Positions 1 through 64,000 of a stretch of 64,000 nt of DNA are shown here, piece by piece. The DNA lies in NCBI RefSeq assembly GCF_022921055.1, contig NZ_CP095068.1, positions 73,785 to 137,784 on the forward strand, given 5' to 3'. Each line of letters opens with the position of its first letter. Within the stretch, counting starts at the first letter, position 1. A program made the position numbers and the translations under genes. The notes beneath the pieces are model-generated. The model ran no database searches. It was not told the DNA's origin and worked only from the letters and a program-made list of their open reading frames with translations. The DNA is from Hymenobacter volaticus. GTDB taxonomy: Bacteria; Bacteroidota; Bacteroidia; Cytophagales; Hymenobacteraceae.

Positions 1-2000
1 GGGCATACGCTGTACATACCCAGCGCACTCAACACGTACCAAGAGGAGGTTTGTCCTTGGTCTTCATCCCCGGGGTAGCCATCTTCGGTTGAGTTGTATA
101 ATTTACTCATCACCTCTCGTGCGTGCTGCTGCGCTTTCCACGGCTCACCACCATAATTGTACAAGTAAATCATGTGTTGGATAGGTTGGTTGCCATGGGC
201 ATACTGCCCCATGTTGGCCATCACCATTTCCGTCATTTCATGAATCATTCCGCCGTAAGTGCCCACCTTAACTTTGTTGGGCACCGAAAAAACGGAATCC
301 AATTTTTTATTGAAATTAGTATCGCCTCCCATTAAATTAATTAGGCCCTGAACGTCATGGAAAACCGACCATTGCCAATGCCAGGCATTTCCTTCGGTAA
401 AGGGCCCGCCCCATTCAATAGGGTCGAAATTCGGCGTCCATTCTCCATTTAGTTTTCTGCCGCGCATAAAACCTGATGTGGAATCATAGACATTTCTATA
501 ATTAAACATCTGCCGGGCGAATATATTTTTATAGTAAGTATTGCCGATGGAGCTTGCTAGCTGATAAGCGCAAAAATCGTCGTAGGCGTATTCCAACGTT
601 TTGGCAGTTGCTTCCCCGTATTCCGGATACGGCACGTAGCCCAACTGATAATACTCCTTGAAGCCATGCCGACCATTGGAAGGCCCCCAGGGACCCTTAT
701 TTGTTGCTTCGTGCAGATAAGCTTTCAGGGCTTCCTCAGGATTGAAAGTTCGTATGCCTTTCGCCCAAGCATCGGCGAGCAAGGATATGGCGTGATTGCC
801 AATCATGCTGCCGCCTTCACCGGGAAATGACCACGAAGGCAGCCAGCCACACTGCTGCTGGGCGGCAAGCAGGGCTTGCATGTAGCGCCCGTGCATGGTC
901 GGGTACATAATAGCGTTTAGGGGAAACTGTGCTCTAAACGTATCCCAAAAGCCCGTATCGGTAAACATGTAGCCCTCGTGTACTTTGTTGTCGTAAGGGC
1001 TGAAATAGTAAGGCTTACCGGCCTTGTCGTATTCATAGAATTGGCGGGAGAAAAGACTGGCGCGGAAAAAGCAGGAGTAGAACGTGGCTTTCTCTTCTTC
1101 ACTGCTGCCTTCCACGGCTATTCTGCCTAGGTGCTTATTCCATATTTCGGCGGCGGCAGCTTTGGTGGCGGCGAAGCTTTTAAACTTGCCTAGCTCCGCT
1201 TTTAGGGTCACGCCGGCTTGCTCTTGGCTGATGTAGGAAGATGCTACTTTCGCTTGCACGGTTTCGCCTTCCCGGAATTCCAGATACACGCCTATTCCTT
1301 CCCCGGCGCCCTCCGATTTGCCTTGCTGCACAGTATTCTTGCGATTTTCCCAAGTGCCGTAGCTTTTAAACGGCTTATCAAAAACAACTTCTAAGTAACT
1401 CTTAATTAAATCACCCTTGTTGTTTTTATTGTTGCTGACATAGCCCGTTATTTTTCTTTCCGCGGGCCATATTTTAAGCGCACTAATTCCAGTATATCCA
1501 TCTAAAACTAAATAGCTGGAAGCTTTTTCGGGGAAAGTAAAGCGCAAGTGCGCGCCTCGTTCAGTTGGCGCAATTTCAGTTATTATGTTATTGTCTAATT
1601 CGACTTTATAGTAATGCGGCTTTGCAATTTCATTGGCGTGATTGAAGCCAGTGGCCCGTTCGTCTTCATTTACTACGAGCTTACCCGTAACCGGCATAAA
1701 AGAAAATACGCAATAGTCCGTCGTCCACGAGCTGCACTGGTGCGCCTGCTGAAAACCTCGAATGGTTTTTTCTACATATTGGTATTTCCAGCCGTCTCCG
1801 TTCTTGCCCGTTTGCGGCGTCCAGGTGTGCATGCCAAACGGCAAGGCCGTAGTCGGATACGTATTGCCTCTGGTTAGCTTGAAGCTGGAATTAGTACCCT
1901 GGAGCGTGTTGACGTACTCTACCAGGCCTTTTTCTTTCGCCGCCAAGGCTACATTCACAATGTGCAGTAACCAGCATAAAGACAGGATTCTCTTTGTCAT
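1..2000 (-). CDS. GH92 family alpha-mannosidase, C-terminus cut by window edge
   Basis: Secreted glycoside hydrolase of family 92, the calcium-dependent exo-alpha-mannosidases that trim mannose from N-glycans or yeast mannan. The frame is open for 666 codons from an ATG at 2000 to base 1. The N-terminus is a signal peptide ending near ALA (about residue 19), followed by YVNTLQGT and GNTYPTTALPFGMH, the usual GH92 opening. FTDTGFWDTFRAQFPL (codons around 960) and GDEDQGQTSSWYVLSALGMY at the window edge are family hallmarks. Only the last part of the (alpha/alpha)6 domain should be missing. It lies 139 nt downstream of the PHP-like gene on the same strand, so co-transcription is likely. The family call is firm; the linkage specificity is not visible. 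Confidence 0.93.
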   Translation of the reverse strand, partial: MTKRILSLCWLLHIVNVALAAKEKGLVEYVNTLQGTNSSFKLTRGNTYPTTALPFGMHTWTPQTGKNGDGWKYQYVEKTIRGFQQAHQCSSWTTDYCVFSFMPVTGKLVVNEDERATGFNHANEIAKPHYYKVELDNNIITEIAPTERGAHLRFTFPEKASSYLVLDGYTGISALKIWPAERKITGYVSNNKNNKGDLIKSYLEVVFDKPFKSYGTWENRKNTVQQGKSEGAGEGIGVYLEFREGETVQAKVASSYISQEQAGVTLKAELGKFKSFAATKAAAAEIWNKHLGRIAVEGSSEEEKATFYSCFFRASLFSRQFYEYDKAGKPYYFSPYDNKVHEGYMFTDTGFWDTFRAQFPLNAIMYPTMHGRYMQALLAAQQQCGWLPSWSFPGEGGSMIGNHAISLLADAWAKGIRTFNPEEALKAYLHEATNKGPWGPSNGRHGFKEYYQLGYVPYPEYGEATAKTLEYAYDDFCAYQLASSIGNTYYKNIFARQMFNYRNVYDSTSGFMRGRKLNGEWTPNFDPIEWGGPFTEGNAWHWQWSVFHDVQGLINLMGGDTNFNKKLDSVFSVPNKVKVGTYGGMIHEMTEMVMANMGQYAHGNQPIQHMIYLYNYGGEPWKAQQHAREVMSKLYNSTEDGYPGDEDQGQTSSWYVLSALGMYSVC

Positions 2001-2139
2001 ACCGTAAGGGATTGTGAATCGGAGTTTTGGCTTCTGCCAGATGCGCGTTTCCTTTCTATAAGGGGTATCTGGTTGCCACATCCAGCTGGTATGCGCCGCC
2101 GCCGGCACAATCTAGCAAAAACGTTTTAGCATACCAACC

Positions 2140-4224
2140 TTATTTACTTAGATAAATCGTTTGCGTAAAGGCGCCGTTGGCGGCTACGTCCCAGGCTTCC
2201 AAGCGCACCCATTTCCGGTTGGCGAGGTTGGCAGGAATCCGGAAGGTTTGCTGGCCGAACGAAGTGGTGTTGTTCAGCTCTACCCGTTGGCGATACACCT
2301 GTTGGCCGTCGCCCGAAATGATTTCCGCGAAAGCCATCGGGAAAGTCCAGCGCAAATCGAAGGCGACATCGGCCTTGGCTGGGTTTGGTAAAGTGGCGGT
2401 TTCGCCCGTGCTTTTGCCGTTAACCGTGAACGAGGGAATCAGCACTTCCCCAGTTGAAGAGAAAAATTTGCCTTGCTGCATGGCGTCCACCACGGGCTGC
2501 CAGCCGTCGGTGAATTTCGGCAGAGTGGGCAGCTGAAGGTAGTTTACGTTCAGATGAGCGTACATCTCGTTTTCGGGAGTGACAGTGAACAGGTCGGCTT
2601 CCGAAATCATCGTCTTTTTCAAACCCCAGTTGTTCAGGTCGTCCAGCAAATCCAGCGCTCTTTTGCCGAGGCGCGGCTGCGACAAGTCGGCTGGAATAGG
2701 TTTCCAAGCCGCGCCCATGAATCTATCGGATTGAAAAAAAGCTTCGTCTCGGTACTTGTCTGGGAAGCCTACCGAACCTTTGGTGCGGGGGTGGGCCGTC
2801 CATGCCAAGCCTTTTTCAGCTTGGAGCAAGGCCAGCATGTCGTTTTTGTCGCCCACGTGGTAGACTTTGCCATACTTGGCATCGTTGTGCACGAAAGGTA
2901 CTTCGGGGGCGCGGGCCATCACCCAGTACACAGGCTTGGAAAAAAGCTCCAACCAGTGCCCGCCCAGAAATTCGTTGGGCTCTTCGCCCGGCAGCAGCAA
3001 AAAGCGCTCGTCCGATGCGTTGCGGCACAACTCAAACAGCGCGTCCAGTTCTTTGAGGCGTTGCTCGTCGGGCCCTTTTGGGTGCGCCGTGTAATGAAAT
3101 TCCCCGAGGTGCACGATGTCGAGGCCAAGACTGCGAAACACCCGCACGAATTCTGGGACGCCGGTTTCTTTCTTGCCGGCCAGTAACACCTTCATCACGT
3201 ACTCGTTGTGGAAGTGGCTAGCCATGGTCTTGTAGCCCGGCAGTTGCGCGTAGGTGTCTTGATGAGTGTACTGCTTGACGCTTTCTAGTAGTGGTCCGGC
3301 GGGCCCTTGCCCTAGCAGGCAGTAGAAATTGAGTCGTTGGGCCGTGTTGGGCGGGGCGTTGAACCACGGCACATAGCGCCGGTCGCCGTACAGATCTTGG
3401 CGGATGCCTAAGCCGTAGCCTGGCACCAGGCGGCAATAGTTGTTGCCAAACCAAGTGAACTTAAGGTTAAACGCTTCGTCCAGCGGGTAGAAGTACTGGT
3501 GGGGTGCCGGAAAAATAGCCAAGCTGCCGCCGGTGGTTTCGCCTACCAGCGTCCGGTACTTCACCGCTAGGTTGCGGCTGGTATCGGCGGCGCCAACGGT
3601 CGCGCTCTGCAAGCTGTTATCGGTGGCGGCCCAGGCAACTTTGCTCCATACTGGCTTACTGCTGACCAGCCCAGCATCGTAAACAATGGCCGTCGAATCC
3701 ACGGTGGTGGTCATTACTGCGGCCACGTTGAACAAGGGGCTGCCGTGGTAGAAAGTCACCTCCAGGCTACCACTAAAATTGGGCGCTTCAAGTTTGCCAA
3801 TCCGCACGATGGTTCGGGCCCCCTGGCTGCTGACGGCGGCGTGGCGCTTGCTCATCTTCACCCGATGTGACTGGAAGGGCTTATTGGGTACTTTGTCGAA
3901 GAAGATGTTCCAGCCGTTCTGCGAGCGTAAGTCGCGCTTGCCAACACTTAGCACAAATTCCGGCTGCAAGCCCGTCGCCACCACTTGATATTTGCCGCCC
4001 TTGCTGACTTGCAGGCTGGTGAACAGCGGGCCGTTCGGCGCCAGATTGAAAATCATTTTGCCTTGGTCTGCTTTTCCCACGGGCCAGTTTACTTCCAGCG
4101 CGTCGCCCTTTATCCGCATCGTAGCCCCACTTTTCTTATCGAAGGCTTTGGCATCCACTGTTACTTGGCAGGGAGCTGCAAAGCCGCAAATGAGCAAGAA
4201 GAGAAAAAGAAAACTGCTTTTCAT
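2140..4224 (-). CDS. Secreted PHP/CehA-like domain protein
   Basis: A 694-residue exported protein with a signal peptide (residues 1-19, ending in PCQ). The N-terminal half (about 20-320) is beta-rich with no motif I recognise. The C-terminal half carries spaced metal-ligand-type motifs that recall the PHP hydrolase fold: HFHNEY near residue 337, IVHLGEFHYTAHP near 365, LLPGEEPNEF near 405, and TAHPRTKGS near 480. The final ~120 residues look like a beta-sandwich. By analogy with CehA/McbA proteins it may be a metal-dependent hydrolase, but the substrate is unknown. It probably forms a unit with the downstream GH92 gene. The function is inference; reality of the gene is strongly supported by length, codon use and the signal peptide. 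Confidence 0.8.
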   Translation of the reverse strand: MKSSFLFLFLLICGFAAPCQVTVDAKAFDKKSGATMRIKGDALEVNWPVGKADQGKMIFNLAPNGPLFTSLQVSKGGKYQVVATGLQPEFVLSVGKRDLRSQNGWNIFFDKVPNKPFQSHRVKMSKRHAAVSSQGARTIVRIGKLEAPNFSGSLEVTFYHGSPLFNVAAVMTTTVDSTAIVYDAGLVSSKPVWSKVAWAATDNSLQSATVGAADTSRNLAVKYRTLVGETTGGSLAIFPAPHQYFYPLDEAFNLKFTWFGNNYCRLVPGYGLGIRQDLYGDRRYVPWFNAPPNTAQRLNFYCLLGQGPAGPLLESVKQYTHQDTYAQLPGYKTMASHFHNEYVMKVLLAGKKETGVPEFVRVFRSLGLDIVHLGEFHYTAHPKGPDEQRLKELDALFELCRNASDERFLLLPGEEPNEFLGGHWLELFSKPVYWVMARAPEVPFVHNDAKYGKVYHVGDKNDMLALLQAEKGLAWTAHPRTKGSVGFPDKYRDEAFFQSDRFMGAAWKPIPADLSQPRLGKRALDLLDDLNNWGLKKTMISEADLFTVTPENEMYAHLNVNYLQLPTLPKFTDGWQPVVDAMQQGKFFSSTGEVLIPSFTVNGKSTGETATLPNPAKADVAFDLRWTFPMAFAEIISGDGQQVYRQRVELNNTTSFGQQTFRIPANLANRKWVRLEAWDVAANGAFTQTIYLSK

Positions 4225-4725
4225 ATCCTAGAGAAGGTAGAGGTGAAAGCCCGGCCCAGCTGCCGGTCAGGTGGTCGAAGTTCTAATTCAGTGAGGGAAG
4301 ATGTAGGCAGCTTGGTTTTTGGTGGTGCAAGTGCGCAATATGCTTTTGAATCTCTCTAAGAGAGGAGACACTCCTGGCATTGAGGGGCTGATAAAGTCGG
4401 GGCCTCGTATCACTCGGGCCTGACCATAAATTTTCCCGGATAAGATAGTGCTATAACTCGGTACTACTGTGGTGAAGTAGTTGCCGCTGTGCCACTCCTG
4501 TAAGTTTGTGTTGCCGCACTGCTCCACCAAGAGCCACAACTACCAGGCAAGAGAGATTCGCGTAACGGCAGTAAAATAATGCAAGCCACAGCCTATTCCA
4601 CCAAAGGCCGGATAGTTAAAATCTTCGTCTTGCTTGCTTGCAGTAGAGGTTGGCGAGGGTAGAGGACCCCTATCAGGCAGCCGGCAAAGTAGCGAAGCTC
4701 CTCTGAAAAGCTGTAATTTCAGGGC
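4225..4725. other. Intergenic region between divergent units
   Basis: About 500 bp separate the minus-strand PHP/GH92 unit from the plus-strand AraC gene. It must hold both promoters. I see no clear TAnnTTTG box, no tRNA and no convincing short gene. The minus-strand reading frames here (4288-4539, 4540-4764) have no signal peptide or recognisable domain and overlap the AraC start. Confidence 0.5.
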
Positions 4726-5616
4726 ATGTATACGCTTAACAGCCAGCAGCCCGTACCGATACATCCGTTCGAGCGGGACGAAGTAACCGGGAGCAAATTA
4801 TTTACCATCCTGCGCTCGGAAGGTGAGTTGCCCTACGAGGAGGATTTACTTATACCGCACCGCAAGGCGTACTACCTGCTGGTTTTTGTGAAGCATAACC
4901 GCGGCCGCCATTGGGTGGATATGACCCCCTACGAGCGCAAAGACAATACGCTGTATTTCACGGCTCCGCACCAAATTCTGGTCAAGGAGGCGGCCACGCC
5001 CTTTTGGGGCACGCGCCTCACCTTTACCGACGAGTTTCTGGCCTTGCAGCAAAACGCGTCCATCCGGGAGCTTCCGCTCATCCAGAATCCTCAGAACGGG
5101 CACGAGTTGCTGCTCACAGCGGCGGATGGCGCTTTTGTGGAAGAAATGCTGGCCAAAATCGAGACCGAGCACAACCGTCCTGGCGAGTGGCAGCATCGAA
5201 TGCTCACTGCTTACCTAACGGTGTTGTTCACATACTTGAGCCGGCTGTACACCGAGCAGTTTACGGGCGCCGAGCCGTCGGCCGACAAGCTGTTGCTGAA
5301 AACCTACCAAGCCAAGATCGAGGAATGCTTCCGCGAGTTGCACGAGGTGGGCGCGTACGCGTCGCAACTCCACATTTCAGCGGGCCATTTAAGCGAGGTG
5401 GTGAAGGCCCAAAGTGGCAAGCCCGCTATTAAACACATTCATGAACGGCTCGTGCTCGAAGCCCGGCGCCTGCTTTTTTACACCTCTTCTTCGCTCAAGG
5501 AAATTGCCTTCGACCTAGGGTTTGCGGACGCATCCTACTTCAACCGCTTCTTCAAGCGCGAAACCGGCGTCACCCCGGCCGAGTACCGTATTGCCATCCG
5601 CAAAATGTACCAGTAA
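4726..5616 (+). CDS. AraC family transcriptional regulator
   Basis: A 296-residue DNA-binding regulator. The N-terminal ~150 residues form a cupin-like ligand-sensing region (LLVFVKHNRGRHWVDM, then DNTLYFTAPHQI, as in many Bacteroidota AraC proteins). The C-terminal ~100 residues are a double helix-turn-helix: first helix pair around YASQLHISAGHLSEVVKAQS, second around SSLKEIAFDLGFADASYFNR followed by FFKRETGVTPAEYR, a textbook AraC ending. It sits 84 nt upstream of, and in the same direction as, the SDR gene, so that oxidoreductase is the obvious candidate target. The ATG at 4726 places the cupin strand correctly and follows no overlapping gene. The effector is unknown. Confidence 0.92.
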   Translation: MYTLNSQQPVPIHPFERDEVTGSKLFTILRSEGELPYEEDLLIPHRKAYYLLVFVKHNRGRHWVDMTPYERKDNTLYFTAPHQILVKEAATPFWGTRLTFTDEFLALQQNASIRELPLIQNPQNGHELLLTAADGAFVEEMLAKIETEHNRPGEWQHRMLTAYLTVLFTYLSRLYTEQFTGAEPSADKLLLKTYQAKIEECFRELHEVGAYASQLHISAGHLSEVVKAQSGKPAIKHIHERLVLEARRLLFYTSSSLKEIAFDLGFADASYFNRFFKRETGVTPAEYRIAIRKMYQ

Positions 5617-5655
5617 TACCGCAGAATGGGTGTCAACCACGCCGAGTAGGCCCGG

Positions 5656-5663
5656 TAGTTTTG
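5656..5663 (+). promoter_or_regulatory. Putative Bacteroidota -7 box for the SDR gene
   Basis: TAGTTTTG matches the TAnnTTTG -7 consensus and lies 38 nt before the SDR start codon, within the AraC-SDR gap. No clear -33 TTTG box is visible, which would fit an activator-dependent promoter. Confidence 0.45.
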
Positions 5664-5700
5664 TGCTGTTAATTAACTATCCAATTGACCAGCACTGAAT

Positions 5701-6438
5701 ATGAAAACCGCACTCATCACCGGCGCCAACAAAAGCATTGGCTTTGAAACGGCCCGGCAGTTACTCCAGCACGGCTACTATGTGTACTTAGGCAGCCGCG
5801 ATTTGCAAAAAGGCCAACAGGCAGTTGACCAATTAAAGGCGGAAGGCTTTCCGCAAGTGGAACCCATCCAAATTGACGTAGTCGATAGCAACTCCATTGC
5901 CGCTGCCCGGCAGGCGCTAGGCGAAAAAATCAACGTTCTGGACGTGCTTGTCAACAATGCGGGCATTCTCGGAGACGCGTCGCAACCGGCGCTTACCAGC
6001 AGCATCGGCATGATTAAAGAGGTGTTTAAAACCAACGTGTTCGGCGTGATTGAAGTGACACAGGCCTTTATCGACTTGCTGCAACAGTCGGCTGCGCCCC
6101 GGATTGTAAACGTGACATCGGGACTGGGCTCGTTGACTCTGCACAACGACCCTTCCTGGAAGTATTACCCGGTGAAGGGCGCCGCCTACCAGCCCTCCAA
6201 AGCAGCCCTCAACGCCTACACGATTATGCTGGCATACGAACTGCGCGATACCCAGTTCAAGGTAAACGCCGTGGACCCCGGCTATACTGCCACCGACTTC
6301 AATCACCACAGTGGGCCCGGTAGTGTGTCCGATGCCGCGGCTCGCGTTGTAAAAGCCGCCCTGTTAGGCCCAGATGGCCCAACAAGCCAATTTTTCAGTG
6401 ATGATAACGCGCCAGAAACCGGCATTAGTCCCTGGTAA
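5701..6438 (+). CDS. SDR family NAD(P)-dependent oxidoreductase
   Basis: A 245-residue short-chain dehydrogenase/reductase, cytosolic, Rossmann fold. The N-terminal nucleotide-binding motif is TGANKSIGFETARQL (residues 7-21), a variant of TGxxxGIG. NNAG is at about residues 86-89. The catalytic serine is in NVTSGLGSL and the Tyr-x-x-x-Lys pair is in YQPSKAALN (about 160). SRDLQKGQQAV after the second strand suggests NADP(H) preference. Family members include carbonyl reductases of the plant/animal type, but the substrate cannot be read from sequence. It is followed by a strong convergent terminator shared with the HxlR gene, and it is probably controlled by the AraC gene just upstream. Confidence 0.93.
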   Translation: MKTALITGANKSIGFETARQLLQHGYYVYLGSRDLQKGQQAVDQLKAEGFPQVEPIQIDVVDSNSIAAARQALGEKINVLDVLVNNAGILGDASQPALTSSIGMIKEVFKTNVFGVIEVTQAFIDLLQQSAAPRIVNVTSGLGSLTLHNDPSWKYYPVKGAAYQPSKAALNAYTIMLAYELRDTQFKVNAVDPGYTATDFNHHSGPGSVSDAAARVVKAALLGPDGPTSQFFSDDNAPETGISPW

Positions 6439-6503
6439 CAGCGTGAGCTGCCTAGCTGCCTCATACAAATAGCCACCTGGTAAGTGGGTATTAGCCCCAA
6501 ATG

Positions 6504-6566
6504 GCACAAAAGCGGGCCGGAAGAAAAAGCATTGCACTGTGCTTTTCTTCCGGCCCGCTTTTGTGC
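6504..6566. terminator. Bidirectional intrinsic terminator
   Basis: Arms 6504-6530 and 6541-6566 pair over 26 bp with one bulged A and a 10-nt loop. The hairpin carries A-rich and T-rich segments on either side of a GC core, so it can work on both strands. It lies between the convergent SDR (+) and HxlR (-) genes. Confidence 0.85.
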
Positions 6567-6665
6567 TGTAAATGAGTTTAGTAGTCGCTGCCTTGCGACA
6601 TCACGGTTCTTAGAATCGGAAAAAGGGAGTAGGCAAAACGGGCTATACTGTCTTGTCAATCAGTG

Positions 6666-6974
6666 TTAAGACCGACCCTGCATGTATGTATTGCCGAAGG
6701 CCACCACGCTGTCCAGCACCGGCAGGGCCTGCTGGCCGTTGGCCGTCAGCGAATACTCCACGCGGGGCGGAATTTCCGGGTAAACACGTTTGTCGACCAG
6801 TCCAGAAGCAACCAGATCCTTCAACTCTTGAATAAGCATTTTCTCGCTGATGTCCGGTAGCAACCGCTTCAACTCACCGTAGCGCTTTCGGCCGCTGCCT
6901 AGGTTTTGCAGCAACAACATTTTCCACTTACTACCAATTAGGTTCATGGCCTTGCGCACAGGGCAAGTCGACAT
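6666..6974 (-). CDS. HxlR family winged-helix transcriptional regulator
   Basis: A 102-residue MarR/HxlR-type winged-helix regulator. After the N-terminal STCPVR, with the cysteine typical of the family, comes the core: AMNLIGSKWKMLLLQNL, RYGELKRLLPDISEKMLIQE (recognition helix), then DKRVYPEIPPRVEYSLT (wing) and a C-terminal dimerisation helix. I chose the ATG at 6974; an in-frame GTG at 6998 would add eight residues with no family support. HxlR proteins usually regulate a neighbouring or divergent gene and often respond to reactive electrophiles or oxidants. The candidates are the divergent esterase at 7213 and the gene itself. Dyads in the shared promoter region are listed separately. Confidence 0.92.
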   Translation of the reverse strand: MSTCPVRKAMNLIGSKWKMLLLQNLGSGRKRYGELKRLLPDISEKMLIQELKDLVASGLVDKRVYPEIPPRVEYSLTANGQQALPVLDSVVAFGNTYMQGRS

Positions 6975-7068
6975 ATCACCGGCTGGTTGCCCCAGCACGG
7001 GCGGAGGGAATTATTTTCTTCGACACTCATATTTTTTAAGTCTGAAAGTCAGTGATTCTAACGCAAGA

Positions 7069-7130
7069 GTAGGTATCCTACCGTCAGGTAAGTACTTGCC
7101 AAAAGTACAGTGGCCTCTCACTTTTGGCAA
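7069..7130. promoter_or_regulatory. Cluster of dyads in HxlR/esterase promoter region
   Basis: Three inverted repeats lie in the 238-bp divergent gap. They are GTAGGTATCCTAC (7069-7081, perfect), GGTAAGTACTTGCC (7087-7100, one mismatched pair) and TTGCCAAAAGT...ACTTTTGGCAA (7096-7106 with 7120-7130, perfect 11-bp arms). Any could be an HxlR operator; the last two overlap, which would allow competing states. No binding evidence is available. Confidence 0.4.
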
Positions 7131-7212
7131 CTAGATAGTTGAGATTTCCGGGCCAGTATTCCAGTGCTGGTAGGTAGTGTGCCTATTCCCGCTGCATCTA
7201 TCCCCATTTACT

Positions 7213-8154
7213 ATGAGCTTATCTGTTGAACCAACCGAATTTCAGGCGCTTACACCCGCTGACCGCGTAGTTGTCTCCCAGATGCGCCAAAACCTAGATC
7301 CTTATAAGGGCTTAGTAGATGGCCCCGCCATGCGAGAGCACTTTGATACGCTTATAGCCGCTACGCCGGCAGCAGCAGGAGTGACCTACGAGGCGGCCAC
7401 CGTGGGCGGGGTTGCAGGCTGGTGGTGTCGCCCGGCCGTCCACCGGGTTACTACCAGTGTAGTTCTTTACCTGCACGGCGGGGCTTACGTAGCCGGCTCG
7501 GCTACTGCTTACCGTCATTTTGTAGGGCAGTTAGCTGCTCGCGTGGAGGTCGATTTTTTTGTGCCTGACTACCGCTTGGCGCCCGAACACCCTTTTCCCG
7601 CCGCCGTCGAGGATGCCCAAGCAGTGTACTGGGGACTACTCTCCGCTGGCTGGCAGCACATTGCTATCTGCGGCGACTCGGCGGGCGGCGGACTCGCTCT
7701 CACCACTCTGGCCCTGGTTACAGCTGAAGCGGCGCGTACATCGGGCATGGTACCCCCGCAGGCGGGCGTAGTTTTCTCACCCTGGACCGACCTTGCCCTG
7801 ACTTCACCAAGTATGCAGACTCAAGCCGACGCGGATTTTCTGTTAACCAAGAACTGGTTATCTCAGCAGGCAGCCCACTATCTGCAAGGCCACGCAGCTC
7901 ATGATCCCAATGCTTCGCCGGTGTATGGTAGTTTCGCTGGCCTGCCACCCCTGCAAGTGCACATCGGCCACGACGAGATATTGCGCGACGATTCTTTGCG
8001 CTACGTAGCGCAGGCCCGTGCCGAAGGTGTAGCCGTCGAACTTCACGTGTGGGAAGGAATGCCGCACGTCTTTGCCGTCAACGTGGGCATCCTGGAGGCG
8101 GCTGAGCAGGCATTGCTACGCGTCAGTGCTTTCTTGGCTGAAAACTTGAAGTAA
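7213..8154 (+). CDS. Alpha/beta hydrolase, HSL-type esterase
   Basis: A 313-residue cytosolic carboxylesterase of the hormone-sensitive-lipase group (family IV). The oxyanion-hole motif appears as YLHGGAYVAGSA (here HGGA rather than HGGG), the nucleophile serine is in CGDSAGGGLA, and the acid and histidine are in HIGHDEILRDDS and MPHVFAV. All members of the triad are present in order and with normal spacing. I prefer the ATG at 7213 (MSLSVEPTE) over an upstream in-frame codon at 7177, which adds a non-conserved hydrophobic stretch. It is divergent from the HxlR regulator, a common arrangement for a regulator and its target. The acyl substrate is unknown. Confidence 0.9.
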   Translation: MSLSVEPTEFQALTPADRVVVSQMRQNLDPYKGLVDGPAMREHFDTLIAATPAAAGVTYEAATVGGVAGWWCRPAVHRVTTSVVLYLHGGAYVAGSATAYRHFVGQLAARVEVDFFVPDYRLAPEHPFPAAVEDAQAVYWGLLSAGWQHIAICGDSAGGGLALTTLALVTAEAARTSGMVPPQAGVVFSPWTDLALTSPSMQTQADADFLLTKNWLSQQAAHYLQGHAAHDPNASPVYGSFAGLPPLQVHIGHDEILRDDSLRYVAQARAEGVAVELHVWEGMPHVFAVNVGILEAAEQALLRVSAFLAENLK

Positions 8155-8225
8155 GCAACAACGGCTGTCGCGACAACCTTCAGCAGACACGCCCCGGCAG
8201 GCAGCCAAGCATAGTCAGTGTTGCG

Positions 8226-8567
8226 CTAGCTCTGCGTAGAAGGCACCCCAATCGAGTCATAGATAACCACCTTATCCCAGTAGATAGCATACTGGTTCCG
8301 AAACTCGTCGTGGATAGGATGCTGCTGGTAGTCTTCTTCATCTGCCGCACTCTCAAATAAACACAGCCACGAGTAGGCGTACGTCCGCTCAATCACGTCG
8401 CGGTTGGTAGCGGCTGGTACCCCGATATGCGACATTTTGATTGAAGGAACGCCCGCTAGCTTCCGTAGCCCTTCTAGAAGCTTGGCCTTGTCGGCCTCGT
8501 TAGCGGTGGCTTTGGTATAAAATAGTACATGGTGAACGAAAGGTTCTTGTGGCGAAGGCGCATTCAT
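8226..8567 (-). CDS. Dabb (stress-responsive A/B barrel) domain protein
   Basis: A 113-residue dimeric alpha/beta-barrel protein. The pattern FVHHVLFYTKATANEADKAK at the start, LRKLAGVPSIKMSHIGVPAA, then YAYSWLCLFESAADEEDYQQ and HPIHDEFRNQY is typical of the Dabb superfamily, which includes plant stress proteins and small cyclases or sensors. I use the ATG at 8567; an upstream in-frame start at 8594 adds nine residues without family similarity. It converges on the HSL esterase. Substrate or partner is not evident. Confidence 0.85.
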   Translation of the reverse strand: MNAPSPQEPFVHHVLFYTKATANEADKAKLLEGLRKLAGVPSIKMSHIGVPAATNRDVIERTYAYSWLCLFESAADEEDYQQHPIHDEFRNQYAIYWDKVVIYDSIGVPSTQS

Positions 8568-8847
8568 GAAGTGAGTGATATTTATGGAGAGCAACTATCG
8601 ATTGTCAATATGAGAGAAATAAGTCAGGATTGTCGTGTCCGCGAATCAATTATCTCAAGGAACAGCATTGCTGCTGGCTACTTGCCAGCTTACTTATGCA
8701 CCTGTTCCTGCCACTAAAACTACCGATGGTAACTGATACATCGACCAACACTATAGATAGTCAGGCTGCTATATGAACAGCTAGGAAATGGCTTAGTAGA
8801 GGAATGCTCATTACAGGAAGAGACTTTTCTAGTGCTAGCTTGCGCCT

Positions 8848-9129
8848 ATGACTCTTGACTTAACTGACATCACCACAAAACAAGACTTGCATGAGTTGTT
8901 TAAAGCCGGGCTGGGCTTTCCAGAATGGTATGGGTCTAGTTGGGATGCCTTTTGGGATTGTATCGTCGCTATAGTAGAACTACCCGAGTCATTAACACTA
9001 CAGAATTGGGAAGATTTTGCGCAAGCCTGCCCGAGGGATATGGCCATTCTGCGGCAGGTAATCCAGGACTACGAAGAATACCGACCAGGCAAGCGTATCA
9101 TACTTTCGGCCAATCCAACTAGCTCGTAA
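8848..9129 (+). CDS. Barstar family ribonuclease-inhibitor-like protein
   Basis: A 93-residue protein matching the barstar fold: LDLTDITTKQDLHELFKAGL, then GFPEWYGSSWDAFWDCI, the conserved PxYYGxNWDAxxDCL-type helix that plugs the barnase active site, ELPESLTLQNWEDF, and a C-terminal strand. Length is normal for the family. Barstar homologues neutralise guanyl-specific RNases. No barnase-like toxin, signal-peptide RNase or polymorphic toxin is adjacent, so this is an orphan immunity-type gene. The upstream gap of 250 bp and the next 127 bp contain no other supported gene. Confidence 0.85.
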   Translation: MTLDLTDITTKQDLHELFKAGLGFPEWYGSSWDAFWDCIVAIVELPESLTLQNWEDFAQACPRDMAILRQVIQDYEEYRPGKRIILSANPTSS

Positions 9130-9256
9130 AAGGTTGTTACCAGCGCTCTATCTGGCGTCTTGCACTATCCGATTAAGCATAAAGCTCCCTCCAGAACCGA
9201 ACTTCGGAAAGATGCATCAGCTTTATCATTCCATCCTCTAGTAACCTAATTCCTGC

Positions 9257-10491
9257 ATGTCGTCTTTTTCAATTGAGTTCGTTCGAGCCAATTTTCCTGC
9301 CTTGCAAGGACGCCCAGACCGCGCCCCTTACGTCTTCTTCGATGGCCCGGCGGTACGCAGATGGCCCAGCAAACTATCGACGGCATGCTCAACTACATCA
9401 GCGGTGGTATGGCCAATCTACATGGCACTTTTGCCACCAGCCGCGCGACGGATGCGCTGCTAGAAGCCGGCCGGCAGGGTATAGCGGACTTGCTGAATTG
9501 CCAACCACAGGAAGTTGCGTTTGGCCAGAATATGACGTCACTAGCCTTTGCCATTGCGCGTAGTCTCGCCACGTTCATCCACACCGGCGATGAAATCGTC
9601 GTGACAGAACTCGACCATCGCGCCAATGTAGACCCGTGGGTCACGCTCGCCAAGGACTGTGGCGCAGTAGTGAAATTCATTCCCGTCAACCTCGAAACTT
9701 ATACGCTCGAGCTCGTTCAGATAGATGAGCTGATTACTTCTAACACCAAGCTGGTCGCCGTTACCATGTCGTCGAACGTGGTTGGCACCGTGCCGCCGGT
9801 CGAGCAAATCATTGCGCGGGCCAAAGCCGTTGGGGCCTGGGTGGTGCTGGATGCGGTACATGCAACGCCACATTATCCGATTGATTTTCAAAAGCTCGGG
9901 GCTGATATACTGTTTTGCTCGGCGTATAAGTTCTTCGGACCGCACCTCGGTATTGCGGTGGTATCAGCAGGACTTTTCGACAAGTTGCCTGTGTACAAGC
10001 TCGCACCCGCTCCAACCTACATCCCCGATAAGCTGGAAACGGGCACTCAAAATCACGAGGGGATTGCAGGTTTGCTAGGAGCTCTGGCTTTTATCGAAAC
10101 CCTTGGTGAGGGTACCACCCGCCCGCAACGGTTGCGCACCGCCATGCAAGCTATTGAAGTGCACGAGCAAGCGCAGGCACACCGGCTAGAATCCTTCTTG
10201 CAGGAACTGCCGCAGGTGCGAGTATACCGTGCGCCAGCCGATACGCGCAAAACCCCAACCGTGGCATTCACGCTTGAAAACGTGAATTCACGCGAAGCCT
10301 GTGCTTGGTTTGCCGAGCATTACAACCTAGCAATTGCCGACGGTCATTTCTACGCTTCTACCTTAGCTGAAAAGCTAGGGATTATGGCACAAGGTGGATG
10401 GATCCGATTGGGATTAGCACCATACAATACCGATCAAGAAATCGAATTATTTCGAACTGCACTGCTAGACTTCTTGAAAGAAGGCGCATAG
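9257..10491 (+). pseudogene. Cysteine desulfurase-like class V aminotransferase, frameshifted
   Basis: A PLP enzyme of the cysteine desulfurase-like group that includes Vibrio VC1184. The first frame gives SFSIEFVRANFPALQGRPD and YVFFDGPA, then it fails. The second frame continues with TQMAQQTIDGMLNYI to the end. The expected FFDGPAGTQ is restored by adding one G at about 9351-9353 (GCGG to GCGGG). Downstream features are intact: GTFATSRATDALLEAG, TELDHRANVDPW, DAVHATPHYPIDF, and the PLP lysine in FCSAYKFFGPHLG. The reconstructed length, about 411 residues, is normal. I cannot tell whether this is a real mutation or a sequencing error; the local GG context and other cases in the window favour error. 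Confidence 0.88.
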
Positions 10492-11245
10492 CAGGCGTAG
10501 ACAACTTATACTGTAAGGGTTTAATTAGACTGCCAAAAAAGGCATAACAATCTCATGAGGTATAAAAATAGTCTATAAGTTCATAAAAAAGCTGGATGGC
10601 TACCTTCCTAAAGGCAAATGGTCTATAAAAGTATAAGGATGATATGCAATTTTATACTAGAATATACTTCAATTATAGCGCTATGCTCTGGCTCAAGCAA
10701 CTTTGCGAGGGCAACTCTAACTATGACTCTTGTTGTACTGCAAGAGTGTTTATAAATATTAAAGATGGAGCCCGCAGATTTAAGTTACTTGTTGTATCGC
10801 TAAACGCTTAAGTGGACAGTCGTTTGGCAAGAAGCTAAATCCGATTAAGGAATCACCAGGTTGGACAACGTGTCACCAGAAACTTCTTCAAGGAATAAGT
10901 AGCCTATAGAATAAACTACAAATGCGTGCTTCCTACTTTAGGCATCATAACTGTTACGAATGGTACCGAAGAAGCCAGTGCAACGACTCGTTCACTTCGC
11001 CTAACATAAGTAGCGATAAGTAAACCTGTCTCGTTACCTACCCCATCACGCAAAGGCCACAGATAGTGTCGACGGATCTGGTATTACAACTTGGTCATAA
11101 TATCCGATAAGCTTTTAGTCATAAACGCTGCTTGCTTAATGAGCACAAACTGGTACGTCCAAATTTGGCACTATAACTTTACCACGGCAATTTTAAACAA
11201 TACTATTAATTTTGAATTATTTAACTTTTCCTTGTACAATACCTA
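10492..11245. other. AT-rich gene-free region
   Basis: About 750 bp clearly richer in A+T than the surroundings, between the aminotransferase and the recombinase promoter. No frame longer than a few dozen codons has coding character, and I see no tRNA. The composition shift next to a tyrosine recombinase suggests foreign or remnant DNA from an integrated element. Confidence 0.5.
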
Positions 11246-11292
11246 TTTACCCCGGATAACGTTTACTTATCCGAGGTAAATGTCTATCTTTG
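11246..11292 (+). promoter_or_regulatory. Promoter with overlapping operator for the recombinase gene
   Basis: TTTACCCCGGATAA (11246-11259) and TTATCCGAGGTAAA (11267-11280) form a 14-bp inverted repeat with one mismatch and a 7-nt spacer. It is followed at once by TATCTTTG (11285-11292), a good Bacteroidota -7 box. The repeat covers the place where the -33 element should be, so a bound protein would block or shape initiation. The start codon is 110 nt downstream. Confidence 0.55.
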
Positions 11293-11401
11293 ATTTCTCA
11301 TTATATTAGTTCTAGCAAATATTTATTTGACAGTTTGCGTTGAGCATACACTCTAGAACGATGGGCTAATAAGCCATGACTTACTCCTTATTTATACAGG
11401 C

Positions 11402-12388
11402 ATGGCTAGAGAAGAACTTGCACGTTTAGGGGAAGCAACCAAAGCCGTCGGTCAAGCCCGGCATCTCGACGATTTTGCCGAAAAGGCAGCGCGCTACGTG
11501 GCCGCGGGCCTAGACGGAGCCGACAACACCAAGGAAGCATATGCCGGTGACTGGAAGCGCTTTGCCAAATGGTGTTTGGAATACAACTGCTCGCCCTTGC
11601 CAGCGGACGTACCCACGCTCGTTGGCTTTGTCACTTACCTGACCGAGCAGCGTCGTAAGACGGCCACCATCCGGCGCCACATTGCTTCCGTCACGAAAGC
11701 CCACAAGTTAGCCGGTGTGCCCTCGCCGAGCACTGAAGAACGGTTTAAGGTCTTCATAAAGGGCGTCACTCGCGTCGAGGGCGTGCGACAGCACCAAGCG
11801 CCGGCCTTCACGCTCGACCATTTCAAGCGCGTCATCCAGGCCATTGACACCAGTCGCCCCGCGGGCCTGCGGGACCGGGCGCTGTTGTTGCTCGGCTTTA
11901 GCGGGGCTTTCCGCCGCGAAGAGTTGGCTAACGTCAATATCGAGCACTTGCAGTTCGATGCGGATGGCTTGCTGGTGGACTTGCCGCGCAGCAAAACCAA
12001 CCAGAAAGGCGAAGGCGAAGAAAAGGCTGTCTTCTATTCCGCCGACCGCCGCACTTGCCCGGTGCGGGCCGTCAAGGAGTGGCTGGAGTTATTGCAGGCG
12101 CACGGGCACAGCAGCGGCCCCTTGTTTGTGTCCTTTCGCCGGGGCCAGCGGCTGAGTACACGCCGCTTGAACACCGACTCGTTGAACCTGCTGGTGCAGC
12201 AGTATCTGGGCCGCAAGTTCACGGCCCACTCGCTGCGGGCCTCGTTCGTCACCATTGCCAAACTCAAAGGCGTCGATGACAGCAAGATCATGAACCAGAC
12301 CAAGCACAAAACCACGGCCATGATTCGTCGCTACACCCGTATTGACAACGTGCGCCAACACAATGCCGCCCAAGAGATTGGGTTGTAG
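11402..12388 (+). CDS. Tyrosine-type site-specific recombinase/integrase
   Basis: A 328-residue tyrosine recombinase. The N-terminal SAM-like core-binding domain (residues ~25-125) includes NTKEAYAGDWKRFAKWC and TATIRRHIASVTKAHKLAG. The catalytic domain has all key residues: Arg171 (SGAFRREEL), Lys198 (RSKTNQKGEGEE), His276 and Arg279 (HSLRASF), His302 (TKHKTTAMI) and the nucleophile Tyr311 (RRYTRID). The protein is therefore complete and probably active. It acts in the nucleoid, exchanging strands at att-like sites. It is not beside a tRNA gene and has no excisionase or cargo that I can recognise. It may be a resident of a decayed island or a stand-alone recombinase of the type common in Hymenobacter. 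Confidence 0.93.
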   Translation: MAREELARLGEATKAVGQARHLDDFAEKAARYVAAGLDGADNTKEAYAGDWKRFAKWCLEYNCSPLPADVPTLVGFVTYLTEQRRKTATIRRHIASVTKAHKLAGVPSPSTEERFKVFIKGVTRVEGVRQHQAPAFTLDHFKRVIQAIDTSRPAGLRDRALLLLGFSGAFRREELANVNIEHLQFDADGLLVDLPRSKTNQKGEGEEKAVFYSADRRTCPVRAVKEWLELLQAHGHSSGPLFVSFRRGQRLSTRRLNTDSLNLLVQQYLGRKFTAHSLRASFVTIAKLKGVDDSKIMNQTKHKTTAMIRRYTRIDNVRQHNAAQEIGL

Positions 12389-12419
12389 AATATTGCCGCA
12401 CTTTCTTGGAATCTTACTC

Positions 12420-12444
12420 ATCCTTCCTCTTTGTTAGGAAGGAT
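12420..12444 (+). terminator. Weak hairpin after the recombinase gene
   Basis: ATCCTTCCT (12420-12428) and AGGAAGGAT (12436-12444) pair perfectly around a 7-nt loop, 31 nt after the recombinase stop codon. There is no following T-run, so termination efficiency is uncertain. Confidence 0.45.
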
Positions 12445-12970
12445 ATGATGTGGCTACGCATGGGCATCAACGCCGCACCAGCAGTTGCAGTTACAATTCG
12501 GTGCCTTTCGTGCCTATAGTTGTTAAGAAGTAGTAAAACAGAAAGCCTCCGTCGTCAAAGAGCGGCCTATGCTGTTAAGGTTTACAATTATTTATCATTC
12601 ACCTTGACATGCCTCCATAAAGGCGTACCGGGCTTCCTGGTGATCGTTCATGAAGCCCGGCGGGCCAATCAAATCATTATAGTTCAGCATTTGGCGGCTA
12701 CTAATCGGCTGCTTGGGCATGAAGAAAGCAGAGCGGGATACTACTTTTTTCCTGCCATGCCTCTCCCAAGAACTGATTAGCCTCCCTACGATGGCCGTCC
12801 TGCTCGAGACAGCTGATACGACCGCGATGCCCTGGGTCTGGTCGCTTCCACGCTTAAGGTGCCACGATTCTCAGCTACAACTCGCCATGAGGTTACTAAG
12901 GCGATGCGAACCAAAAAAAAGCGTAACCCGACTAAGAGCAGTGAAATGGTCGGCATCGGCAACTGAGACG
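12445..12970. other. Non-coding or decayed stretch with a hairpin
   Basis: No supported gene. One clear structure is a hairpin, CCGGGCTTC (12628-12636) with GAAGCCCGG (12652-12660), around a 15-nt loop. Plus-strand frames at 12520-12780 and 12713-13090 have no domain, no signal peptide and biased, low-complexity composition, so I do not call them. Confidence 0.4.
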
Positions 12971-13118
12971 TTACGTGTTCTTCTTTGGGCGTCCGGGCCC
13001 TTTGCTAGTACCTGTAGCTTTGGGCTGTCGTTGCTTTATGGCGAGCGTATAGCCTGGCTCCAGCATCTGGCTGATCTCACCGATCTATAAGCCTTGCTAA
13101 ACCTTTGTCGAAAGCCAT
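12971..13118 (-). pseudogene. Small gene with GRPKK tail, apparently frameshifted
   Basis: An ATG at 13118 opens MAFDKGLARLIDR and then meets a stop. A neighbouring frame continues without a break as EISQMLEPGYTLAIKQRQP and ends in KGPGRPKKNT before TAA at 12971. Joining the two with one indel near 13077 gives a product of about 48 residues. The basic GRPKK end resembles an AT-hook, hinting at DNA or RNA binding. This is inferred from frame continuity only. The gene lies between the recombinase and the multi-PAS kinase, transcribed away from the kinase. Confidence 0.3.
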
Positions 13119-13327
13119 GTTATTCAATAAACAGGATTAAGGAATACGAATAGCAAGTTTAGCTGCCCGAGGGGTTTAGACATACGTAACACGTGGGAAA
13201 GAGCGGGTTAAGCAGACGCCTTGACCCTTACACTTGCTGTTTCTACCTAGCCGCCACCGCCTCACCTATTCCTCGCTTATTTGTCCTTATCTCAAACGCA
13301 TCCTGTCTGGGCGGCGTATGGGTAGGC

Positions 13328-16300
13328 ATGTCCGACCTAGTGCCTTCGCTTGCTGCCTTTCCCGCCGACCTGCAGGCCACCTATCCCCAAGCCGAGTTAG
13401 TGTGGGGAATGCTTGAAGCTTCTTTGACCGGCCTTGCGTTGTATTCGCCCCTGTGCGATGAACAGGGGCGTCTCGTCGACTTCCGCATCGACCTGCTCAA
13501 CCCAACCGCTCAGCGCATCCTCCAGCAGCCCGCCCGGCCCACGGGCACCTACTTACAGTATTATCCGCATACGCTCGCTACGGGCGTATTTGCTTTTCAC
13601 CGCGACGCGTTCGAATCGAGTGCGCCTGCGCGGATGAACGTAAACTACCAAGCCGATGGGCTAGACAATTACTTTCAGCTCTCGGCTCGCCGGGTAGGCC
13701 AGGGATTGCTGGTTAGCTTCACCGACACGGCCGATGCCGCCCGCACCGAGGTGGAGCTAGCGTTGCGCGTAAGCCAGGCCCAGGAGCGGGCCGCCCGCGC
13801 TGAAGTTGAATTGCAGCGCCAGCAACTCTATAATATACTCGAGCAGGCCCCGGCCATGATCTGCCTCTTTGAGGGGCCACAACACACGTTCCAGTTCGTC
13901 AATCCGCCCTATCAAGCGCTGGTTGGGAACCGGCCACTCGTAGGCAAGCCCATTGCCGAGGCCATGCCCGAATTAGCCGGTCAGCCCATTTTCGACCTGC
14001 TCGATCAGGTATACCGTACCGGGGAAACCTTCTTCGCCAATGAGATGCTAGTTCAGCTTGATCATGCCAACGATGGCATACGAGAGCTGGAAAAGCGCTA
14101 CTACAACTTCATCTACCAAGCCCGCCACAATCTGGCCGGAGCTATTGATGGCATCTTTGTCTTTGCCTACGACGTGACCACGCTGGTGCTGGCCCGCCTC
14201 GAAGTCCAGCACCTGAACGAGGAGTTAGCTGCCCTCAACGAAGAGCTGCACGTTAGCAACGAGGAGTACCTGACTGCCAACACAGCTTTACACGAGGCGC
14301 AGCACGAGCTACAGCAACTCAACCAGAAGCTGGAAGGCCGGGTGACCGAGCGCACGGCCCAGCTCTCCGCCGCCCGCGCCGAAACGGAACAGCAGCGCAC
14401 CCGTCTCGCCCGATTGTTTATGCAGGCCCCGGCCGCCATCTGCATTCTCGATGGGCCCGACTTGATCTTCGAGTTGATCAATCCTATCTATCAGCAGTTC
14501 ATCCCCAAACGGCAGTTGCTGGGTAAACCCTTGCTGGAAGCGCTGCCGGAGCTAGCCGACCACGCGGCCTATCACACCATGCGCCACGTATTCGACACGG
14601 GCGAAGCACTCTGGCAGCAGGCCTTGCACATGCCCCTGGCGCGTACCGACGGCGGCGTACTGGAAGACCGCTACTTCAATTATGTTCAGCAACCGCGCTA
14701 CGACGAGCAGGGGCGCATTGACGGCGTGCTCGTCTTTGGCTTCGAGGTTACGGAATTGGTACAGGCCCGCCAGCAGGCCGAGGCCCTGCAAGCTCAGGTG
14801 TTGAGCGTGGCCCAGCGCCAGGTACAGGAGCGCGAAACGCTCTACCAAGTTTTTGCCCAGACACCGGCGGCTATCTGCATCCAGCGGGGCCCCGAGCACC
14901 GCTACGATTACCTTAACCAGGCTTACCAAGACTTCTTCCCCGGTCGTCACTTGCTGGGTATTCCCGTAGCCGAGGCCCTGCCCGAAACGGTAGCGAGTGG
15001 GGTGGTGGCCCTGCTCGACCACGTCTACCAAACGGGAGAAACGTACTACGGCAACGAGCTGCCGCTTCAAATAGCGCAGCCCGATGGCTCGTTGCGCCAA
15101 ATGTATTTTACCTTCACCTACCAGGCCTACCGCGAGAACGGTGAGATTGTCGGCATTTCCACCTTTGCCTACGATGTCAAGGAGCAGGTAGTAGCCCGCC
15201 AAGAACGTGAGGTCGAGCGGCAACTCTTGCTCAGCTTGTTCCAGGAGGCCCCCGCTGGCATCTGTATTCTGGCCGGGCCCGAGCTGGCGTTTGAGTTCGT
15301 CAATCCCGGCTACCAGCAGTTGCTACCCGGCCGGGCCCTGCAGGACCGACCTGTCTTCGAGGCGATGCCAGAACTGGTTGGCACGCCCGTGGAAACGCTG
15401 CTGCGGCAGGTGTATGCCACTGGTCAACCGCACGAAGCGCAGGGCTTACACGTTCCCGTAGCCCGGCCCACCGATGGCGTCCTCGAAGACCGCTACTTCA
15501 CTTTTGTTTACCAGGGGCGGCGCGATGCACAGGGACATATCGACGGCATCCTGGTATTTGTGTTTGAGGTTACTGAGCAGGTGCAGGCCCGGCAAGCCGC
15601 CGAAGCCAGCAGCCGGCAATTGCGCCTTATCACCGACGCGCTACCCGTACTTATCGGCTACATCGACCGGGAAGAAAAGTACCGCTTTGCTAACCGCGCC
15701 TACGAACCCTGGTTTCATTTGCGCGCCGAAGAACTGCTCGGTCGACCCATTCGCGAAGTGGCTGGCCCGCAAGCCTATCCTACTATTCAACCCTACATCG
15801 CTCGGGCCCTGGCCGGCGAACCAGTGGAGTTCGAAGTGGAAATGCCCTTCCGCCCGGGATTCACCAAACACATTCATACCATCTACATTCCCGATGTGCA
15901 GCACGGCGTTGTGCAAGGTTTCTACACTCTGGTAACCGATGTTACCGAGCAGGTCGAAGCCCGCCGGCAGGTGCAAGACCTCAACCAAGAACTAGCGGCT
16001 ATCAACGAGAAACTGACGGCCACCAACCGGGATCTGCACGAAAGCAACACGTTGCTCATACGCACAAATGAAGACTTGGACAATTTCATTTACACGGCCT
16101 CGCACGACTTAAAAGCTCCAATCAGCAATATTGAGGGCTTACTCTATCTGCTCCGTGACGAGCTGCCTGCTGACGTGGTTCAGCAAGGCAACGTGGCCCC
16201 GGCCCTGCACCTCATGCTCGAGGCCGTGGAGCGCTTTAAGCGCACGATTGAGCACCTGACCGATGTCTCCAAGCTGCAAAAAGAACATACTTCGGCCACT

Positions 16301-16762
16301 CAAGCGGTGCAGTTGGCCACAATTGTGGAAGGCGTGCAGCAGGATTTAGCCCCACTGATTCAAGAAACCGGGGCGCGCCTACTCGTGAACGTAAGCGATT
16401 TTCCACCCGTGTCCTTTTCGGAGAAGAACCTGCGTAGCGTAGTCTACAACCTACTCAGCAATGCGCTCAAGTACCGCTCCCCCGACCGTTCGCTCCACGT
16501 GGATGTGCGGGCTCACGTGCGGGCCGGTTATACGGTGCTGGAGGTGCACGACAACGGCCTCGGCATTGAGCCCCACCAGCTGCCCAAGCTCTACACCATG
16601 TTCCAACGCTTTCACACGCACATCGAAGGCACGGGCATTGGGCTGTTCATGGTCAAGCGCATGGTTGAAAACGCCGGGGGTCGCCTGGAAGTGCACAGCC
16701 AGCCCGGTGCGGGCACCACGTTCTTCGTGTACCTACCCCACATGCCCCAGCCGAGTGCCTAA
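13328..16762 (+). CDS. Cytosolic multi-PAS sensor histidine kinase
   Basis: A 1144-residue soluble histidine kinase with no transmembrane segment. After a divergent first PAS region (about 20-125) come four similar PAS modules, each opening like APAxICIxxGPxxxFExxNP xYQQ and each followed by a short coiled linker; a further PAS (TDALPVLIGYIDREEKYRF) precedes the transmitter. A long coiled coil (ELAALNEELHVSNEEYLTAN) separates modules. The phosphoacceptor His926 lies in YTASHDLKAPISNIEGLLYL. The ATPase domain has NLLSNALKYRSPD (N box), DNGLGIEP (G1) and GTGIGLFMVKRMV (near 1101). The start ATG at 13328 (MSDLVPSLAAF) is preferred to 13193, whose extra 45 residues look non-coding. No partner response regulator is adjacent. 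Confidence 0.92.
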   Translation: MSDLVPSLAAFPADLQATYPQAELVWGMLEASLTGLALYSPLCDEQGRLVDFRIDLLNPTAQRILQQPARPTGTYLQYYPHTLATGVFAFHRDAFESSAPARMNVNYQADGLDNYFQLSARRVGQGLLVSFTDTADAARTEVELALRVSQAQERAARAEVELQRQQLYNILEQAPAMICLFEGPQHTFQFVNPPYQALVGNRPLVGKPIAEAMPELAGQPIFDLLDQVYRTGETFFANEMLVQLDHANDGIRELEKRYYNFIYQARHNLAGAIDGIFVFAYDVTTLVLARLEVQHLNEELAALNEELHVSNEEYLTANTALHEAQHELQQLNQKLEGRVTERTAQLSAARAETEQQRTRLARLFMQAPAAICILDGPDLIFELINPIYQQFIPKRQLLGKPLLEALPELADHAAYHTMRHVFDTGEALWQQALHMPLARTDGGVLEDRYFNYVQQPRYDEQGRIDGVLVFGFEVTELVQARQQAEALQAQVLSVAQRQVQERETLYQVFAQTPAAICIQRGPEHRYDYLNQAYQDFFPGRHLLGIPVAEALPETVASGVVALLDHVYQTGETYYGNELPLQIAQPDGSLRQMYFTFTYQAYRENGEIVGISTFAYDVKEQVVARQEREVERQLLLSLFQEAPAGICILAGPELAFEFVNPGYQQLLPGRALQDRPVFEAMPELVGTPVETLLRQVYATGQPHEAQGLHVPVARPTDGVLEDRYFTFVYQGRRDAQGHIDGILVFVFEVTEQVQARQAAEASSRQLRLITDALPVLIGYIDREEKYRFANRAYEPWFHLRAEELLGRPIREVAGPQAYPTIQPYIARALAGEPVEFEVEMPFRPGFTKHIHTIYIPDVQHGVVQGFYTLVTDVTEQVEARRQVQDLNQELAAINEKLTATNRDLHESNTLLIRTNEDLDNFIYTASHDLKAPISNIEGLLYLLRDELPADVVQQGNVAPALHLMLEAVERFKRTIEHLTDVSKLQKEHTSATQAVQLATIVEGVQQDLAPLIQETGARLLVNVSDFPPVSFSEKNLRSVVYNLLSNALKYRSPDRSLHVDVRAHVRAGYTVLEVHDNGLGIEPHQLPKLYTMFQRFHTHIEGTGIGLFMVKRMVENAGGRLEVHSQPGAGTTFFVYLPHMPQPSA

Positions 16763-17044
16763 GTCGTTTCCCGCTGATTGCCTCTTGCTTGCTAGCAGCA
16801 ATCTGCGGCGGATAGCTATACACCAGATTAGTCACCCGGCACGGGCCACCGGCTAGACGCGCGGAGCAACTACCCCTACTAGGTATCCTGCTCTTATCTT
16901 ACTCGGTATGAGCTACGGGATTCTCGTTTCGCACACGCATGATTGCACCCTTAGAGCGGCCTTTTTTACCGTCTTTTTATCACCCGCTTTCTTAGGAAGA
17001 TGCAATACCGTTTACCAAAGCTATTGAGCTATCTAAGGGAGATA
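16763..17044. other. Intergenic region after the PAS kinase
   Basis: About 280 bp with no supported gene. A 42-codon plus-strand frame at about 16909 has no recognisable features. No strong terminator hairpin is visible after the kinase stop codon. Confidence 0.35.
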
Positions 17045-17263
17045 TCAGCGATTACTTAACCGCTGGGATTGTAGCCGAACTAATTGCTCTAAGGTTAGCT
17101 CTGCCCGCACGTAGCGCTGCAGCAAATCGAGCGTGGTTAAGCTTACCTGCAGGATACCTGCTTCCGCGAGACCAGAAAGGTGCCGGGCTTTTTCCGCGCG
17201 TTGCCGCCAACTTTGTTGCTCTTCTGCTGGAAGCGCCTGAGGAGGAGTTGGAAAATAAGACAT
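17045..17263 (-). CDS. Small protein resembling VbhA-type antitoxins
   Basis: A 72-residue cytosolic protein starting at the ATG at 17263 (MSYFPTPPQALPAEEQQSW). The core, RAEKARHLSGLAEAG followed by TLDLLQRYVRAELTLEQLV, has the helix-turn-helix spacing and the LLxRYVxGExTLEE-like pattern of VbhA/antitoxin-type regulators of Fic AMP-transferases. The inhibitory S/TxxxE/DxxxN motif of Fic inhibitors is not clearly present, and no Fic gene is nearby. Upstream codons as far as 17386 are open but lack coding character. I take the gene as probably real and the antitoxin relation as a weak inference. Confidence 0.45.
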   Translation of the reverse strand: MSYFPTPPQALPAEEQQSWRQRAEKARHLSGLAEAGILQVSLTTLDLLQRYVRAELTLEQLVRLQSQRLSNR

Positions 17264-17482
17264 AAAAGTAGGATAAGGATAGTACAAACTTGCTTGAATG
17301 CTCAAACTAGGGCGTGAAGAGCACATTCCCAAGCAAAAACAGCGAATCTGTTGATTTCCTGGCCCAATAAGGTAAGCCCCGCACACAAGAATGAGGCAGC
17401 TGAGTAAAAGGTATTTGCATTCACCGCTAACAAAATGGCCGTGTTTTTGCTGACCCGCTGCTTTGTATTATTTCCTGTCTTT

Positions 17483-17725
17483 ATGAATACGCTAGTTGCT
17501 TCCACTTTAGACTCAACTATTACTAAACGCCACCAATTATTTACTACGCTTGTCGGTGTGGTAGCTTTCCGGCACAAAGCATATCTCGAAGAGCAAGCTA
17601 CTGCGATTGAAGCGTGCTATACGCTTGAGCTACATAACGGCGAAGCTCACATTGAAATGGAGCAGTGGGTGCCCTTGACTCTCGGTTACGAGTTGTATCA
17701 CTGCTTTGCTAAGAGCTTTGAGTGA
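17483..17725 (+). CDS. Hypothetical protein
   Basis: An 80-residue protein that I do not recognise, read from the ATG at 17483 (MNTLVASTLDSTITKRHQLF). It has no signal peptide or membrane segment. The end, TLELHNGEAHIEMEQWVPLT then LGYELYHCFAKSFE, reads like a compact alpha/beta domain with balanced composition, which is why I keep it. It is divergent from the VbhA-like gene with 219 bp between their starts. An earlier in-frame ATG at 17435 would add a hydrophobic 16-residue extension and seems less likely. Confidence 0.4.
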   Translation: MNTLVASTLDSTITKRHQLFTTLVGVVAFRHKAYLEEQATAIEACYTLELHNGEAHIEMEQWVPLTLGYELYHCFAKSFE

Positions 17726-18119
17726 AAATCAACGCTTTGATGTTTAGCAGGATACGTCCGGTAACTGATTGGTTTTGCCCGCTTCCTCTTGTAGGCTTCG
17801 CCTGACCATTAGGCAGGAAACTACATGTAGAAACAATGCACCGTATTGGTAGGAGAACATAGCTGCCGAAAAGGAGAACCTGAGCGAGACCGACCTGCAA
17901 AGCCCTCGTGCTCGTTGGCATCGTTTCCGACACTTGCTACTCGGCCCAGTTTATGACGGCATTGAACCGACAACTGCCGACTCCCTGGTGGCAATCAACG
18001 CTGTATCTTAGCTAATTGCCTTCGAGGAAAGACCGAAAGGGAAGAGCTGCTCTTCAACAAGACGACTTTTTCCTTTTTAGTGGTTCTCTGCTCTGATACA
18101 GCCCCGTCGACATACAGTC
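17726..18119. other. Gene-free stretch, possibly a gene remnant
   Basis: About 390 bp without a supported gene. Around 17905-18010 one plus frame reads LVLVGIVSDTCYSAQFMTAL and runs to a stop near 18010. It has no start and no upstream continuation, so it may be the tail of a lost gene. This is a weak impression only. Confidence 0.3.
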
Positions 18120-18940
18120 TTATTCTTTTGCCAGGAAGGTTTCCATAGCGGCTAGCGTTTCCAACGGGGCGCTCAGGTGGGGACAGTGGCCGGTGGTGTC
18201 GAGCGTAATGAGGGTAGCTTGCGGCAGGTGCTCGAGCAGATAGGCGCCGACTTCCGAGGGAGCCGCAATATCTTGTGAACACTGCACCAGCAAAGTCGGT
18301 ACAGTCACCCGAGCCAGTTCCGCACGGCAATCCGAGAGAAAGGTAAGGTGGGCAAACTGCTGGGCAAGGGCAGAATCAGCATTGCAGAAATGCTGGGCCA
18401 GTTCCTTGGCTAACCTTGCCTCGTTTTCGGCCCGAGCAACAAGGTGGCAAACAGGTTGGCCCAGCTATCATGGTCAACTTTCATCAGGGCCAGTAGTTGC
18501 TCCACATCTTCTTTGCTAAACCCGCCGTAGTAGTCTGCTTCGTTGAGGAAATAAGGCGACGCAGCCAAGGCAATGAGTTGACGGAAATGATGGGGTGCCG
18601 CAATGGTAGCCAACATACCAATGCTAGCACCTATCGAATGGCCCACTAGAATCACCTCACGCAGATCCAAGGCCTGACAGACGTCGAGCACGTCCTGCAC
18701 GTACCCGGCCAAGGACATATAGCGCTCGAGCGGGTGGGCAGTAGCCTCCGAACCCACGTAATCGAAGAGTACTAATCGGTAGCGCCGGGCCAGCACCGTC
18801 GTCATGCGGTGCCAGATGTGCTGGCTACAGCCAAAACCATTGCAGAGCAGCAACACCTGCTCGCCGCAACCGAGCACCCGCACATTATGACGCTCAAGCA
18901 CCGCGTTGGGCTGCGTTGCTACCGTGGTAGCAGAAAACAA
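18120..18940 (-). pseudogene. RsbQ-like alpha/beta hydrolase, frameshifted
   Basis: An alpha/beta hydrolase close to RsbQ, the Bacillus stress-pathway hydrolase that also resembles plant KAI2/D14. The first frame covers ERHNVRVLGCGEQVLLLCNG, FGCSQHIWHRM, FDYVGSEA and the nucleophile elbow VGHSIGAS. It ends prematurely after LLLGP. The second frame continues ENEARLAKELAQHFCNADSA and ends with VPTLLVQCSQDIAAPSEVGA (catalytic Asp) and TTGHCPHLSAP (catalytic His). Adding one base in the GGGCC run near 18430 restores a full-length protein of about 270 residues. The start is uncertain: TTG at 18940 or an internal GTG. RsbQ usually works with a PAS-containing RsbP; none is adjacent, although a PAS kinase lies 1.4 kb away. 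Confidence 0.85.
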
Positions 18941-19471
18941 GTCTGGAAACTAATTAACGGATTTGTCTACGCAACTAACTAAGGGGATAGTAAATGGCGC
19001 CATAAGTAAAAGCGGAATGGAAAGAACGTGTAGTCAGGCGGATGCCAAATCTACTTAGTCTAGGATTATTACATTCATCATAAGCTAATTTCACAGCAAT
19101 TTCTCACCGAAAACACTTCTGGTTACTGGAAAAGTCATTGGTCTCTTGGCCGCGTATACTTCACCAGCCTTTTGGAAGTTGATAGTAAGGCCTTGTGCTT
19201 TCCTAAGCCGGTTGAAGAAGCGTTCGACTTCGTTGTAGGGTAATATCGTTTGCGTATACGCCTTGTGTACACTAGTTTCCGTATCCTGAAAGGTTACCTG
19301 GCTCACGTGGGACAGACTTGCCTTGGCGCGATGCACGCAGGTGAAACGGTTGGTGAAGATGAGAGGACTTCATCCAATACTGATGACCTTGCGTTAAGGA
19401 ACTCTTACCTTTACTCGCGTCTGTATAACCTAAACTGTGTTTCGGAACGCGCCCGCTTTACTTGTTTACTC
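18941..19471. other. Intergenic region before the ketosynthase gene
   Basis: About 530 bp between divergent genes. A minus-strand frame (19091-19336, 81 codons) is open, but its composition is AT-leaning and it shows no recognisable domain. No clear promoter box could be assigned. Confidence 0.35.
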
Positions 19472-20542
19472 ATGATTCGATCTTTTATTGTGGCTACTGG
19501 CAGCTGCATTCCAGAAGTTATTCTCCACAATGAGGATTTCTTAGCTGCGCGCTTTTTCACAAAAGAGGGAACGGCCATTACGCAGGAGCCCACTGATGTT
19601 CTTCACCGGTTCCGTACCATTACGGGTATTGCGGCGCGGCGCTATGCCCGGCCCGAACAACAAGCCTCCGAGTTAGGATTCATAGCCGCCCAGCAAGCTC
19701 TAACTAGTTCGGGCATCGATGCGGAAACACTGGATTACTTGATTGTAGCCCACAACTTTGGTGATGTAGTGCACGGCTCTAACCGGGTTGATCAAGTTCC
19801 CTCCTTGGCTTCCCGCATCAAAGCCCGTTTAGCTATCAAGAATCCGGATTGTGTTGCCTACGATATGGCTTTTGGCTGCCCGGGCTGGGTGGAAGCCGTA
19901 ATTCAAGCCAACTACTACCTGCGTTCGGGCGATGCCAAGCGGTGTCTGGTGATTGGCACCGAGACGTTGTCGCGGGTGGTGGACCCTCATGACCGCGACA
20001 CGCTGCTTTTCAGCGACGGTAGCGGAGCTGTTATACTAGAAGCGCGTTCCTCCATTGATGCGGGCATTCTGGCGCATCACACCCAAACGCATGCTCACCA
20101 GTACGCTAGCTTACTGCAGATGGGCAAGTCCTACGACCCCGCACTACAGGAAAGCCCCGACCGGTTCATGAAAATGGAAGGGCGTAAGCTCTACGAGTTT
20201 GCCTTGCAGCACGTTCCGGCCGTCATCAAGCAAGCCTTAGACAAGGCGCAGGTCCCCCTGACCCAAATCAAAAAAGTGCTGATTCATCAAGCCAACGAGA
20301 AGATGGATGTCGCCATTCTCGAGCGGCTCTTCCTGCTGTATGGAGAAGCCCGACCGGACTTGCAGCTTATGCCCATGACCATCTCGTGGCTGGGCAATAG
20401 TTCGGTGGCTACCGTACCCACCTTACTGGACTTGCTACTCCAAGGGCAATTGCCAGAACACCAGATGGAACCCGGGGACCATGTAATACTAGCATCGGTC
20501 GGGGCCGGCATGAACATCAATGCCCTCGTGTATCGTTTTTAA
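19472..20542 (+). CDS. 3-oxoacyl-ACP synthase III (FabH-like) family protein
   Basis: A 356-residue thiolase-fold condensing enzyme. The catalytic triad is complete: Cys136 in MAFGCPGWV, His in LIHQANEKM (about 271) and Asn in WLGNSSVAT (about 308). FRTITGIAARRYARPEQQAS and the C-terminal DHVILASVGAGMNINALVY are typical of the FabH/DarB-like group in Bacteroidota. It would condense an acyl-CoA with malonyl-ACP or make a related ketide or alkylresorcinol-type starter; the exact reaction cannot be read. The ATG at 19472 (MIRSFIVATGSCIPE) is chosen because FabH proteins begin with this strand; upstream codons are non-conserved. It stands alone, without an ACP or partner ketosynthase. Confidence 0.9.
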   Translation: MIRSFIVATGSCIPEVILHNEDFLAARFFTKEGTAITQEPTDVLHRFRTITGIAARRYARPEQQASELGFIAAQQALTSSGIDAETLDYLIVAHNFGDVVHGSNRVDQVPSLASRIKARLAIKNPDCVAYDMAFGCPGWVEAVIQANYYLRSGDAKRCLVIGTETLSRVVDPHDRDTLLFSDGSGAVILEARSSIDAGILAHHTQTHAHQYASLLQMGKSYDPALQESPDRFMKMEGRKLYEFALQHVPAVIKQALDKAQVPLTQIKKVLIHQANEKMDVAILERLFLLYGEARPDLQLMPMTISWLGNSSVATVPTLLDLLLQGQLPEHQMEPGDHVILASVGAGMNINALVYRF

Positions 20543-20734
20543 CAAAGAGCTATTCCTTGTTCTGACCGAATAAGGTTCAACCGCATTTGGGCCTGCTCAC
20601 ACTCCTTTGGCCCGCTATAGAAGGCATCAGCCATGTTCTCGACAATCCGCAGCCATCTAAGTGCTATAGTGCTCCTGGATCAGTGCCTCTACCGCACACT
20701 TACACGGGCACCACTCTGTGAGATTTGAGTTCAT
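20540..20734 (-). pseudogene. Small unrecognised gene, apparently frameshifted
   Basis: An ATG at 20734 opens NSNLTEWCPCKCAVEALIQE then HYST and a stop. A neighbouring frame takes over with RWLRIVENMADAFYSGPKEC and EQAQMRLNLIRSEQGIALC, ending at TAA 20540-20542. One missing base near 20655 would join them into about 64 residues, mostly helical. The 3' end overlaps the stop region of the ketosynthase gene on the other strand. I infer a gene from the even amino-acid composition in both halves; no family is recognised. Confidence 0.3.
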
Positions 20735-20756
20735 CACTCAATTCTTAAACGATAAA

Positions 20757-21272
20757 AAGTTCAGCCAGCTACAGCATTCGAGTTTGGTGAAATACCTGGC
20801 GAAGATGGAAAGCCTTCTTACAAAGAAGAACGACTATTGAAAGCTGAAAAACCATTCGTTTCGGGTCGTGCAAGCACCAGGCTTGTGTACGACCTATGCG
20901 GTTTGGATGCACAATTTCGTCCGCATCCTCTTTGAAACTGGTGTTCCGCTGCTCACCGAAAGTGACACCTACGGGATGGTCATTGTTGGCTTTTCCTTGC
21001 ACCGAGAGTTCGCCTTGCTACAAAGTACTGGCATGCGGCCCTACAATATTTTGTTGGCTAGTACCGTTACTCCCGCCCGCTACCTAAATACAATTGCCAC
21101 GGAAGGCACCATTGCGGTGGGGAAAAATGCCAACCTCGTCTTGCTAGAAAAGAACCCGCTGAAAAACATCAGCAATACTACCAGCATTGCCGGGGTGCTG
21201 CTGCAAGGCCAATGGTTTAACCGTAAGCAGCTCGAACAGCTACTAACGGAAGTTGAATCTGCTTATAAGTAA
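20757..21272 (+). pseudogene. Amidohydrolase C-terminal remnant
   Basis: The last ~150 codons of an imidazolonepropionase-type amidohydrolase. FSQLQHSSLVKYLAKMESLL runs into a stop at 20838. Then, in the same frame, come VRILFETGVPLLTESDT (normally the GVPLLAGTD metal-aspartate motif), FALLQSTGMRPYNILLASTV, then TPARYLNT, EGTIAVGKNANLVLLEKNP and LQGQWFNRKQLEQLL. Intact enzymes have about 400-450 residues with an HxH motif at the N-terminus, which is absent here. The in-frame stop plus loss of the first two thirds make this a dead fragment. It is followed by a large palindrome. Confidence 0.8.
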
Positions 21273-21283
21273 CCAGTATTAAT

Positions 21284-21342
21284 AACTCCAAACACTAGGC
21301 AACCCATGCATGGCATGCATGGGTTGCCTAGTGTTTGGAGTT
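21284..21342. terminator. 59-bp near-perfect palindrome after the amidohydrolase remnant
   Basis: Arms 21284-21312 and 21314-21342 are perfect 29-bp complements around a single G at 21313. Flanking bases can extend the stem in RNA through G-U pairs to about 21275-21351. It may act as a terminator, but the arm length and 1-nt centre are extreme and DNA cruciform formation is possible. Confidence 0.6.
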
Positions 21343-21465
21343 ACTAGTATTTGACAAGGTACAGTTGCTAATAGGTGGCATGTCTAGGCCTTATAAGCGT
21401 GAGTCCTAATGCCTTTATAGTCCGACTTGCACTGCTTTTGTAGCAATTGAAAACTAGCTCTTGTG

Positions 21466-21542
21466 CCAGCTATCCTGCATTTACAGTACCGAAATAGCAG
21501 AATCAATCTACGATTTCGGTACTGTAAATGCAGGATAGCTGG
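21466..21542. terminator. 30-bp perfect inverted repeat
   Basis: Arms 21466-21495 and 21513-21542 are perfect 30-bp complements with a 17-nt loop. It lies 95 nt beyond the end of the SusD remnant and 124 nt after the first palindrome. The sequence differs from that palindrome, so it is not a copy of the same element. A terminator role for the convergent remnants is the simplest reading. Confidence 0.55.
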
Positions 21543-21637
21543 TAGTTTTCGGAATCAGCAGATAGGGGCAAGGCTGAAACCTAAACCAAGCCAAGGGTCT
21601 AGTTTAGAACCTAAGTCTGGTTTGGTATCAGCTACAT

Positions 21638-22234
21638 TTACAGAGCCGGATAGCCGGGATTCTGCGCCAGGTTAGGGTTAGCTGCCAAATGCTGTTGCGG
21701 AATGGGGAATAGGGCCTTGGTAGGGTCGCTAGGTTGGTGGGTCCACCAAGTGGCCGTAATGATTGTCCCGAATCGAACCATATCCGTTCTACGCTTGCCT
21801 TCGAAGATAACCTCCCGGCCCCGTTCAGCTAGCAGTTCAGGTAAGGTCAGGGTAGCAGCGGTGTATGCTTCTTTGGTAGTGTCGGCGGTCGAGAAAGCCC
21901 GCTTGTGAACATCGTTGACCAAGCGTAGGGCTTCAGGGGTTGCTACACCGCCGTTCTCGCGCATCAACGCTTCCGCCTTGTAAAAGTAGATATCGGTCAG
22001 GCGGTACAAAATCCAATCGTTGCTCCAGTTCTTGGCCTCCGACTGCCGGCCGGGGCGGTACTTGTTGAAGCGGGCCCCGCTGGTTTCTTCACCATCAATC
22101 ATGGTCGAGCTGGTCTTGCCTTCGCTGGTGCGCCGGATTTCCTTACGAACACGAGTGGCTTGTCGCGGTACTCTTCGGTGCCGAGCACCGGCTTGGTTGA
22201 ATTAGCAGCTTGAAACTGCGGCCCGATACGCATA
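21638..22234 (-). pseudogene. SusD/RagB C-terminal remnant
   Basis: The C-terminal third of a SusD-type outer-membrane glycan-binding lipoprotein. An upstream piece reads RIGPQFQAANSTKPVLGTEE then YRDKPLVF. After a frameshift near 22150 the frame continues KEIRRTSEGKTSSTMIDGEE, ARFNKYRPGR, LYRLTDIYFYKAEALMRENG, LLAERGREVIFEGKRRTDMV and FPIPQQHLAANPNLAQNPGY, the standard SusD ending. The N-terminal ~350 residues and lipobox are absent, and no SusC gene is adjacent. It is a relic of a former nutrient-uptake locus. Confidence 0.85.
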
Positions 22235-22252
22235 ATAACTTAAGAGATGCTT

Positions 22253-22850
22253 TCAGCGTTTATTTTGAGCAGCTAGTTGCTTGAGCGCCGCTTCCAAAAC
22301 AGGGTCGTGTCCGCTACGCACATCGCGCGCAGTTAGGTGCACCACTACGTGCGGCTGCACACCTACTCCAACAAATTTCTTACCGTCTGGATAGGTGCGC
22401 GCTTGCTGCAGATGCGAGCCTTGCTCCCGCCGGGCAAGCTGAAAGACAAGGCTTGTCCGGTGCTACCGCATGTCGGTTCCCCGATGATTAAGCCGCGCTT
22501 TATTGTCTCGAAGGCCACGGCGAAGTCCTCGGCGGCCGAAAATGAGCGCACTGGTATGCAGCACTACCGGGCGCGTGTAAGCGCTGTCGCCCTTGGGTAT
22601 TATAGGTTTATGGGGCTCCGAGTACCACTGGGGGCCTGTTCCCAAACGGGGTTGGTGTACTGCTGCGAGCCGGTGGGCTGCACGTACCATTCCTGCCAGG
22701 GCGTAAACTGGTTGTGCAACGGTCCGCTGCGCTTGCGCAACTTGATGTAGAGGCACCGTTCAAGACCAGTAGCACACGAGCCCTTAAAGTTTACTTGATA
22801 GCAGAAAAAAAGAGAACTATCTAGCTGGCAACTAACTAAGTGCAAAGCTA
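22253..22850 (-). pseudogene. S41 peptidase C-terminal remnant with several frameshifts
   Basis: Pieces of an S41 (C-terminal-processing/tricorn-type) serine protease spread over three frames. They are EWYVQPTGSQQYTNPVWEQA, then KPIIPKGDSAYTRPVVLHTS, then FSAAEDFAVAFETIKRGLII with GEPTCGSTGQALSFSLPGGS, then YPDGKKFVGVGVQPHVVVHL to a stop at 22253. SAAEDF carries the expected catalytic serine region of S41 enzymes. At least three frame changes and loss of the N-terminal two thirds show real decay, unlike the single-base breaks elsewhere in the window. Confidence 0.8.
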
Positions 22851-22962
22851 GAGTCCCCCTTTCCGCCTGGCCTTTGCCAACAGGATTCTAACTTTTCTCG
22901 AACGTATTTTCGCGGCGCGTTGAGTCGTAGCGCCTAATCACAGAGCGGCCTTGAGCACTAGA

Positions 22963-22990
22963 AAGCCCCAGCATCGAGGTGTCGGGGCTT
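22963..22990 (-). terminator. Intrinsic terminator of the DinB gene
   Basis: AAGCCCC (22963-22969) and GGGGCTT (22984-22990) form a GC-rich stem, 28 nt past the DinB stop codon on the minus strand, followed by a short T-containing tail. Confidence 0.6.
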
Positions 22991-23017
22991 AGCTTAAGCA
23001 GTTGCTACAAGCGTGCG

Positions 23018-23551
23018 CTAGCCATGGTGCTCTTTGTAAAGCTTGCGGATCATGCTGATCTGGCCCCGATGATAGATTTCGTCTTCTATCATGTGAAACA
23101 GAACCCAAGCCAAGTTGCACCCCGTATCCGCATCGTATCCCTCCGTTTGTTTCGTGAAATCTTCGAACGTTAGGTTTTTCAACGCTTCCAGTAGCAACTG
23201 CCTTGAGGCCGTTAAGGACGCTTGGTAAGCATCGATTAGCTGACCGGTAATAAGCTGAGGAAGATACTTGCCCATGTCCAAGGCGGGCTCCCACTGCTGG
23301 TTTTCTGCCTCAGTCAGCTTTCTGTGTTCCACGTATTCGATGCGGAAGTAATGCTCCAGCGCCGTGATGTGCGACAACAGCGCCCCAATGGTATTCCAGC
23401 CCGCTTTGTATTGCCAATCCAGTTCCTGCACCTGTAGGTGCTGCACGGTTTGCCAGGTAGTCACGCGCACATCTTCCAGCATACCAAGCAGATAGTCCAG
23501 GGAGTGGTCGGCGGAGCTGCCAAAGCGGATGTGGAAAGTTCTCTTGTTCAT
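23018..23551 (-). CDS. DinB family protein
   Basis: A 177-residue four-helix-bundle protein of the DinB/YfiT superfamily, putative metal-dependent thiol transferases. The metal-binding histidines are visible: one in ALLSHITALEHYFRIEY and the HxxxH pair in FHMIEDEIYHRGQISMI near the C-terminus. The first helix carries LGMLEDVRVTTWQTVQHL. Cytosolic, no signal peptide. The thiol cofactor and substrate are not known. It ends at a clear terminator and has its own upstream region; the neighbouring pseudogenes downstream are unrelated. Confidence 0.88.
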   Translation of the reverse strand: MNKRTFHIRFGSSADHSLDYLLGMLEDVRVTTWQTVQHLQVQELDWQYKAGWNTIGALLSHITALEHYFRIEYVEHRKLTEAENQQWEPALDMGKYLPQLITGQLIDAYQASLTASRQLLLEALKNLTFEDFTKQTEGYDADTGCNLAWVLFHMIEDEIYHRGQISMIRKLYKEHHG

Positions 23552-23665
23552 GGATGACAGTTGTTGAACAGCGCCAGCAGTTTTTAACTGATTGAAAATC
23601 GACGAGGCACCTTGAGGCGGCGTGAAGTAAGTGAAAGAACTGACTGGTGCTACTTAAAACAAGTT

Positions 23666-24025
23666 TCAACGAACAGCAAAAGCGCGTTGGAACCGCGGCT
23701 TCGCGGCAAGCTGCTGAGCCAGTAAAGTACCCGATGTGTAAACGGCTCGTTCACGCAACACGCGTTGCAGAGCGCGGGCGAGCTGCCGGGAAGTGCGCCG
23801 CCCCTTGCTTAGATCAAGGCACACATCATTGAGGCGTTCTTCATAGACCAGTTGGTCTTGGTTGTTGTAGAAACGCACGATAGTGTAGTCGCGGGTTTTG
23901 CTGTTCGTTTCTATGTTCCAATACCCTGGAAGGCTGGATTCGGTCGTGCGCGCTTGAGCCCAGCTTTGAGTGGTAACGAGCAGCAGTAGGCTAAAGGCAA
24001 AGAAAAGACAAAGAGCAGGTCGCAT
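23666..24025 (-). CDS. Secreted hypothetical protein
   Basis: A 119-residue exported protein of unknown function. Residues 1-24 are a signal peptide (LCLFFAFSLLLLVTTQSWAQ). The mature part starts with a short strand-rich segment, GYWNIETNSKTRDYTIVRFY NNQDQLVYEE, then DVCLDLSKGRRTSRQLARAL, a basic helix. The pattern resembles small periplasmic proteins common in Hymenobacter, but I cannot name a family. The start is the first ATG of the signal peptide. It sits between the DinB and FISUMP genes with about 200 bp on its upstream side. Confidence 0.7.
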   Translation of the reverse strand: MRPALCLFFAFSLLLLVTTQSWAQARTTESSLPGYWNIETNSKTRDYTIVRFYNNQDQLVYEERLNDVCLDLSKGRRTSRQLARALQRVLRERAVYTSGTLLAQQLAAKPRFQRAFAVR

Positions 24026-24231
24026 AGCTTGGAAAGATTAAGTGGCAAAATGGCATCAGTAATTCTAGATAAAGGGGGGGCAGACGAGCAAGCAGCCACC
24101 AGCGCATTGTAACCGAAAGTGTGTGTAATGCTGGTCGTGAAAACCTAGCAACAGGCCACTGCAAGCCCACAACTGGCAAATGGTTGCGGCAATGAACCAG
24201 CGAAGGCAGAGCTAGCGAAAGAGCCCTTTGG

Positions 24232-25455
24232 CTATTTGTCGCGCACTAGGCGTACGGGCAAGTGGGGCGGGTTGTAGCCCACCGGATACGCCCGGATGGC
24301 AGCGTAGGTGTCGCTGGGCAACTGGATGATCTGGAAGGCGAGCGGATTGTCGCTGGCGTCTTTTTCCGAGGTCCAAAGCAAACAGTTGGTGCCTTCGCCA
24401 TTGGGGCTGCCGTTGGTAACGCGCAGGTTGGCGGGCACGGCCGTGAAGCCCGAGCTATTGGTGGCGTAGCCGTCTTGCTTGAGCCAGCCCGTGGTGGCCA
24501 TCAACCGGCCCAGGCGGCGCTTGGAATCCAGGTCTTCGCCGTTGGTGGAGCCCCATTGATCCAGCGCTAATCCTTGCGAGGCCAAAAGTTGCTCGTAGTC
24601 GCGCCGGGTCGGGATGCGCCAGCCGGCGGGCACCGGAATGGCCGCCAGATCCACGAACTTCAGGAAGGCGCCATAATGGGGTTTGCTGTCGTCTTTGATG
24701 CCACCGTTGCCGGCGTAGTTAACGCTCATCCACTCCTGACTGCCAATGCTCACCGTCGGGTAATACAAGTTGCCCACCTGCACATAGGTGCCCGTGGTAG
24801 GTGGTTTGGTGTACAGCCCGCCGGGGTTGGTAGGGACGGAGCCGCCGCCCACTTTACGGTACTTCACCGAAATCAGGTTGGCGCCATCCACGCGCTTGGC
24901 CGTGAGGTAGTTGATTGAGGAAGTGAAGGTGGTGGCTTCCGGCCCGCGCAAAATGCTTGCGTACGTCAGCATGTCTTTCCGCTGGATAGGCGCCTCCTTA
25001 AAACCTGTGTACTTGTTGCTGAACACCCGCATAACCCCCGATTGAGCGTGGAAAGTGAGCGAGGAAGGGTTGCCGGCCTGGTACTCCAGCGTGCCCGTGA
25101 CTTTGTAGAGCCGTTGCTGCACCTCGTCGCTGCCATTAAATACTTCGGAGGTGTATTCCACGGCGTTCTTACCGTCTTTGGTGAACACCATCGTCCGGAA
25201 TTCTTTGAAGCCTTGCTCGCCCTGGAAGGTACCGGCCTCCCAGTTGGCGGTGAGCGGGCCAGTATTGCTGTCGGCAAACCAGGTGCCTACCAGCTCGTCG
25301 GGAATGGCTGTGGCGGGCGTGTTGATGACTTCCTCATCGCCGTTGTTGCCGCCGGTTGTAGTGGGCTCGGGGTCTTTCTTGTGGCAGCCGCTCAAAGAGT
25401 TGCCGAGCGTTAGCAGCAGCAAGGCGGTGAAAAGGAAAGGATGGGTGCGTTTCAT
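24232..25455 (-). CDS. Lipoprotein with FISUMP domain
   Basis: A 407-residue lipoprotein. The signal peptide ends in the lipobox LSGC (cysteine near residue 24), followed by HKKDPEPTTTGGNNGDEE, an acidic/charged linker that favours outer-membrane placement. The N-terminal domain (about 45-200) is beta-rich, with VGTWFADSNTG recalling lipocalin-like lipoproteins. The C-terminal half is a FISUMP (Fibrobacter succinogenes major paralogous) domain: VGNLYYPTVSIGSQEWMSVN, then PVPAGWRIPTRRDYEQLLAS, LLWTSEKDASDNPLAF and VRLVRDK. I chose the ATG at 25455, which begins a proper signal peptide, over the open codons up to 25500. The role is unknown; FISUMP domains are usually surface-exposed. Confidence 0.85.
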   Translation of the reverse strand: MKRTHPFLFTALLLLTLGNSLSGCHKKDPEPTTTGGNNGDEEVINTPATAIPDELVGTWFADSNTGPLTANWEAGTFQGEQGFKEFRTMVFTKDGKNAVEYTSEVFNGSDEVQQRLYKVTGTLEYQAGNPSSLTFHAQSGVMRVFSNKYTGFKEAPIQRKDMLTYASILRGPEATTFTSSINYLTAKRVDGANLISVKYRKVGGGSVPTNPGGLYTKPPTTGTYVQVGNLYYPTVSIGSQEWMSVNYAGNGGIKDDSKPHYGAFLKFVDLAAIPVPAGWRIPTRRDYEQLLASQGLALDQWGSTNGEDLDSKRRLGRLMATTGWLKQDGYATNSSGFTAVPANLRVTNGSPNGEGTNCLLWTSEKDASDNPLAFQIIQLPSDTYAAIRAYPVGYNPPHLPVRLVRDK

Positions 25456-25529
25456 AGCAAAAAATGTGGGCCAGCCGCTGCGTCGTGCTCTCGGCAGCAA
25501 GCCGCGCCCGTGACAGGTTAAAAAAGAAG

Positions 25530-26075
25530 TTAGTTTTCAACTACTGAGAATTCGCCGCTGAACGGCTTGCCGGTTTTCGCGCACATATCCTCGTCGTTCT
25601 GATCGAGCAGGGCGCCGGTGAAAGTGCCCTTTGCGACCTTGCCGGCCACGTATTCGGTCACGTTCACGGCCCCGTCGGTGGAGTAGTAGCCCGATTCGGT
25701 GGGGCACACCACGGCTTTGTAATTGGCGAATTTGGTGCCCTGAGTTTGATAATCCACCTGGCTGACCTGCGCGTAGGAATTCATGTCCTTGCGGTAAGGA
25801 AACGAGCCGGCCTTGGTGCCGTACACGAAGACCGTCAGATGGTTGTCACCCGAGGAGCCCGTGCATATCTGCCAGCCTTTGATGGAGCCCATCTGGGCTT
25901 CGCTGAAGCGAACATCGCGGTAGAGTGTGGTTTTGCCGTCGAACGTGACTTTGAGGTAGTTCTGGCTGGTAGCTGGGCGAGCGTCTTTGGATTCCGCTTT
26001 CGCTTCGGAATTGAATTGGCAAGCCGGTAGCGCGCTCACCAGCAAGCTGGCGGCAATCAGGGTCAGCAGGCGCAT
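25530..26075 (-). CDS. Small lipoprotein, function unknown
   Basis: A 181-residue lipoprotein. The signal peptide MRLLTLIAASLLVSALPACQ ends in the lipobox LPAC. The mature protein opens with a charged linker (FNSEAKAESKDARPATSQ) and then an all-beta domain, LKVTFDGKTTLYRDVRFSEA, ICTGSSGDNHLTVFVYG and VTEYVAGKVAKGTFTGALLD, ending in FSGEFSVVEN. This strand pattern resembles the DUF6252-type calycin-like lipoproteins of Bacteroidota, but I do not assign it. It is 74 nt upstream of the FISUMP lipoprotein on the same strand, so they may be co-expressed. Confidence 0.75.
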   Translation of the reverse strand: MRLLTLIAASLLVSALPACQFNSEAKAESKDARPATSQNYLKVTFDGKTTLYRDVRFSEAQMGSIKGWQICTGSSGDNHLTVFVYGTKAGSFPYRKDMNSYAQVSQVDYQTQGTKFANYKAVVCPTESGYYSTDGAVNVTEYVAGKVAKGTFTGALLDQNDEDMCAKTGKPFSGEFSVVEN

Positions 26076-26248
26076 GACTAAAGTAAGGTTTAAGTAGAGA
26101 AAAGAAGGCCGGCAAAACAGCCCACGTAGCCTAGCTCTGGCAAGCCCATACCTCTCCCGCTCACCTCACTTATGTAGGTGTTTGCAATTACCTGAGCAGG
26201 CAACAACCGGAAAAATTAAGGGCCGCTTACAAAGCGGGGCCGCAACGT

Positions 26249-26355
26249 AGTGGGCACTGGCCGGCTACCGATCTTGGCGTAGCACGGGCCGCAAGTGCCC
26301 ACTGGCTTAGCTGTTTTGCTGACACAAAGCTAGCGGGCAGGGTGCCCACTGGCTT
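26249..26355. repeat. Short repeats: AGTGCCCACT and its complement
   Basis: AGTGGGCACT (26249-26258) is the exact complement of AGTGCCCACT (26294-26303). A third copy, GGTGCCCACTGGCTTTT, begins at 26341. The first two can form a hairpin with a 35-nt loop; the last two are direct repeats 48 nt apart. The site lies between the lipoprotein promoter and the end of the AraC gene and may be part of a terminator. Confidence 0.4.
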
Positions 26356-26405
26356 TTGTCAGACGGACTTCTACTTTTCTCTGCCGGATTCTTACCGGGT
26401 CGCCT

Positions 26406-27400
26406 TTACTGGAAATTCACGAGGTCAGTGTAGTGCAGCTGCGGAGTGCGGCGCACTTGGGAGGGCGTGTGCCCAAATTCGCGGCGGAACGCCGTGGCAA
26501 AGTGCGCTGCGTTGGTGAAGCCCACCACTTCGGCCACTTCCTGCACGGGCTGGTCGGTGAGGGTGATGAGCTGATGAGCTACAGTAAGGCGGCGCTCGGC
26601 GATGTAGCCAAACACGGTGGTGCCGAACAATTCCTTGAACCCCTTCTTGAGCTTGAAGTCGTTGGTGCCGAACTGCCGGGCCAGTTCGAGCAAGCTCGGC
26701 GGCTCGGCGTAGTGGGTATCAAGAAAGTCGCGGACGGCGTACATAATGTCCCGGTCCCGCGACGTGGCGCGGGTGCGCAACTGCACGAGCTGGGCTTGTT
26801 GCTCGATAAACAAGTCCAGGAAGCGCGCTTCCAGAAACACTTTCTTGAGGGCCCCGCCGTAGGGGCAGGCGGCAATCTGCTGTACCAGGGCGCGTTGGGT
26901 GGGCGAAATGGCCGCGCCGGGGGCAGCAGCACAAACGGCTCGTGCCGGGCCAGACGCGTGTGGTGCAACGACAGCCACTCTTCGTTGCCGGTCACGAGCT
27001 GCGTGAAAAAGGCGGGCTCCACGTGTACTGTGCAGCAGTCGTAGTGTTGGCCCTGGAAGGTGTAGTAGTTGGTGGCCACTTCGTCGCCCACCATGTTTTG
27101 GTGCCCTTGTCCCATGTGCAAGGGGCGCGAGGCGCACGATTTCGAGCTGAGCTCCCCGTCCAGCTGGTAAAGCATGGCCGTCCAGGGGCGTTGTACGGCC
27201 AGCTCCAGCTGCAACGACTGATTGAGGTGGCCTTTGAGAACCGTCAGCTGAAAGCCCTCCAAGAAATAGTCGTTGAAGAGGAGTTTGCCTTTCGCACTCT
27301 GCCACGCCGATTCGGCGTGCAGCAAGCCGGCTTGCTGCGACACGGTGGTTTGGCAATGGTCGGTGAATTCGGCGGTGCGAAACTGGAAGAAGGGCTCCAT
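26406..27400 (-). pseudogene. AraC family transcriptional regulator, frameshifted
   Basis: A PchR-like AraC regulator split over two frames. The first frame (27400 to about 26920) gives the sensory part, SVS-type Bacteroidota N-terminus with FFQFRTAEFTDHCQTTVSQQ, FNDYFLEGFQLTVLKG and LSLHHTRLARHEPFVLLPP. The second frame supplies ISPTQRALVQQIAACPYGGA, then the HTH region, LLELARQFGTNDFKLKKGFK with LFGTTVFGYIAERRL, and VQEVAEVVGFTNAAHFATAF with RREFGHTPSQVR. Restoring one base in the G/C run at 26917-26923 gives about 331 residues, the normal PchR-like length. Its closest neighbours are the lipoproteins downstream and the two-component pair upstream; the target is unknown. Confidence 0.87.
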
Positions 27401-27604
27401 AAGACTTTATAGCGTTAAATAAAGCGCTTTAACACATGAGATGTCAGCATATAAACCTGTCTGACCCAGGCGACACTATCGCTAAAAATAGGCCTGGCAA
27501 AGGTGGGCGCTGGCGCCACGCGCAACAATAGCATGAAGATGCTAAGGCTTCGGCAGTGCAATAGTATCTCCGACAGACAAAATTAGCAATTGCCGATATA
27601 TAGT
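27401..27604. other. Intergenic region, promoter of the AraC gene
   Basis: About 200 bp between the response-regulator stop codon and the AraC start. It must carry the AraC promoter; I found no exact TAnnTTTG box and no small gene. Confidence 0.35.
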
Positions 27605-28258
27605 TCACACCAACTTTTCCCGCATGGCTTTCAAGATGGCTTCGGTTTTGGAATTCACTTGTAGCTTGTCGTAGATGCTGCGGATGTGGGAGCGCACGGT
27701 ATCGATGCTGATGCCAAGGTCGGCGCCGATCAGCTTATAGCTGTAGCCCGCTACCAAGCCCTTCACGATGTCCAACTCCCGGGTTGATAAGCGGTAGTCT
27801 TCGGCGGGGAGTTGCTGGGGCGCGGGCGCTTGAGCGTTTTGGAAATGCAGCAGCACCTTGCGGGCGATACTGGCCGTCATGGGGGAGCCGCCGCGGTGCA
27901 AGTCGAAAATGGCGGCCAGCAACTCGCTAGGCGAAGTGTGCTTAAGCAAATAGCCGCTGGCGCCGTTGCGAATAGCTTGAAACAGCTTGTCCTCGTCGTC
28001 GAACACCGTCAGCATCAGCACTTGAATGGTGGGCGACACAGCCTTGACTAGCGGCACGGCCTCGATGCCGCTGATGCCGGGCAAGTCGATATCCATGAGC
28101 ACCACGTCGGGGCGCAGGGTACGCACTTCCTCGGGCAGGTTGTGGCAGTTGCCGAACGCACCGAGTAGCTTCAGGCCCGGGGTAGCTTCCACTAGAAATG
28201 CTAGCCCTTCGCGCAGTTCGCGGTTGTCTTCGTAGTAAATAAGGTTGATGTCGGCCAT
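27605..28258 (-). CDS. LuxR/NarL-type response regulator
   Basis: A 217-residue two-component response regulator. The receiver domain (1-125) has the acidic pocket in YYEDNRELR, phosphoacceptor Asp56 in VLMDIDLPGISG, the Thr in MLTVFDDED and Lys in GYLLKHTSP. The C-terminal LuxR HTH (about 150-215) reads LSTRELDIVKGLVAGYSYKL then IGADLGISIDTVRSHIRSIY and DKLQVNSKTEAILKA. It follows the sensor kinase gene after only 6 nt on the same strand, so the two form a cognate pair. Its DNA target is not visible from sequence; the 69-bp elements starting at 31425 are a candidate because of proximity and because they have an activator-like position. Confidence 0.93.
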   Translation of the reverse strand: MADINLIYYEDNRELREGLAFLVEATPGLKLLGAFGNCHNLPEEVRTLRPDVVLMDIDLPGISGIEAVPLVKAVSPTIQVLMLTVFDDEDKLFQAIRNGASGYLLKHTSPSELLAAIFDLHRGGSPMTASIARKVLLHFQNAQAPAPQQLPAEDYRLSTRELDIVKGLVAGYSYKLIGADLGISIDTVRSHIRSIYDKLQVNSKTEAILKAMREKLV

Positions 28259-28264
28259 AAAACG

Positions 28265-31200
28265 TTAGGCAAGAAGGGCAGTAAGGGCCACGGACGTGCC
28301 CGCACCAGGGGCCGTGGTGAAAGTGATGCGGCCGCAGATGTCGCGGGCCCGGGTTTCTAGGTTGGTTAGGCCGTTGCCGGTGCGGGCAGTGGCCAAGTCG
28401 AAGCCGCGGCCATCGTCCTCGATCAGCAAGTGCAGTTGGCGGCCACTCACGCTGAGCTTCACTTGCAGCTGGGTGCAGTCGGCGTACTTAACGGCATTGT
28501 TGACGCTTTCCTTGAAAATTAAGTACAGGTTGCGGCGCTGCTCCACGCTCAGGCGCAAGGCCGGAAACGGTTCGGCCACAGTCATGGTGAAGCGGATACC
28601 TTTGGCCTCGGTTAGGCGCAAGCCGAATTCGCGCATGCGGGTCACCACGTCGGGCAAGCCATCGTGGTTGGTTTTGATGGTCCAGATGATGTCTTGCATC
28701 GACTCGGCTAACGTGGAAGCGTTGGTGCTGATGCGTTGCAGCAGCGACACGGTGGCCGGGTGGGCGTCGGCGAGCTGTACCTGGGCTACCTCGCTGAAAA
28801 TGCTAATGCTACTGAGCGTGGAGCCAATATCGTCGTGCAGGTCTTTGGCTATTCGGTCGCGCACGGCAGCTAGCTGCAGTTGCTGGTTTTGGCGGTAGCG
28901 GTAGATACCCCATAAGGCCACGGTGCCGGCCGCTAAGAGTAGCGCTTTAAACCAGAGCGTTTGGTAGTAGGCTGGCTGCACGCGCACCGCCAGCGTTTGC
29001 CCGGTTAGGTTCCAGACGCCGTCGTTGTTGGCCGCCCGGATGCGTAAGGTGTAGTTGCCGGGGGCCAAGTTGGTGTACGTGACGGTGCGGGCGTCGGTGC
29101 TCGTCCAGGCCGGGTCAAAGCCTTCCAAGCGGTAAGCATAGCGGTTTTTCTGGGCCTGACTGAAGTTGAGGGCCGCAAAAGCCACGGTCAGGGTTTGCTC
29201 GCCGGGCTGCAGCTCCACTTGGGCGCCCACCGGTCGAGAGTGGTTGTTGACGCGTATTTCCGTGACGGCCACCGGCGGGGGCACGGGGTTACGGCGCAGC
29301 TGGGTGGGCTGAAAATAGTTGAAGCCCGCGCGCGCCCCAATAAACAACTCGCCCTGACGGTTTGCGGTGAACGTCTGGTACATGCTGTTTACCAGCAGGC
29401 CGCTCGACCGCCCATAGTACCGAAATTTGTGCGTGGTTGGGTTTAGTTCGTGCAGCTGTTCGTCGGTGGCCAACCAGAGGTGGCCGCGCCGGTCTTCGGC
29501 CAGCCCGAAAGTGTAGTCGGCGCGCAAACCATTGGCGGTCGTGTAGGTGTGGCGTACCCGGCCGTTGGTATCGGCCTGCACCACCAACCCCAAACTCGAT
29601 AGCCATAGGTTGTCGTAGCGGTCGAGCAGGAACGTGCTTTGCAGCCGGTCGGATTGGTGCACGGTGGCCATGCTCGCTTGCGGGCGCACCCGCTGCACCC
29701 GCTTGCGGTCAGCCGATAAGCGAAACAACCCGAGGCTGGTTAGCACCCACAGCCGCCCCCGGCCATCTTCCTGCAGGCGATGCACTTGGCAGGCTGCACC
29801 CGCCTCCCCGGGCAAGGGATAAACCGTGGTTTGGTTTCTTTTAGAATCGTGTAGTAGCAAGCCGTGCTTGGCCGAGCCGAGCCACAGTTGCTGCTGGCGG
29901 TCCAGCAACAAGTGCTCCACCGTCACCTCGCCCGGCACGGCCGGTGTCTTGGTTGCCAGGCGAATCGGGCGCCGCTGCCAGCAACTGGTGGCAGGATCGT
30001 AAATACCTAGGCCCCCGTCGATGCCAACCCATACCCGGCCCTGCATGTCCTGCACTAGGTCGTACAAATAGCCGGGGAGCGGGTTCACCACGGTAGTAAG
30101 CTTTTGGTGTTGCCGCTCCCAGCGCATCAGCCCGGGCTGGTTGGTAAGCACCCAGTACAGCGAATCCTGCCGGCGGTCTTGGCGCACCACCCGCACATCT
30201 TCGAGGTAGCGCTTGGGGTCGGAACTGCGCACAAACTGACGCTTGAACTTGTTGGAAAGCGGGTCGATGACGGCCAGCCCGCGCGTGGTGCCCACCCACA
30301 GCATGCCCGTGCGCGCATCGGGAAGCAAGGCCAGCGTGATGCCGCCTGGGTAGCTGTGCACATCATCGGGGGAGTGGACCAGGTCGGTGTAGCGCCTACC
30401 CAAAGGGTTGTAGTAAGTAAGCCGGCCCGAAGTGCCAATCCAGCAGGCGGGTTGCCCCTGGGAGCCGCGCGTTTCCACCATTGTCTGCACATTGAAGATG
30501 CGCGCACCCTCGCCCACAAAGCGCTGTCGGGTGGCGTCGTAACGAAATACGCCTTGCTGCGCCACGGCATACCAGCGCTGCTGACGGCCCGGCACCAGCC
30601 GTTGAAAGTACTCGGGCGCGTTCGGATGCGCCAGGTCCTGGCCCTGCACGTACTGGTAGCGGCCGTTAATCGGGTCGAATAGGTAGATAGCTCCCTGGCT
30701 GATCAACCACACCTTCCCTCCAGCGGCCGGAAAGGGCAGCGGGCATTCGTTGGCAACAACGTAGGGCAGGGAGTAAGCTGTCCGGCGCAGGGTGCGCGGA
30801 TCAATCCGGTAGAGCCGGTCGATGGAAGCAAACCAGCCCTGGCCGGCGCTGTCAAACCCAACGGGGGATACGAAGTCGTTGTCGGCTAGGCGGTCGCGCA
30901 ACTGGGGCAGCGGCACCGTGAGGCCTTGTTCGCGCACGGGGTCGAAGCGGCACAGGCCGCGAATGGTGGCTATCCAGAGGTAGCCCAGAGGGTCGGGCGT
31001 GATGCCGTTGGTAAGTACGTGGTTGGCCGGTAAGCTAGCTGCTCTATCCGTGCGCTTAAACACTTTGAACTGCGCGCCATCGAAGCGGTTGAGGCCGTTG
31101 AGCGTGCCCACCCACAAGAAGCCCCGCTTGTCGTGCGCCAGGGCCGTTACCTCGTCCCGCGACAGGCCCTGCTCGGTGGTGAAGCGGCGAAAAGAGGTTT

Positions 31201-31306
31201 CCGACGTTTGGGCACCGGCCCACAGCGGCAGCAGCACCAGCAGCCAGCTAACGTAGCAAAAGAGGTTGTTCCAGGGGCGCACAAGGAGGTTTTGCGGGAG
31301 CAGCAA
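28265..31306 (-). CDS. Two-component sensor kinase with Reg_prop beta-propeller
   Basis: A 1013-residue membrane sensor. The signal peptide (about 1-32, ending WAGAQ) precedes two seven-bladed propeller halves built of Reg_prop repeats (FTTEQGLSRDEVTALAHDKR, FLWVGTLNGLNRFDG, YLWIATIRGLCRFDP). Next is a Y_Y_Y domain (YRLEGFDPAWTSTDARTVTY), one transmembrane helix (LLLAAGTVALWGIYRYR), a HisKA_3 region with the phosphoacceptor in AKDLHDDIGSTLSSISIFSE, and the HATPase domain (DDGRGFD, NGLTNLETRA). This is the HTCS-like architecture of Bacteroidota, but the response regulator is separate (downstream gene). Such sensors often detect oligosaccharides in the periplasm; here the ligand is unknown and no glycan enzyme is adjacent. 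Confidence 0.92.
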   Translation of the reverse strand: MLLPQNLLVRPWNNLFCYVSWLLVLLPLWAGAQTSETSFRRFTTEQGLSRDEVTALAHDKRGFLWVGTLNGLNRFDGAQFKVFKRTDRAASLPANHVLTNGITPDPLGYLWIATIRGLCRFDPVREQGLTVPLPQLRDRLADNDFVSPVGFDSAGQGWFASIDRLYRIDPRTLRRTAYSLPYVVANECPLPFPAAGGKVWLISQGAIYLFDPINGRYQYVQGQDLAHPNAPEYFQRLVPGRQQRWYAVAQQGVFRYDATRQRFVGEGARIFNVQTMVETRGSQGQPACWIGTSGRLTYYNPLGRRYTDLVHSPDDVHSYPGGITLALLPDARTGMLWVGTTRGLAVIDPLSNKFKRQFVRSSDPKRYLEDVRVVRQDRRQDSLYWVLTNQPGLMRWERQHQKLTTVVNPLPGYLYDLVQDMQGRVWVGIDGGLGIYDPATSCWQRRPIRLATKTPAVPGEVTVEHLLLDRQQQLWLGSAKHGLLLHDSKRNQTTVYPLPGEAGAACQVHRLQEDGRGRLWVLTSLGLFRLSADRKRVQRVRPQASMATVHQSDRLQSTFLLDRYDNLWLSSLGLVVQADTNGRVRHTYTTANGLRADYTFGLAEDRRGHLWLATDEQLHELNPTTHKFRYYGRSSGLLVNSMYQTFTANRQGELFIGARAGFNYFQPTQLRRNPVPPPVAVTEIRVNNHSRPVGAQVELQPGEQTLTVAFAALNFSQAQKNRYAYRLEGFDPAWTSTDARTVTYTNLAPGNYTLRIRAANNDGVWNLTGQTLAVRVQPAYYQTLWFKALLLAAGTVALWGIYRYRQNQQLQLAAVRDRIAKDLHDDIGSTLSSISIFSEVAQVQLADAHPATVSLLQRISTNASTLAESMQDIIWTIKTNHDGLPDVVTRMREFGLRLTEAKGIRFTMTVAEPFPALRLSVEQRRNLYLIFKESVNNAVKYADCTQLQVKLSVSGRQLHLLIEDDGRGFDLATARTGNGLTNLETRARDICGRITFTTAPGAGTSVALTALLA

Positions 31307-31424
31307 AGGTTGCCAGTGCCGCCTACAAAGCCAAGTGGGCGGCCTCGCATAAAGATGCTAACGCGGACGCACAATTGCCCGGCCCACCTACCGAAACTAG
31401 GCCCGGCCGCGGCTTGGGCCAACT

Positions 31425-31493
31425 AAAAATCCGGCAGCGGCAAGTTGAAATCCGTTTCGAAAAAGCCAGCGGCAACCAGGGAAACTAGTTTTG
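31425..31493 (+). promoter_or_regulatory. 69-bp promoter element, copy A
   Basis: First of four copies of a 69-bp block. It contains ATCCGG (31429-31434), AAGTTGAAATCCGTTTCG ending at 31459, and a terminal -7 box TAGTTTTG (31486-31493). The spacing between TCCGTTTC and the -7 box is identical in all copies. It lies 118 bp upstream of the sensor kinase start and points away from it, toward the gene at 31533. See copies at 32166, 37865 and 38116. Confidence 0.7.
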
Positions 31494-31532
31494 AAGCACT
31501 CAGAACAGGCAGCGTTTGCGGCTACCTGCCAG

Positions 31533-32132
31533 GTGTTTTATTCACTTCAATCGCTAGTTGATGCCTCTCCTTCCGCTGCCTATGTATCCCTTTGCCGCCG
31601 GGCACTTGCCGGTCGACCCCGAGCAAGGGGAGCACCGGGTCCTGCATTCGGGATGGGCCGCTATTGCTACGTTCCCGGCCGGGCTTGCGAAAGCAAATTC
31701 TACGAGGCACCCGCCATCATAGGGCGGGCCGTGCTGGCGGCGCGCGCCCTGCGGCTCCATTTCCGGGCCCTACCCGAGGGCGTAAACCTAGTGCTCGACC
31801 GGGCGCAGCTCTTGCCGGGTTGGGTGGGCACGTATGCACTCCGCAACAGAGCCACTCCTGGAGCCCCTGTTCGGGGCATGCTCTGCTACCGCCTCGATGC
31901 CGAAGCCGGCTCAGCTACTACCCGGCTGGGGTTATGCGCCTGCGTATCGTCACTGACGGGCGGGCTCACCATTACGAGCTACGACCCACTGCGCCAGCAG
32001 CTAAGCGGCTACTACGAAGTACGTGCCCTCGCGCTGCGCGCCCTGGCCCGCACCGCTACCCAAGCCGGACCGCGCGGCACCCTTGTGCTGGCCGGCGACT
32101 TTGCGGCCCTGCACGTGCAGGGCTGTAGGTAG
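31533..32132 (+). CDS. Hypothetical protein, paralogue of the lipoprotein at 40387
   Basis: The open frame continues through 32132 and its C-terminal ~130 residues align with the lipoprotein at 40387-40976. Compare VGTYALRNRATPGAPVRGML with IGQYQLRDPTLPGAGVVKAS, GGLTITSYDPLRQQLSGYYE with GTLLISEYDPKHELISGSYH, and LAGDF with LEGSF. The N-terminus is uncertain. A GTG at 31533 fits the frame and the upstream promoter element; the first in-frame ATG is at 31653 (about 159 residues); and no clear signal peptide is present, so an upstream frameshift is possible. Domain function is unknown. It follows copy A of the 69-bp promoter element. Confidence 0.6.
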   Translation: MFYSLQSLVDASPSAAYVSLCRRALAGRPRARGAPGPAFGMGRYCYVPGRACESKFYEAPAIIGRAVLAARALRLHFRALPEGVNLVLDRAQLLPGWVGTYALRNRATPGAPVRGMLCYRLDAEAGSATTRLGLCACVSSLTGGLTITSYDPLRQQLSGYYEVRALALRALARTATQAGPRGTLVLAGDFAALHVQGCR

Positions 32133-32165
32133 TGGGCGGTGCTTAAACGCACCTACTGTTAAGAC

Positions 32166-32234
32166 GATAATCCGGGAAAGGAAAGTTGTAATCCGTTTCG
32201 CGAAAACCGCTGAAAAAGAGGCCCTCTAGCTTTG
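32166..32234 (+). promoter_or_regulatory. 69-bp promoter element, copy B
   Basis: Same architecture as copy A: ATCCGG near the start, TCCGTTTCG at 32192-32200 followed by CGAAA, and -7 box TAGCTTTG at 32227-32234. It is 97 nt upstream of the outer-membrane protein gene at 32331. Confidence 0.7.
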
Positions 32235-32330
32235 TGCCCATCAAAACAGCCCCTGAAAATTACGTGGCTGTTGGCCCATATAAGGCACTTCTTCAACCTC
32301 TTTTTCTTACCCCCTACTTCTTTTTCACTG

Positions 32331-32903
32331 ATGAAAAAACAACTCCTCACTGCCTGCCTACTCACGGGTCTTGCTACGGCAACTTCCGCTCAAACCACTG
32401 CCGTGAAAATCAATATTTTCAGTCCCTTAGTGAAGACCGGCTCGTTCTTCGTGGAGCACAAACTAGCCGACCAGCGAAGCGTGCAACTCGGGGCCCTATT
32501 TACCAGCTGGGATACCGACGGCACCGACATCAGCGGGTTTGCCCTTACGCCCGAGTACCGCCTGTATTTATCGGATAAAAAGCCCGCGCTGCAAGGCTTT
32601 TACTTGGGGCCCTTCCTGCGCTACCAAAATCTGAAACTAACCAGTGAGGCGCTAGATTACTCCGAGCAAAACGGCAACGTTTCCCAATCGGAGGGCAAAG
32701 CCACACTGAACACTCTGGGCGGCGGCGTGGTGGCCGGGTACCAGTTTATGTTCAAGCGGCGCTTCACACTCGACACCTTCCTCGGGCCGTCCTACAACGG
32801 CGGGAAAGTGAAAGTAACGGCCGGCGGCACGGACTCATTTGAAACCGATGCGTTCAGCGGCTTCGGGGTGCGCACCGGTGTCACGTTCGGCGTGGCATTC
32901 TAG
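32331..32903 (+). CDS. Outer-membrane beta-barrel protein, DUF3575-like
   Basis: A 190-residue secreted protein predicted to sit in the outer membrane. The signal peptide is MKKQLLTACLLTGLATATSA. The mature part alternates amphipathic strands: VKINIFSPLVKTGSFFVEHK, SVQLGALFTSWD, FALTPEYRLYLSD, GFYLGPFLRYQNLKL, LGGGVVAGYQFMFKRRFTLD and the terminal FGVRTGVTFGVAF, ending in phenylalanine as barrels do. The layout matches DUF3575-type Bacteroidota porin-like proteins of unknown cargo. I choose the ATG at 32331 because it begins the signal peptide; the frame is open upstream without it. It is controlled by promoter copy B. Confidence 0.85.
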   Translation: MKKQLLTACLLTGLATATSAQTTAVKINIFSPLVKTGSFFVEHKLADQRSVQLGALFTSWDTDGTDISGFALTPEYRLYLSDKKPALQGFYLGPFLRYQNLKLTSEALDYSEQNGNVSQSEGKATLNTLGGGVVAGYQFMFKRRFTLDTFLGPSYNGGKVKVTAGGTDSFETDAFSGFGVRTGVTFGVAF

Positions 32904-33013
32904 CACGCCAGTCACTACTAGGTGAGGGGCAGCGCTGTGCAACCTAATGCTACCGCATTTGAGGCTGGGCAGCGCTGCTTTTCTCTTAAGCTTCTTCGGC
33001 CAACTTTTTTGTC

Positions 33014-33625
33014 GTGATAAAACCTGCCTTCCTTTCCGCTGGCTTGCTGATCCTGCCACTGCTTACTTACGGTCAAGTACCGTCCCGGCCAGGAGCCGGG
33101 GCGGTTTACCGCAATTGGCCGGTGGTAGCCGGGGTGCAGTTCCACACGCTGGCCATGCCCTTTTCCGACCGAAAAAGCGCGTTTTCCAATCCTGGTTTGA
33201 GTGTCGGCACCGAGTTTCGCTACAACCGCCGGGCCACGCTGGTGCAGAGCTTGCCGCTGGGCTACTACCGCAACCGCTACGCCGGCAACGGCCTGTACGT
33301 GGCGCCGCAGCTGGTGTACCGCCCGCAGTTCGGGCCATTGTATGCCGAACTGCGGGCCGGCGCCGGGGTGCTGTATACCATGCAGCCGGGGCGTTCCTAC
33401 GAGCTTGAAGACAACACCTGGCAAACCCGCAACCATGGCGGCAAGCTCACGCTGATGCTGCCGGTGGGTTTGTCCTTGGGCTACAGTGGGCGGCAGGCCG
33501 CGCCCCGAATTTCTCCTTTCGTGAGTTATCAGGTGTTCGTGCTGCACGGCTACAATCCTGGTATTCCGGTCGTGCCCAACCTCTTGCTGCAAGCCGGCGT
33601 TCGGGCCCACCTTTTCCACCACTGA
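33014..33625 (+). CDS. Secreted beta-barrel-like protein
   Basis: A 203-residue exported protein read from a GTG at 33014. The signal peptide is IKPAFLSAGLLILPLLTYGQ. The remainder is strand-rich and aromatic, e.g. VVAGVQFHTLAMPF, SVGTEFRYNRRATLVQSLPL, GLYVAPQLVYRPQFGPLYAE, LTLMLPVGLSLGYSGR and VVPNLLLQAGVRAHLF, consistent with a small outer-membrane barrel. No family is recognised. Its stop codon is only 6 nt before the serine-hydrolase start, so the two are almost certainly co-translated. The gap of 110 nt from the previous gene may still allow read-through from promoter copy B. Confidence 0.75.
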   Translation: MIKPAFLSAGLLILPLLTYGQVPSRPGAGAVYRNWPVVAGVQFHTLAMPFSDRKSAFSNPGLSVGTEFRYNRRATLVQSLPLGYYRNRYAGNGLYVAPQLVYRPQFGPLYAELRAGAGVLYTMQPGRSYELEDNTWQTRNHGGKLTLMLPVGLSLGYSGRQAAPRISPFVSYQVFVLHGYNPGIPVVPNLLLQAGVRAHLFHH

Positions 33626-33631
33626 TTCGCT

Positions 33632-34800
33632 ATGAAAACCGTTTGTTTGGGCCTGTTGCTGGCCCTAGGCGCCTGTACGCCCGTCGATTTCAGCGGTCCG
33701 GCTGCTACCTGCACCGCCGAGGCCAGCATCAACCCTAGCTTTTCCAAGGCGGCCGGGCTCCGGCAGGTGCTGCAGCGCTACGCCGCCGCTGGCCTGCCAG
33801 GCTGCGTGGTGGCCGTGTACAGCCCGACGGAAGGCTACTGGGCCGATGCTGCCGGCTTTGCCCAAATCGAAACCCGCACGCCCATGCAGGTCTGCCACTT
33901 GCAGTACGGCCAAAGCGTGGCCAAAACCTATGCCGCCGCCGCGCTGCTGCTACTCCATGAAGAAGGCAAGGTGCAGCTCGACGCGCCCATCACCGAGTAC
34001 CTGCCGGGCACCCTTAGCCGCAAGTTGCCCGACGCGGACAAGATAACCGTGCGTATGCTACTCAACCACACCTCCGGTCTGCCCGATTACGCCAGCAACG
34101 CCAACTACCTGGCGTACTTGCTGCAGCACCCGCAGCACCGCTTCAGCAGCGCCGACTACCTCGACTACCTGGCCGGCACCAAGTTGGAATTCAAGCCCGG
34201 CAGTAAATTCAACTACTCCAATACCAACTACCTACTCGTCGCTCTGATTCTTGATGCCATCCACGGCAATCATGCGCAACTGATTCAGGAGCGTATTCTG
34301 GCCCCGTTGGGGCTACAACGCACATTTTATCACAACTCCGCTCAGTATTTGCAGCAGCCCGACGTGGTCAATAGCTATTTCGAGCGCTACGGCAACGGGC
34401 GGGTGGAAAACGTATCGCGGATGCAGCAGATCAACGTTGAAACGCTGTACGGTGATGACGGCATCGTGGCTGCGCCCCTGGATTACGTGAACTTTCTGCG
34501 GGCCCTGATGGAAGACCGGCTGCTCAAGCCCGCTTCCCGGCAGCTGATGATGAACTGGGTGAACGACCCGAAAACCGGGCAGCCCAAGTACGGTATGGGC
34601 CTGTACCACATCGAGCACCAGGGCCACGTGGCCTACGGACACGGCGGCGCGGGCCTCGGGCCGGCTGCGCCCTCTACTACCTGCCTGATAAGCAGCTGTA
34701 CTTTTTTCTCGGCGTGAACATGGGCACGCTCACGGAGGGCAAGCTGGTGAGCAAGGCCGGCGAGCTGCGCGACGCGGTGCTCGCCGAACTAGTAAAGTAA
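33632..34800 (+). pseudogene. Serine hydrolase, class C beta-lactamase-like, frameshifted at the end
   Basis: A periplasmic penicillin-binding-protein-like serine hydrolase. The N-terminus is a signal or lipoprotein peptide (VCLGLLLALGACTP, lipobox LGAC). The catalytic motifs are in order: SxxK in YGQSVAKTY, YxN in FNYSNTNYL, and the KTG-equivalent HGG in AYGHGGAGLG. The frame then fails. Adding one G at about 34660 restores GAGCALYYLPDKQLYFFLGV and runs to TAA at 34798-34800. The total, about 390 residues, is normal for the family. These enzymes cleave D-amino-acid peptides or esters; the true substrate is unknown. It is coupled to the barrel-like gene just upstream. Confidence 0.87.
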
Positions 34801-34874
34801 CCGCTCCGGGTAGCTGAGAATTTTGCGTTCTTGCTGAACCCTAAGCCCATTTGCTGCCCCCAAGGTGCCCGCCG

Positions 34875-35489
34875 ATGTACATTCCAAAAAACTACCAAAC
34901 CACTGACCGCGCCGAAATAGTGGCTTTTATGCAGCGCCACAGTTTTGCTGCCATCATCACCGCAAAAGACCAGCTGCCCGTTGCCACGCATTTGCCGTTC
35001 GTGGTGACGAGGCAAGACGACGATACAATTCGGTTGATTTCTCATTTTGCCCGGGCCAACCCGCAGTGGCAGCAGGTGGCAGCGTTTCCGGTGCTGGTGG
35101 TGTTCAGTGAGCCGCACGCCTACGTTTCGCCGAGCCATTACGACAGCGAGCAAAGCGTGCCCACCTGGAATTATTTCGCTGTGCACGCCTACGGGCAAGG
35201 CCGCCTACTAACCGAGCCCGCGCAAACCCTTGGCGTGCTGGAAGCCACCATTGCCACCTACGAAGCCAGCTACCAGCAGCAATGGGAGCAACTGCCCGCC
35301 GAGTTCAAGACGAACATGGCCCGCGGCATCGTGGCCTTCGAAATAACCGTAACCGAGCTGCAAGCGCAAAAGAAAATGAGCCAGAACAAATCGGCCGCCG
35401 AGCAGCAGCGCATCATCCACACGCTAACCGCCAGCAAGGACGGCGCGGCCAGGGAGCTAGCGCATTACATGCAGTTAAACCAGTTGTAA
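34875..35489 (+). CDS. PaiB-type FMN-binding regulator-like protein
   Basis: A 204-residue split-barrel flavoprotein of the PaiB family (FMN-binding negative transcriptional regulator). MYIPKNYQTTDRAEIVAFMQ and the following HSFAAIITAKDQLPVATHLP are the family opening; ISHFARANPQWQQV, VFSEPHAYVSPSHYD and VPTWNYFAVHAYGQ make the cofactor-binding core, and the tail NMARGIVAFEITVTELQAQK MSQNKS is highly conserved. Start: ATG at 34875, since MYIPxxY is the conserved first residue run. In Bacillus PaiB affects sporulation and degradative-enzyme genes; the role here is unknown. It ends at a strong terminator. Confidence 0.92.
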   Translation: MYIPKNYQTTDRAEIVAFMQRHSFAAIITAKDQLPVATHLPFVVTRQDDDTIRLISHFARANPQWQQVAAFPVLVVFSEPHAYVSPSHYDSEQSVPTWNYFAVHAYGQGRLLTEPAQTLGVLEATIATYEASYQQQWEQLPAEFKTNMARGIVAFEITVTELQAQKKMSQNKSAAEQQRIIHTLTASKDGAARELAHYMQLNQL

Positions 35490-35495
35490 AGCGCA

Positions 35496-35550
35496 ACAAA
35501 GCAGTGAGAGGCCGGTCAAAAACATCTTGACCGGCCTCTCACTGCTTTGT
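35496..35550. terminator. Bidirectional intrinsic terminator
   Basis: Perfect 24-bp arms, 35496-35519 and 35527-35550, around a 7-nt loop, starting 6 nt after the PaiB stop codon. It also faces the end of the minus-strand T9SS gene. Confidence 0.88.
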
Positions 35551-35668
35551 AGTCATTCGGTTGCTTGCCCTTTCATACGCGGGCATCCTTAGATACCACC
35601 TTGTTGCTTCGGGCACTGGTGGCGTTCAGGTTGGTGCGACACCATACGGCTAGCTAGATTGTGGCTAG

Positions 35669-37540
35669 CTAGGGTTTAAGCACTACCAAGCGGTGGGTTT
35701 GCGGCTTTTCGTGCGGGCTTTCCACTCGCAGCACGTACAGGCCGGCGGGCAGCGAAGTCGTGGCAAATCGCAACGTTGTACGGCCCGCGCGCACCCAGTC
35801 GTGCAGCAATTCCGCTACGGTTTGCCCGCGCGGGTCCAGCAAAGAAATACGGGTCCGGCCGCCGCGTTTCTGCTGAAATTCCACCACCACGTACTCGGTG
35901 GCCGGGTTCGGATACGCCGCTAGCGGCGGCCGCACCCCAGCCGGGTGGGTGGCGGCCACCACGCCCGGGTGGGCGAGCCGCGAAATATGGGGCGTCGCTC
36001 CCCGCCCCGCCAAGGCCAGTGGCAACCGGCACGCAGCCCTGGGCCCATACTTCGCCCGGGCGGTTGTAGCGCGGGCTTAGCCCGAGGTAGTCGCCCCAAA
36101 TAGCAATGTAATCATCACCGGTGTGCAGGTTGACGGGCGCCGACAGGTCGCCGGCATCATCAACGAACACGGCCGAGTACCCCACGTACTCGGTCGGTGC
36201 GGCGTGGGAGTACACGATAAGGGCACTGTTTTCGGTGGGCGTGCGGCCGCAGTAGGCAATGGCCGGAAACGCCGCCTCGCGGGCTTCTGGCAAAAACTGG
36301 GCTTGGGCGCTCGGAGTGGGGGCGGTGAGGTTGGTGATTTGGCCGTAGCAGATACCCGCCCGCGGCGGACCGGAGGGGTGCAGGGCGTTCAGCACGAAGT
36401 GAATTCGTTGGTTGTGCTGGAAGGCGCTCATCACGCGCGCGTCGTTGCGGCTCAGGGTCACGGTAGTGCCGCGCTGTCGGACATCGGGGGGCAGCGTGTA
36501 GGGGAGCATGCCCGCGCAGGCCCGCACCTCGAGGGCGGGCGCGGCGCTCAAATCAGCCCCTACTTGCACCAGCAGCAAGCGCTGGGAGTTTTGGGCACTC
36601 AGGGCCTCACTGGAAAGGAAATAGGCCGGTAGGGTGCTTAGCTGGGTGCTACCGCGCACCGGCGTCAGGTTGAAGACGGGCTGCCCGTTGTCGGTGATGC
36701 TGTGGTAGTAGCGCGCATCGGCACTTTGCAGCACCTGCCCGCAAGCAGCTTTTGCTTGTTGAGCTGCCAGACAACGGACTGCCGAAAGCCGGAATTGTTG
36801 GTGGAGCCGTCGGTGAAGGTGTTGCCGCTAATGAACAGCTCGTTTTGGGTCAGCAAGATGTTGGGGTAGTCCATCCAGGTGCCGTCGTTGAGGGGCGAGC
36901 CGCTGAGCTGGTAGCTGTGCCAAGCGCCCAGCGGGTCGGCGCTCACCGATACGGCCACGTGCACCAAGCTGGCCGCGGCCACGTTGCCAGATAGAAATAC
37001 CACCACAAACCGGTTTGCCTCGGGGTCGTAAAGCACGCGTGGGTCGAAGCCGCGCACCCCGGGGGTAGTGCTGAGGGCCGCCAGGTTTTGACTGCGCAGC
37101 AGGGTGCCGTCTTCGGCGTGCACGGCCAGGCGGTTGTTCATCACGCTAACCACCGTACCATCGTTGGCCACGGCCAAGTCGTCGTCGTTAGGGACACCAG
37201 GTAGCTCGTAGCCAAAGAAACGGCTGAGAACCTGCGGCGGGGTGGCAGTACGGGCACTTACTGTTGGAGGAGTGGGAAAGTTGGCGGCGCGTTGCAGGCG
37301 GGCCAAGCTGTCTTTAATAGCTACTAGCTTGGCTTGGGTGCCCGCTAGGCGCGGGGCCGCTACGGGCACAGTGCGTAAGGTTGGCTGCCAGTCTGGCGTT
37401 GCCGTTAGCATCACTTGCTTGGGAGGATCCACTGCCGGGTGCGCTACGGCGTAGGCGCCCTGCCCGGTTGCGGTGTGAGCTCCCAAGAGCAACAGACAAC
37501 CTACGTTGCGCCACTGGCTTAGTAACTTGTTAAAATTCAT
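35669..37540 (-). pseudogene. T9SS type A sorting domain protein with two frame breaks
   Basis: A secreted protein of about 620 residues in three pieces. N-terminal frame: signal peptide (LLLLGAHTATGQ), then PQVLSRFFGYELPGVPNDDD, FDPRVLYDPEANRFVVVFLS and DYPNILLTQNELFISGN. The middle frame takes over near 36740 (one base missing in CCC) with QSADARYYHSITDNGQPVFN, YFLSSEALSAQNSQRLLL and YIAIWGDYLGLSPRYN. Near 36000 the first frame returns (one extra base, or two missing) for the C-terminal T9SS domain: YPNPATEYVVVEFQQKRGGR, LPAGLYVLRVES. The product is likely exported through the Por secretion system and anchored or released at the surface. The main domain is not recognised. It is driven by promoter copy D, 325 nt upstream. 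Confidence 0.85.
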
Positions 37541-37864
37541 TGCCTTGCATGGCTTTTATCCTAGGATATAATACGGATTTCGATGGTTTGCTAGTGCTTT
37601 GTTGAAGGAGTGGGTGCCGGGCAGAGCACGGCCAGAACTGAAACTGTGCGTGGTAGAAAGCCGCAGTTCCGGGTGCTGGCTTTCACCTGCTTTCTGGTAC
37701 TCGGTTGGGCTCGGTCAGCCGCGTTGCGCGGTTGGTTGGGGCGGCCACTTAAGAGGGCCATTCCATCGAGGAAGGCATCAACAAAATGAGCGTTCATAAG
37801 GAGAAGAGGCGGCCGTTGTTACGCGGCTGCATTGTTCATAAGTAAACCACTGTCTCAGCTTCTA
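37541..37864 (-). other. Long leader between promoter copy D and the T9SS gene
   Basis: About 320 nt of likely 5' untranslated region. A minus-strand frame at 37591-37797 (68 codons, MNAHFVDAFLDG) is open but has no recognisable domain; it could be a leader peptide or chance. No hairpin or known riboswitch was identified. Confidence 0.35.
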
Positions 37865-37933
37865 CAAAGCTAAAACTGGTCGTGGTCGGCAACTTTCGTG
37901 AAACGGAGTTCCGCTTTCGTGACCCGGATTTTC
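37865..37933 (-). promoter_or_regulatory. 69-bp promoter element, copy D
   Basis: Minus-strand copy of the element. Read 5'-3' it begins GAAAATCCGGG, carries AAGCGGAACTCCGTTTCA at the same offset as the other copies, and ends with the -7 box TAGCTTTG (complement of 37865-37872). It points toward the T9SS gene. Confidence 0.68.
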
Positions 37934-38115
37934 CGCCGGGCACACCCCGGAACTGCCTCTCCGAGACAGACAATCTTGCTACCTGCTACGCAGTTGTGGG
38001 CGCCACCCAGCCAAAGACGAATACCGCTCAAATCAAGCGGAAACACCGATTTAATTCGCCGCGAAGCAGACCTGACGCCCCGAAACCAACGGCCTTAGTT
38101 CGGTAGGCCACTGCA

Positions 38116-38184
38116 AAAAATCCGGCAGCGGCAAGTGGAACTCCGTTTCGCGAAAGTTTGCCGCAAACTGGGCTCCTAGTTTTG
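38116..38184 (+). promoter_or_regulatory. 69-bp promoter element, copy C
   Basis: Contains ATCCGGCAGCGGCAAGT, identical to copy A over 17 bases, TCCGTTTCG at 38142-38150 followed by CGAAA, and the -7 box TAGTTTTG at 38177-38184. It is 198 nt upstream of the beta-helix lipoprotein gene and divergent from copy D, with 182 bp between the two elements. Confidence 0.7.
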
Positions 38185-38381
38185 CAAGCACAAAGCAGCC
38201 GCCCCCCGCTCCTTCTTGGAAGCATACCCCGGGCTGGCAACCAACTATTTCTGATTGCACACCCGCCTAGCAGGCTGGGCTAGTAGGGTATTGCCTGCGC
38301 TTCCCCTTGAAAATCAGGACCAATCGGGGGTGGTCCGCCCTATTGCCAACTCCATTCATCATCCATTTTCTTTTTTCATTT

Positions 38382-40318
38382 ATGTCCTTTTACCCTTACC
38401 GTCTGCCCGTACTGATGGCTACCTTGTCGGCGCTGACCTTCGCTGCCTGCGACGACGACAACCCCGAAACAACGGCAACCCCCAAGCCGAAAGCCGCTTT
38501 CACCTACACGGCCGGCTCCTGCCAGGGTGGCTGCCCGGTGGCTATCCAGAACACGTCCCAACATGCCACTTCCTACACCTGGGACTTCGGCGACAGCAAA
38601 ACCGGCACCCAGGCGGACGCACAGTTCAATCACTCCTATGCCCAAGCGGGCGTGTACCGCGTAAAGCTCACGGCTACCGGCGCCGGCGGCACCGACACCA
38701 CCAGCCAGCGCATCACGGTGGGCAGCGGCTCGGGCTGCACGCGGCAGATTGTGCAAGTCAGCAGCAACATCACCACGGCCACCACCTGGGAATCGTGCAA
38801 CGTGTACGTGGTGGATGGCGACATAGGCGTGAGCAACGTGCTGACGTTGCAGCCCGGCACGGTCGTTAAATTCAAGAGCGGCAGTGAGTTGAGCTTGAAC
38901 GGCGCGGGCCGCCTCGAGGCCGCCGGTACGGCCGCCGCCCCCATCTTTTTCACTTCCATCAAAGACGACGCCCACGGCGGCGACACCAACGCCGACGCCG
39001 CGGCCACCACGCCCGCCCGCAAGGATTGGGAACACCTCAACCTGAACGGCAAAAACGGTTCGCGCCTCGAATATTGCCAGTTCTTGTACGCCGGTGGCGG
39101 CGGGTCCAACAGCTACGCACTGGGGCTGAACGGGGGCTCGGCTACCATCCGCAACTCTATTTTCGCCCACAATGGTGGTGGCGCCCCGAGCATGCAAGGC
39201 GCCCTGGATGCGGGGGAAGCCTCGGCGGCCATCGAGCTAAACAACAACACGTTCTTCGACAACGAGATGCCGCTGCGAATCAACAACCTGTTCAGTGTCG
39301 ACAACTCCAACACCTTCCAGAACCCGCAGAATGCCAACCAAAAAAACGACTACAACGGTATCTGGGTGAAAGACACCTCGGTTCGGTCGATAATGCTGAC
39401 CTGGGGCGAAACGGAAGTGCCCTTCGTGCTCGACAATACAGGTTGGGAAAGCCAGCTAACTCTCGGGCGGGCGTCATCTTGAAAATGCTGCCCAACGCGG
39501 CTATGCAGTTCAACAGCGGCGGCTACTTGGTGGCTCGCGGTACCAGCGCGCAGCCCGTGGTGTTCACTTCCTACAAAGATGACACCCACGGCGGCGACAC
39601 CAACCACGACGGCAACGCCACGACCCCGACCAAAAAAGATTGGCGCAACATCGTGGCTGGCAGCTCGGCCGACTCGGAATTCGAGTACTGCCAGTTTCTG
39701 TACGGTGGCAACGGCGGCAATACCATCAGCTTGTTTGGCGCCAAGGCGAGCATTACGCACTGCACGTTTGCGCACAACGGCCAAGACGATGGCATAACCG
39801 AAGCTTCCCTCGACGCCTCCCGTGCCAAGGCCGGGACCGTTATTCAGGAAAACACCTTCTACGACAACGTCCGGCCGCTGTCCATTGCCGCTAGCTTCGA
39901 CCTCGACAACTCCAACACCTTCCACGACCCCGCCAACGCCAGCCAGAAAAACCAGTACCAAGGCATCGTCACGTTCTGGGACATCAATGCCACCAAGGCG
40001 AGCGTGAACTGGGAAGAAACCGAAGTAGCCTACGTGAACACGGAAAATATTGACTTGGTGGACGGCAAGACGCTCCGGCTCGGCAACAACGTGACGCTGA
40101 AGTTTCTGCCCAACGTGCAAGTTTCGCTGCGTAGCAATGCCAACCAGCTGCAAAATGCCAACGGCGCCGGCGTAGCCTTCACTTCCTACAAAGACGACGC
40201 CCGCGGCGGTGATGCCAACGGCAATGGCGCGGCCAACAACCCGGCCACCAGTGACTGGAAAGGCGTGTACAGCGGCGGCTGGCTGAAGTGGACTAACATC
40301 TACTACGCTTCCAATTAA
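38382..40318 (+). pseudogene. Surface lipoprotein with PKD domain and beta-helix repeats, frameshifted
   Basis: About 645 residues. The signal peptide has lipobox FAAC followed by DDDNPE, an acidic stretch typical of Bacteroidota surface-lipoprotein export. A PKD domain follows (YTWDFGDSKTGTQADAQFNH, then AGVYRVKLTATG). The rest is a right-handed beta-helix with three repeats of the form FTSxKDDxxGGDxNxDG (codons near 38950, 39570 and 40185), each ending in DW plus a small residue. The DxNxDG run looks like a calcium-binding loop. The first frame ends at TLGRASS; adding one G at about 39468 (CTCGGG to CTCGGGG) restores GVILKMLPNAAMQFNSGGYL. Start: ATG at 38382, first of the signal peptide. 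Ligand unknown. Confidence 0.87.
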
Positions 40319-40386
40319 GAAGTCAACCACAGTCTGTGCACCCCAGGCTACCCGATAACTGCTGCCCGCTTACATCACAGTTTAGT

Positions 40387-40976
40387 ATGCCCAACAACTT
40401 GCTTTTCAGTTGCTTGTTAGCGGTTTCTGGCCTCCTAATGGGCTGCCGAAAATCGGCGCCGGAGCCCGCCGCGCGTTACTCGCATTTGCACACCTTCAAC
40501 ACGGTGCTAGGAGTGGTGCCGCCGGAGAAAGAGCAAGCCGAGCAGCCGGCCTCGCAACTGCGGGGTTCGGCCCAGCTCACGGCCACGGCCTTGGAGCTAA
40601 CAGTGGCCGCCGACCCGGAAGAACAACTCGTTCTGAGCATTCCCGCGACCAACTCAAAGGCAGCTTCATCGGTCAGTATCAATTGCGCGACCCGACGCTG
40701 CCTGGCGCGGGGGTAGTTAAGGCGAGCTACACTTACTATGCCCCGGCTGGCACTTCCCGCCAACCGCAGCTCTACCAGAATTCGGCGCCGGCCACCTATC
40801 CCTGTAGCGGCACGCTCCTGATAAGTGAGTACGACCCCAAGCACGAACTAATTAGTGGTAGCTACCACGTAGATTATTCGTTCGTGCCCAACCCCAAGCA
40901 GCTCGCTCCCGCCCGCCCTGATAATTGGCAGATCACGCTGGAAGGCAGTTTCAACAACGTAAATCTCAAGCAATAA
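40387..40976 (+). pseudogene. Lipoprotein paralogous to the 31533 product, frameshifted
   Basis: A small lipoprotein of about 196 residues. The signal peptide SCLLAVSGLLMGC ends in the lipobox LMGC. The first frame reads SAQLTATALELTVAADPEEQ and LVLSIP, then drifts; one base missing near 40650 restores GSFIGQYQLRDPTLPGAGVV and then TLLISEYDPKHELISGSYH, VDYSFVP and LEGSFNNVNLKQ. The reconstructed protein is homologous to the product at 31533 through its whole second half. It follows the beta-helix gene by 68 nt on the same strand, and is likely in its operon. No known domain. Confidence 0.8.
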
Positions 40977-40991
40977 CGGGTTGTTGATTGC

Positions 40992-41023
40992 ACCCGGGCG
41001 TTTCGCTTGCGAAACGCCCGGGT
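40992..41023. terminator. Palindromic terminator
   Basis: A 32-bp palindrome with 15-bp perfect arms (40992-41006 and 41009-41023) around a TT loop, 15 nt after the lipoprotein stop codon. It is GC-rich and lacks a long T-run. Confidence 0.65.
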
Positions 41024-41066
41024 ATGGGCACTCTGCTAACGTTGCGCTGTTTTATTTTTCACAGCT

Positions 41067-41726
41067 ATGTTTCACCGCTTACTACTTGGCGGCCTACTCA
41101 CTCTAGGGCTAGCCCCAGCCGCTACTGGCCAAATCCTCCTCCCTACGGAAGCGCCAAGCACCAAAAGCTTAGATAAACTTCAACTTAAGCTAGGCACCGG
41201 GCTGACCCGCCATTTCAATATGGGCGGTACCGCGGGCCTTACGGTACCGGTCGTGCTCGGCGCAGAACACTTGCTCGGGACTAGCTGGAGTGCCTACCTC
41301 AACGGTGAAGCGGGTTTTTACTTCGGTGGCAACAAGCTGCGTGATGCCGATGGCAATCATCGGCCGCTCGGGTTGAACAGCACCGGTTTCGACGCCGGTA
41401 TCCGACGCTACTACAACCAAGAGAAGCGCCACCAGCAAGGACGAGCCACGGGAGTATTCGTCGGCAACTACCTCGCCTTGCATTCGTCTTCTAAATGGGA
41501 GAACAATGCCTTCAACAGCACCCGCCTCCGCTATCAATCAACGACGCTCACCGTCCTTTGGGGGCTGCAACGCCGCCTAGGTGGTCACGGGCTCTTGGAT
41601 GCCTACGTTGGTCCGGGCTTTGCCAACGAGCGGCGCGAACGGCACACTCCAAATGGCTTCGTGCCGAGGCGGCACCCCTTCACTTTTGTGCCGCAAGCAG
41701 GCGTGAAGCTAAGCTTGGTGCTTTAG
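41067..41726 (+). CDS. Secreted outer-membrane-type protein
   Basis: A 219-residue exported protein. The signal peptide is LLLGGLLTLGLAPAATGQ. The mature part has strand pairs, LQLKLGTGLTRHFNMGGTAG, LTVPVVLGAEHLLG, WSAYLNGEAGFYFGG, GVFVGNYLALHS, LDAYVGPGFAN and FTFVPQAGVKLSLVL, a beta-barrel pattern ending in a hydrophobic residue. No family is recognised. It follows a terminator-like palindrome, and thus may have its own promoter; it lies just past the beta-helix and lipoprotein genes of the 69-bp element regulon. It converges on the efflux operon. Confidence 0.75.
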   Translation: MFHRLLLGGLLTLGLAPAATGQILLPTEAPSTKSLDKLQLKLGTGLTRHFNMGGTAGLTVPVVLGAEHLLGTSWSAYLNGEAGFYFGGNKLRDADGNHRPLGLNSTGFDAGIRRYYNQEKRHQQGRATGVFVGNYLALHSSSKWENNAFNSTRLRYQSTTLTVLWGLQRRLGGHGLLDAYVGPGFANERRERHTPNGFVPRRHPFTFVPQAGVKLSLVL

Positions 41727-41775
41727 CTTGACCGTAGAATGAAAGGATAAAAGTGAAAGCTTGGTTTTGCCAAGC

Positions 41776-41829
41776 AACACGCCTCGGGCGCAGCACCAGT
41801 ACTACCTGATGCCACGTCCGAGGCGTGTT
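41776..41829. terminator. Bidirectional terminator between convergent genes
   Basis: AACACGCCTCGG (41776-41787) pairs with CCGAGGCGTGTT (41818-41829) around a 30-nt loop, followed by a T-containing stretch. It lies between the outer-membrane gene (+) and TolC (-). Confidence 0.65.
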
Positions 41830-41890
41830 ATTTAGGCGATGCCGCTGTCACGCTGGCTCCTGCGCACGACCACCAATAGCCAAGTAATGA

Positions 41891-43363
41891 CTACCTGACG
41901 GGCTCGGTCAAGGAACCGGCGGCTACAGTCGTGGAATATTGTCCAGCTATGTTCTCTAAGAAAACTACGTTCACTGCCTCGCTGCAATTAAAGCCTTTAC
42001 TGCTGCACGGGCGGCCAATAGCCCGGTCCAAGTCGATGGTCGCCGTTTGATAGTCGTATACGGCTTGCAGGTAGCCTAATTTAGTACGGGTCAAAGCCAG
42101 TTCCGCGTCGGTAAGGTCGAGGCGGGAGGCCATGCCGGCGCGCCAACGGTCACGGGTGATGCGGTAGCCGAGGGCCGCCGCCCCCACGGTTTGCTGCTGG
42201 CTTTCCACGCGCCGGCGGGTTTCCTGCACGCTCGACACGCTGGTCAGCACCTCGGCCCGAATCAGCTCCTGCTGGTTGGCCAAGCCCCGGTCGGTTTGCT
42301 GGCGCGCGATACGGGCTTGCTCGGTCCGCGCCTGCACCCGGCCGCCGCTGTACAGGGGCACCGCCACCTGCACCCCGAGGTAAGAACTAACGGGCCACTG
42401 GTAGTCGCCGAGCCGCAAGTTGTAGGCTTGGGCCTGGGTTTGCACTTGGCCGGTAACTGCTAGCTGCGGCCGGCCATTCGCCGAAACTTGACGGATTTGT
42501 TCTTGGTTGAGTTCCTGCGTCAACTTAAGCTGACGCAGTTCCGGCCGGTTTTCCAGGGCCAGGGCGTAGGCTTGCGCGCTGGTCAGCGACTGGGCCTTGT
42601 CATCGAAATACAACGAGTCCTGCAGGGTCAGCGGCTCGTCGGCATCCAGGCCGATAGTGGTGGCCAAGATGGTTTTGGCGATGCCGATACCATTGGAAAG
42701 ACGCAGGATTTCGGGGCGCAGATTCTCCACGTTCACGTAGGCTCGCAACGTATCGACCCGGGATGCCCGGCCCTGTAGCAGCAATGAGCGGGCATCGCGC
42801 AAGGCTTGCACATTGCGCCCGAGGCTTTGCTCTTGCAGCCGCAGTTGCTCTTCGATGATGAGCACGTTCAGGTAGGCTTTGCGCACGGCCGTCACCACGT
42901 TGTTGGCCGTAACGGCGGCTTCGGCGGTGCTGCGCACTTCGTCAATGCCGGCCGCCCGAATTCCCGACTTCACCCCCGCCTGAAACAGTGGCTGATACAC
43001 CCCCACGGAACCCACAAAGGCTTGGTCGCCACCCACGCGCAGGGCGGCTATCTGGTTGTCGGACAGGCCCGCAAAGTTGCCCGGCAGAAAAGATACCGGT
43101 CGCTGAAAGTTATACAGGTACTGCCCGAAACCCGAGACCGTGGGCAGGGCCGCGCCCCGCGCTTCGCGGGTACGCTGGCTGGCTTGGGCCACGGCGAGGT
43201 TGGCAATTTGCAGGTCGCGGTTTTTCTCCTGCGCCAGCGCCACGGCCCCACTGATCGTGAGCGGTTTGGTTTGCGCAGCAACGGCGGTGGCGAAAGCCCA
43301 CAGGCCGGCTACGAGGACGTACCGCCAACTAGCGAGTGCGCCCGAAAAGGCAAAAAATTGCAT
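41891..43363 (-). CDS. TolC family outer-membrane efflux protein
   Basis: A 490-residue outer-membrane channel of the RND tripartite pump. The signal peptide ends near VAAQT. The OEP repeats are visible: LTISGAVALAQEKNRDLQIA at the start of the first, NFQRPVSFLPGNFAG and VGVYQPLFQAGVKSGIR after it; the second opens with LTSAQAYALALENRPELRQL and has the YLGVQVAVPLYSGGRVQART strand. The long alpha-helical barrel follows (ARIARQQTDRGLANQQE). Length is typical. It is the third gene of the operon MFP-RND-TolC, 38 nt after the permease. No lipobox cysteine is present, so it is not lipid-anchored. Confidence 0.93.
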   Translation of the reverse strand: MQFFAFSGALASWRYVLVAGLWAFATAVAAQTKPLTISGAVALAQEKNRDLQIANLAVAQASQRTREARGAALPTVSGFGQYLYNFQRPVSFLPGNFAGLSDNQIAALRVGGDQAFVGSVGVYQPLFQAGVKSGIRAAGIDEVRSTAEAAVTANNVVTAVRKAYLNVLIIEEQLRLQEQSLGRNVQALRDARSLLLQGRASRVDTLRAYVNVENLRPEILRLSNGIGIAKTILATTIGLDADEPLTLQDSLYFDDKAQSLTSAQAYALALENRPELRQLKLTQELNQEQIRQVSANGRPQLAVTGQVQTQAQAYNLRLGDYQWPVSSYLGVQVAVPLYSGGRVQARTEQARIARQQTDRGLANQQELIRAEVLTSVSSVQETRRRVESQQQTVGAAALGYRITRDRWRAGMASRLDLTDAELALTRTKLGYLQAVYDYQTATIDLDRAIGRPCSSKGFNCSEAVNVVFLENIAGQYSTTVAAGSLTEPVR

Positions 43364-43401
43364 AAGGAATAACTTTACAAGCCAGCTGTTGAGAAGGATA
43401 C

Positions 43402-46400
43402 TTAGGCAGTGACAACTTCCGCTGCCTGGGCTTCCCCGACCAGCGCGGGCCGATGCTTGCGCGAGAGGAAGGAATACACCGCCGGAATAATGTAGAGCGT
43501 CAGGAAGCCGGCGAACAGCAACCCGCCCACGATGACCGTGCCTAGCGAACTACGGCTATTCACTGCCAAGGCAATCGGGATGGTGCCGAAAATCATGGCC
43601 AGCGAGGTCATCAAAATCGGGCGGAAACGCGAGGCGGCGGCGGCCTGCGCGGCCTCTAGCGGCGTCATACCTTGCTCCTTGGCCTGGTTGGCAAACTCGA
43701 CGATGAGGATGCCATTCTTGGTAATCAAGCCGATGAGCGTGATGATGCCGATTTGACTAAACACGTTTAGGGTTTGGTCCAGCAACCAAAGACTGAGCAG
43801 GGCGCCGGTGAGGGCTAGCGGCACGGTGAGCAGAATGATGAGCGGGTCGATGAGGCTCTCAAACTGCGCCGCCAAAATCAAGTAAATCAGCACCAAGGCG
43901 AAGCCGAAGGCGAAAATCAAGCTGGAGGCACTTTCGGCAAAGTCGCGCGATTCGCCCGCCAGCGAGGTTTTGATGGTGGCCGGCAACACCTGCTTCGCAA
44001 TGCGCTGCATCTCGGCCACGCCGTCGCCCACGGTCGCGCCGGGGGCCAGGCCCGCCGACACGGTGGCCGACAAGGCCTGGTCGTAGCGGTAGATGGCGGC
44101 CGGACTGATGCTTTCCTTGAAGGTTACGAGGTTGTCGAGCGACACCATTTCGCCGCTGCGGGTGCGGGCGTATACGGCGCGCAGGGCGTCGGGCGTGTCT
44201 CGGTCGCGCCGCTGCAACTGCCCGATGACGTCGTATTGCCGGTCGTTGAAAATGAAGTAGCCGTAGCGCTGCCCGCTCAAGGCCAGCTGTAGGCTGCGGG
44301 CAATTTCCACCACCGAGATGCCAAGCTCCGCCGCTTTGTCGCGGTTGATGGTGAGCACCAGCTCGGGCTTGTTCACTTTCAGATCCGAGTCCACGAAGCG
44401 CAGCACCGGGCTTTTGCGGGCTTCTTCCAGGAATTTGGGAAGCACGGCCGTCACTGCTCCTAGGCTTGAGCCTTGCAGCACGAAATTGACCGGCTGCCCG
44501 CCGCCAAACCGGCCACCAATGGTGGGCGGCTGCGAAGGGAACACCAGCACGCCCCGAAAATTCTGAGCGTTGCGGCCCAGCACGGCAGCCACCTCGGCCT
44601 GGCTGGTGGTGCGGTCCTCAGCCTTTTTGAGGAAGGTTTGCTGAATGGCCACGTTCACCGGCGCGGGCGGCCCAAAGGTGAGCGCCAGCAGGGAATAGGT
44701 CTGAAACAAGCCCAAGTCCTGGGTGGAATCGACCACAAACTGCGACAGCTCGTTGATGTACTTTTCGGTGTACTCGTAGGAGGAACCTTCTGGCGCCACC
44801 ATCACCATGGTCACCTGCGAGCGGTCTTCCAGCGGAGCCAGCTCCGAGGGCAGCAGCCGGCCCACGCCGTAAATCAGCGCCAGGCTGGCAACCAGCACCG
44901 GCAGCGCTATCCAGCGCCGCTTCAGAAACCACGCCAGCGAGCGTTCGTAGCCGCCGTTGAGGCCCACGAATAGGGGCTCAGTCTTGCGGTACAGCCAGTT
45001 GGGTTGGTCTTGGTGCTTAAGCAAATAGGCGCTCATCATCGGCGACAACGTCAGGGCCACGAAAGCCGACACTGTGACCGAGCCAGCCACGACCACCGCA
45101 AATTCCTGGAACAGTTTGCCGGTGATGCCCGGCAAAAACAGGATGGGCAAAAACACCGCCGCTAGCGTGATAGTGGTGGAAATCACGGCGAAGTAGATTT
45201 CCGCTGAGCCTTTCAGCGCGGCCTCCAGCGGGGACATGCCTTCTTCCACTTTGGCGTAGATGTTTTCCAGCACCACAATGGCGTCGTCCACCACCAGACC
45301 AATGGCCAGCACCAAACCTAAGAGGGTCAATACGTTGATGGAGTAACCAGCTAGGTACATGATGAAAAAGGCCGACACGATGCTGACCGGGATGGCCACC
45401 ACGGGGATGATGGTGGAGCGCCAATCACGCAAAAACACGAACAGGATGACTACCACCAGCCCGAAGGCGATGAGCAGCGTTTCCTCGACCTCGGAAATGG
45501 AAGCCCGAATCGACTCGGTAAAGTCCTTGCCGATGGTCATTTCATACTCGGCCGGCACTTCCTTGCGCAACTCTTCGAGGCGCCGGTTGAACTCGTCGGC
45601 AATGGCAATTTCGTTGGCTCCGCGCTGCGGCTCCACGAACACGCCCACGCAGGCTGCGTTACGCCGCAGGCCGTTGAACACGGCGGTGCGCTCGTTTTCG
45701 GCGCCCAGCTCGGCCGTGCCGATGTCGCGGAAACGCACGATGCTGTTGCCGTCCTGCTTGACAATCATGTTGTTGAAGTCCTCGTCCTTTACCAGGCGGC
45801 CTAGCGTGCGCACGGTCAGCTCGTTGCGGTCACCTTCGATGCGGCCGCCGGGCAAATCCACGTTTTCCTTGCGCAGGGCCTGCTCCACGTCGGCGGGCGT
45901 GAGCTGGTAGGCGGCTAGCTTGGCGGGGTCGATGCGCAGGCGCATGGCGTACTTTTTCTCGCCCGCGATGCCCACGTGCTTTACGCCGGCAATGTTCTGC
46001 ATGCGCTCCTTGATGACGGTGGAAGCCAGGTTGCTGACTTCGAGGATGCTCTTGGTCTTGCTCTCGACCACCATGAAGATGACGCCGTCGCCGCCCGAGG
46101 CTTTTTCCACCACCGGCGGGTCCACGTCGGCGGGCAGCAAGCGGATGGCCTTGGCTACTTTGTCGCGCACGTCGTTGGCGGCCGCTTCCAAGTCGGCGTC
46201 GAGGTTGAATTCCACGGTAATCACGCTGCCCGCCTCCCGCGACACCGAAGAAATGGTGCGGATGCCGTTGGCCTCGCCGATAGACTCTTCCAGCGGCTTG
46301 GTAATCTGGTAGGCCATTACGTCGGGGCTCGCGCCGGGGTAGGACGTCGTGACCGTGACAATGGGCGAATCGGTGACTGGGTACTCGCGCACCCCCAAGT

Positions 46401-46491
46401 AGGAAAAACCCACCAGCCCAAACAAAATAATAAGGACGGACAGCACCCCGGCCAACACGGGCCGCTGGATGCTAACGCTCGATAAACTCAT
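43402..46491 (-). CDS. RND efflux transporter permease, HAE1 family
   Basis: A 1029-residue inner-membrane proton-driven pump subunit. The two-fold architecture is complete: TM1 (VLSVLIILFGLVGFSYLG), porter loop with TDSPIVTVTTSYPGASPDVM, a TM2-6 block carrying the proton-relay acidic pair in GLVLAIGLVVDDAIVVLENI, then a second half with FEESIDPLIILLTVPLALTG-like TM segments and ITLIGLITKNGILIVEFANQ with the essential lysine. The N-terminus SSVSIQRPVLAGV is typical. Substrate: drugs, dyes or other amphiphiles, not determinable. It follows the MFP by 35 nt and is regulated with it. Confidence 0.95.
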   Translation of the reverse strand: MSLSSVSIQRPVLAGVLSVLIILFGLVGFSYLGVREYPVTDSPIVTVTTSYPGASPDVMAYQITKPLEESIGEANGIRTISSVSREAGSVITVEFNLDADLEAAANDVRDKVAKAIRLLPADVDPPVVEKASGGDGVIFMVVESKTKSILEVSNLASTVIKERMQNIAGVKHVGIAGEKKYAMRLRIDPAKLAAYQLTPADVEQALRKENVDLPGGRIEGDRNELTVRTLGRLVKDEDFNNMIVKQDGNSIVRFRDIGTAELGAENERTAVFNGLRRNAACVGVFVEPQRGANEIAIADEFNRRLEELRKEVPAEYEMTIGKDFTESIRASISEVEETLLIAFGLVVVILFVFLRDWRSTIIPVVAIPVSIVSAFFIMYLAGYSINVLTLLGLVLAIGLVVDDAIVVLENIYAKVEEGMSPLEAALKGSAEIYFAVISTTITLAAVFLPILFLPGITGKLFQEFAVVVAGSVTVSAFVALTLSPMMSAYLLKHQDQPNWLYRKTEPLFVGLNGGYERSLAWFLKRRWIALPVLVASLALIYGVGRLLPSELAPLEDRSQVTMVMVAPEGSSYEYTEKYINELSQFVVDSTQDLGLFQTYSLLALTFGPPAPVNVAIQQTFLKKAEDRTTSQAEVAAVLGRNAQNFRGVLVFPSQPPTIGGRFGGGQPVNFVLQGSSLGAVTAVLPKFLEEARKSPVLRFVDSDLKVNKPELVLTINRDKAAELGISVVEIARSLQLALSGQRYGYFIFNDRQYDVIGQLQRRDRDTPDALRAVYARTRSGEMVSLDNLVTFKESISPAAIYRYDQALSATVSAGLAPGATVGDGVAEMQRIAKQVLPATIKTSLAGESRDFAESASSLIFAFGFALVLIYLILAAQFESLIDPLIILLTVPLALTGALLSLWLLDQTLNVFSQIGIITLIGLITKNGILIVEFANQAKEQGMTPLEAAQAAAASRFRPILMTSLAMIFGTIPIALAVNSRSSLGTVIVGGLLFAGFLTLYIIPAVYSFLSRKHRPALVGEAQAAEVVTA

Positions 46492-46526
46492 GCGATAAAA
46501 CAGTGAAATCAGAGAAAAAATGGACG

Positions 46527-47611
46527 CTATTGAGCCGAGGCCGAGCGCACTGGTACCCCCGGCCCTAGCCGGAGCAGGTTGGTCGTGATAACCGTATCGC
46601 CAGCCTGCACTCCGCTCAAGATCTGCACCGAGTTGCTGCTACGAGGACCAGTGGTGACGTCGCGGTAGTCGGCCTTGCCGCCTTTGATGGCGTAAAGGGC
46701 GTAGCCCTTGGCGGTGGGAATCAGCGCTTGCGTGGGCACGACCAGGGCGTTGGTGTTGGCGCGCAGCGCGAAGCTGATTTTGGCCGACATACCCGGCACT
46801 AGTTGGCGCTTGGCGTTGGGGCTAATAGCTTTCACCAGCAAACTACGGGTGCTCACGTCGGTGCGCGGTTCGGTAGCGACGATGCGGGCCGATTGCGCGG
46901 CAGTTCCGTTTTCGGTGGTGAACTGGATACTCTGGCCGGGCCGCACTTCGGCGGCGTAGCGCTCCGGCACCGTGAACGAGACTTCCACTTGACTCACGTC
47001 TTCCAGCGAAGTAAGAACCGTGCTCGGCGTTACGTAAGCGCCAATGTCCACTCTATTTAAGCCTATTATACCCGCAAACGGCGCGCGGATTTGCGTTTTG
47101 GCCAGGTCCACGTCCACGGCTTGCAGGTCGGCCTGCAATACTTGCAAGTTGGTGGATACCTGGTCGTACTCTTGTTGGGTTACCGACTCGGTGCGGAGCA
47201 GGCCGCGCATGCGCCCGTCATCGAGCAAGGCCAGTTTTTCCTGGAGCTTGAGTTTGCGGCGGCGCGCTTGCAAATCGGCATCGTCGAGCTTGAAAAGCAG
47301 CGTGCCCTGGGTTACCGAAGTGCCTTCGTGGGCGTAGATGCCCGTTACTTTGCGGGCTACTTCGCTTACAAGCTGCACTTCTTGGTTGGCCTGGATGGTG
47401 CCGGTGGCTTGCAACTCGTCGGAGGAAGCGGTAGGACGCACCACGTATTCATCTACGAGCACGGCCGGGGCGGGCCAGATGTTGCCGGAGCGTCGGTAAC
47501 TGCCGCGGCTTTTTTAGCCGACAGTACTCTGGGCAGGCCGAAGCCAAGCAAAACGACCAGTACGAGGGCGCTTAGTAGCAGCACCCGAGGTTGGGTGAAG
47601 ATGGATGTCAT
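46527..47611 (-). pseudogene. RND periplasmic adaptor (MFP), frameshifted near the N-terminus
   Basis: Membrane-fusion protein that links the permease to TolC. The ATG at 47611 opens an N-terminal anchor, VLLLSALVLVVLLGFGL, and then fails after PATSG. A second frame picks up PAVLVDEYVVRPTASSDELQ and runs to 46527. One base missing in the GGGGCGGG run near 47466-47475 accounts for this. The remaining domains are complete: biotinyl-lipoyl hybrid (ATGTIQANQEVQLVSEVARK), alpha-helical hairpin (LQEKLALLDDGRMRG), beta-barrel and membrane-proximal domain (ALIPTAKGYALYAI). Reconstructed length is about 361 residues. First gene of the efflux operon. Confidence 0.9.
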
Positions 47612-47634
47612 GGGTGTTCGATAAAAGTGAAACG

Positions 47635-47660
47635 CATCGATTCATTATAATGCGTCGATG
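47635..47660 (-). promoter_or_regulatory. 26-bp palindrome upstream of the efflux operon
   Basis: CATCGATTCATTA and TAATGCGTCGATG are complementary except for two central-arm positions. It ends 24 nt before the adaptor start codon, so it lies in the transcript leader or over the promoter. It has the size and symmetry of a TetR- or LysR-type operator and differs from the ArsR sites. Confidence 0.5.
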
Positions 47661-47763
47661 TTTTTAGGTAAAAGGATGTAGGTTTAAGACTTTGATTTCG
47701 CTTTGTCCCGCCGATTAGTTTGAGTTAAGTGTTTAAAGTGATTCGACCGGCACACTTCCCATC

Positions 47764-47780
47764 AACACATGTACAAGTGT
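47764..47780 (-). promoter_or_regulatory. ArsR operator at the efflux promoter
   Basis: AACACATGTACAAGTGT is an imperfect dyad. With flanks it matches the arsR site at 48133-48150 at 20 of 24 positions (TCAACACATGT...AATG). It lies 150 nt upstream of the adaptor gene, between arsR and the efflux operon, so ArsR likely represses the pump. Confidence 0.7.
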
Positions 47781-47802
47781 CAATGTTTTGAGAAAAAAAA
47801 TA

Positions 47803-47829
47803 ACCAGTTGATTATTTTTATCAACTGGT
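47803..47829 (-). terminator. Rho-independent terminator of the ArsR gene
   Basis: On the minus strand a 10-bp stem (47820-47829 with 47803-47812, complementary) with a 7-nt loop is followed by a run of T residues (47791-47801). It begins 11 nt after the arsR stop codon and separates arsR from the efflux operon. Confidence 0.85.
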
Positions 47830-47839
47830 CAGCTTGAAA

Positions 47840-48115
47840 CTATTTTGTTTTAAGCAACTGAAGGAAGCACTCCAGCTCTTCGAGCTTCTCAGCATTCACT
47901 GATAAATGTACGCAGCGGCCCTCCTTGTGCGACTCCACTAAGCCCGCATCCACCAACGCCTTCACGTGGTGCGACATCGAGGGCTGGCTGACAGGCGCTA
48001 CGTCAAACAGGTCAGCACAAGCCACTTGCGGAGCCTGCGAAATCTCCTGCAAGATGCGCAAGCGGTTAGGGTCACTGAGGGCTTTGGCGATTTTAACGAG
48101 CGACTTGGTATCCAT
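47840..48115 (-). CDS. ArsR/SmtB family transcriptional repressor
   Basis: A 91-residue winged-helix repressor. LVKIAKALSDPNRLRILQEI is the family opening, VACADLFDVAPVSQPSMSHH is the helix-turn-helix with recognition helix PSMSHHVKALVDAGLV, and ESHKEGRCVHLSVN the wing. It lacks the ELCVCD metal-site motif; single cysteines are in VACADL, GRCVHL and ECFLQ, so it may sense thiol-reactive compounds or something other than arsenite. Its own promoter holds a perfect palindrome, and a second copy lies before the efflux genes, implying autoregulation and repression of the pump. Confidence 0.92.
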   Translation of the reverse strand: MDTKSLVKIAKALSDPNRLRILQEISQAPQVACADLFDVAPVSQPSMSHHVKALVDAGLVESHKEGRCVHLSVNAEKLEELECFLQLLKTK

Positions 48116-48132
48116 TGCGTGTAAAAGTACTC

Positions 48133-48150
48133 AACACATGTGCATGTGTT
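48133..48150 (-). promoter_or_regulatory. ArsR autoregulatory operator
   Basis: AACACATG-TG-CATGTGTT is a perfect 18-bp palindrome 18 nt upstream of the arsR start codon. The same core occurs at 47764, in front of the efflux operon. Size and symmetry fit an ArsR dimer. Confidence 0.75.
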
Positions 48151-48325
48151 AATGAGCATTTAACTGCATTACCCCAAGATTGGTTCTAGCCGCTCGTTAC
48201 GCTTCGTATTTTCTCGCTTCCTCTAACCCGCCTTGTAAAGGCGCTTCCTTAGGCAGCCAACTTCCTCGCTCAGTACAGCGCAGCTTCCTAGCCTTAACGG
48301 GCCTACGCAACGCTGTACCAGCTTC

Positions 48326-49657
48326 TTAGTCGGGCTTCAGGGGTTTCACCACCGAGCCTTCCCGCACCTCTTTGGAAGCCTTTAAGGGTGCCCCGTTGAG
48401 GGTGACCTTGTCGAATTTCACGTCCGGATATTTGTTCGGAAAATCAGCCGTTTCCGCAGTGGCTTGCACGTTTTTAAAGGTAATGTTGGATACATTATCG
48501 GTTGGGTTGCCATTGAGTACGGCAAACTGCTTGACCTTTACCTTGAGGTTGGAGACGGTGATGTTGCGAATGGTGCCAAATGGCTTTTCTGTGCTGCCCG
48601 CCATGTTGAAGAACTGCGTCCAGGGCGAGAGCGTGACAATGGTGCCGCAACGGCCCGTCACGTTGTCAACGGTGATGTTCTCGTAGAGCTGGTACGTATC
48701 GGGGCGCATTTTGAAGAGCAGCAGCGGCCGGTCGTTTTCCACCTTGCAATTGCGCACCGTAATGCGGTTGGCGTGGATGCATTCGCTGCCGCAGGTTACG
48801 GCCGCGTGTACTTCGCCAAAGGTGCAGTTCTCAATCAGCACATCTTCGATGGGTCCGTTTTCCGGCAGTTTTTGGGCATTGGGGCCTTTGCCCCCCTTCA
48901 TAACGATGCCATCGTCGTTGACGGAAATGTAGCAGTTGCGAACAGTTACTTTCTTGCACACGTCGATGTCCACGGCGTCGGTGCTAGGGGCCTTTACCGG
49001 CCGGAAAGGCGACCGGATGTCACACCCGTCGATAAGCACATTGTTGCACTGGTACAAGTGCGTGGTCCAGAAACCCGAGTTGTGCAGCTTCACCTTCTGA
49101 ATAGTCACGTTGTTGCAGCCCCAGATAAAGAGCAGCCGCGGCCGGTGCACCTCCAGGTTGGTGGACGATTTGCCGATTTTCTGCATGGAATCCCGGTGCG
49201 CCCAGAAGCTTTTCCAGAACCGCAGCCCATTCCCGTCGATGGTGCCGGGTCCCGTCACTTGAAAGTTGTTGACCTGGTAGGCATTGACGAGCGCCGCGTA
49301 ATAATCCAGCTTTTGGCCTTCCATCCGCGAGGGAACCAAAGGGTAGTCCGCAATATTATCCGAACCTTTGAGCTTGGCGCCTTCCTGCAATCGCAGCTGC
49401 GTGTTGGGCTTGAAAAACAATGCCCCACTCAGAAACACGCCTTTCGGAATCACCACGGTGCCGCCGCCCTCGGCATTAGCCTTGTCGATGGTGCGCTGAA
49501 TGGCCTCGGTGTTCAGCTTGGTGCTATCGGTGCCCGCCCCGAATTGGGTGATGACGTAGTCTTTGGGCGCGGCGGTTTTCTGCGGCGGAGTTTCCGCACG
49601 GAAAGCAAGCGAGAAAGCAGTTAGCCCGAGTGGTAGCAGCGCAAGAAGAACTTTCAT
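48326..49657 (-). CDS. GH28 family polygalacturonase-like hydrolase
   Basis: A 443-residue secreted parallel beta-helix enzyme of family GH28, which cleaves galacturonan or rhamnogalacturonan in pectin. The start ATG at 49657 begins a signal peptide (LLALLPLGLTAFSLAF). The catalytic signatures are STDAVDIDVCK (normally NTDG/GS-type), VNDDGIVMKGG with the acid pair, and TCGSECIHANRI replacing GHG. Beta-helix rungs read NNVTIQKVKLHNSGFW and RITVRNCKVENDR. Length and layout are normal. It is alone, with no SusC/D or pectate lyase next to it, and not obviously tied to the neighbouring operons. A gap of about 200 bp separates it from arsR. Confidence 0.9.
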   Translation of the reverse strand: MKVLLALLPLGLTAFSLAFRAETPPQKTAAPKDYVITQFGAGTDSTKLNTEAIQRTIDKANAEGGGTVVIPKGVFLSGALFFKPNTQLRLQEGAKLKGSDNIADYPLVPSRMEGQKLDYYAALVNAYQVNNFQVTGPGTIDGNGLRFWKSFWAHRDSMQKIGKSSTNLEVHRPRLLFIWGCNNVTIQKVKLHNSGFWTTHLYQCNNVLIDGCDIRSPFRPVKAPSTDAVDIDVCKKVTVRNCYISVNDDGIVMKGGKGPNAQKLPENGPIEDVLIENCTFGEVHAAVTCGSECIHANRITVRNCKVENDRPLLLFKMRPDTYQLYENITVDNVTGRCGTIVTLSPWTQFFNMAGSTEKPFGTIRNITVSNLKVKVKQFAVLNGNPTDNVSNITFKNVQATAETADFPNKYPDVKFDKVTLNGAPLKASKEVREGSVVKPLKPD

Positions 49658-49925
49658 AAGGCGGGATAAATGAGGAAGGACGTAAAGAAGCAGCTTCACA
49701 GCGGGAGTACTGTTCTGTAGTCACCTGATAGCTACGTTTAAGTACTCGTAGCCCTACTAGCTTCTTCTACTGAGCCAACGCACTGCTACTGCTACTGCTT
49801 ATCTAGCCAACGCCAACCCAACCATGCGGTGTATACCTGAGAAGAAAATCAGCCGCCGTGCATTAGTGCTTAAAGCAGCCTGGTAGTTTGGGCGTTACAA
49901 GCAATGATTGCGAGCCTCTGGAACG

Positions 49926-49959
49926 AAAAACGCCTCCCTTCAGGAAAGGAGGCGTTTTT
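49926..49959. terminator. Intrinsic terminator
   Basis: AAAAACGCCTCC (49926-49937) and GGAGGCGTTTTT (49948-49959) form a perfect 12-bp stem with a 10-nt loop, in a gene-free stretch of about 415 bp (49658-50072). It is placed 114 nt past the stop codon of the minus-strand lipoprotein gene. I see nothing else in that stretch apart from the GH28 promoter. Confidence 0.7.
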
Positions 49960-50072
49960 GTAGATAACTTGTACTTCGCTTTGCACTTTTCAGCGCTTCC
50001 CTCCTATCGGCAACGCCGTTTCGTAGCAGTGCTCGTAAGCCAGCCTTTAGCAGGGGAAATAAAAATCACTGT

Positions 50073-50531
50073 TTAGTCTGGCAGTGGCTTTGCTATTTTA
50101 TCCCCGGTTTGGATGCTCCATTCTCCGATAAAGGCATTGTCGCGGTAAATGCGAACCCGCAAATCCGAGCTTGAGGTGATGGGCTGCAGCGGACGATTAT
50201 CAATTCCGGTTAGCTCATCGGCATTGGTCTGCAATTGCTTGTAGGAGAAGCCACCCAAGGCTTCGAAGGTGGTTCCTTGGTAAAGGCGGTAAGCTACCTG
50301 CATTAAGGCTGGCTTGCCTGTGTGCCGGAAGTGGAACAACACCCGTCCGTTCGGCTCATATTGATTTGGCTCGTAGATACCGTAGTTGGTTTCCCCATAC
50401 TCACTGGTTTTCACCGGCTTGTTGCTCAAGCGAGATAAATCGGTAGGTGTGTCCGGGGTGACGTCGTCTTTCGAACAACTAGTGGTAGCGAGCAGAGCAG
50501 AAGTCGCGAGGAGAAGGAGAAAATGTTTCAT
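50073..50531 (-). CDS. Small lipoprotein, function unknown
   Basis: A 152-residue lipoprotein starting at the ATG at 50531. The signal peptide LLLLATSALLATTSC ends in the lipobox TTSC, then SKDDVTPDTPTDLSRLSNK, an acidic tether. The mature domain is beta-rich: GRVLFHFRHTGKPALMQVAY, RLYQGTTFEALGGF and LRVRIYRDNAFIGEWSIQTG. No family recognised. Upstream codons to 50615 are open but lie before the signal peptide. It sits between the GH28 gene and the organophosphate locus, in the same direction, with about 210 nt upstream. Confidence 0.75.
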   Translation of the reverse strand: MKHFLLLLATSALLATTSCSKDDVTPDTPTDLSRLSNKPVKTSEYGETNYGIYEPNQYEPNGRVLFHFRHTGKPALMQVAYRLYQGTTFEALGGFSYKQLQTNADELTGIDNRPLQPITSSSDLRVRIYRDNAFIGEWSIQTGDKIAKPLPD

Positions 50532-50740
50532 GAATACTATGTTGGTCAATGCACAATAGCAGGCAACAAATATACCACTTTGCCCGATGGTATTCTCTTT
50601 TGAAAAATTTGGCATCCTCTATATCTCCTAATGCACGGCTATCAAGGCGAGCAAGTATGCAAACGATGCTACTTGATATTGTAAACTCATAGCCCAAGGC
50701 AACCTTCGGCATTATCACCTGCTTACCCAAATAGGATTGG

Positions 50741-52177
50741 TTAGGACGAGCATATCGCCTTGGGGTTACGCACTTCCACCCGCAGGTAGCGGGGAAGCCC
50801 AACCGGCAACTGCCAGCGTACCGTCGTGGAGCCGCCGGGCGCTACCGGGCTGGTAGCCAGCACGCCGGTTGCGCCAAGCAGCTGAATGGTGCCAGCCGAA
50901 GCACCGCGCAGCTGGAAAGCTACCTTGATGCGTTGCCCACCGGCCACAACCAGAGTGTCGCCGATATTGGCCGCCGGCCCAGTGGCCCGTGCCGTCAACG
51001 TTAAGGTGAGTTGCCGGTCGGCCACCACGTAAGCGCGCCGGGCGCGCAGACCCTGCATGATGCCGGTGCGCGACAAGCTGCTGGTTTGCACCACGGTGCG
51101 GGGCCGGCCGAGCTGGTTGGGAGAAGAGGCGGCCGTGTGCGTGTCACTGGCACCCACGGCCAGCAAGGGACGACCCTGGCGGAGCAGCGCGTCCCACCAG
51201 CGCAGCGCTTGCTCGTTGCGCGCATCCCAGCGGCCATTCCACACTTCAATCCCATCGAAATGCCGCACCCCAAACTGGAAGCGGTTGATGGTATCGGGAA
51301 AGAAAGGATGGTTGATGATGGCCAAGCCGCCTAGAGCACGCACCTGCGCCGTATGGGTGGCAATCATGCTGTCTTGGGGTGCATAGCGCCAGTCTATCAG
51401 CGTGGTGGCATCCAGGCCGAGGGCGTTCCAGTGGCCGAAGGCGGTGGTGGTTACCTCCTCGCCATTGATAATTAGCAGGTCGGGGCGGGCATAACGGCCC
51501 CAGCTCAGGTTGGCGCTGTTGGTGTTGTGCTCGGTCGAGACGATGAAATCCAGCCCTTGCGCGTCAGCCTCGTCCACTAGCTCGGCGGGCGTGCGCCGAC
51601 CATCGGAGTGCAACGTATGCATATGCAAGTCGCCGTGGTACCAACCCGCCCGGTTGTTAACTGTCGCTGCTGCGGGCGCGGCAACGAACGCCGCGCCTGT
51701 TGGACCAGGCACCAAGGTCACGGTCAATTTCCAGTCGAGGCCGCTTGGGGCGATGGTGGAAGGATAGAGCAGGACGTGCCAGGTACCAGAGTGTATAGGT
51801 CCGGGTACGTAGCCGGTGGAAGCCGTTTGGGCATTGATAAAGAACGAGGTTTTCGCCCCGCCCGACCAGCCCCGAAAGCCCGCCGTGGTGCCGGGCCGGT
51901 AACCGGCCGGGTCGTAGATGCCCATGTTGAGCACGTTGCCGCCTTGGCGGTTGTAGTCTTCCTGCACCCGGATTTCGGCCGTGCCCGCTGGCACTTCAAT
52001 CGGCACATATAACAGCTTAAACAGGCTGTCGGCGGGCACGTGCCCCTGTCGGATTACCTCAGACGGCGGTGCTTGGGCTGCGACCGGACCCACTAGGCAA
52101 AGCACGCTTACGAGTAGGACAAGTAGCTGCGCCCACTTGTGCTGCGTGTCCGCTCTTCGCTTCCATTTGTGAAGCAC
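50741..52177 (-). CDS. CehA/McbA-type PHP-domain metallohydrolase, secreted
   Basis: A secreted hydrolase of about 478 residues read from a GTG at 52177, 13 nt after the stop of the phospholipase gene. No ATG exists nearby, and this start gives a signal peptide (LLVLLVSVLCLVGPVAA). A beta-sandwich domain comes first, then the PHP domain: HxH motif in WYHGDLHMHTLHSDG (about residue 181), IVSTEHNTNSANLSWG, LIINGEEVTT, GGLAIINHPFFPD and LLAVGASDTHTAAS supply the metal ligands. CehA-type enzymes cleave phosphodiesters or esters. Last gene of the SusC-SusD-phospholipase transcript; it could act on the phospholipase product. Confidence 0.87.
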   Translation of the reverse strand: MLHKWKRRADTQHKWAQLLVLLVSVLCLVGPVAAQAPPSEVIRQGHVPADSLFKLLYVPIEVPAGTAEIRVQEDYNRQGGNVLNMGIYDPAGYRPGTTAGFRGWSGGAKTSFFINAQTASTGYVPGPIHSGTWHVLLYPSTIAPSGLDWKLTVTLVPGPTGAAFVAAPAAATVNNRAGWYHGDLHMHTLHSDGRRTPAELVDEADAQGLDFIVSTEHNTNSANLSWGRYARPDLLIINGEEVTTTAFGHWNALGLDATTLIDWRYAPQDSMIATHTAQVRALGGLAIINHPFFPDTINRFQFGVRHFDGIEVWNGRWDARNEQALRWWDALLRQGRPLLAVGASDTHTAASSPNQLGRPRTVVQTSSLSRTGIMQGLRARRAYVVADRQLTLTLTARATGPAANIGDTLVVAGGQRIKVAFQLRGASAGTIQLLGATGVLATSPVAPGGSTTVRWQLPVGLPRYLRVEVRNPKAICSS

Positions 52178-52190
52178 CCCAACTTTTTCG

Positions 52191-53285
52191 CTATTTAACA
52201 ACGGCTGAAGTTGTCTGACGGGCGTTGACCGGGTTCGGCCGGAAATAGGTACCATCGGCAAAGCTGATGGTATACGTTGAGTTGAAGTGCGTGCTCGGCG
52301 CATAATAGTCGGTGCTGATGATCTGGGCACCTGACTGCTGGGCCGCGGCAAAGCTGCTTTTGTCGTTAGCACGGGCTTCGCGGGTGTCGCTATCGGCGCG
52401 GGTGCGGATGATGTAGCCCTTCTCTACTAGGCTCTTGATAGCGGCCTGGTCTTTCTTGGCGTTGTTCATGATGTGAATGGCGGCCTCGGGCGTACCCGGT
52501 TCGGCGTCAGCAAACAGCACCCGACCCTTCAGCGACGGGTGGCCTTGGATATACGTGGCGCGCTTCTCCCCTAACTCATCGAGCACAAACACAAACTTGC
52601 CCTGCGCGGCGCGCAACGTAGGCCAGTTGCGGTGGAGCACGGCACTTTCCAGGGTTGGATACTGACCCCGCACCTGGTCGGGGGTGATTATCTTATCAGC
52701 CCCCAGATTAGCTAGAATTTCCTGGTCCAGAGCCGCAAATACGGCCGCCGTAAACGGCTCGGGCACCGTGAAACCCGGCTGCTTCATAGCCTCGCTCTTG
52801 GCATTCATGGTGATAAAAACCGGATGGTGCGTAGGATGCGCCGCCGACCATTTTTTCAACTCTTGCAAGGCCAGCTTGAACGTGGGGGCATTACTGCGGA
52901 AATCGAGGTCCTGGATGTGGAACACCTTGAAGCCCGGCTGCTTCATCAGGCCGGCCCGGTCGTAAGGCGGTTGGCCGGGCGCCAGGTCCAGGCCTTTAGG
53001 ATGAGCATACTTGCCGCCTTGGGTATCGGCATATATGTCGATTTCCAGCGCCAGCAGCCCTTTGTTGAGCTGTTCGGTTAGGGTTGCGTGCTCGTAATCG
53101 ATTTTGCTCATGCTCACCGAATCGTTCTTCTGCAGCACCGCAAACAGCTTGGGGTCAATGGCTTGCTTGTAGCTGTTGTGCGAACCAATCACCTGGATTT
53201 GGTTTAGTTGCGGCTCCGCCGCCCGCGGGGTGGCCGCGCCAAGCACGCCGGCAGCTAATACGCTCGAGAAAAGGATGACTTTCAT
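52191..53285 (-). CDS. Phosphatidylinositol-specific phospholipase C1-like protein
   Basis: A 364-residue exported enzyme of the calcium-dependent PI-PLC group (PI-PLC-C1), TIM-barrel fold. The signal peptide covers about residues 1-23. The general acid/base pair is present: His36 in IQVIGSHNSYKQ and His123 in GFKVFHIQDLDFRSN. Metal ligands are in LLALEIDIYADTQGGKYAHP and the acidic residues nearby. KFVFVLDELGEKRATY and IIRTRADSDTREARAND are family-type C-terminal motifs. It should cleave phosphoinositides or related phosphodiesters to inositol phosphates and diacylglycerol in the periplasm or at the surface. It lies 101 nt after SusD and just before the PHP gene. Confidence 0.87.
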   Translation of the reverse strand: MKVILFSSVLAAGVLGAATPRAAEPQLNQIQVIGSHNSYKQAIDPKLFAVLQKNDSVSMSKIDYEHATLTEQLNKGLLALEIDIYADTQGGKYAHPKGLDLAPGQPPYDRAGLMKQPGFKVFHIQDLDFRSNAPTFKLALQELKKWSAAHPTHHPVFITMNAKSEAMKQPGFTVPEPFTAAVFAALDQEILANLGADKIITPDQVRGQYPTLESAVLHRNWPTLRAAQGKFVFVLDELGEKRATYIQGHPSLKGRVLFADAEPGTPEAAIHIMNNAKKDQAAIKSLVEKGYIIRTRADSDTREARANDKSSFAAAQQSGAQIISTDYYAPSTHFNSTYTISFADGTYFRPNPVNARQTTSAVVK

Positions 53286-53386
53286 CGGTTAAGGCTAGAG
53301 TAGTGGTACCAAAGACGACCGGCACTTCGCGGCCTATCCCATTTGTCGGAAAAGAAGGAATAGGCGGTAAAACGAAGCTGGCCGTG

Positions 53387-54991
53387 TTAGTACCCCGGAT
53401 TTTGCTGAAGGTTGGTGTTGAGTTGCAGTTCCACGGTGGGCACGGGATAAAGACGCCGGAAGTCGCTCTTATCCATTTTGAGCACGTCGTTGGGCAGCGG
53501 ATACTCGGTTTCGAACTGGCCGAAGCGAATCAAGTCGTTGCGGCGCCATGCTTCCCAACTTAGCTCGCGGGCCCGCTCGTCAAGTATTCCGTTGAGGGCA
53601 ATGCTGGTGGCTTGCTGGGCCCCGGCCCGGGCCCGGATTTTGTTGACGAGCACCAGCGGGGTTTGTAGCTCGCCGTTGACGGCAGTGGCTGAAGCCCCGC
53701 GCAGGATGGCTTCGGCTTTCATGAGCAGCACGTCGGCCAAGCGCAGCACGGGCACGTCGTTGCCGTTGAGGCGGGTAGCCTGAATGATGGCCGGGTCGGG
53801 GTAGTACTTGATGGAACGCACACCCTGCGACTGGGTGGCCAGCGTGTTGCCCAAGTCCATGGGTTTGGGTGGCACCAGCGTCAGCACTGGGTTGATAACC
53901 ACCTGGTTGGTGGTGCCGGGGTAATACACTGGCGTGGAGGTGAAGCCGCCGTTGCCGTCGGGCACATACTGCGGACCCGACAGCCAAGTGGCCGTGCGGG
54001 AGTCGCCGGGCAAGTTGAACCGCGCGTAGAACTCAGGCGTGGTGCTCATGGCAATGCTCAACCCCACGTTGAAGCCGTAGGCCTGCGTGAGGTAATAGAA
54101 GAAGCCAAAGCGCGTGAACTGGTTGCCGGGAATTTGCTGGTCGTAGGGAATAGCAAGGATGGTTTCCCGAATCTGGGGCCCGTTGTTGGGCAGGAAAATA
54201 TCCCGGTAGCGGGCATCGAGGGCGTAGTTGGTGTTGGCTTGCACGCTGTCGGCCATGCGTACCACGTCGGGGTAGCGGGCGGGGGCGCCGTACACTTCCG
54301 CGTTGAGGTAGAGCTTGGCTAGCAGCGCGTACACCATGCCTTTGGTCGGCCGGCCGTATTGCTGAGTGTTGGTGGCGGCCACGGCCGATTTGGCGGGCAG
54401 CTTAGGCGTCAGGCTCCGCAGCTCGCTTTCCACGAACTCGTAGATCTTGAGGCGGGGCTGGGTGGCAGGCAAGGGTGCCGTGGGGTAATCCGTAACCAAG
54501 GGCACGTTGCCGTACAAATCCAGCAGGAAAAAGTAGTAGAGCGCCCGCATGGCCCGGATTTCAGCTAGGCGCGCTTCTTTTTCTGGTTCCGCAAAGTTGA
54601 ACGAGGCCGTGACGTTGAGCAGCCGGTTGCAGGTGGTAATGCCCCCGTACGCCCACTGCCAGATGGAAAGCACATTGGGGTGGTCGGGCGTCCAGGTGTG
54701 GTAGTGCAGCTGGCGGTACTGGCCGCCGTCATCAAAGTTGCCGTCGCGGGCGGGCAGGATGGCCTCGTCGGTGGACAGCGTCTGCATGCGCCAGTACGGC
54801 ACGGCGAAGTTCGACGACAAGTTGGAGTAGATAGCCCCCACCGAGGCGTTGTAGTCGTTGAGGGTTTTGGGGAAGTTGGAAGCCACAAACTGCGACTCAA
54901 CCGGCACGTCCAGTTTTTCGCAGCTGAACAATGTAACGGCCAGCCCGCCTGCTACGAGCAGGGCGCAACTTTTGGCGTAGATTTTCAACAC
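53387..54991 (-). CDS. SusD/RagB family nutrient-binding lipoprotein
   Basis: A 534-residue outer-membrane lipoprotein that caps the SusC transporter. The signal peptide ends at the lipobox LFSC, followed by EKLDVPVESQFV. The tetratricopeptide-like helices are recognisable (LNDYNASVGAIYSNLSSNFA, MRALYYFFLLDLYGNVPLVT), and the C-terminus has VPVLRLADVLLMKAEAILRG, RARELSWEAWRRNDLIRFGQ and VPTVELQLNTNLQQNPGY. The ligand is unknown; in this neighbourhood it may be a phosphate ester or phosphoinositide head group rather than a glycan. It starts 23 nt after the SusC stop codon. Confidence 0.93.
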   Translation of the reverse strand: MLKIYAKSCALLVAGGLAVTLFSCEKLDVPVESQFVASNFPKTLNDYNASVGAIYSNLSSNFAVPYWRMQTLSTDEAILPARDGNFDDGGQYRQLHYHTWTPDHPNVLSIWQWAYGGITTCNRLLNVTASFNFAEPEKEARLAEIRAMRALYYFFLLDLYGNVPLVTDYPTAPLPATQPRLKIYEFVESELRSLTPKLPAKSAVAATNTQQYGRPTKGMVYALLAKLYLNAEVYGAPARYPDVVRMADSVQANTNYALDARYRDIFLPNNGPQIRETILAIPYDQQIPGNQFTRFGFFYYLTQAYGFNVGLSIAMSTTPEFYARFNLPGDSRTATWLSGPQYVPDGNGGFTSTPVYYPGTTNQVVINPVLTLVPPKPMDLGNTLATQSQGVRSIKYYPDPAIIQATRLNGNDVPVLRLADVLLMKAEAILRGASATAVNGELQTPLVLVNKIRARAGAQQATSIALNGILDERARELSWEAWRRNDLIRFGQFETEYPLPNDVLKMDKSDFRRLYPVPTVELQLNTNLQQNPGY

Positions 54992-55014
54992 GGCAAGGTG
55001 AAAAGGTAGCGTGA

Positions 55015-58000
55015 TTAGAAAGAAGCCGACAGCCCCAGCGTGAACGTCCGGGTCTTGGGGTAGAAGTTGTTGTTGTCGATGCCCGGCGTAAGGCCCCCAA
55101 TGTTGATTTCGGGGTCGATGCCCCGGTACTTGGTGATGATGAACAGGTTATTGGTTGACACGTAGAGGCGCAGAGCCTGCACGTACTGCGTGTGGGGCCG
55201 CAGGGTGTAGCCGAGCGTGGCGTTGTCGAGACGCAGATACGAGCCGCTTTCCAAGAAACGGTCGGAAATCAGATAGGCGTTGATGTCGGTGAAAGCCTCG
55301 CCCTGCGTAAAACGCGGGATATTTTGCAGGCGCGCATCGGCCGGGTTGTTGAGGCCGGCCAGGGTGGCGTTCAGAATCTTGTTGCCTTGTACTCCGCGTA
55401 CCAAGAAGTTCAAATCGAAGCCTTTGTAGTTGAAGGTGTTGGCCCACCCGTAAATCAGCTTGGGCTGGGCGCTGCCCACCTCTCGCATGTCGGTGGTGAG
55501 GGGCTGGGTGGCCGTCACGCTGCCGTCGGCCTTTTGGTAGGTGCTCACCCCCTGCTCGTTTTTGCCCAGGTAGTGCCAGAGCTTGAACGTGCCCAGCGGC
55601 GAACCGGGCTGCACAATCTGGCTGTAGTTGCCGCTCTGCCCCTTCCCGCCCAGCTGCGCCGTTTGGATGTAGGGAATCGTGAAGCGGTCGGTCGACAAGT
55701 TGTCGATGTTGTTCTTGTTGTGCGAGAAGTTCAGCGACGAACGCCAAGTGAAGGCCGTGGTTTGCACCGGCACCACGCTCAGGGCTACTTCAATGCCACG
55801 ATTAGTCATGCGGCCCACGTTGGCCGTGTAGGTGGTGTACTGAAATTCGGTGGATGACACCGGCAACACGTCGTCAATCAAGTCGCTGGTTTTCTTGACG
55901 TAATAATCAACCGAGCCGGTAAAGCGGTTCTGGAACAAGCCAAAATCCAGGCCGACGTTGGTGGTAGCGGTGCTTTCCCATTTCAAATCGGGATTTTCGT
56001 TGCGCACGGCATTTACCACGTTCGCAATAACCCCGTTGTTAAGGTATTTGCTGCTACCCGGCGGCGTGCCGTAAATCAGGATGGCCGAGAAGGCATCGAA
56101 CCCCTGGCTGTTGCCCGATACGCCGTAGCCGGCGCGCAGCTTGAGGTCGGAGAACAGCTGCTGGTTGCGCATGAAGTTCTCGTTGATCAAGCGCCAGCCC
56201 AAGGCCGCCGTCGGAAAGTAGCCGTAACGGTTGTTGACGCCGAACACCGACGAGCCGTCGCGCCGCAACGACACTTGCGCCAGGTACCGGTCAGCGTACT
56301 GGTACTGCACCCGGGCATACTGCGAGGCGAGCCGCAGTGTGGAAATCGGGTTGTTGTCGAAGGAAAGCTGGGCTAGCGACGACGGATTAGACAAATACAG
56401 GTTGTTGGAGCCCAGCGCATCGTTGGCAAAGTTCTGGGTCGTGATGCCGAAGCCGTCGTTGGTGCGGTCCTGCTGGTAAGAGTAGCCGGCTAGCAGTTGC
56501 AGGCTGTGTTGTCCGAACGCGCGGTCGTAGTTGGCGTAAGCCTCCAGCACGTCGTTGGTATTCACGTATTCGGCGCGGCGCGCTACCCCACCCAAGTTCA
56601 CGGCCAAGCCCGACTGGCTGTTGAGGTAGCTGCTTAAGTTGGTTTGGGCGCGCTGAGTCGAACCGCTCAGCGTCAGCTTCAGGCCGGTAAGCACGTCCAC
56701 TTGCACCAAGCCATTAACCAGCGTTTTGTTGTCTTTGGTGACGTAACGGTTGTTGTTGGCCAGCGAAAGCGGGTTGAGCGGCCCACTGCCGGTGCGAGTG
56801 AAGTTTTCTTTGTAAGTGCCGTCGGGATTAAAGGGACTGACCGTGGGCAAATAAAACAACATGCCTTGCAGCGTGCTTCCCTGCGGAATATCGTTTTGAG
56901 TGGTGCTGCTGTTGATGATGTTGATGCCCAGCTTGAGGCGGTTGTTGAAAAAGCGCTGGTTGATGAACCCTCGGTAGATAAGGCGCTTCAACGACGTATT
57001 AATCAACACGCCGTTGTTTTTCAAGTAGTTCACGCTCGCGCCGTAATCCGTAGCGGTGGCCGAGCCGGTAAACGACAGGTTGTGGTTGGTGGAGTAACTG
57101 GTGCGCTCAATCAGGTCCTGCCAGTTGGTGTTCGAGCCGTCGTCGTCGGTGGGCGTGGCCAGGGGCCGGGTATTGTTGTCGGCTAGGTACTGGCGCAGTT
57201 CGTCGCCGCTGAGCACGTCGATTTTCTTGGAAACCTTGGCTACGGCCCCGTAGGCGCTGTACGTCAGGCGCGACTGGCCCGCCTTGGCCCGCTTGGTGGT
57301 GATGATGATTACGCCGTTGGCTGCCCGCGTGCCGTAGATGGCCGTGGAAGAGGCATCCTTGAGCACGTCGATGGTGGCAATGTCGTCGGGGGCCAGCAGG
57401 TCGATGCTCGCGCCCGGCACCCCGTCGATAACGTAGAACGGCTCCGTTACGCCCCCGTTCACGGTGCGGATGGTACTTGGCCCCCGCAGCACCACCGACG
57501 GGCGCTGGTTGGGGTCGCCGCTTTTGGTGATGTTGAGGCCCGCCACCTTGCCTTGCAGCAGCTCGGCGGGGGTGGTCAGCACCCCCGGGTTGAATTCCTC
57601 GGCTTTGATGGACGTTACGGAGCCAGTAATATCCTGGCGGCTGGCCGTACCGTAGCCGATTACTACTACGTCCTTCAGCTTTTGGGCATCGGGCAGTAGC
57701 GTTACGTTCAGGCTGGTCTGGGTTCCGACCACCACTTCCTTGCTCACCGTCCCCACAAACGAGAACACCAGAATATCGGCGGGCCCGCTGGTCTTGATGC
57801 TGTAGGAGCCGTCGGTATCACTGGTTGCCACCGTGCTGCCATCCTTGACGCGGACCATGACGCCGGGCAGCGCCGCGTTTTTCTCGTCGGTTACGGTGCC
57901 TTTTACGGTCTGTTGGGCCAGCGCTACAGCCGGGGCCAATAGCAGTGGCAGCACCAGTTTGCAAGATCGAAGACGGTTGAATTGCAACCACAGCAAGGGC

Positions 58001-58020
58001 GTGGAGTAGCACTTTTTCAT
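55015..58020 (-). CDS. SusC/RagA family TonB-dependent outer-membrane transporter
   Basis: A 1001-residue TonB-linked barrel. It has a signal peptide, an N-terminal carboxypeptidase-like domain (VKGTVTDEKNAALPGVMVRV), then the plug with the SusC hallmarks VVVIGYGTASRQDITGSVTS and RGPSTIRTVNGGVTEPFYVI DGVPG, DASSTAIYGTRAANGVIIIT, and many barrel strands ending in TFTLGLSASF. The terminal phenylalanine suits BAM-mediated insertion. First gene of the transcript SusC-SusD-PLC-PHP. Its upstream gap (58021-58269) must hold the promoter; I saw no exact TAnnTTTG box there and only a single weak TTGTCATAA half-site at about 58077-58085. Confidence 0.94.
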   Translation of the reverse strand: MKKCYSTPLLWLQFNRLRSCKLVLPLLLAPAVALAQQTVKGTVTDEKNAALPGVMVRVKDGSTVATSDTDGSYSIKTSGPADILVFSFVGTVSKEVVVGTQTSLNVTLLPDAQKLKDVVVIGYGTASRQDITGSVTSIKAEEFNPGVLTTPAELLQGKVAGLNITKSGDPNQRPSVVLRGPSTIRTVNGGVTEPFYVIDGVPGASIDLLAPDDIATIDVLKDASSTAIYGTRAANGVIIITTKRAKAGQSRLTYSAYGAVAKVSKKIDVLSGDELRQYLADNNTRPLATPTDDDGSNTNWQDLIERTSYSTNHNLSFTGSATATDYGASVNYLKNNGVLINTSLKRLIYRGFINQRFFNNRLKLGINIINSSTTQNDIPQGSTLQGMLFYLPTVSPFNPDGTYKENFTRTGSGPLNPLSLANNNRYVTKDNKTLVNGLVQVDVLTGLKLTLSGSTQRAQTNLSSYLNSQSGLAVNLGGVARRAEYVNTNDVLEAYANYDRAFGQHSLQLLAGYSYQQDRTNDGFGITTQNFANDALGSNNLYLSNPSSLAQLSFDNNPISTLRLASQYARVQYQYADRYLAQVSLRRDGSSVFGVNNRYGYFPTAALGWRLINENFMRNQQLFSDLKLRAGYGVSGNSQGFDAFSAILIYGTPPGSSKYLNNGVIANVVNAVRNENPDLKWESTATTNVGLDFGLFQNRFTGSVDYYVKKTSDLIDDVLPVSSTEFQYTTYTANVGRMTNRGIEVALSVVPVQTTAFTWRSSLNFSHNKNNIDNLSTDRFTIPYIQTAQLGGKGQSGNYSQIVQPGSPLGTFKLWHYLGKNEQGVSTYQKADGSVTATQPLTTDMREVGSAQPKLIYGWANTFNYKGFDLNFLVRGVQGNKILNATLAGLNNPADARLQNIPRFTQGEAFTDINAYLISDRFLESGSYLRLDNATLGYTLRPHTQYVQALRLYVSTNNLFIITKYRGIDPEINIGGLTPGIDNNNFYPKTRTFTLGLSASF

Positions 58021-58269
58021 GCGTGCGCAGTAAAATTTGATGCTTGCTTAGAAGCTGCAAAGCAACGGCGCACTTGTTATGACAACGTGACCCGAGTGTT
58101 ACGATTAGTATATATGCGTCGCCTAATAGAACTGATTTCGCTACCCCCGTCCTGCTAATCAGGGCGGCAGCTGCCTGAGTTTTCGCATGCGCCAAGCACT
58201 CAAATAGCCCTTATTAGGCTCCGACCAGTGTTTCGGTTGGAGCCAGGCCAGATCTAGGTCGCGTAGAAA
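58021..58269. promoter_or_regulatory. Upstream region of the SusC/D-phospholipase operon
   Basis: About 250 bp separate the phosphatase stop codon from the SusC start. It is the likely promoter region of the operon at 50741-58020. I found no strong hairpin terminator after the phosphatase, so read-through from upstream is possible. A single TTGTCATAA on the minus strand (complement of about 58077-58085) resembles a PhoB half-site, but the second half is missing. Confidence 0.4.
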
Positions 58270-59930
58270 TTACTTGCGCGCCTTTTTAGCGGGTGGTCCG
58301 CTGCTCAACACCTCCACAATGGGCTGGCCGGTACAAGCGCTAGGCAACTTGCTATTGAGTAGCATGGCGGCAGTGGGCGCAATATCGGTGATGACATGCG
58401 GCGCGTAGCTAACGCCCGTAGGGATGCCTAGGCCATACCACAGCAGCGGTACGTGGCTATCGTAAGCGTAGCCGGTGCCGTGGCTGGCCCCTACCCCGAT
58501 GTCGCCGGTCCAACCAGGCAGCAGTTCAAAGCGCACGTCACCAAAGAGCGGAAAATACAAGCCGTTTTGCAGCTTGGCTTCGAGGTAGGTGGTGTAGCTG
58601 GCGTTCAGCAGCTGGGTGGTGGTATTGACTTGGGCAATGCCGGGCTGCTCCCGCAGAAAGTCAGCCAGCAGCTGTTGCACCCGGGCCGGTTCCGCCTTCT
58701 GCTGCTTCATGAGGGTCCGACTAAGGTAGTACATGTGGTTGCGCTCGGCTTCTATCCACTGGCCAGGACCAAGCTGGGTTACCAGATAGGCATTGGCCGC
58801 TTGGTTGAGGGCTGCTTGCGAATAAGAACCCACGGGAGCCTGCTGGTCGGCTAGGTAGCGGGTTACTTCGCTGGCACCGTGGTCGGCGGTCAGAAACACG
58901 GTGTACTTGCCTTTGCCCACCGTTTTATCCAAGGCTTGCAATAGCCGAGCAATTTCGAGGTCGAGGCGCAGGTACAAGTCGTTTTCTTCCTTGGAAAGTG
59001 GACCGAACGTGTGGCCTACCGCGTCGGGACTTGAATAGCTGACGGCCAGCAAATCGGGTACTTCGTCGCGGCCCAGATCGGTGTTTTGCAAGGCGGCCAA
59101 AACAAGGTCAGTCAGCAAATTATCGCCGAATGGCGAGGTATACATGCTCTCGTAGGCGGGCGGATTGAGGGGTGCTAGCTTCGCCAGCGGATACGGGAAG
59201 GTGGCGGCCGTCTTGCCTTTGAAAATACGTTCGTAGCGGTTGGAGTCGGGCAGGCTGTTCAGGTAAGCCGCCGGTTCGCGCAGGGGCGTCCAGGTTTGCT
59301 GCCGGTAGGCGTCGGCTTTTTTCAGGGCGTTGAAGTCGCGCACCCAGGCCGGGAGCTGGGGCATGTAGTAGGTACTGGAAATAAAGTCGCCGGTGTTTGT
59401 ATCCAGCCAGAACGCGCCGTCGGCCATGTGGCCGGCCGGCAAAGCCGACGCCCGGTCTTTGAGCGACAGCGCCAGCACTTTGCTGCGGCCCCATAGGTCA
59501 TTTTGAGCTCGTCGCCGAGGGTGGTGCTGAGCTGATTGCGAGCCGACACCCCGAGTCCCTTGCTGGTAGTACCCACCAGTTGTACGGTGGTATCGTCGGT
59601 GCAATACACGTCGTGGCGCAAACGGCGGTCGTACCACGAGTTGCCCACGATGCCGTGGTAGCGCGGGGTGGTCCCAGTGTATACCGAGGAGTGGCCCGGA
59701 CCAGTCACGGTCGGAATGTAGTTGTACTGCGTGTTGCGGCACTCGAAGCCTTCTCGGCGCAGCCGGTTGAAGCCGTCGGGCCCGAACTGGTCGCCGTAAC
59801 GCGTGAGGTAGTCCGGCCGCATCTGGTCGACCATGATGCCCACCATGAGCTTGGGAACGGGGCGGTTTTGGGCCAGCAGTACCGGACTGCTAAGCAGCAG
59901 GCCAGCGGCCAGCAAGAGTTTCGAGATCAT
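58270..59930 (-). pseudogene. PafA-type alkaline phosphatase, frameshifted
   Basis: A secreted alkaline phosphatase of the PafA/nucleotide pyrophosphatase superfamily, which releases phosphate from many monoesters. Start ATG 59930 begins the signal peptide LLLAAGLLLSSPVLLAQ. The N-terminal frame has the first metal Asp in VGIMVDQMRPDYLTRYG, the nucleophile Thr76 in PTVTGPGHSSVYTG and Asn97 in GIVGNSWYDR. It breaks after LGDELKMTYG; one missing G in the run at 59489-59492 restores SLKDRASALPAGHMADGA, the Lys/Arg pair that marks PafA. SYSSPDAVGHTFGP, FLTADHGASEV and DSHVPLLWYG give the other ligands. Reconstructed length is about 553 residues, normal for PafA. Confidence 0.9.
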
Positions 59931-59940
59931 ACTACAAAAA

Positions 59941-59963
59941 CGCACTCCACTTACGGGAGTGCG
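59941..59963 (-). other. Short hairpin in the phosphatase leader
   Basis: CGCACTCC (59941-59948) pairs with GGAGTGCG (59956-59963) around a 7-nt loop, 11 nt upstream of the phosphatase start codon. It could hinder ribosome access or be incidental; the ~240-nt gap holds no gene. Confidence 0.35.
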
Positions 59964-60130
59964 TGCTAATAGGAGTTGAGGTTTATGACGGCTCGTGACG
60001 CACACGTGGCGCCCCGCGAGAATATACTTTTTGGCGTGAGTCCTATCCGCCGAAGCTGGTGGGTGCCGCCGGTGACGAGCGGCTTATTGGGCGCCACTGG
60101 CAACGCAGTGCACCCCGTAAGCAACTGCTA

Positions 60131-60159
60131 GCAACCAAGCACTAGGACTGCTTGGTTGC
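60131..60159 (-). terminator. Intrinsic terminator of the EEP-fold enzyme gene
   Basis: GCAACCAAGC (60131-60140) pairs with GCTTGGTTGC (60150-60159) around a 9-nt loop, 12 nt beyond the stop codon of the EEP-fold gene on the minus strand. No T-run follows, so it may be leaky. Confidence 0.6.
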
Positions 60160-60170
60160 GCTTGCCGAGC

Positions 60171-61022
60171 CTACTTCTTCTTAACCTGGTATTGCACTTC
60201 GATGGCCACCGGGTAATGATCCGAAGGCGTTTTGCCTGCGCCGTAGGTCTCGGTCAGAATGCCGTAGCGAGAGACCGTAAAGGTTGGGCCGAGGAAGATG
60301 TGGTCGATGCGGGCGTCGGTTTTGGCTTTTGGGTTGAAGCCATTAAACGTACCGTTGGGCGCATACACCACCTTGGCCGTTTGGTAAGCATCTTTCAGGT
60401 TGCTGGTCGTGCCCAGGATGGTGTAGCTTTCGTTGGTTTGGTCGATGTTGAAATCCCCGGTCAGGATAACTGGCGTCGTACCGGCCATCTGCTTGATTTT
60501 GGCCAGGATCAGCTTGGCGCTTTCCTTGCGCGCCTCTACGCCGACGTGGTCGAAGTGGGTATTGAAGAAATAGAACGTGAAGCCGGTGGCCTTTTCCTGA
60601 AACTGGCCCCAAGAGCAAACTCGCGGCAGGGCGGCGTCCCAGCCTTTGCTGGGCACTGTGCTGGTAGGCGAAAGCCAGAAGGTGCCCTGCTGAAGCAGCT
60701 TGAACTTGTCTTGCTTGTAGAAGATGGCAGAAAACTCACCGGCCTGTTTACCGTCGTCGCGGCCCACGCCCAGATGGGCGTAGCCGGGAAGTTGGCCAGT
60801 TAAGTCTTGGAGCTGGTTGTAAAGCACTTCCTGCGTACCGAACACGTCGAAGTCCTGAAACTGGATCAGCTTGGCCATGTACGGCAAACGGTTTTTCCAG
60901 GCATTGGCCGTGTCTTGCTTGTTATCGTAGCGGATGTTGTAGGTGGCCACCTTCAGAGTTTGGGCCGGTAGCTTGACTGAAATAGCCAGCAGCAAGACAG
61001 CGAAAAAAAGCCGTTTGAGCAT
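60171..61022 (-). CDS. Endonuclease/exonuclease/phosphatase family protein, secreted
   Basis: A 283-residue exported enzyme of the EEP superfamily (DNase I/inositol 5-phosphatase/sphingomyelinase fold). The start ATG at 61022 opens a signal peptide, LFFAVLLLAISVKLPAQ. The catalytic signatures are present in order: ATYNIRYDN, DVFGTQEVLYNQL (metal Glu), FFNTHFDHVGVEARKES (His), VILTGDFNIDQTNES (Asp/Asn), DARIDHIFLG and PSDHYPVAIEV (final Asp-His). This is the set used to cleave phosphoesters; nucleic acid, phosphoinositide or sphingomyelin substrates are possible. It starts 38 nt after SusD2 and is part of the same operon. Confidence 0.9.
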   Translation of the reverse strand: MLKRLFFAVLLLAISVKLPAQTLKVATYNIRYDNKQDTANAWKNRLPYMAKLIQFQDFDVFGTQEVLYNQLQDLTGQLPGYAHLGVGRDDGKQAGEFSAIFYKQDKFKLLQQGTFWLSPTSTVPSKGWDAALPRVCSWGQFQEKATGFTFYFFNTHFDHVGVEARKESAKLILAKIKQMAGTTPVILTGDFNIDQTNESYTILGTTSNLKDAYQTAKVVYAPNGTFNGFNPKAKTDARIDHIFLGPTFTVSRYGILTETYGAGKTPSDHYPVAIEVQYQVKKK

Positions 61023-61060
61023 AGAAAAGCGGAAAACAAGTAAGTGAAACGTGGACGTGC

Positions 61061-62854
61061 CTAATTCCAGCCCGGATTCTGGCCCAGCTTGGGGTTGAGC
61101 AGACGGTCGGCCTCCGGAATTGGGTACAAGTAGTACTTTTCTTCCCACTTGCGGGTAATGTTGTTGAGCCAAGTTATTTCACCGGTGTTGCCGTTGCTGA
61201 GCCGCTGGGGGTTGGGGCCGCTGCCGGTAGTAGGCGCCACGTTCACGTAGGTTACACCCGGGGTGCGCGTGGCCGGCAGTGTGGTGTAGAAGGCAACATC
61301 CAAAATGCCATCTTCATTTAAATCCAGCGGCTGGTTGAGGGCGGGTACATAGAACCCATTCCAAGGCATGTCCATCAGTTCGCCCCGGTGCCAGCGCACA
61401 ATGTCGTAGAAGCGGAAGCCTTCCAGGGCCAGCTCTACGCCTCGCTCGCGGCGCACTTCCAGCAGTGTAGGGTCGGTGATGCCCGGAAAGTATTTGGTTT
61501 GCAGGTAAGCATCCGCCACGGTGGGCTTGGCGGTCAGGCCGCCCGTGATGCCGGCGCGCTGCCGCAGCGCCCCTATCGTACGGGCCCAATCCGCGTCGGT
61601 CAGGGTGCCGAGTTCGGCTTTGGCTTCGGCGTAATTGAGCAGCACCTCGGCGTAGCGGATGGTGGGGATAGAATTGGTATTGCGCGTGCCGCCGTCAGGG
61701 TACGTGTCGTCCACGGTCCACTTGATGGGCTGATAGCCGGTGTAGGTGTAGGAAAACACGGGCGGCGCGGGCTCGGGCGTGCCGCCGTTTAAGCGCTTGT
61801 AGCTGCCCATCCGAATAGTTTGCTGCAAGCGTTTGTCGCGGTTTTTCACTTCTTGCGCAAACGGCATCGTTTCGTAGCCCGGCTTGCTGGTGAAAGGCGT
61901 GCCGTCCTGGTTGAGGTAAGTATTCACGAAGGTGCGGATCAAGCTACCACGCACGCCGTAGGTGGCGCTGGTCCAGTACCAGTTCGCGTCGTTGAACACA
62001 CTCAGGGCCGGGTCGGCCACGGCCGCCAGAATAATTTCGCTGGCTACCGGTGCCTGGCTGATGAACAGCTGCCGATACGCCAAATCGGTTCCGCCCGCCG
62101 TGTTGAGGCTGAACCCCCCGTTGGTCATGACGCTGTTGGCTGCCGAAGCTGCTTCCGTTAACCAGGTGTTGGCACTGCTGCCCAAGTTGTAGCTTGTATG
62201 ATACTTACGGAACGTGCCCTCAAACAAGCACACCCGCGACTTGAAAGCGAAGGCCACTTGCTTGGTGATCAAGCTGCGGCTGTTGTCAGGCGTGGTAGTG
62301 ATGTTGGCGCAAGCAAAGTTCAAGTCGGCCAGCACCGAATCCATGACCAGGGTGCGCGGGTCGCGGGCGTTGTAAAGGGCCGGATCGGCCATGTCGAGCG
62401 GCTTGCTGATCCAAGGCACATCCCCGAAACGCCGCACTTTATCGAAGTAAAACCAAGCGCGGAAAAACCGGGCCAGCCCCACGTAGTTGTTGCGGACAGC
62501 CAGCGGCACGGCGGGGTTCTTGGCGTTGGCAATGAAAAAGTTGATGTTGCGTAGGGGCCGCCAGTCCCAGCCGCTGCTTTGCCGGGCATTGAACACGCCC
62601 GTAACTAGCAGATCGGGCACTTGCGTGCGGGCCAGGTAATCCGACATGGCGTCGCCGCGGTGAAGGTCGTTGGCCGTGGGCAGTACGTCGTAGAACGAAG
62701 TGGCATACAGTTCCATGCCCCGCTCACTCCCAAATACGGCGTCGCCCGTGACCGTGGCTTGCGGTTCCTGGTCCAGCTTTTCGCAGCCCATCAGCGCGAC
62801 ACTCAAGCATAAGAGCCAACCAATGTAGTACTTCATGACTTTGCTGTTTTTCAT
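61061..62854 (-). CDS. SusD/RagB family nutrient-binding lipoprotein (second pair)
   Basis: A 597-residue outer-membrane lipoprotein. The signal peptide ends in the lipobox LMGC, then EKLDQEPQATVTGDAVFG. SusD-type helices are visible in LARFFRAWFYFDKVRRFGDV and PWISKPLDMADPALYNARDP, and the C-terminal motif reads IRYAEVLLNYAEAKAELGTL, LLEVRRERGVELALEGFRFY, DIVRWHRGELM, and LYPIPEADRLLNPKLGQNPG. It is not closely similar to the SusD at 53387, so it may bind another ligand. It begins 3 nt after the SusC2 stop codon, which indicates translational coupling. Confidence 0.93.
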   Translation of the reverse strand: MKNSKVMKYYIGWLLCLSVALMGCEKLDQEPQATVTGDAVFGSERGMELYATSFYDVLPTANDLHRGDAMSDYLARTQVPDLLVTGVFNARQSSGWDWRPLRNINFFIANAKNPAVPLAVRNNYVGLARFFRAWFYFDKVRRFGDVPWISKPLDMADPALYNARDPRTLVMDSVLADLNFACANITTTPDNSRSLITKQVAFAFKSRVCLFEGTFRKYHTSYNLGSSANTWLTEAASAANSVMTNGGFSLNTAGGTDLAYRQLFISQAPVASEIILAAVADPALSVFNDANWYWTSATYGVRGSLIRTFVNTYLNQDGTPFTSKPGYETMPFAQEVKNRDKRLQQTIRMGSYKRLNGGTPEPAPPVFSYTYTGYQPIKWTVDDTYPDGGTRNTNSIPTIRYAEVLLNYAEAKAELGTLTDADWARTIGALRQRAGITGGLTAKPTVADAYLQTKYFPGITDPTLLEVRRERGVELALEGFRFYDIVRWHRGELMDMPWNGFYVPALNQPLDLNEDGILDVAFYTTLPATRTPGVTYVNVAPTTGSGPNPQRLSNGNTGEITWLNNITRKWEEKYYLYPIPEADRLLNPKLGQNPGWN

Positions 62855-62857
62855 CCG

Positions 62858-64000
62858 TTAAAACGTCACCGACAACCCGAGCGTCAGGTTTTTCAGAATC
62901 GGGTAGTTGTTGCCGTTGCCGCTGTTATTGCCTCCGATAATCTCATCCGAGCGGCCGATATTTTCCACGTCCAAGTCTTTGGTGACTTTGTAGAGCGGCG
63001 ACCAAGACCACAGGTTCTCGCCCGATACGTACACCCGGGCCGCCGTCATCTTGACGCGGTTGATTAAGGTGGCAGGCAAGTTGTAGCCGAGCTGAATGTT
63101 TTTCAGCCGGATGTACGCCGCGTTTTGTAGGTACTTGGTTTGCGTCTGGGTCAGCGTGCCACCCCCGTTTTGAGCGATGTAGCCCCGGTAGCGCGGGAAG
63201 TAGGCATCTAGGTTGTCCTCGGACCAGATGTTGCCGAGCTGCGACTTCGGGATTTTGTTGTAAGGGCGGTTGTACTGGCCCCAGAACACCCCCGCTTCCG
63301 CTCCCGGATACCAATCCTGGTGCCCGACGCCCTGGAAGAAGGTCGAGAAAAAGAAGTTGTTCCAGTTCAGATCCAGTGTGGCGCCGTAGGTGTAGCGTGG
63401 CAGCGAATTGCCTATCACCTGCCGGTCGCCGGGGCTGTCCACGGTGTTGTCGCCGTTGTTGATGACCCCATCACCATTCACGTCTGCAAACTTGATGTCG
63501 CCGGGCAGCAAACCGGAAGTGCCGCCCAGAAACAGAGCCTGCGAGGCCGAGTTGGTCACATCGTCGGGCGACGTGAAGTACCCCGCCGTGGTGTAGCCCC
63601 AGATTTCGCCGAGCTTCTGGCCTTCGTAGTAGTCGGTGAGGCGCTTGTTGGGGTTGTTGTACTTGGTGATGCGCGCTTGGTAGTCGGCCAAAGTCAGACG
63701 CAGGCCGTAGGTGAGCGGCTTGGCGCCCGCGCTGAGTTCGTCGCGCCAGCTCACGGCCAGTTCCCAGCCTTTGGTCTTGAGGTCGGCGTAGTTGCCTTTG
63801 GGCACGTCGGTACCGTACACGGCCGGCAAGGTCATGCCCACCGTGAACATGTCGGTGGTGTTGCGGATGTAGCCGTCGGCATTCAGCGTCAGCCGGTTGT
63901 TGAGCGCGCTCAAATCCAGGCCTAGGTCTTGGGTGGTTGAAGTTTCCCAAGTGAGCCCCGCCGGAATAACGCCCGGCTGGCTGGTATACTGCGGCCGCAC
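62858..64000 (-). CDS. SusC/RagA family TonB-dependent transporter, N-terminus outside window
   Basis: The last 380 residues of a second SusC-type outer-membrane barrel, open to the right window edge. TTQDLGLDLSALNNRLTLNA and DGYIRNTTDMFTVGMTLP are characteristic SusC barrel strands, followed by YADLKTKGWELAVSWRDE, GDIKFADVNGDGVINNGDNT, the usual SusC calcium-like loop, and the C-terminal ILKNLTLGLSVTF with terminal phenylalanine. Plug and signal peptide lie beyond 64000. It heads the operon SusC2-SusD2-EEP enzyme and pairs with the SusD at 61061. Confidence 0.93.
   Translation of the reverse strand: MRPQYTSQPGVIPAGLTWETSTTQDLGLDLSALNNRLTLNADGYIRNTTDMFTVGMTLPAVYGTDVPKGNYADLKTKGWELAVSWRDELSAGAKPLTYGLRLTLADYQARITKYNNPNKRLTDYYEGQKLGEIWGYTTAGYFTSPDDVTNSASQALFLGGTSGLLPGDIKFADVNGDGVINNGDNTVDSPGDRQVIGNSLPRYTYGATLDLNWNNFFFSTFFQGVGHQDWYPGAEAGVFWGQYNRPYNKIPKSQLGNIWSEDNLDAYFPRYRGYIAQNGGGTLTQTQTKYLQNAAYIRLKNIQLGYNLPATLINRVKMTAARVYVSGENLWSWSPLYKVTKDLDVENIGRSDEIIGGNNSGNGNNYPILKNLTLGLSVTF

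What the first reader, a model, noticed from the sequence alone, without database searches (positions are those of the whole stretch)
31425..38184. Four-copy 69-bp promoter element defines a possible surface-protein regulon
Seen in sequence: blocks at 31425-31493, 32166-32234, 37865-37933 (minus) and 38116-38184 have exactly the same length. They share ATCCGG at offset 5, an AAGTnGnAnTCC block and invariant TCCGTTTC at offset 27, and end with a TAGnTTTG -7 box at offset 62. The region between differs in copies, so the match is not simple duplication. All four point to exported proteins: a YxLRxPGA protein, an outer-membrane barrel, a T9SS protein and a beta-helix lipoprotein. Established: TAnnTTTG is the Bacteroidota -7 box. 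Inference: the TCCGTTTC block at about -40 is an activator or alternative-sigma site that co-regulates an undescribed surface system.
Basis: partly seen in the sequence, partly recalled or inferred. Interest (0 to 1): 0.82.

Follow-up and report, generated by a model that had tools for sequence, protein, structure and literature searches.

The report
AraC-type operator controlling surface-protein genes
A repeated promoter element in a Hymenobacter genome is very probably the binding site of an AraC-family activator encoded beside it, which would switch on a set of mostly exported proteins together; this is a new example of a well-known kind of gene switch.

Summary
The element is real. The window holds six copies (two more than reported), the genome nine. 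The operator is a 21-bp direct repeat of a half-site, roughly TCCG-N7-AAAG; its last AAAG sits about where a -33 box would lie, and a sigma-A -7 box follows at fixed distance. That is AraC/XylS operator geometry. An AraC-family regulator gene (26406-27400 minus; split by a frameshift here, intact in relatives) lies 17 bp from one copy. Among 120 genus genomes, the profile finds strong copies in exactly the eight with a close relative of this regulator. In 204 family genomes the bare operator occurs in 11 of 12 regulator genomes and 2 of 192 others. In a second genus it lies between the regulator gene and a GH15 glycoside-hydrolase gene. By eye, 29 of 41 first target genes are exported; the YxLRxPGA protein is not. 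Two of the nine copies are a segmental duplicate; the others share no flanks. An alternative sigma factor is not supported. Binding, activation, transcription starts and the signal are untested. It is an undescribed regulon (in the searches made) of a known kind.

The parts
31429..31493 (+). Element copy 1 (operator 31429-31467, -7 box 31486-31493), before the YxLRxPGA gene
32170..32234 (+). Element copy 2, before the DUF3575 outer-membrane-barrel-like gene
   Evidence: DUF3575
37865..37929 (-). Element copy 3, before a T9SS-sorted protein gene (with a small conserved ORF in the leader)
   Evidence: Por_Secre_tail in the intact G101 orthologue
38120..38184 (+). Element copy 4, before the PKD / beta-helix-like lipoprotein gene
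26325..26389 (-).
22843..22907 (-). Element copy 6, weaker; no convincing target close by (possible orphan)
   Evidence: matrix score 47.5; profile match at C8:96627-96689, E 2.9e-11, but this copy was in the profile's training set
26406..27400 (-). AraC-family regulator gene, the proposed activator; in two frames in this assembly
   Evidence: tblastn with the G101 orthologue: residues 1-191 at 78% and 161-331 at 96% in different frames; HTH_18 and HTH_AraC above cut-off in the orthologue
31563..32132 (+). YxLRxPGA protein gene (target 1); frame broken near its 5' end compared with C4 and G101 copies; no evident signal peptide
32331..32903 (+). DUF3575 / outer-membrane-barrel-like protein, signal peptide by eye (target 2)
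35669..37540 (-). T9SS-sorted protein (target 3), in three frame pieces here
38382..40318 (+). PKD / beta-helix-like lipoprotein (target 4), in two frame pieces here
25530..26075 (-). Lipoprotein with a sub-threshold DUF6252 match in its G101 orthologue (target 5)
24232..25500 (-). FISUMP-domain lipoprotein, second gene after copy 5

Best explanation
The element is an activator-dependent sigma-A promoter. Its upstream part (about -69 to -31 if transcription starts 5 nt after the -7 box) is a two-half-site operator for the AraC/XylS-family protein encoded beside copy 5 (and its paralogue on contig C4). A dimer would bind the two direct-repeat half-sites; the downstream subunit, whose AAAG lies at about -36 to -33 where a -33 box would be, would help RNA polymerase start, switching on a set of mostly exported proteins together. 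Shown by sequence: repeat, fixed spacing, conservation against diverged flanks, co-occurrence. Inferred: binding, dimer, activation rather than repression, and an unknown inducing signal.
For: Direct repeat: 55% identity between halves at lag 21, next best lag 36.5%, none of 5000 column permutations as high; G200 of a second genus has TCCGTTTCGCGAAAG twice at 21 bp. Spacing: in an operator-only search without the box, all 31 hits with up to 2 mismatches in 8 genomes carry a box at fixed distance, 29 TAnnTTTG at +18, 1 at +19, 1 CAACTTTG at +18 (read). Co-occurrence in 120 genus genomes: 33 element hits in the 8 genomes with a close regulator, and one 3-mismatch hit in each of 8 of the other 112, with 13 reversed-control hits over the 120. 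Profile: the same 8, plus one weak partial match in G038. Family, bare operator: 11 of 12 regulator genomes against 2 of 192 others. Place: beside the regulator gene in the window and G101, G106, G019, G015, G014 and in the second genus. Footprint: in window versus G101 the element is an island between diverged flanks. Regulator has HTH_18/HTH_AraC and matches SoxS, Rob, MarA and AraC structures.
Against: No binding or expression data. G198 has the operator (0 mismatches) but its best AraC relative is 29% identical; G093 has one operator hit without the regulator; G196, with a 48% relative, has none at 2 mismatches; G013 is missed at 2 mismatches although the profile finds an element (E 7e-10). 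Reversed control: 8 hits over 204 genomes, so single hits can be chance. The eight genomes are not independent, so the Fisher values overstate. 37 of the matches trained the profile. The window's own regulator gene is split. Ten of 46 operators lack an exact TAnnTTTG. AraC proteins can also repress.
Confidence: 0.85

Rival explanations
1. The operator belongs to the AraC-family protein, but the protein represses these promoters, or the C4 paralogue alone acts here.
For: AraC itself represses without its ligand (PMC4760080, passages); the window copy is split while the C4 copy (64% identical) is open.
Against: The operator ends upstream of the -7 box and takes the place of a -33 box, the usual place for activation; not tested.
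Confidence: 0.07
2. The block is the site of the NarL/LuxR-type response regulator (27605-28258 minus) paired with the propeller histidine kinase (28265-31306 minus).
For: Both genes lie between copies 5 and 1 here and in G101.
Against: No such pair is seen in the ORF lists around the regulator in G015, G014, G019, G106 and G006, where elements are present (read from N-termini, not searched with profiles). The 21-bp direct repeat fits AraC geometry.
Confidence: 0.03
3. Alternative (ECF) sigma factor promoter.
For: A conserved upstream block at a fixed distance from a downstream box.
Against: The downstream box is the ordinary sigma-A TAnnTTTG (PMC9723704 passages and section 15 part 1; PMC7366714 passages); the upstream block is a 39-bp two-fold direct repeat, far longer than a -35 box.
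Confidence: 0.03
4. Copies spread by recent duplication or as a mobile repeat, without regulatory meaning.
For: The C4 pair lies in a paralogous module of 31429-34717; downstream flanks 68 and 75% identical.
Against: In all other pairs the flanks are 13-42% identical; the element always stands with its box before genes of many families; it is conserved in other species.
Confidence: 0.02

Closest known systems
E. coli AraC at araI1-araI2 of araBAD
   Same: AraC-type DNA-binding domain; two direct-repeat half-sites just upstream of the promoter; in araBAD, binding at araI2 recruits RNA polymerase (PMC4760080, passages). The 21-bp period there is recalled, not from a call.
   Different: Different half-site sequence, Bacteroidota -7 box without a -33, and a dispersed set of exported-protein targets instead of sugar catabolism.
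PchR-type AraC regulators (pyochelin)
   Same: The middle region (CPYxGxLKKxFLEARxLDLF) resembles PchR-like proteins, from recall only.
   Different: No siderophore genes seen among the targets; membership not tested.
Flavobacterium psychrophilum sigma-A promoters and SM1-SM6 motif set
   Same: Same TAnnTTTG -7 box (PMC9723704, section 15 part 1).
   Different: No upstream AraC-type operator is described in the part read.

Membership tests
AraC/XylS family (regulator) | C-terminal double helix-turn-helix domain | tested here: met
   HTH_18 80.1 bits (cut-off 33.6) and HTH_AraC 35.7 (26.6) in the intact G101 orthologue; C4, G013 and G200 relatives likewise
AraC/XylS family (operator) | Two half-sites in direct repeat upstream of the promoter | tested here: met
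   21-bp repeat in 37 sites and in the second genus
AraC/XylS family (function) | Sequence-specific binding and transcriptional activation | not testable with these tools
   needs protein and transcription experiments
AraC/XylS family (function) | Ligand- or signal-responsive N-terminal domain | tested here: inconclusive
   no Pfam match outside the HTH region; structure model unreliable there (residues 59-163 below 50 pLDDT)
Bacteroidota sigma-A promoter | TAnnTTTG -7 box | tested here: met
   30 of 31 unbiased operator hits
Bacteroidota sigma-A promoter | TTTG at about -33 (described for B. fragilis, not found in F. johnsoniae; PMC7366714 passage) | tested here: not met
   AAAG stands there instead; not a defining feature in flavobacteria
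Alternative-sigma (ECF) promoter | -10 region distinct from sigma-A | tested here: not met
   box is TAnnTTTG
PchR subfamily of AraC | Siderophore-sensing N-terminal domain and PchR-box | not tested
   resemblance recalled only

The most novel reading that the evidence does not exclude
This regulator-operator pair is a portable surface-remodelling switch of the family. In the second genus it has a simple form: one operator between the regulator gene and a GH15/trehalase-like gene, near a trehalose-phosphate synthase/phosphatase gene. In Hymenobacter the regulator was duplicated and the operator was gained before many unrelated exported-protein families (T9SS proteins, PKD/beta-helix and FISUMP lipoproteins, outer-membrane barrels), so that one intracellular signal would change much of the outer coat at once.
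Probability: 0.35. Interest if true: 0.65.

Novelty: new member of a known kind. Interest (0 to 1): 0.5.

Why it matters
Hymenobacter genomes encode many surface proteins of unknown function whose control is not known to me. An operator with its likely activator makes a set of them testable together, gives a sequence rule for further members, and would be a clear case of AraC-type activation on a Bacteroidota sigma-A promoter without a -33 box. It also offers material for asking how one operator comes to stand before many unrelated genes. No description was found in the paper searches made (listings, open-licence papers only).

Tried and rejected
Alternative-sigma promoter: the box is standard sigma-A. 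Response regulator 27605-28258 as the cognate: not seen beside the regulator in five other element-bearing genomes. Recent duplication: only the C4 pair shares flanks. RNA element in the leaders: no Rfam match at gathering score in 20000-44000. Structure model of the regulator (mean pLDDT 54.9, five sequences): too poor in the N-terminal half to suggest a ligand, so no fold search was made. My first bare-operator pattern had one base too many between TCCG and AAAG; its counts are not used, and searches replaced it. The 11 genus genomes whose best AraC relative is only 36-46% identical are not counted as having this regulator; one of them (G055) has a single 3-mismatch element hit, the others none. 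At 3 mismatches, one search gave 15 further hits (7 reversed-control hits in the 8 genomes); five are one unrelated conserved sequence in G000, G013, G019, G101 and G106. The tree left out the window's own regulator (split frame), a partial second copy in G014 and the 47-48% relatives in G196, G197 and G202. One search collapsed operators with identical 39 bases. The signal-peptide rule scripted misses plain cases, so the tally of 41 was made by eye.
Full report
OBSERVATION. The four blocks are present as described. A weight matrix from 33 sites finds a sixth, weaker copy at 22843-22907 (minus). A sequence-only profile built from 37 sites finds nine in the genome; the ninth, C5:105248-105312 (E 3e-9), and G101:C12:25408 (E 2e-11) were not in its training set. 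The 60 bp on either side of the nine copies are 13-42% identical in all pairs, except downstream of the two C4 copies against their counterparts (68 and 75%). So C4 carries a segmental duplicate; the rest share no flanks.

ANATOMY. The conserved letters are ATCCGg.ag.ga.AAgt.g.AaTCCGTTTggC.AAAG, then about 20 weakly conserved bases, then TAGnTTTG. The first 39 positions carry 43.8 bits, the 18-base spacer 7.3, the box 12.3. The first 39 positions are a direct repeat with a 21-bp period: 55% letter identity between the halves at lag 21, 36.5% at the next best lag, none of 5000 column permutations as high. In the second genus, G200 has TCCGTTTCGCGAAAG twice and G199 nearly so. If the box lies at -12 to -5, as for F. 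psychrophilum (PMC9723704; passages and section 15 part 1), the operator spans about -69 to -31 and its last AAAG -36 to -33. A -33 TTTG is described for B. fragilis and was not found in F. johnsoniae (PMC7366714, passages).

SPACING. With only the operator sought, 31 hits with up to 2 mismatches fall in the 8 genomes examined: 29 have TAnnTTTG starting 18 bases after the 39-base operator, one at 19, one has CAACTTTG at 18 (read). Fifteen more hits have 3 mismatches, against 7 reversed-control hits in the same genomes. Over 46 distinct operators scored in the loci held, 34 have the box at +18, 2 at +19, and 10 have no exact box. The ten include those of the second genus, which by eye keep CAnnTTTG at 18 or 19.

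REGULATOR. Copy 5 begins 17 bp after a gene for an AraC-family protein (26406-27400, minus). Here it is in two frames: matches to residues 1-191 (78%) and 161-331 (96%) of the intact G101 orthologue. Whether that is a sequencing error or a real defect is open; the T9SS, beta-helix and beta-lactamase-like genes are split in the same way. The orthologue has HTH_18 and HTH_AraC above cut-off, and its DNA-binding part matches SoxS, Rob, MarA and AraC in the PDB. A second copy, 64% identical with an open frame, is on C4. The G101 protein is identical to one in Hymenobacter sp. YC55; other named relatives at 60-71% are in H. crusticola, Hymenobacter sp. ASUV-10, Solirubrum puertoriconensis and H. 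cavernae.

CO-OCCURRENCE. Of 120 genus genomes, 16 have an element hit with up to 3 mismatches. The eight with a close regulator hold 33 hits; eight others hold one 3-mismatch hit each; the reversed control gives 13 hits over the 120. Regulator relatives at E up to 1e-20 are in 19 of 120: eight whose best match is 70% identical or more, eleven at 46% or less. The full-length search at E up to 1e-40 gives the same eight in the genus. The profile at E up to 0.001 finds 9 of 120: those eight, and G038 with one partial match at 2e-4 (stricter filters, and the eight supplied the training sites). Across 204 family genomes the bare operator with up to 2 mismatches occurs in 13 (reversed control 8 hits): 11 of the 12 with a regulator of 58% identity or more, plus G198 and G093. 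G013 is the regulator genome missed at that cut-off; the profile finds an element there (E 7e-10). G196, with a 48% relative, has none. G198's operator has 0 mismatches and stands before a GH15 gene as in its sister genomes, but its best AraC relative is 29% identical. G093's hit is nearly the same sequence as a 3-mismatch hit in G196 and may be coding sequence. Fisher tests give 1.2e-12 (genus) and 1.9e-15 (family); shared descent makes both too small. Elements on other contigs or far from the regulator (G000 C5, G101 C12, G019 C70 and C122, G106 at 2.58 Mb) show that linkage alone does not explain the match.

FOOTPRINT. Between window and G101 the element stays as an island: at 38120 the operator is identical while the upstream flank is hardly alignable.

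TARGETS. Reading by eye the first same-strand gene after the 41 elements (matrix score above 20) in the loci held from the eight Hymenobacter genomes, 29 show a signal peptide or lipobox, 1 is uncertain and 11 do not. The 11 are five YxLRxPGA genes, the regulator gene itself in G015, a NUDIX-like, an isochorismatase-like, a HAD-like and a flavoprotein-like gene, and the orphan site at 22907. No signal-peptide program was at hand. Families above curated cut-off in the proteins tested are FISUMP, DUF3575, PKD, Por_Secre_tail and Isochorismatase; DUF6252, SBBP/delta-60 and S41 matches are below cut-off. The YxLRxPGA family has no Pfam match (two members).

EVOLUTION. In a tree of 15 regulators one split (94/95 support) separates G013, G019b, G106b and the second genus from the other Hymenobacter proteins (midpoint root). 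In G200 and G202 the operator lies between the regulator gene and a divergent gene that is GH15 with a trehalase-like N-terminus in G200; a two-domain trehalose-phosphate synthase/phosphatase gene is near in G198.

MECHANISM. Shown: repeat, spacing, co-occurrence, conservation. Inferred: an AraC-type dimer binds both halves and helps sigma-A polymerase start at promoters without a -33 box. Unknown: the signal; the structure model is unreliable in the N-terminal half.

NOVELTY. AraC-type activation is well known. This operator, regulator and regulon were not found described in the searches made (listings only). I file it as a new member of a known kind.

The odds for the best explanation and the novel case are those of the draft; the list of rivals was filled in.

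Noticed in passing
window 26406-27400, 31563-32132, 33632-34797, 35669-37540, 38382-40318: Five genes here are split into frame pieces that are intact in G101. Sequencing error or real decay was not decided.
   Followed up: partly
window 37591-37797 (minus): A 68-codon ORF (starting MNAHFVDAFLDGMALL) in the leader of the T9SS gene after copy 3 has an open counterpart in G101; a possible small protein of the regulon.
   Followed up: partly
window 22843-22907 (minus): The weak sixth copy lies by a DinB-like gene and a SusD-like fragment. A similar copy in G101 (L135:5409-5473) stands before a barrel-like and an S41-like gene, so the window copy may be an orphan left by rearrangement (by eye).
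   Followed up: no
L038/L039 (G000 contig C4): C4 carries a diverged copy of the module 31429-34717 with two elements and its own AraC-family regulator.
   Followed up: partly
L180:4427-4465 (G006 contig C28): A 3-mismatch operator-like site lies just upstream of a diverged (41% identical) AraC relative, hinting that related regulators may use related operators.
   Followed up: no
window leaders after copies 3, 4 and 5: Distances from the -7 box to the first likely start codon are about 200-330 nt for several targets, long against medians of 24-32 nt reported for two Bacteroidota (PMC9723704, section 15). No Rfam match.
   Followed up: partly
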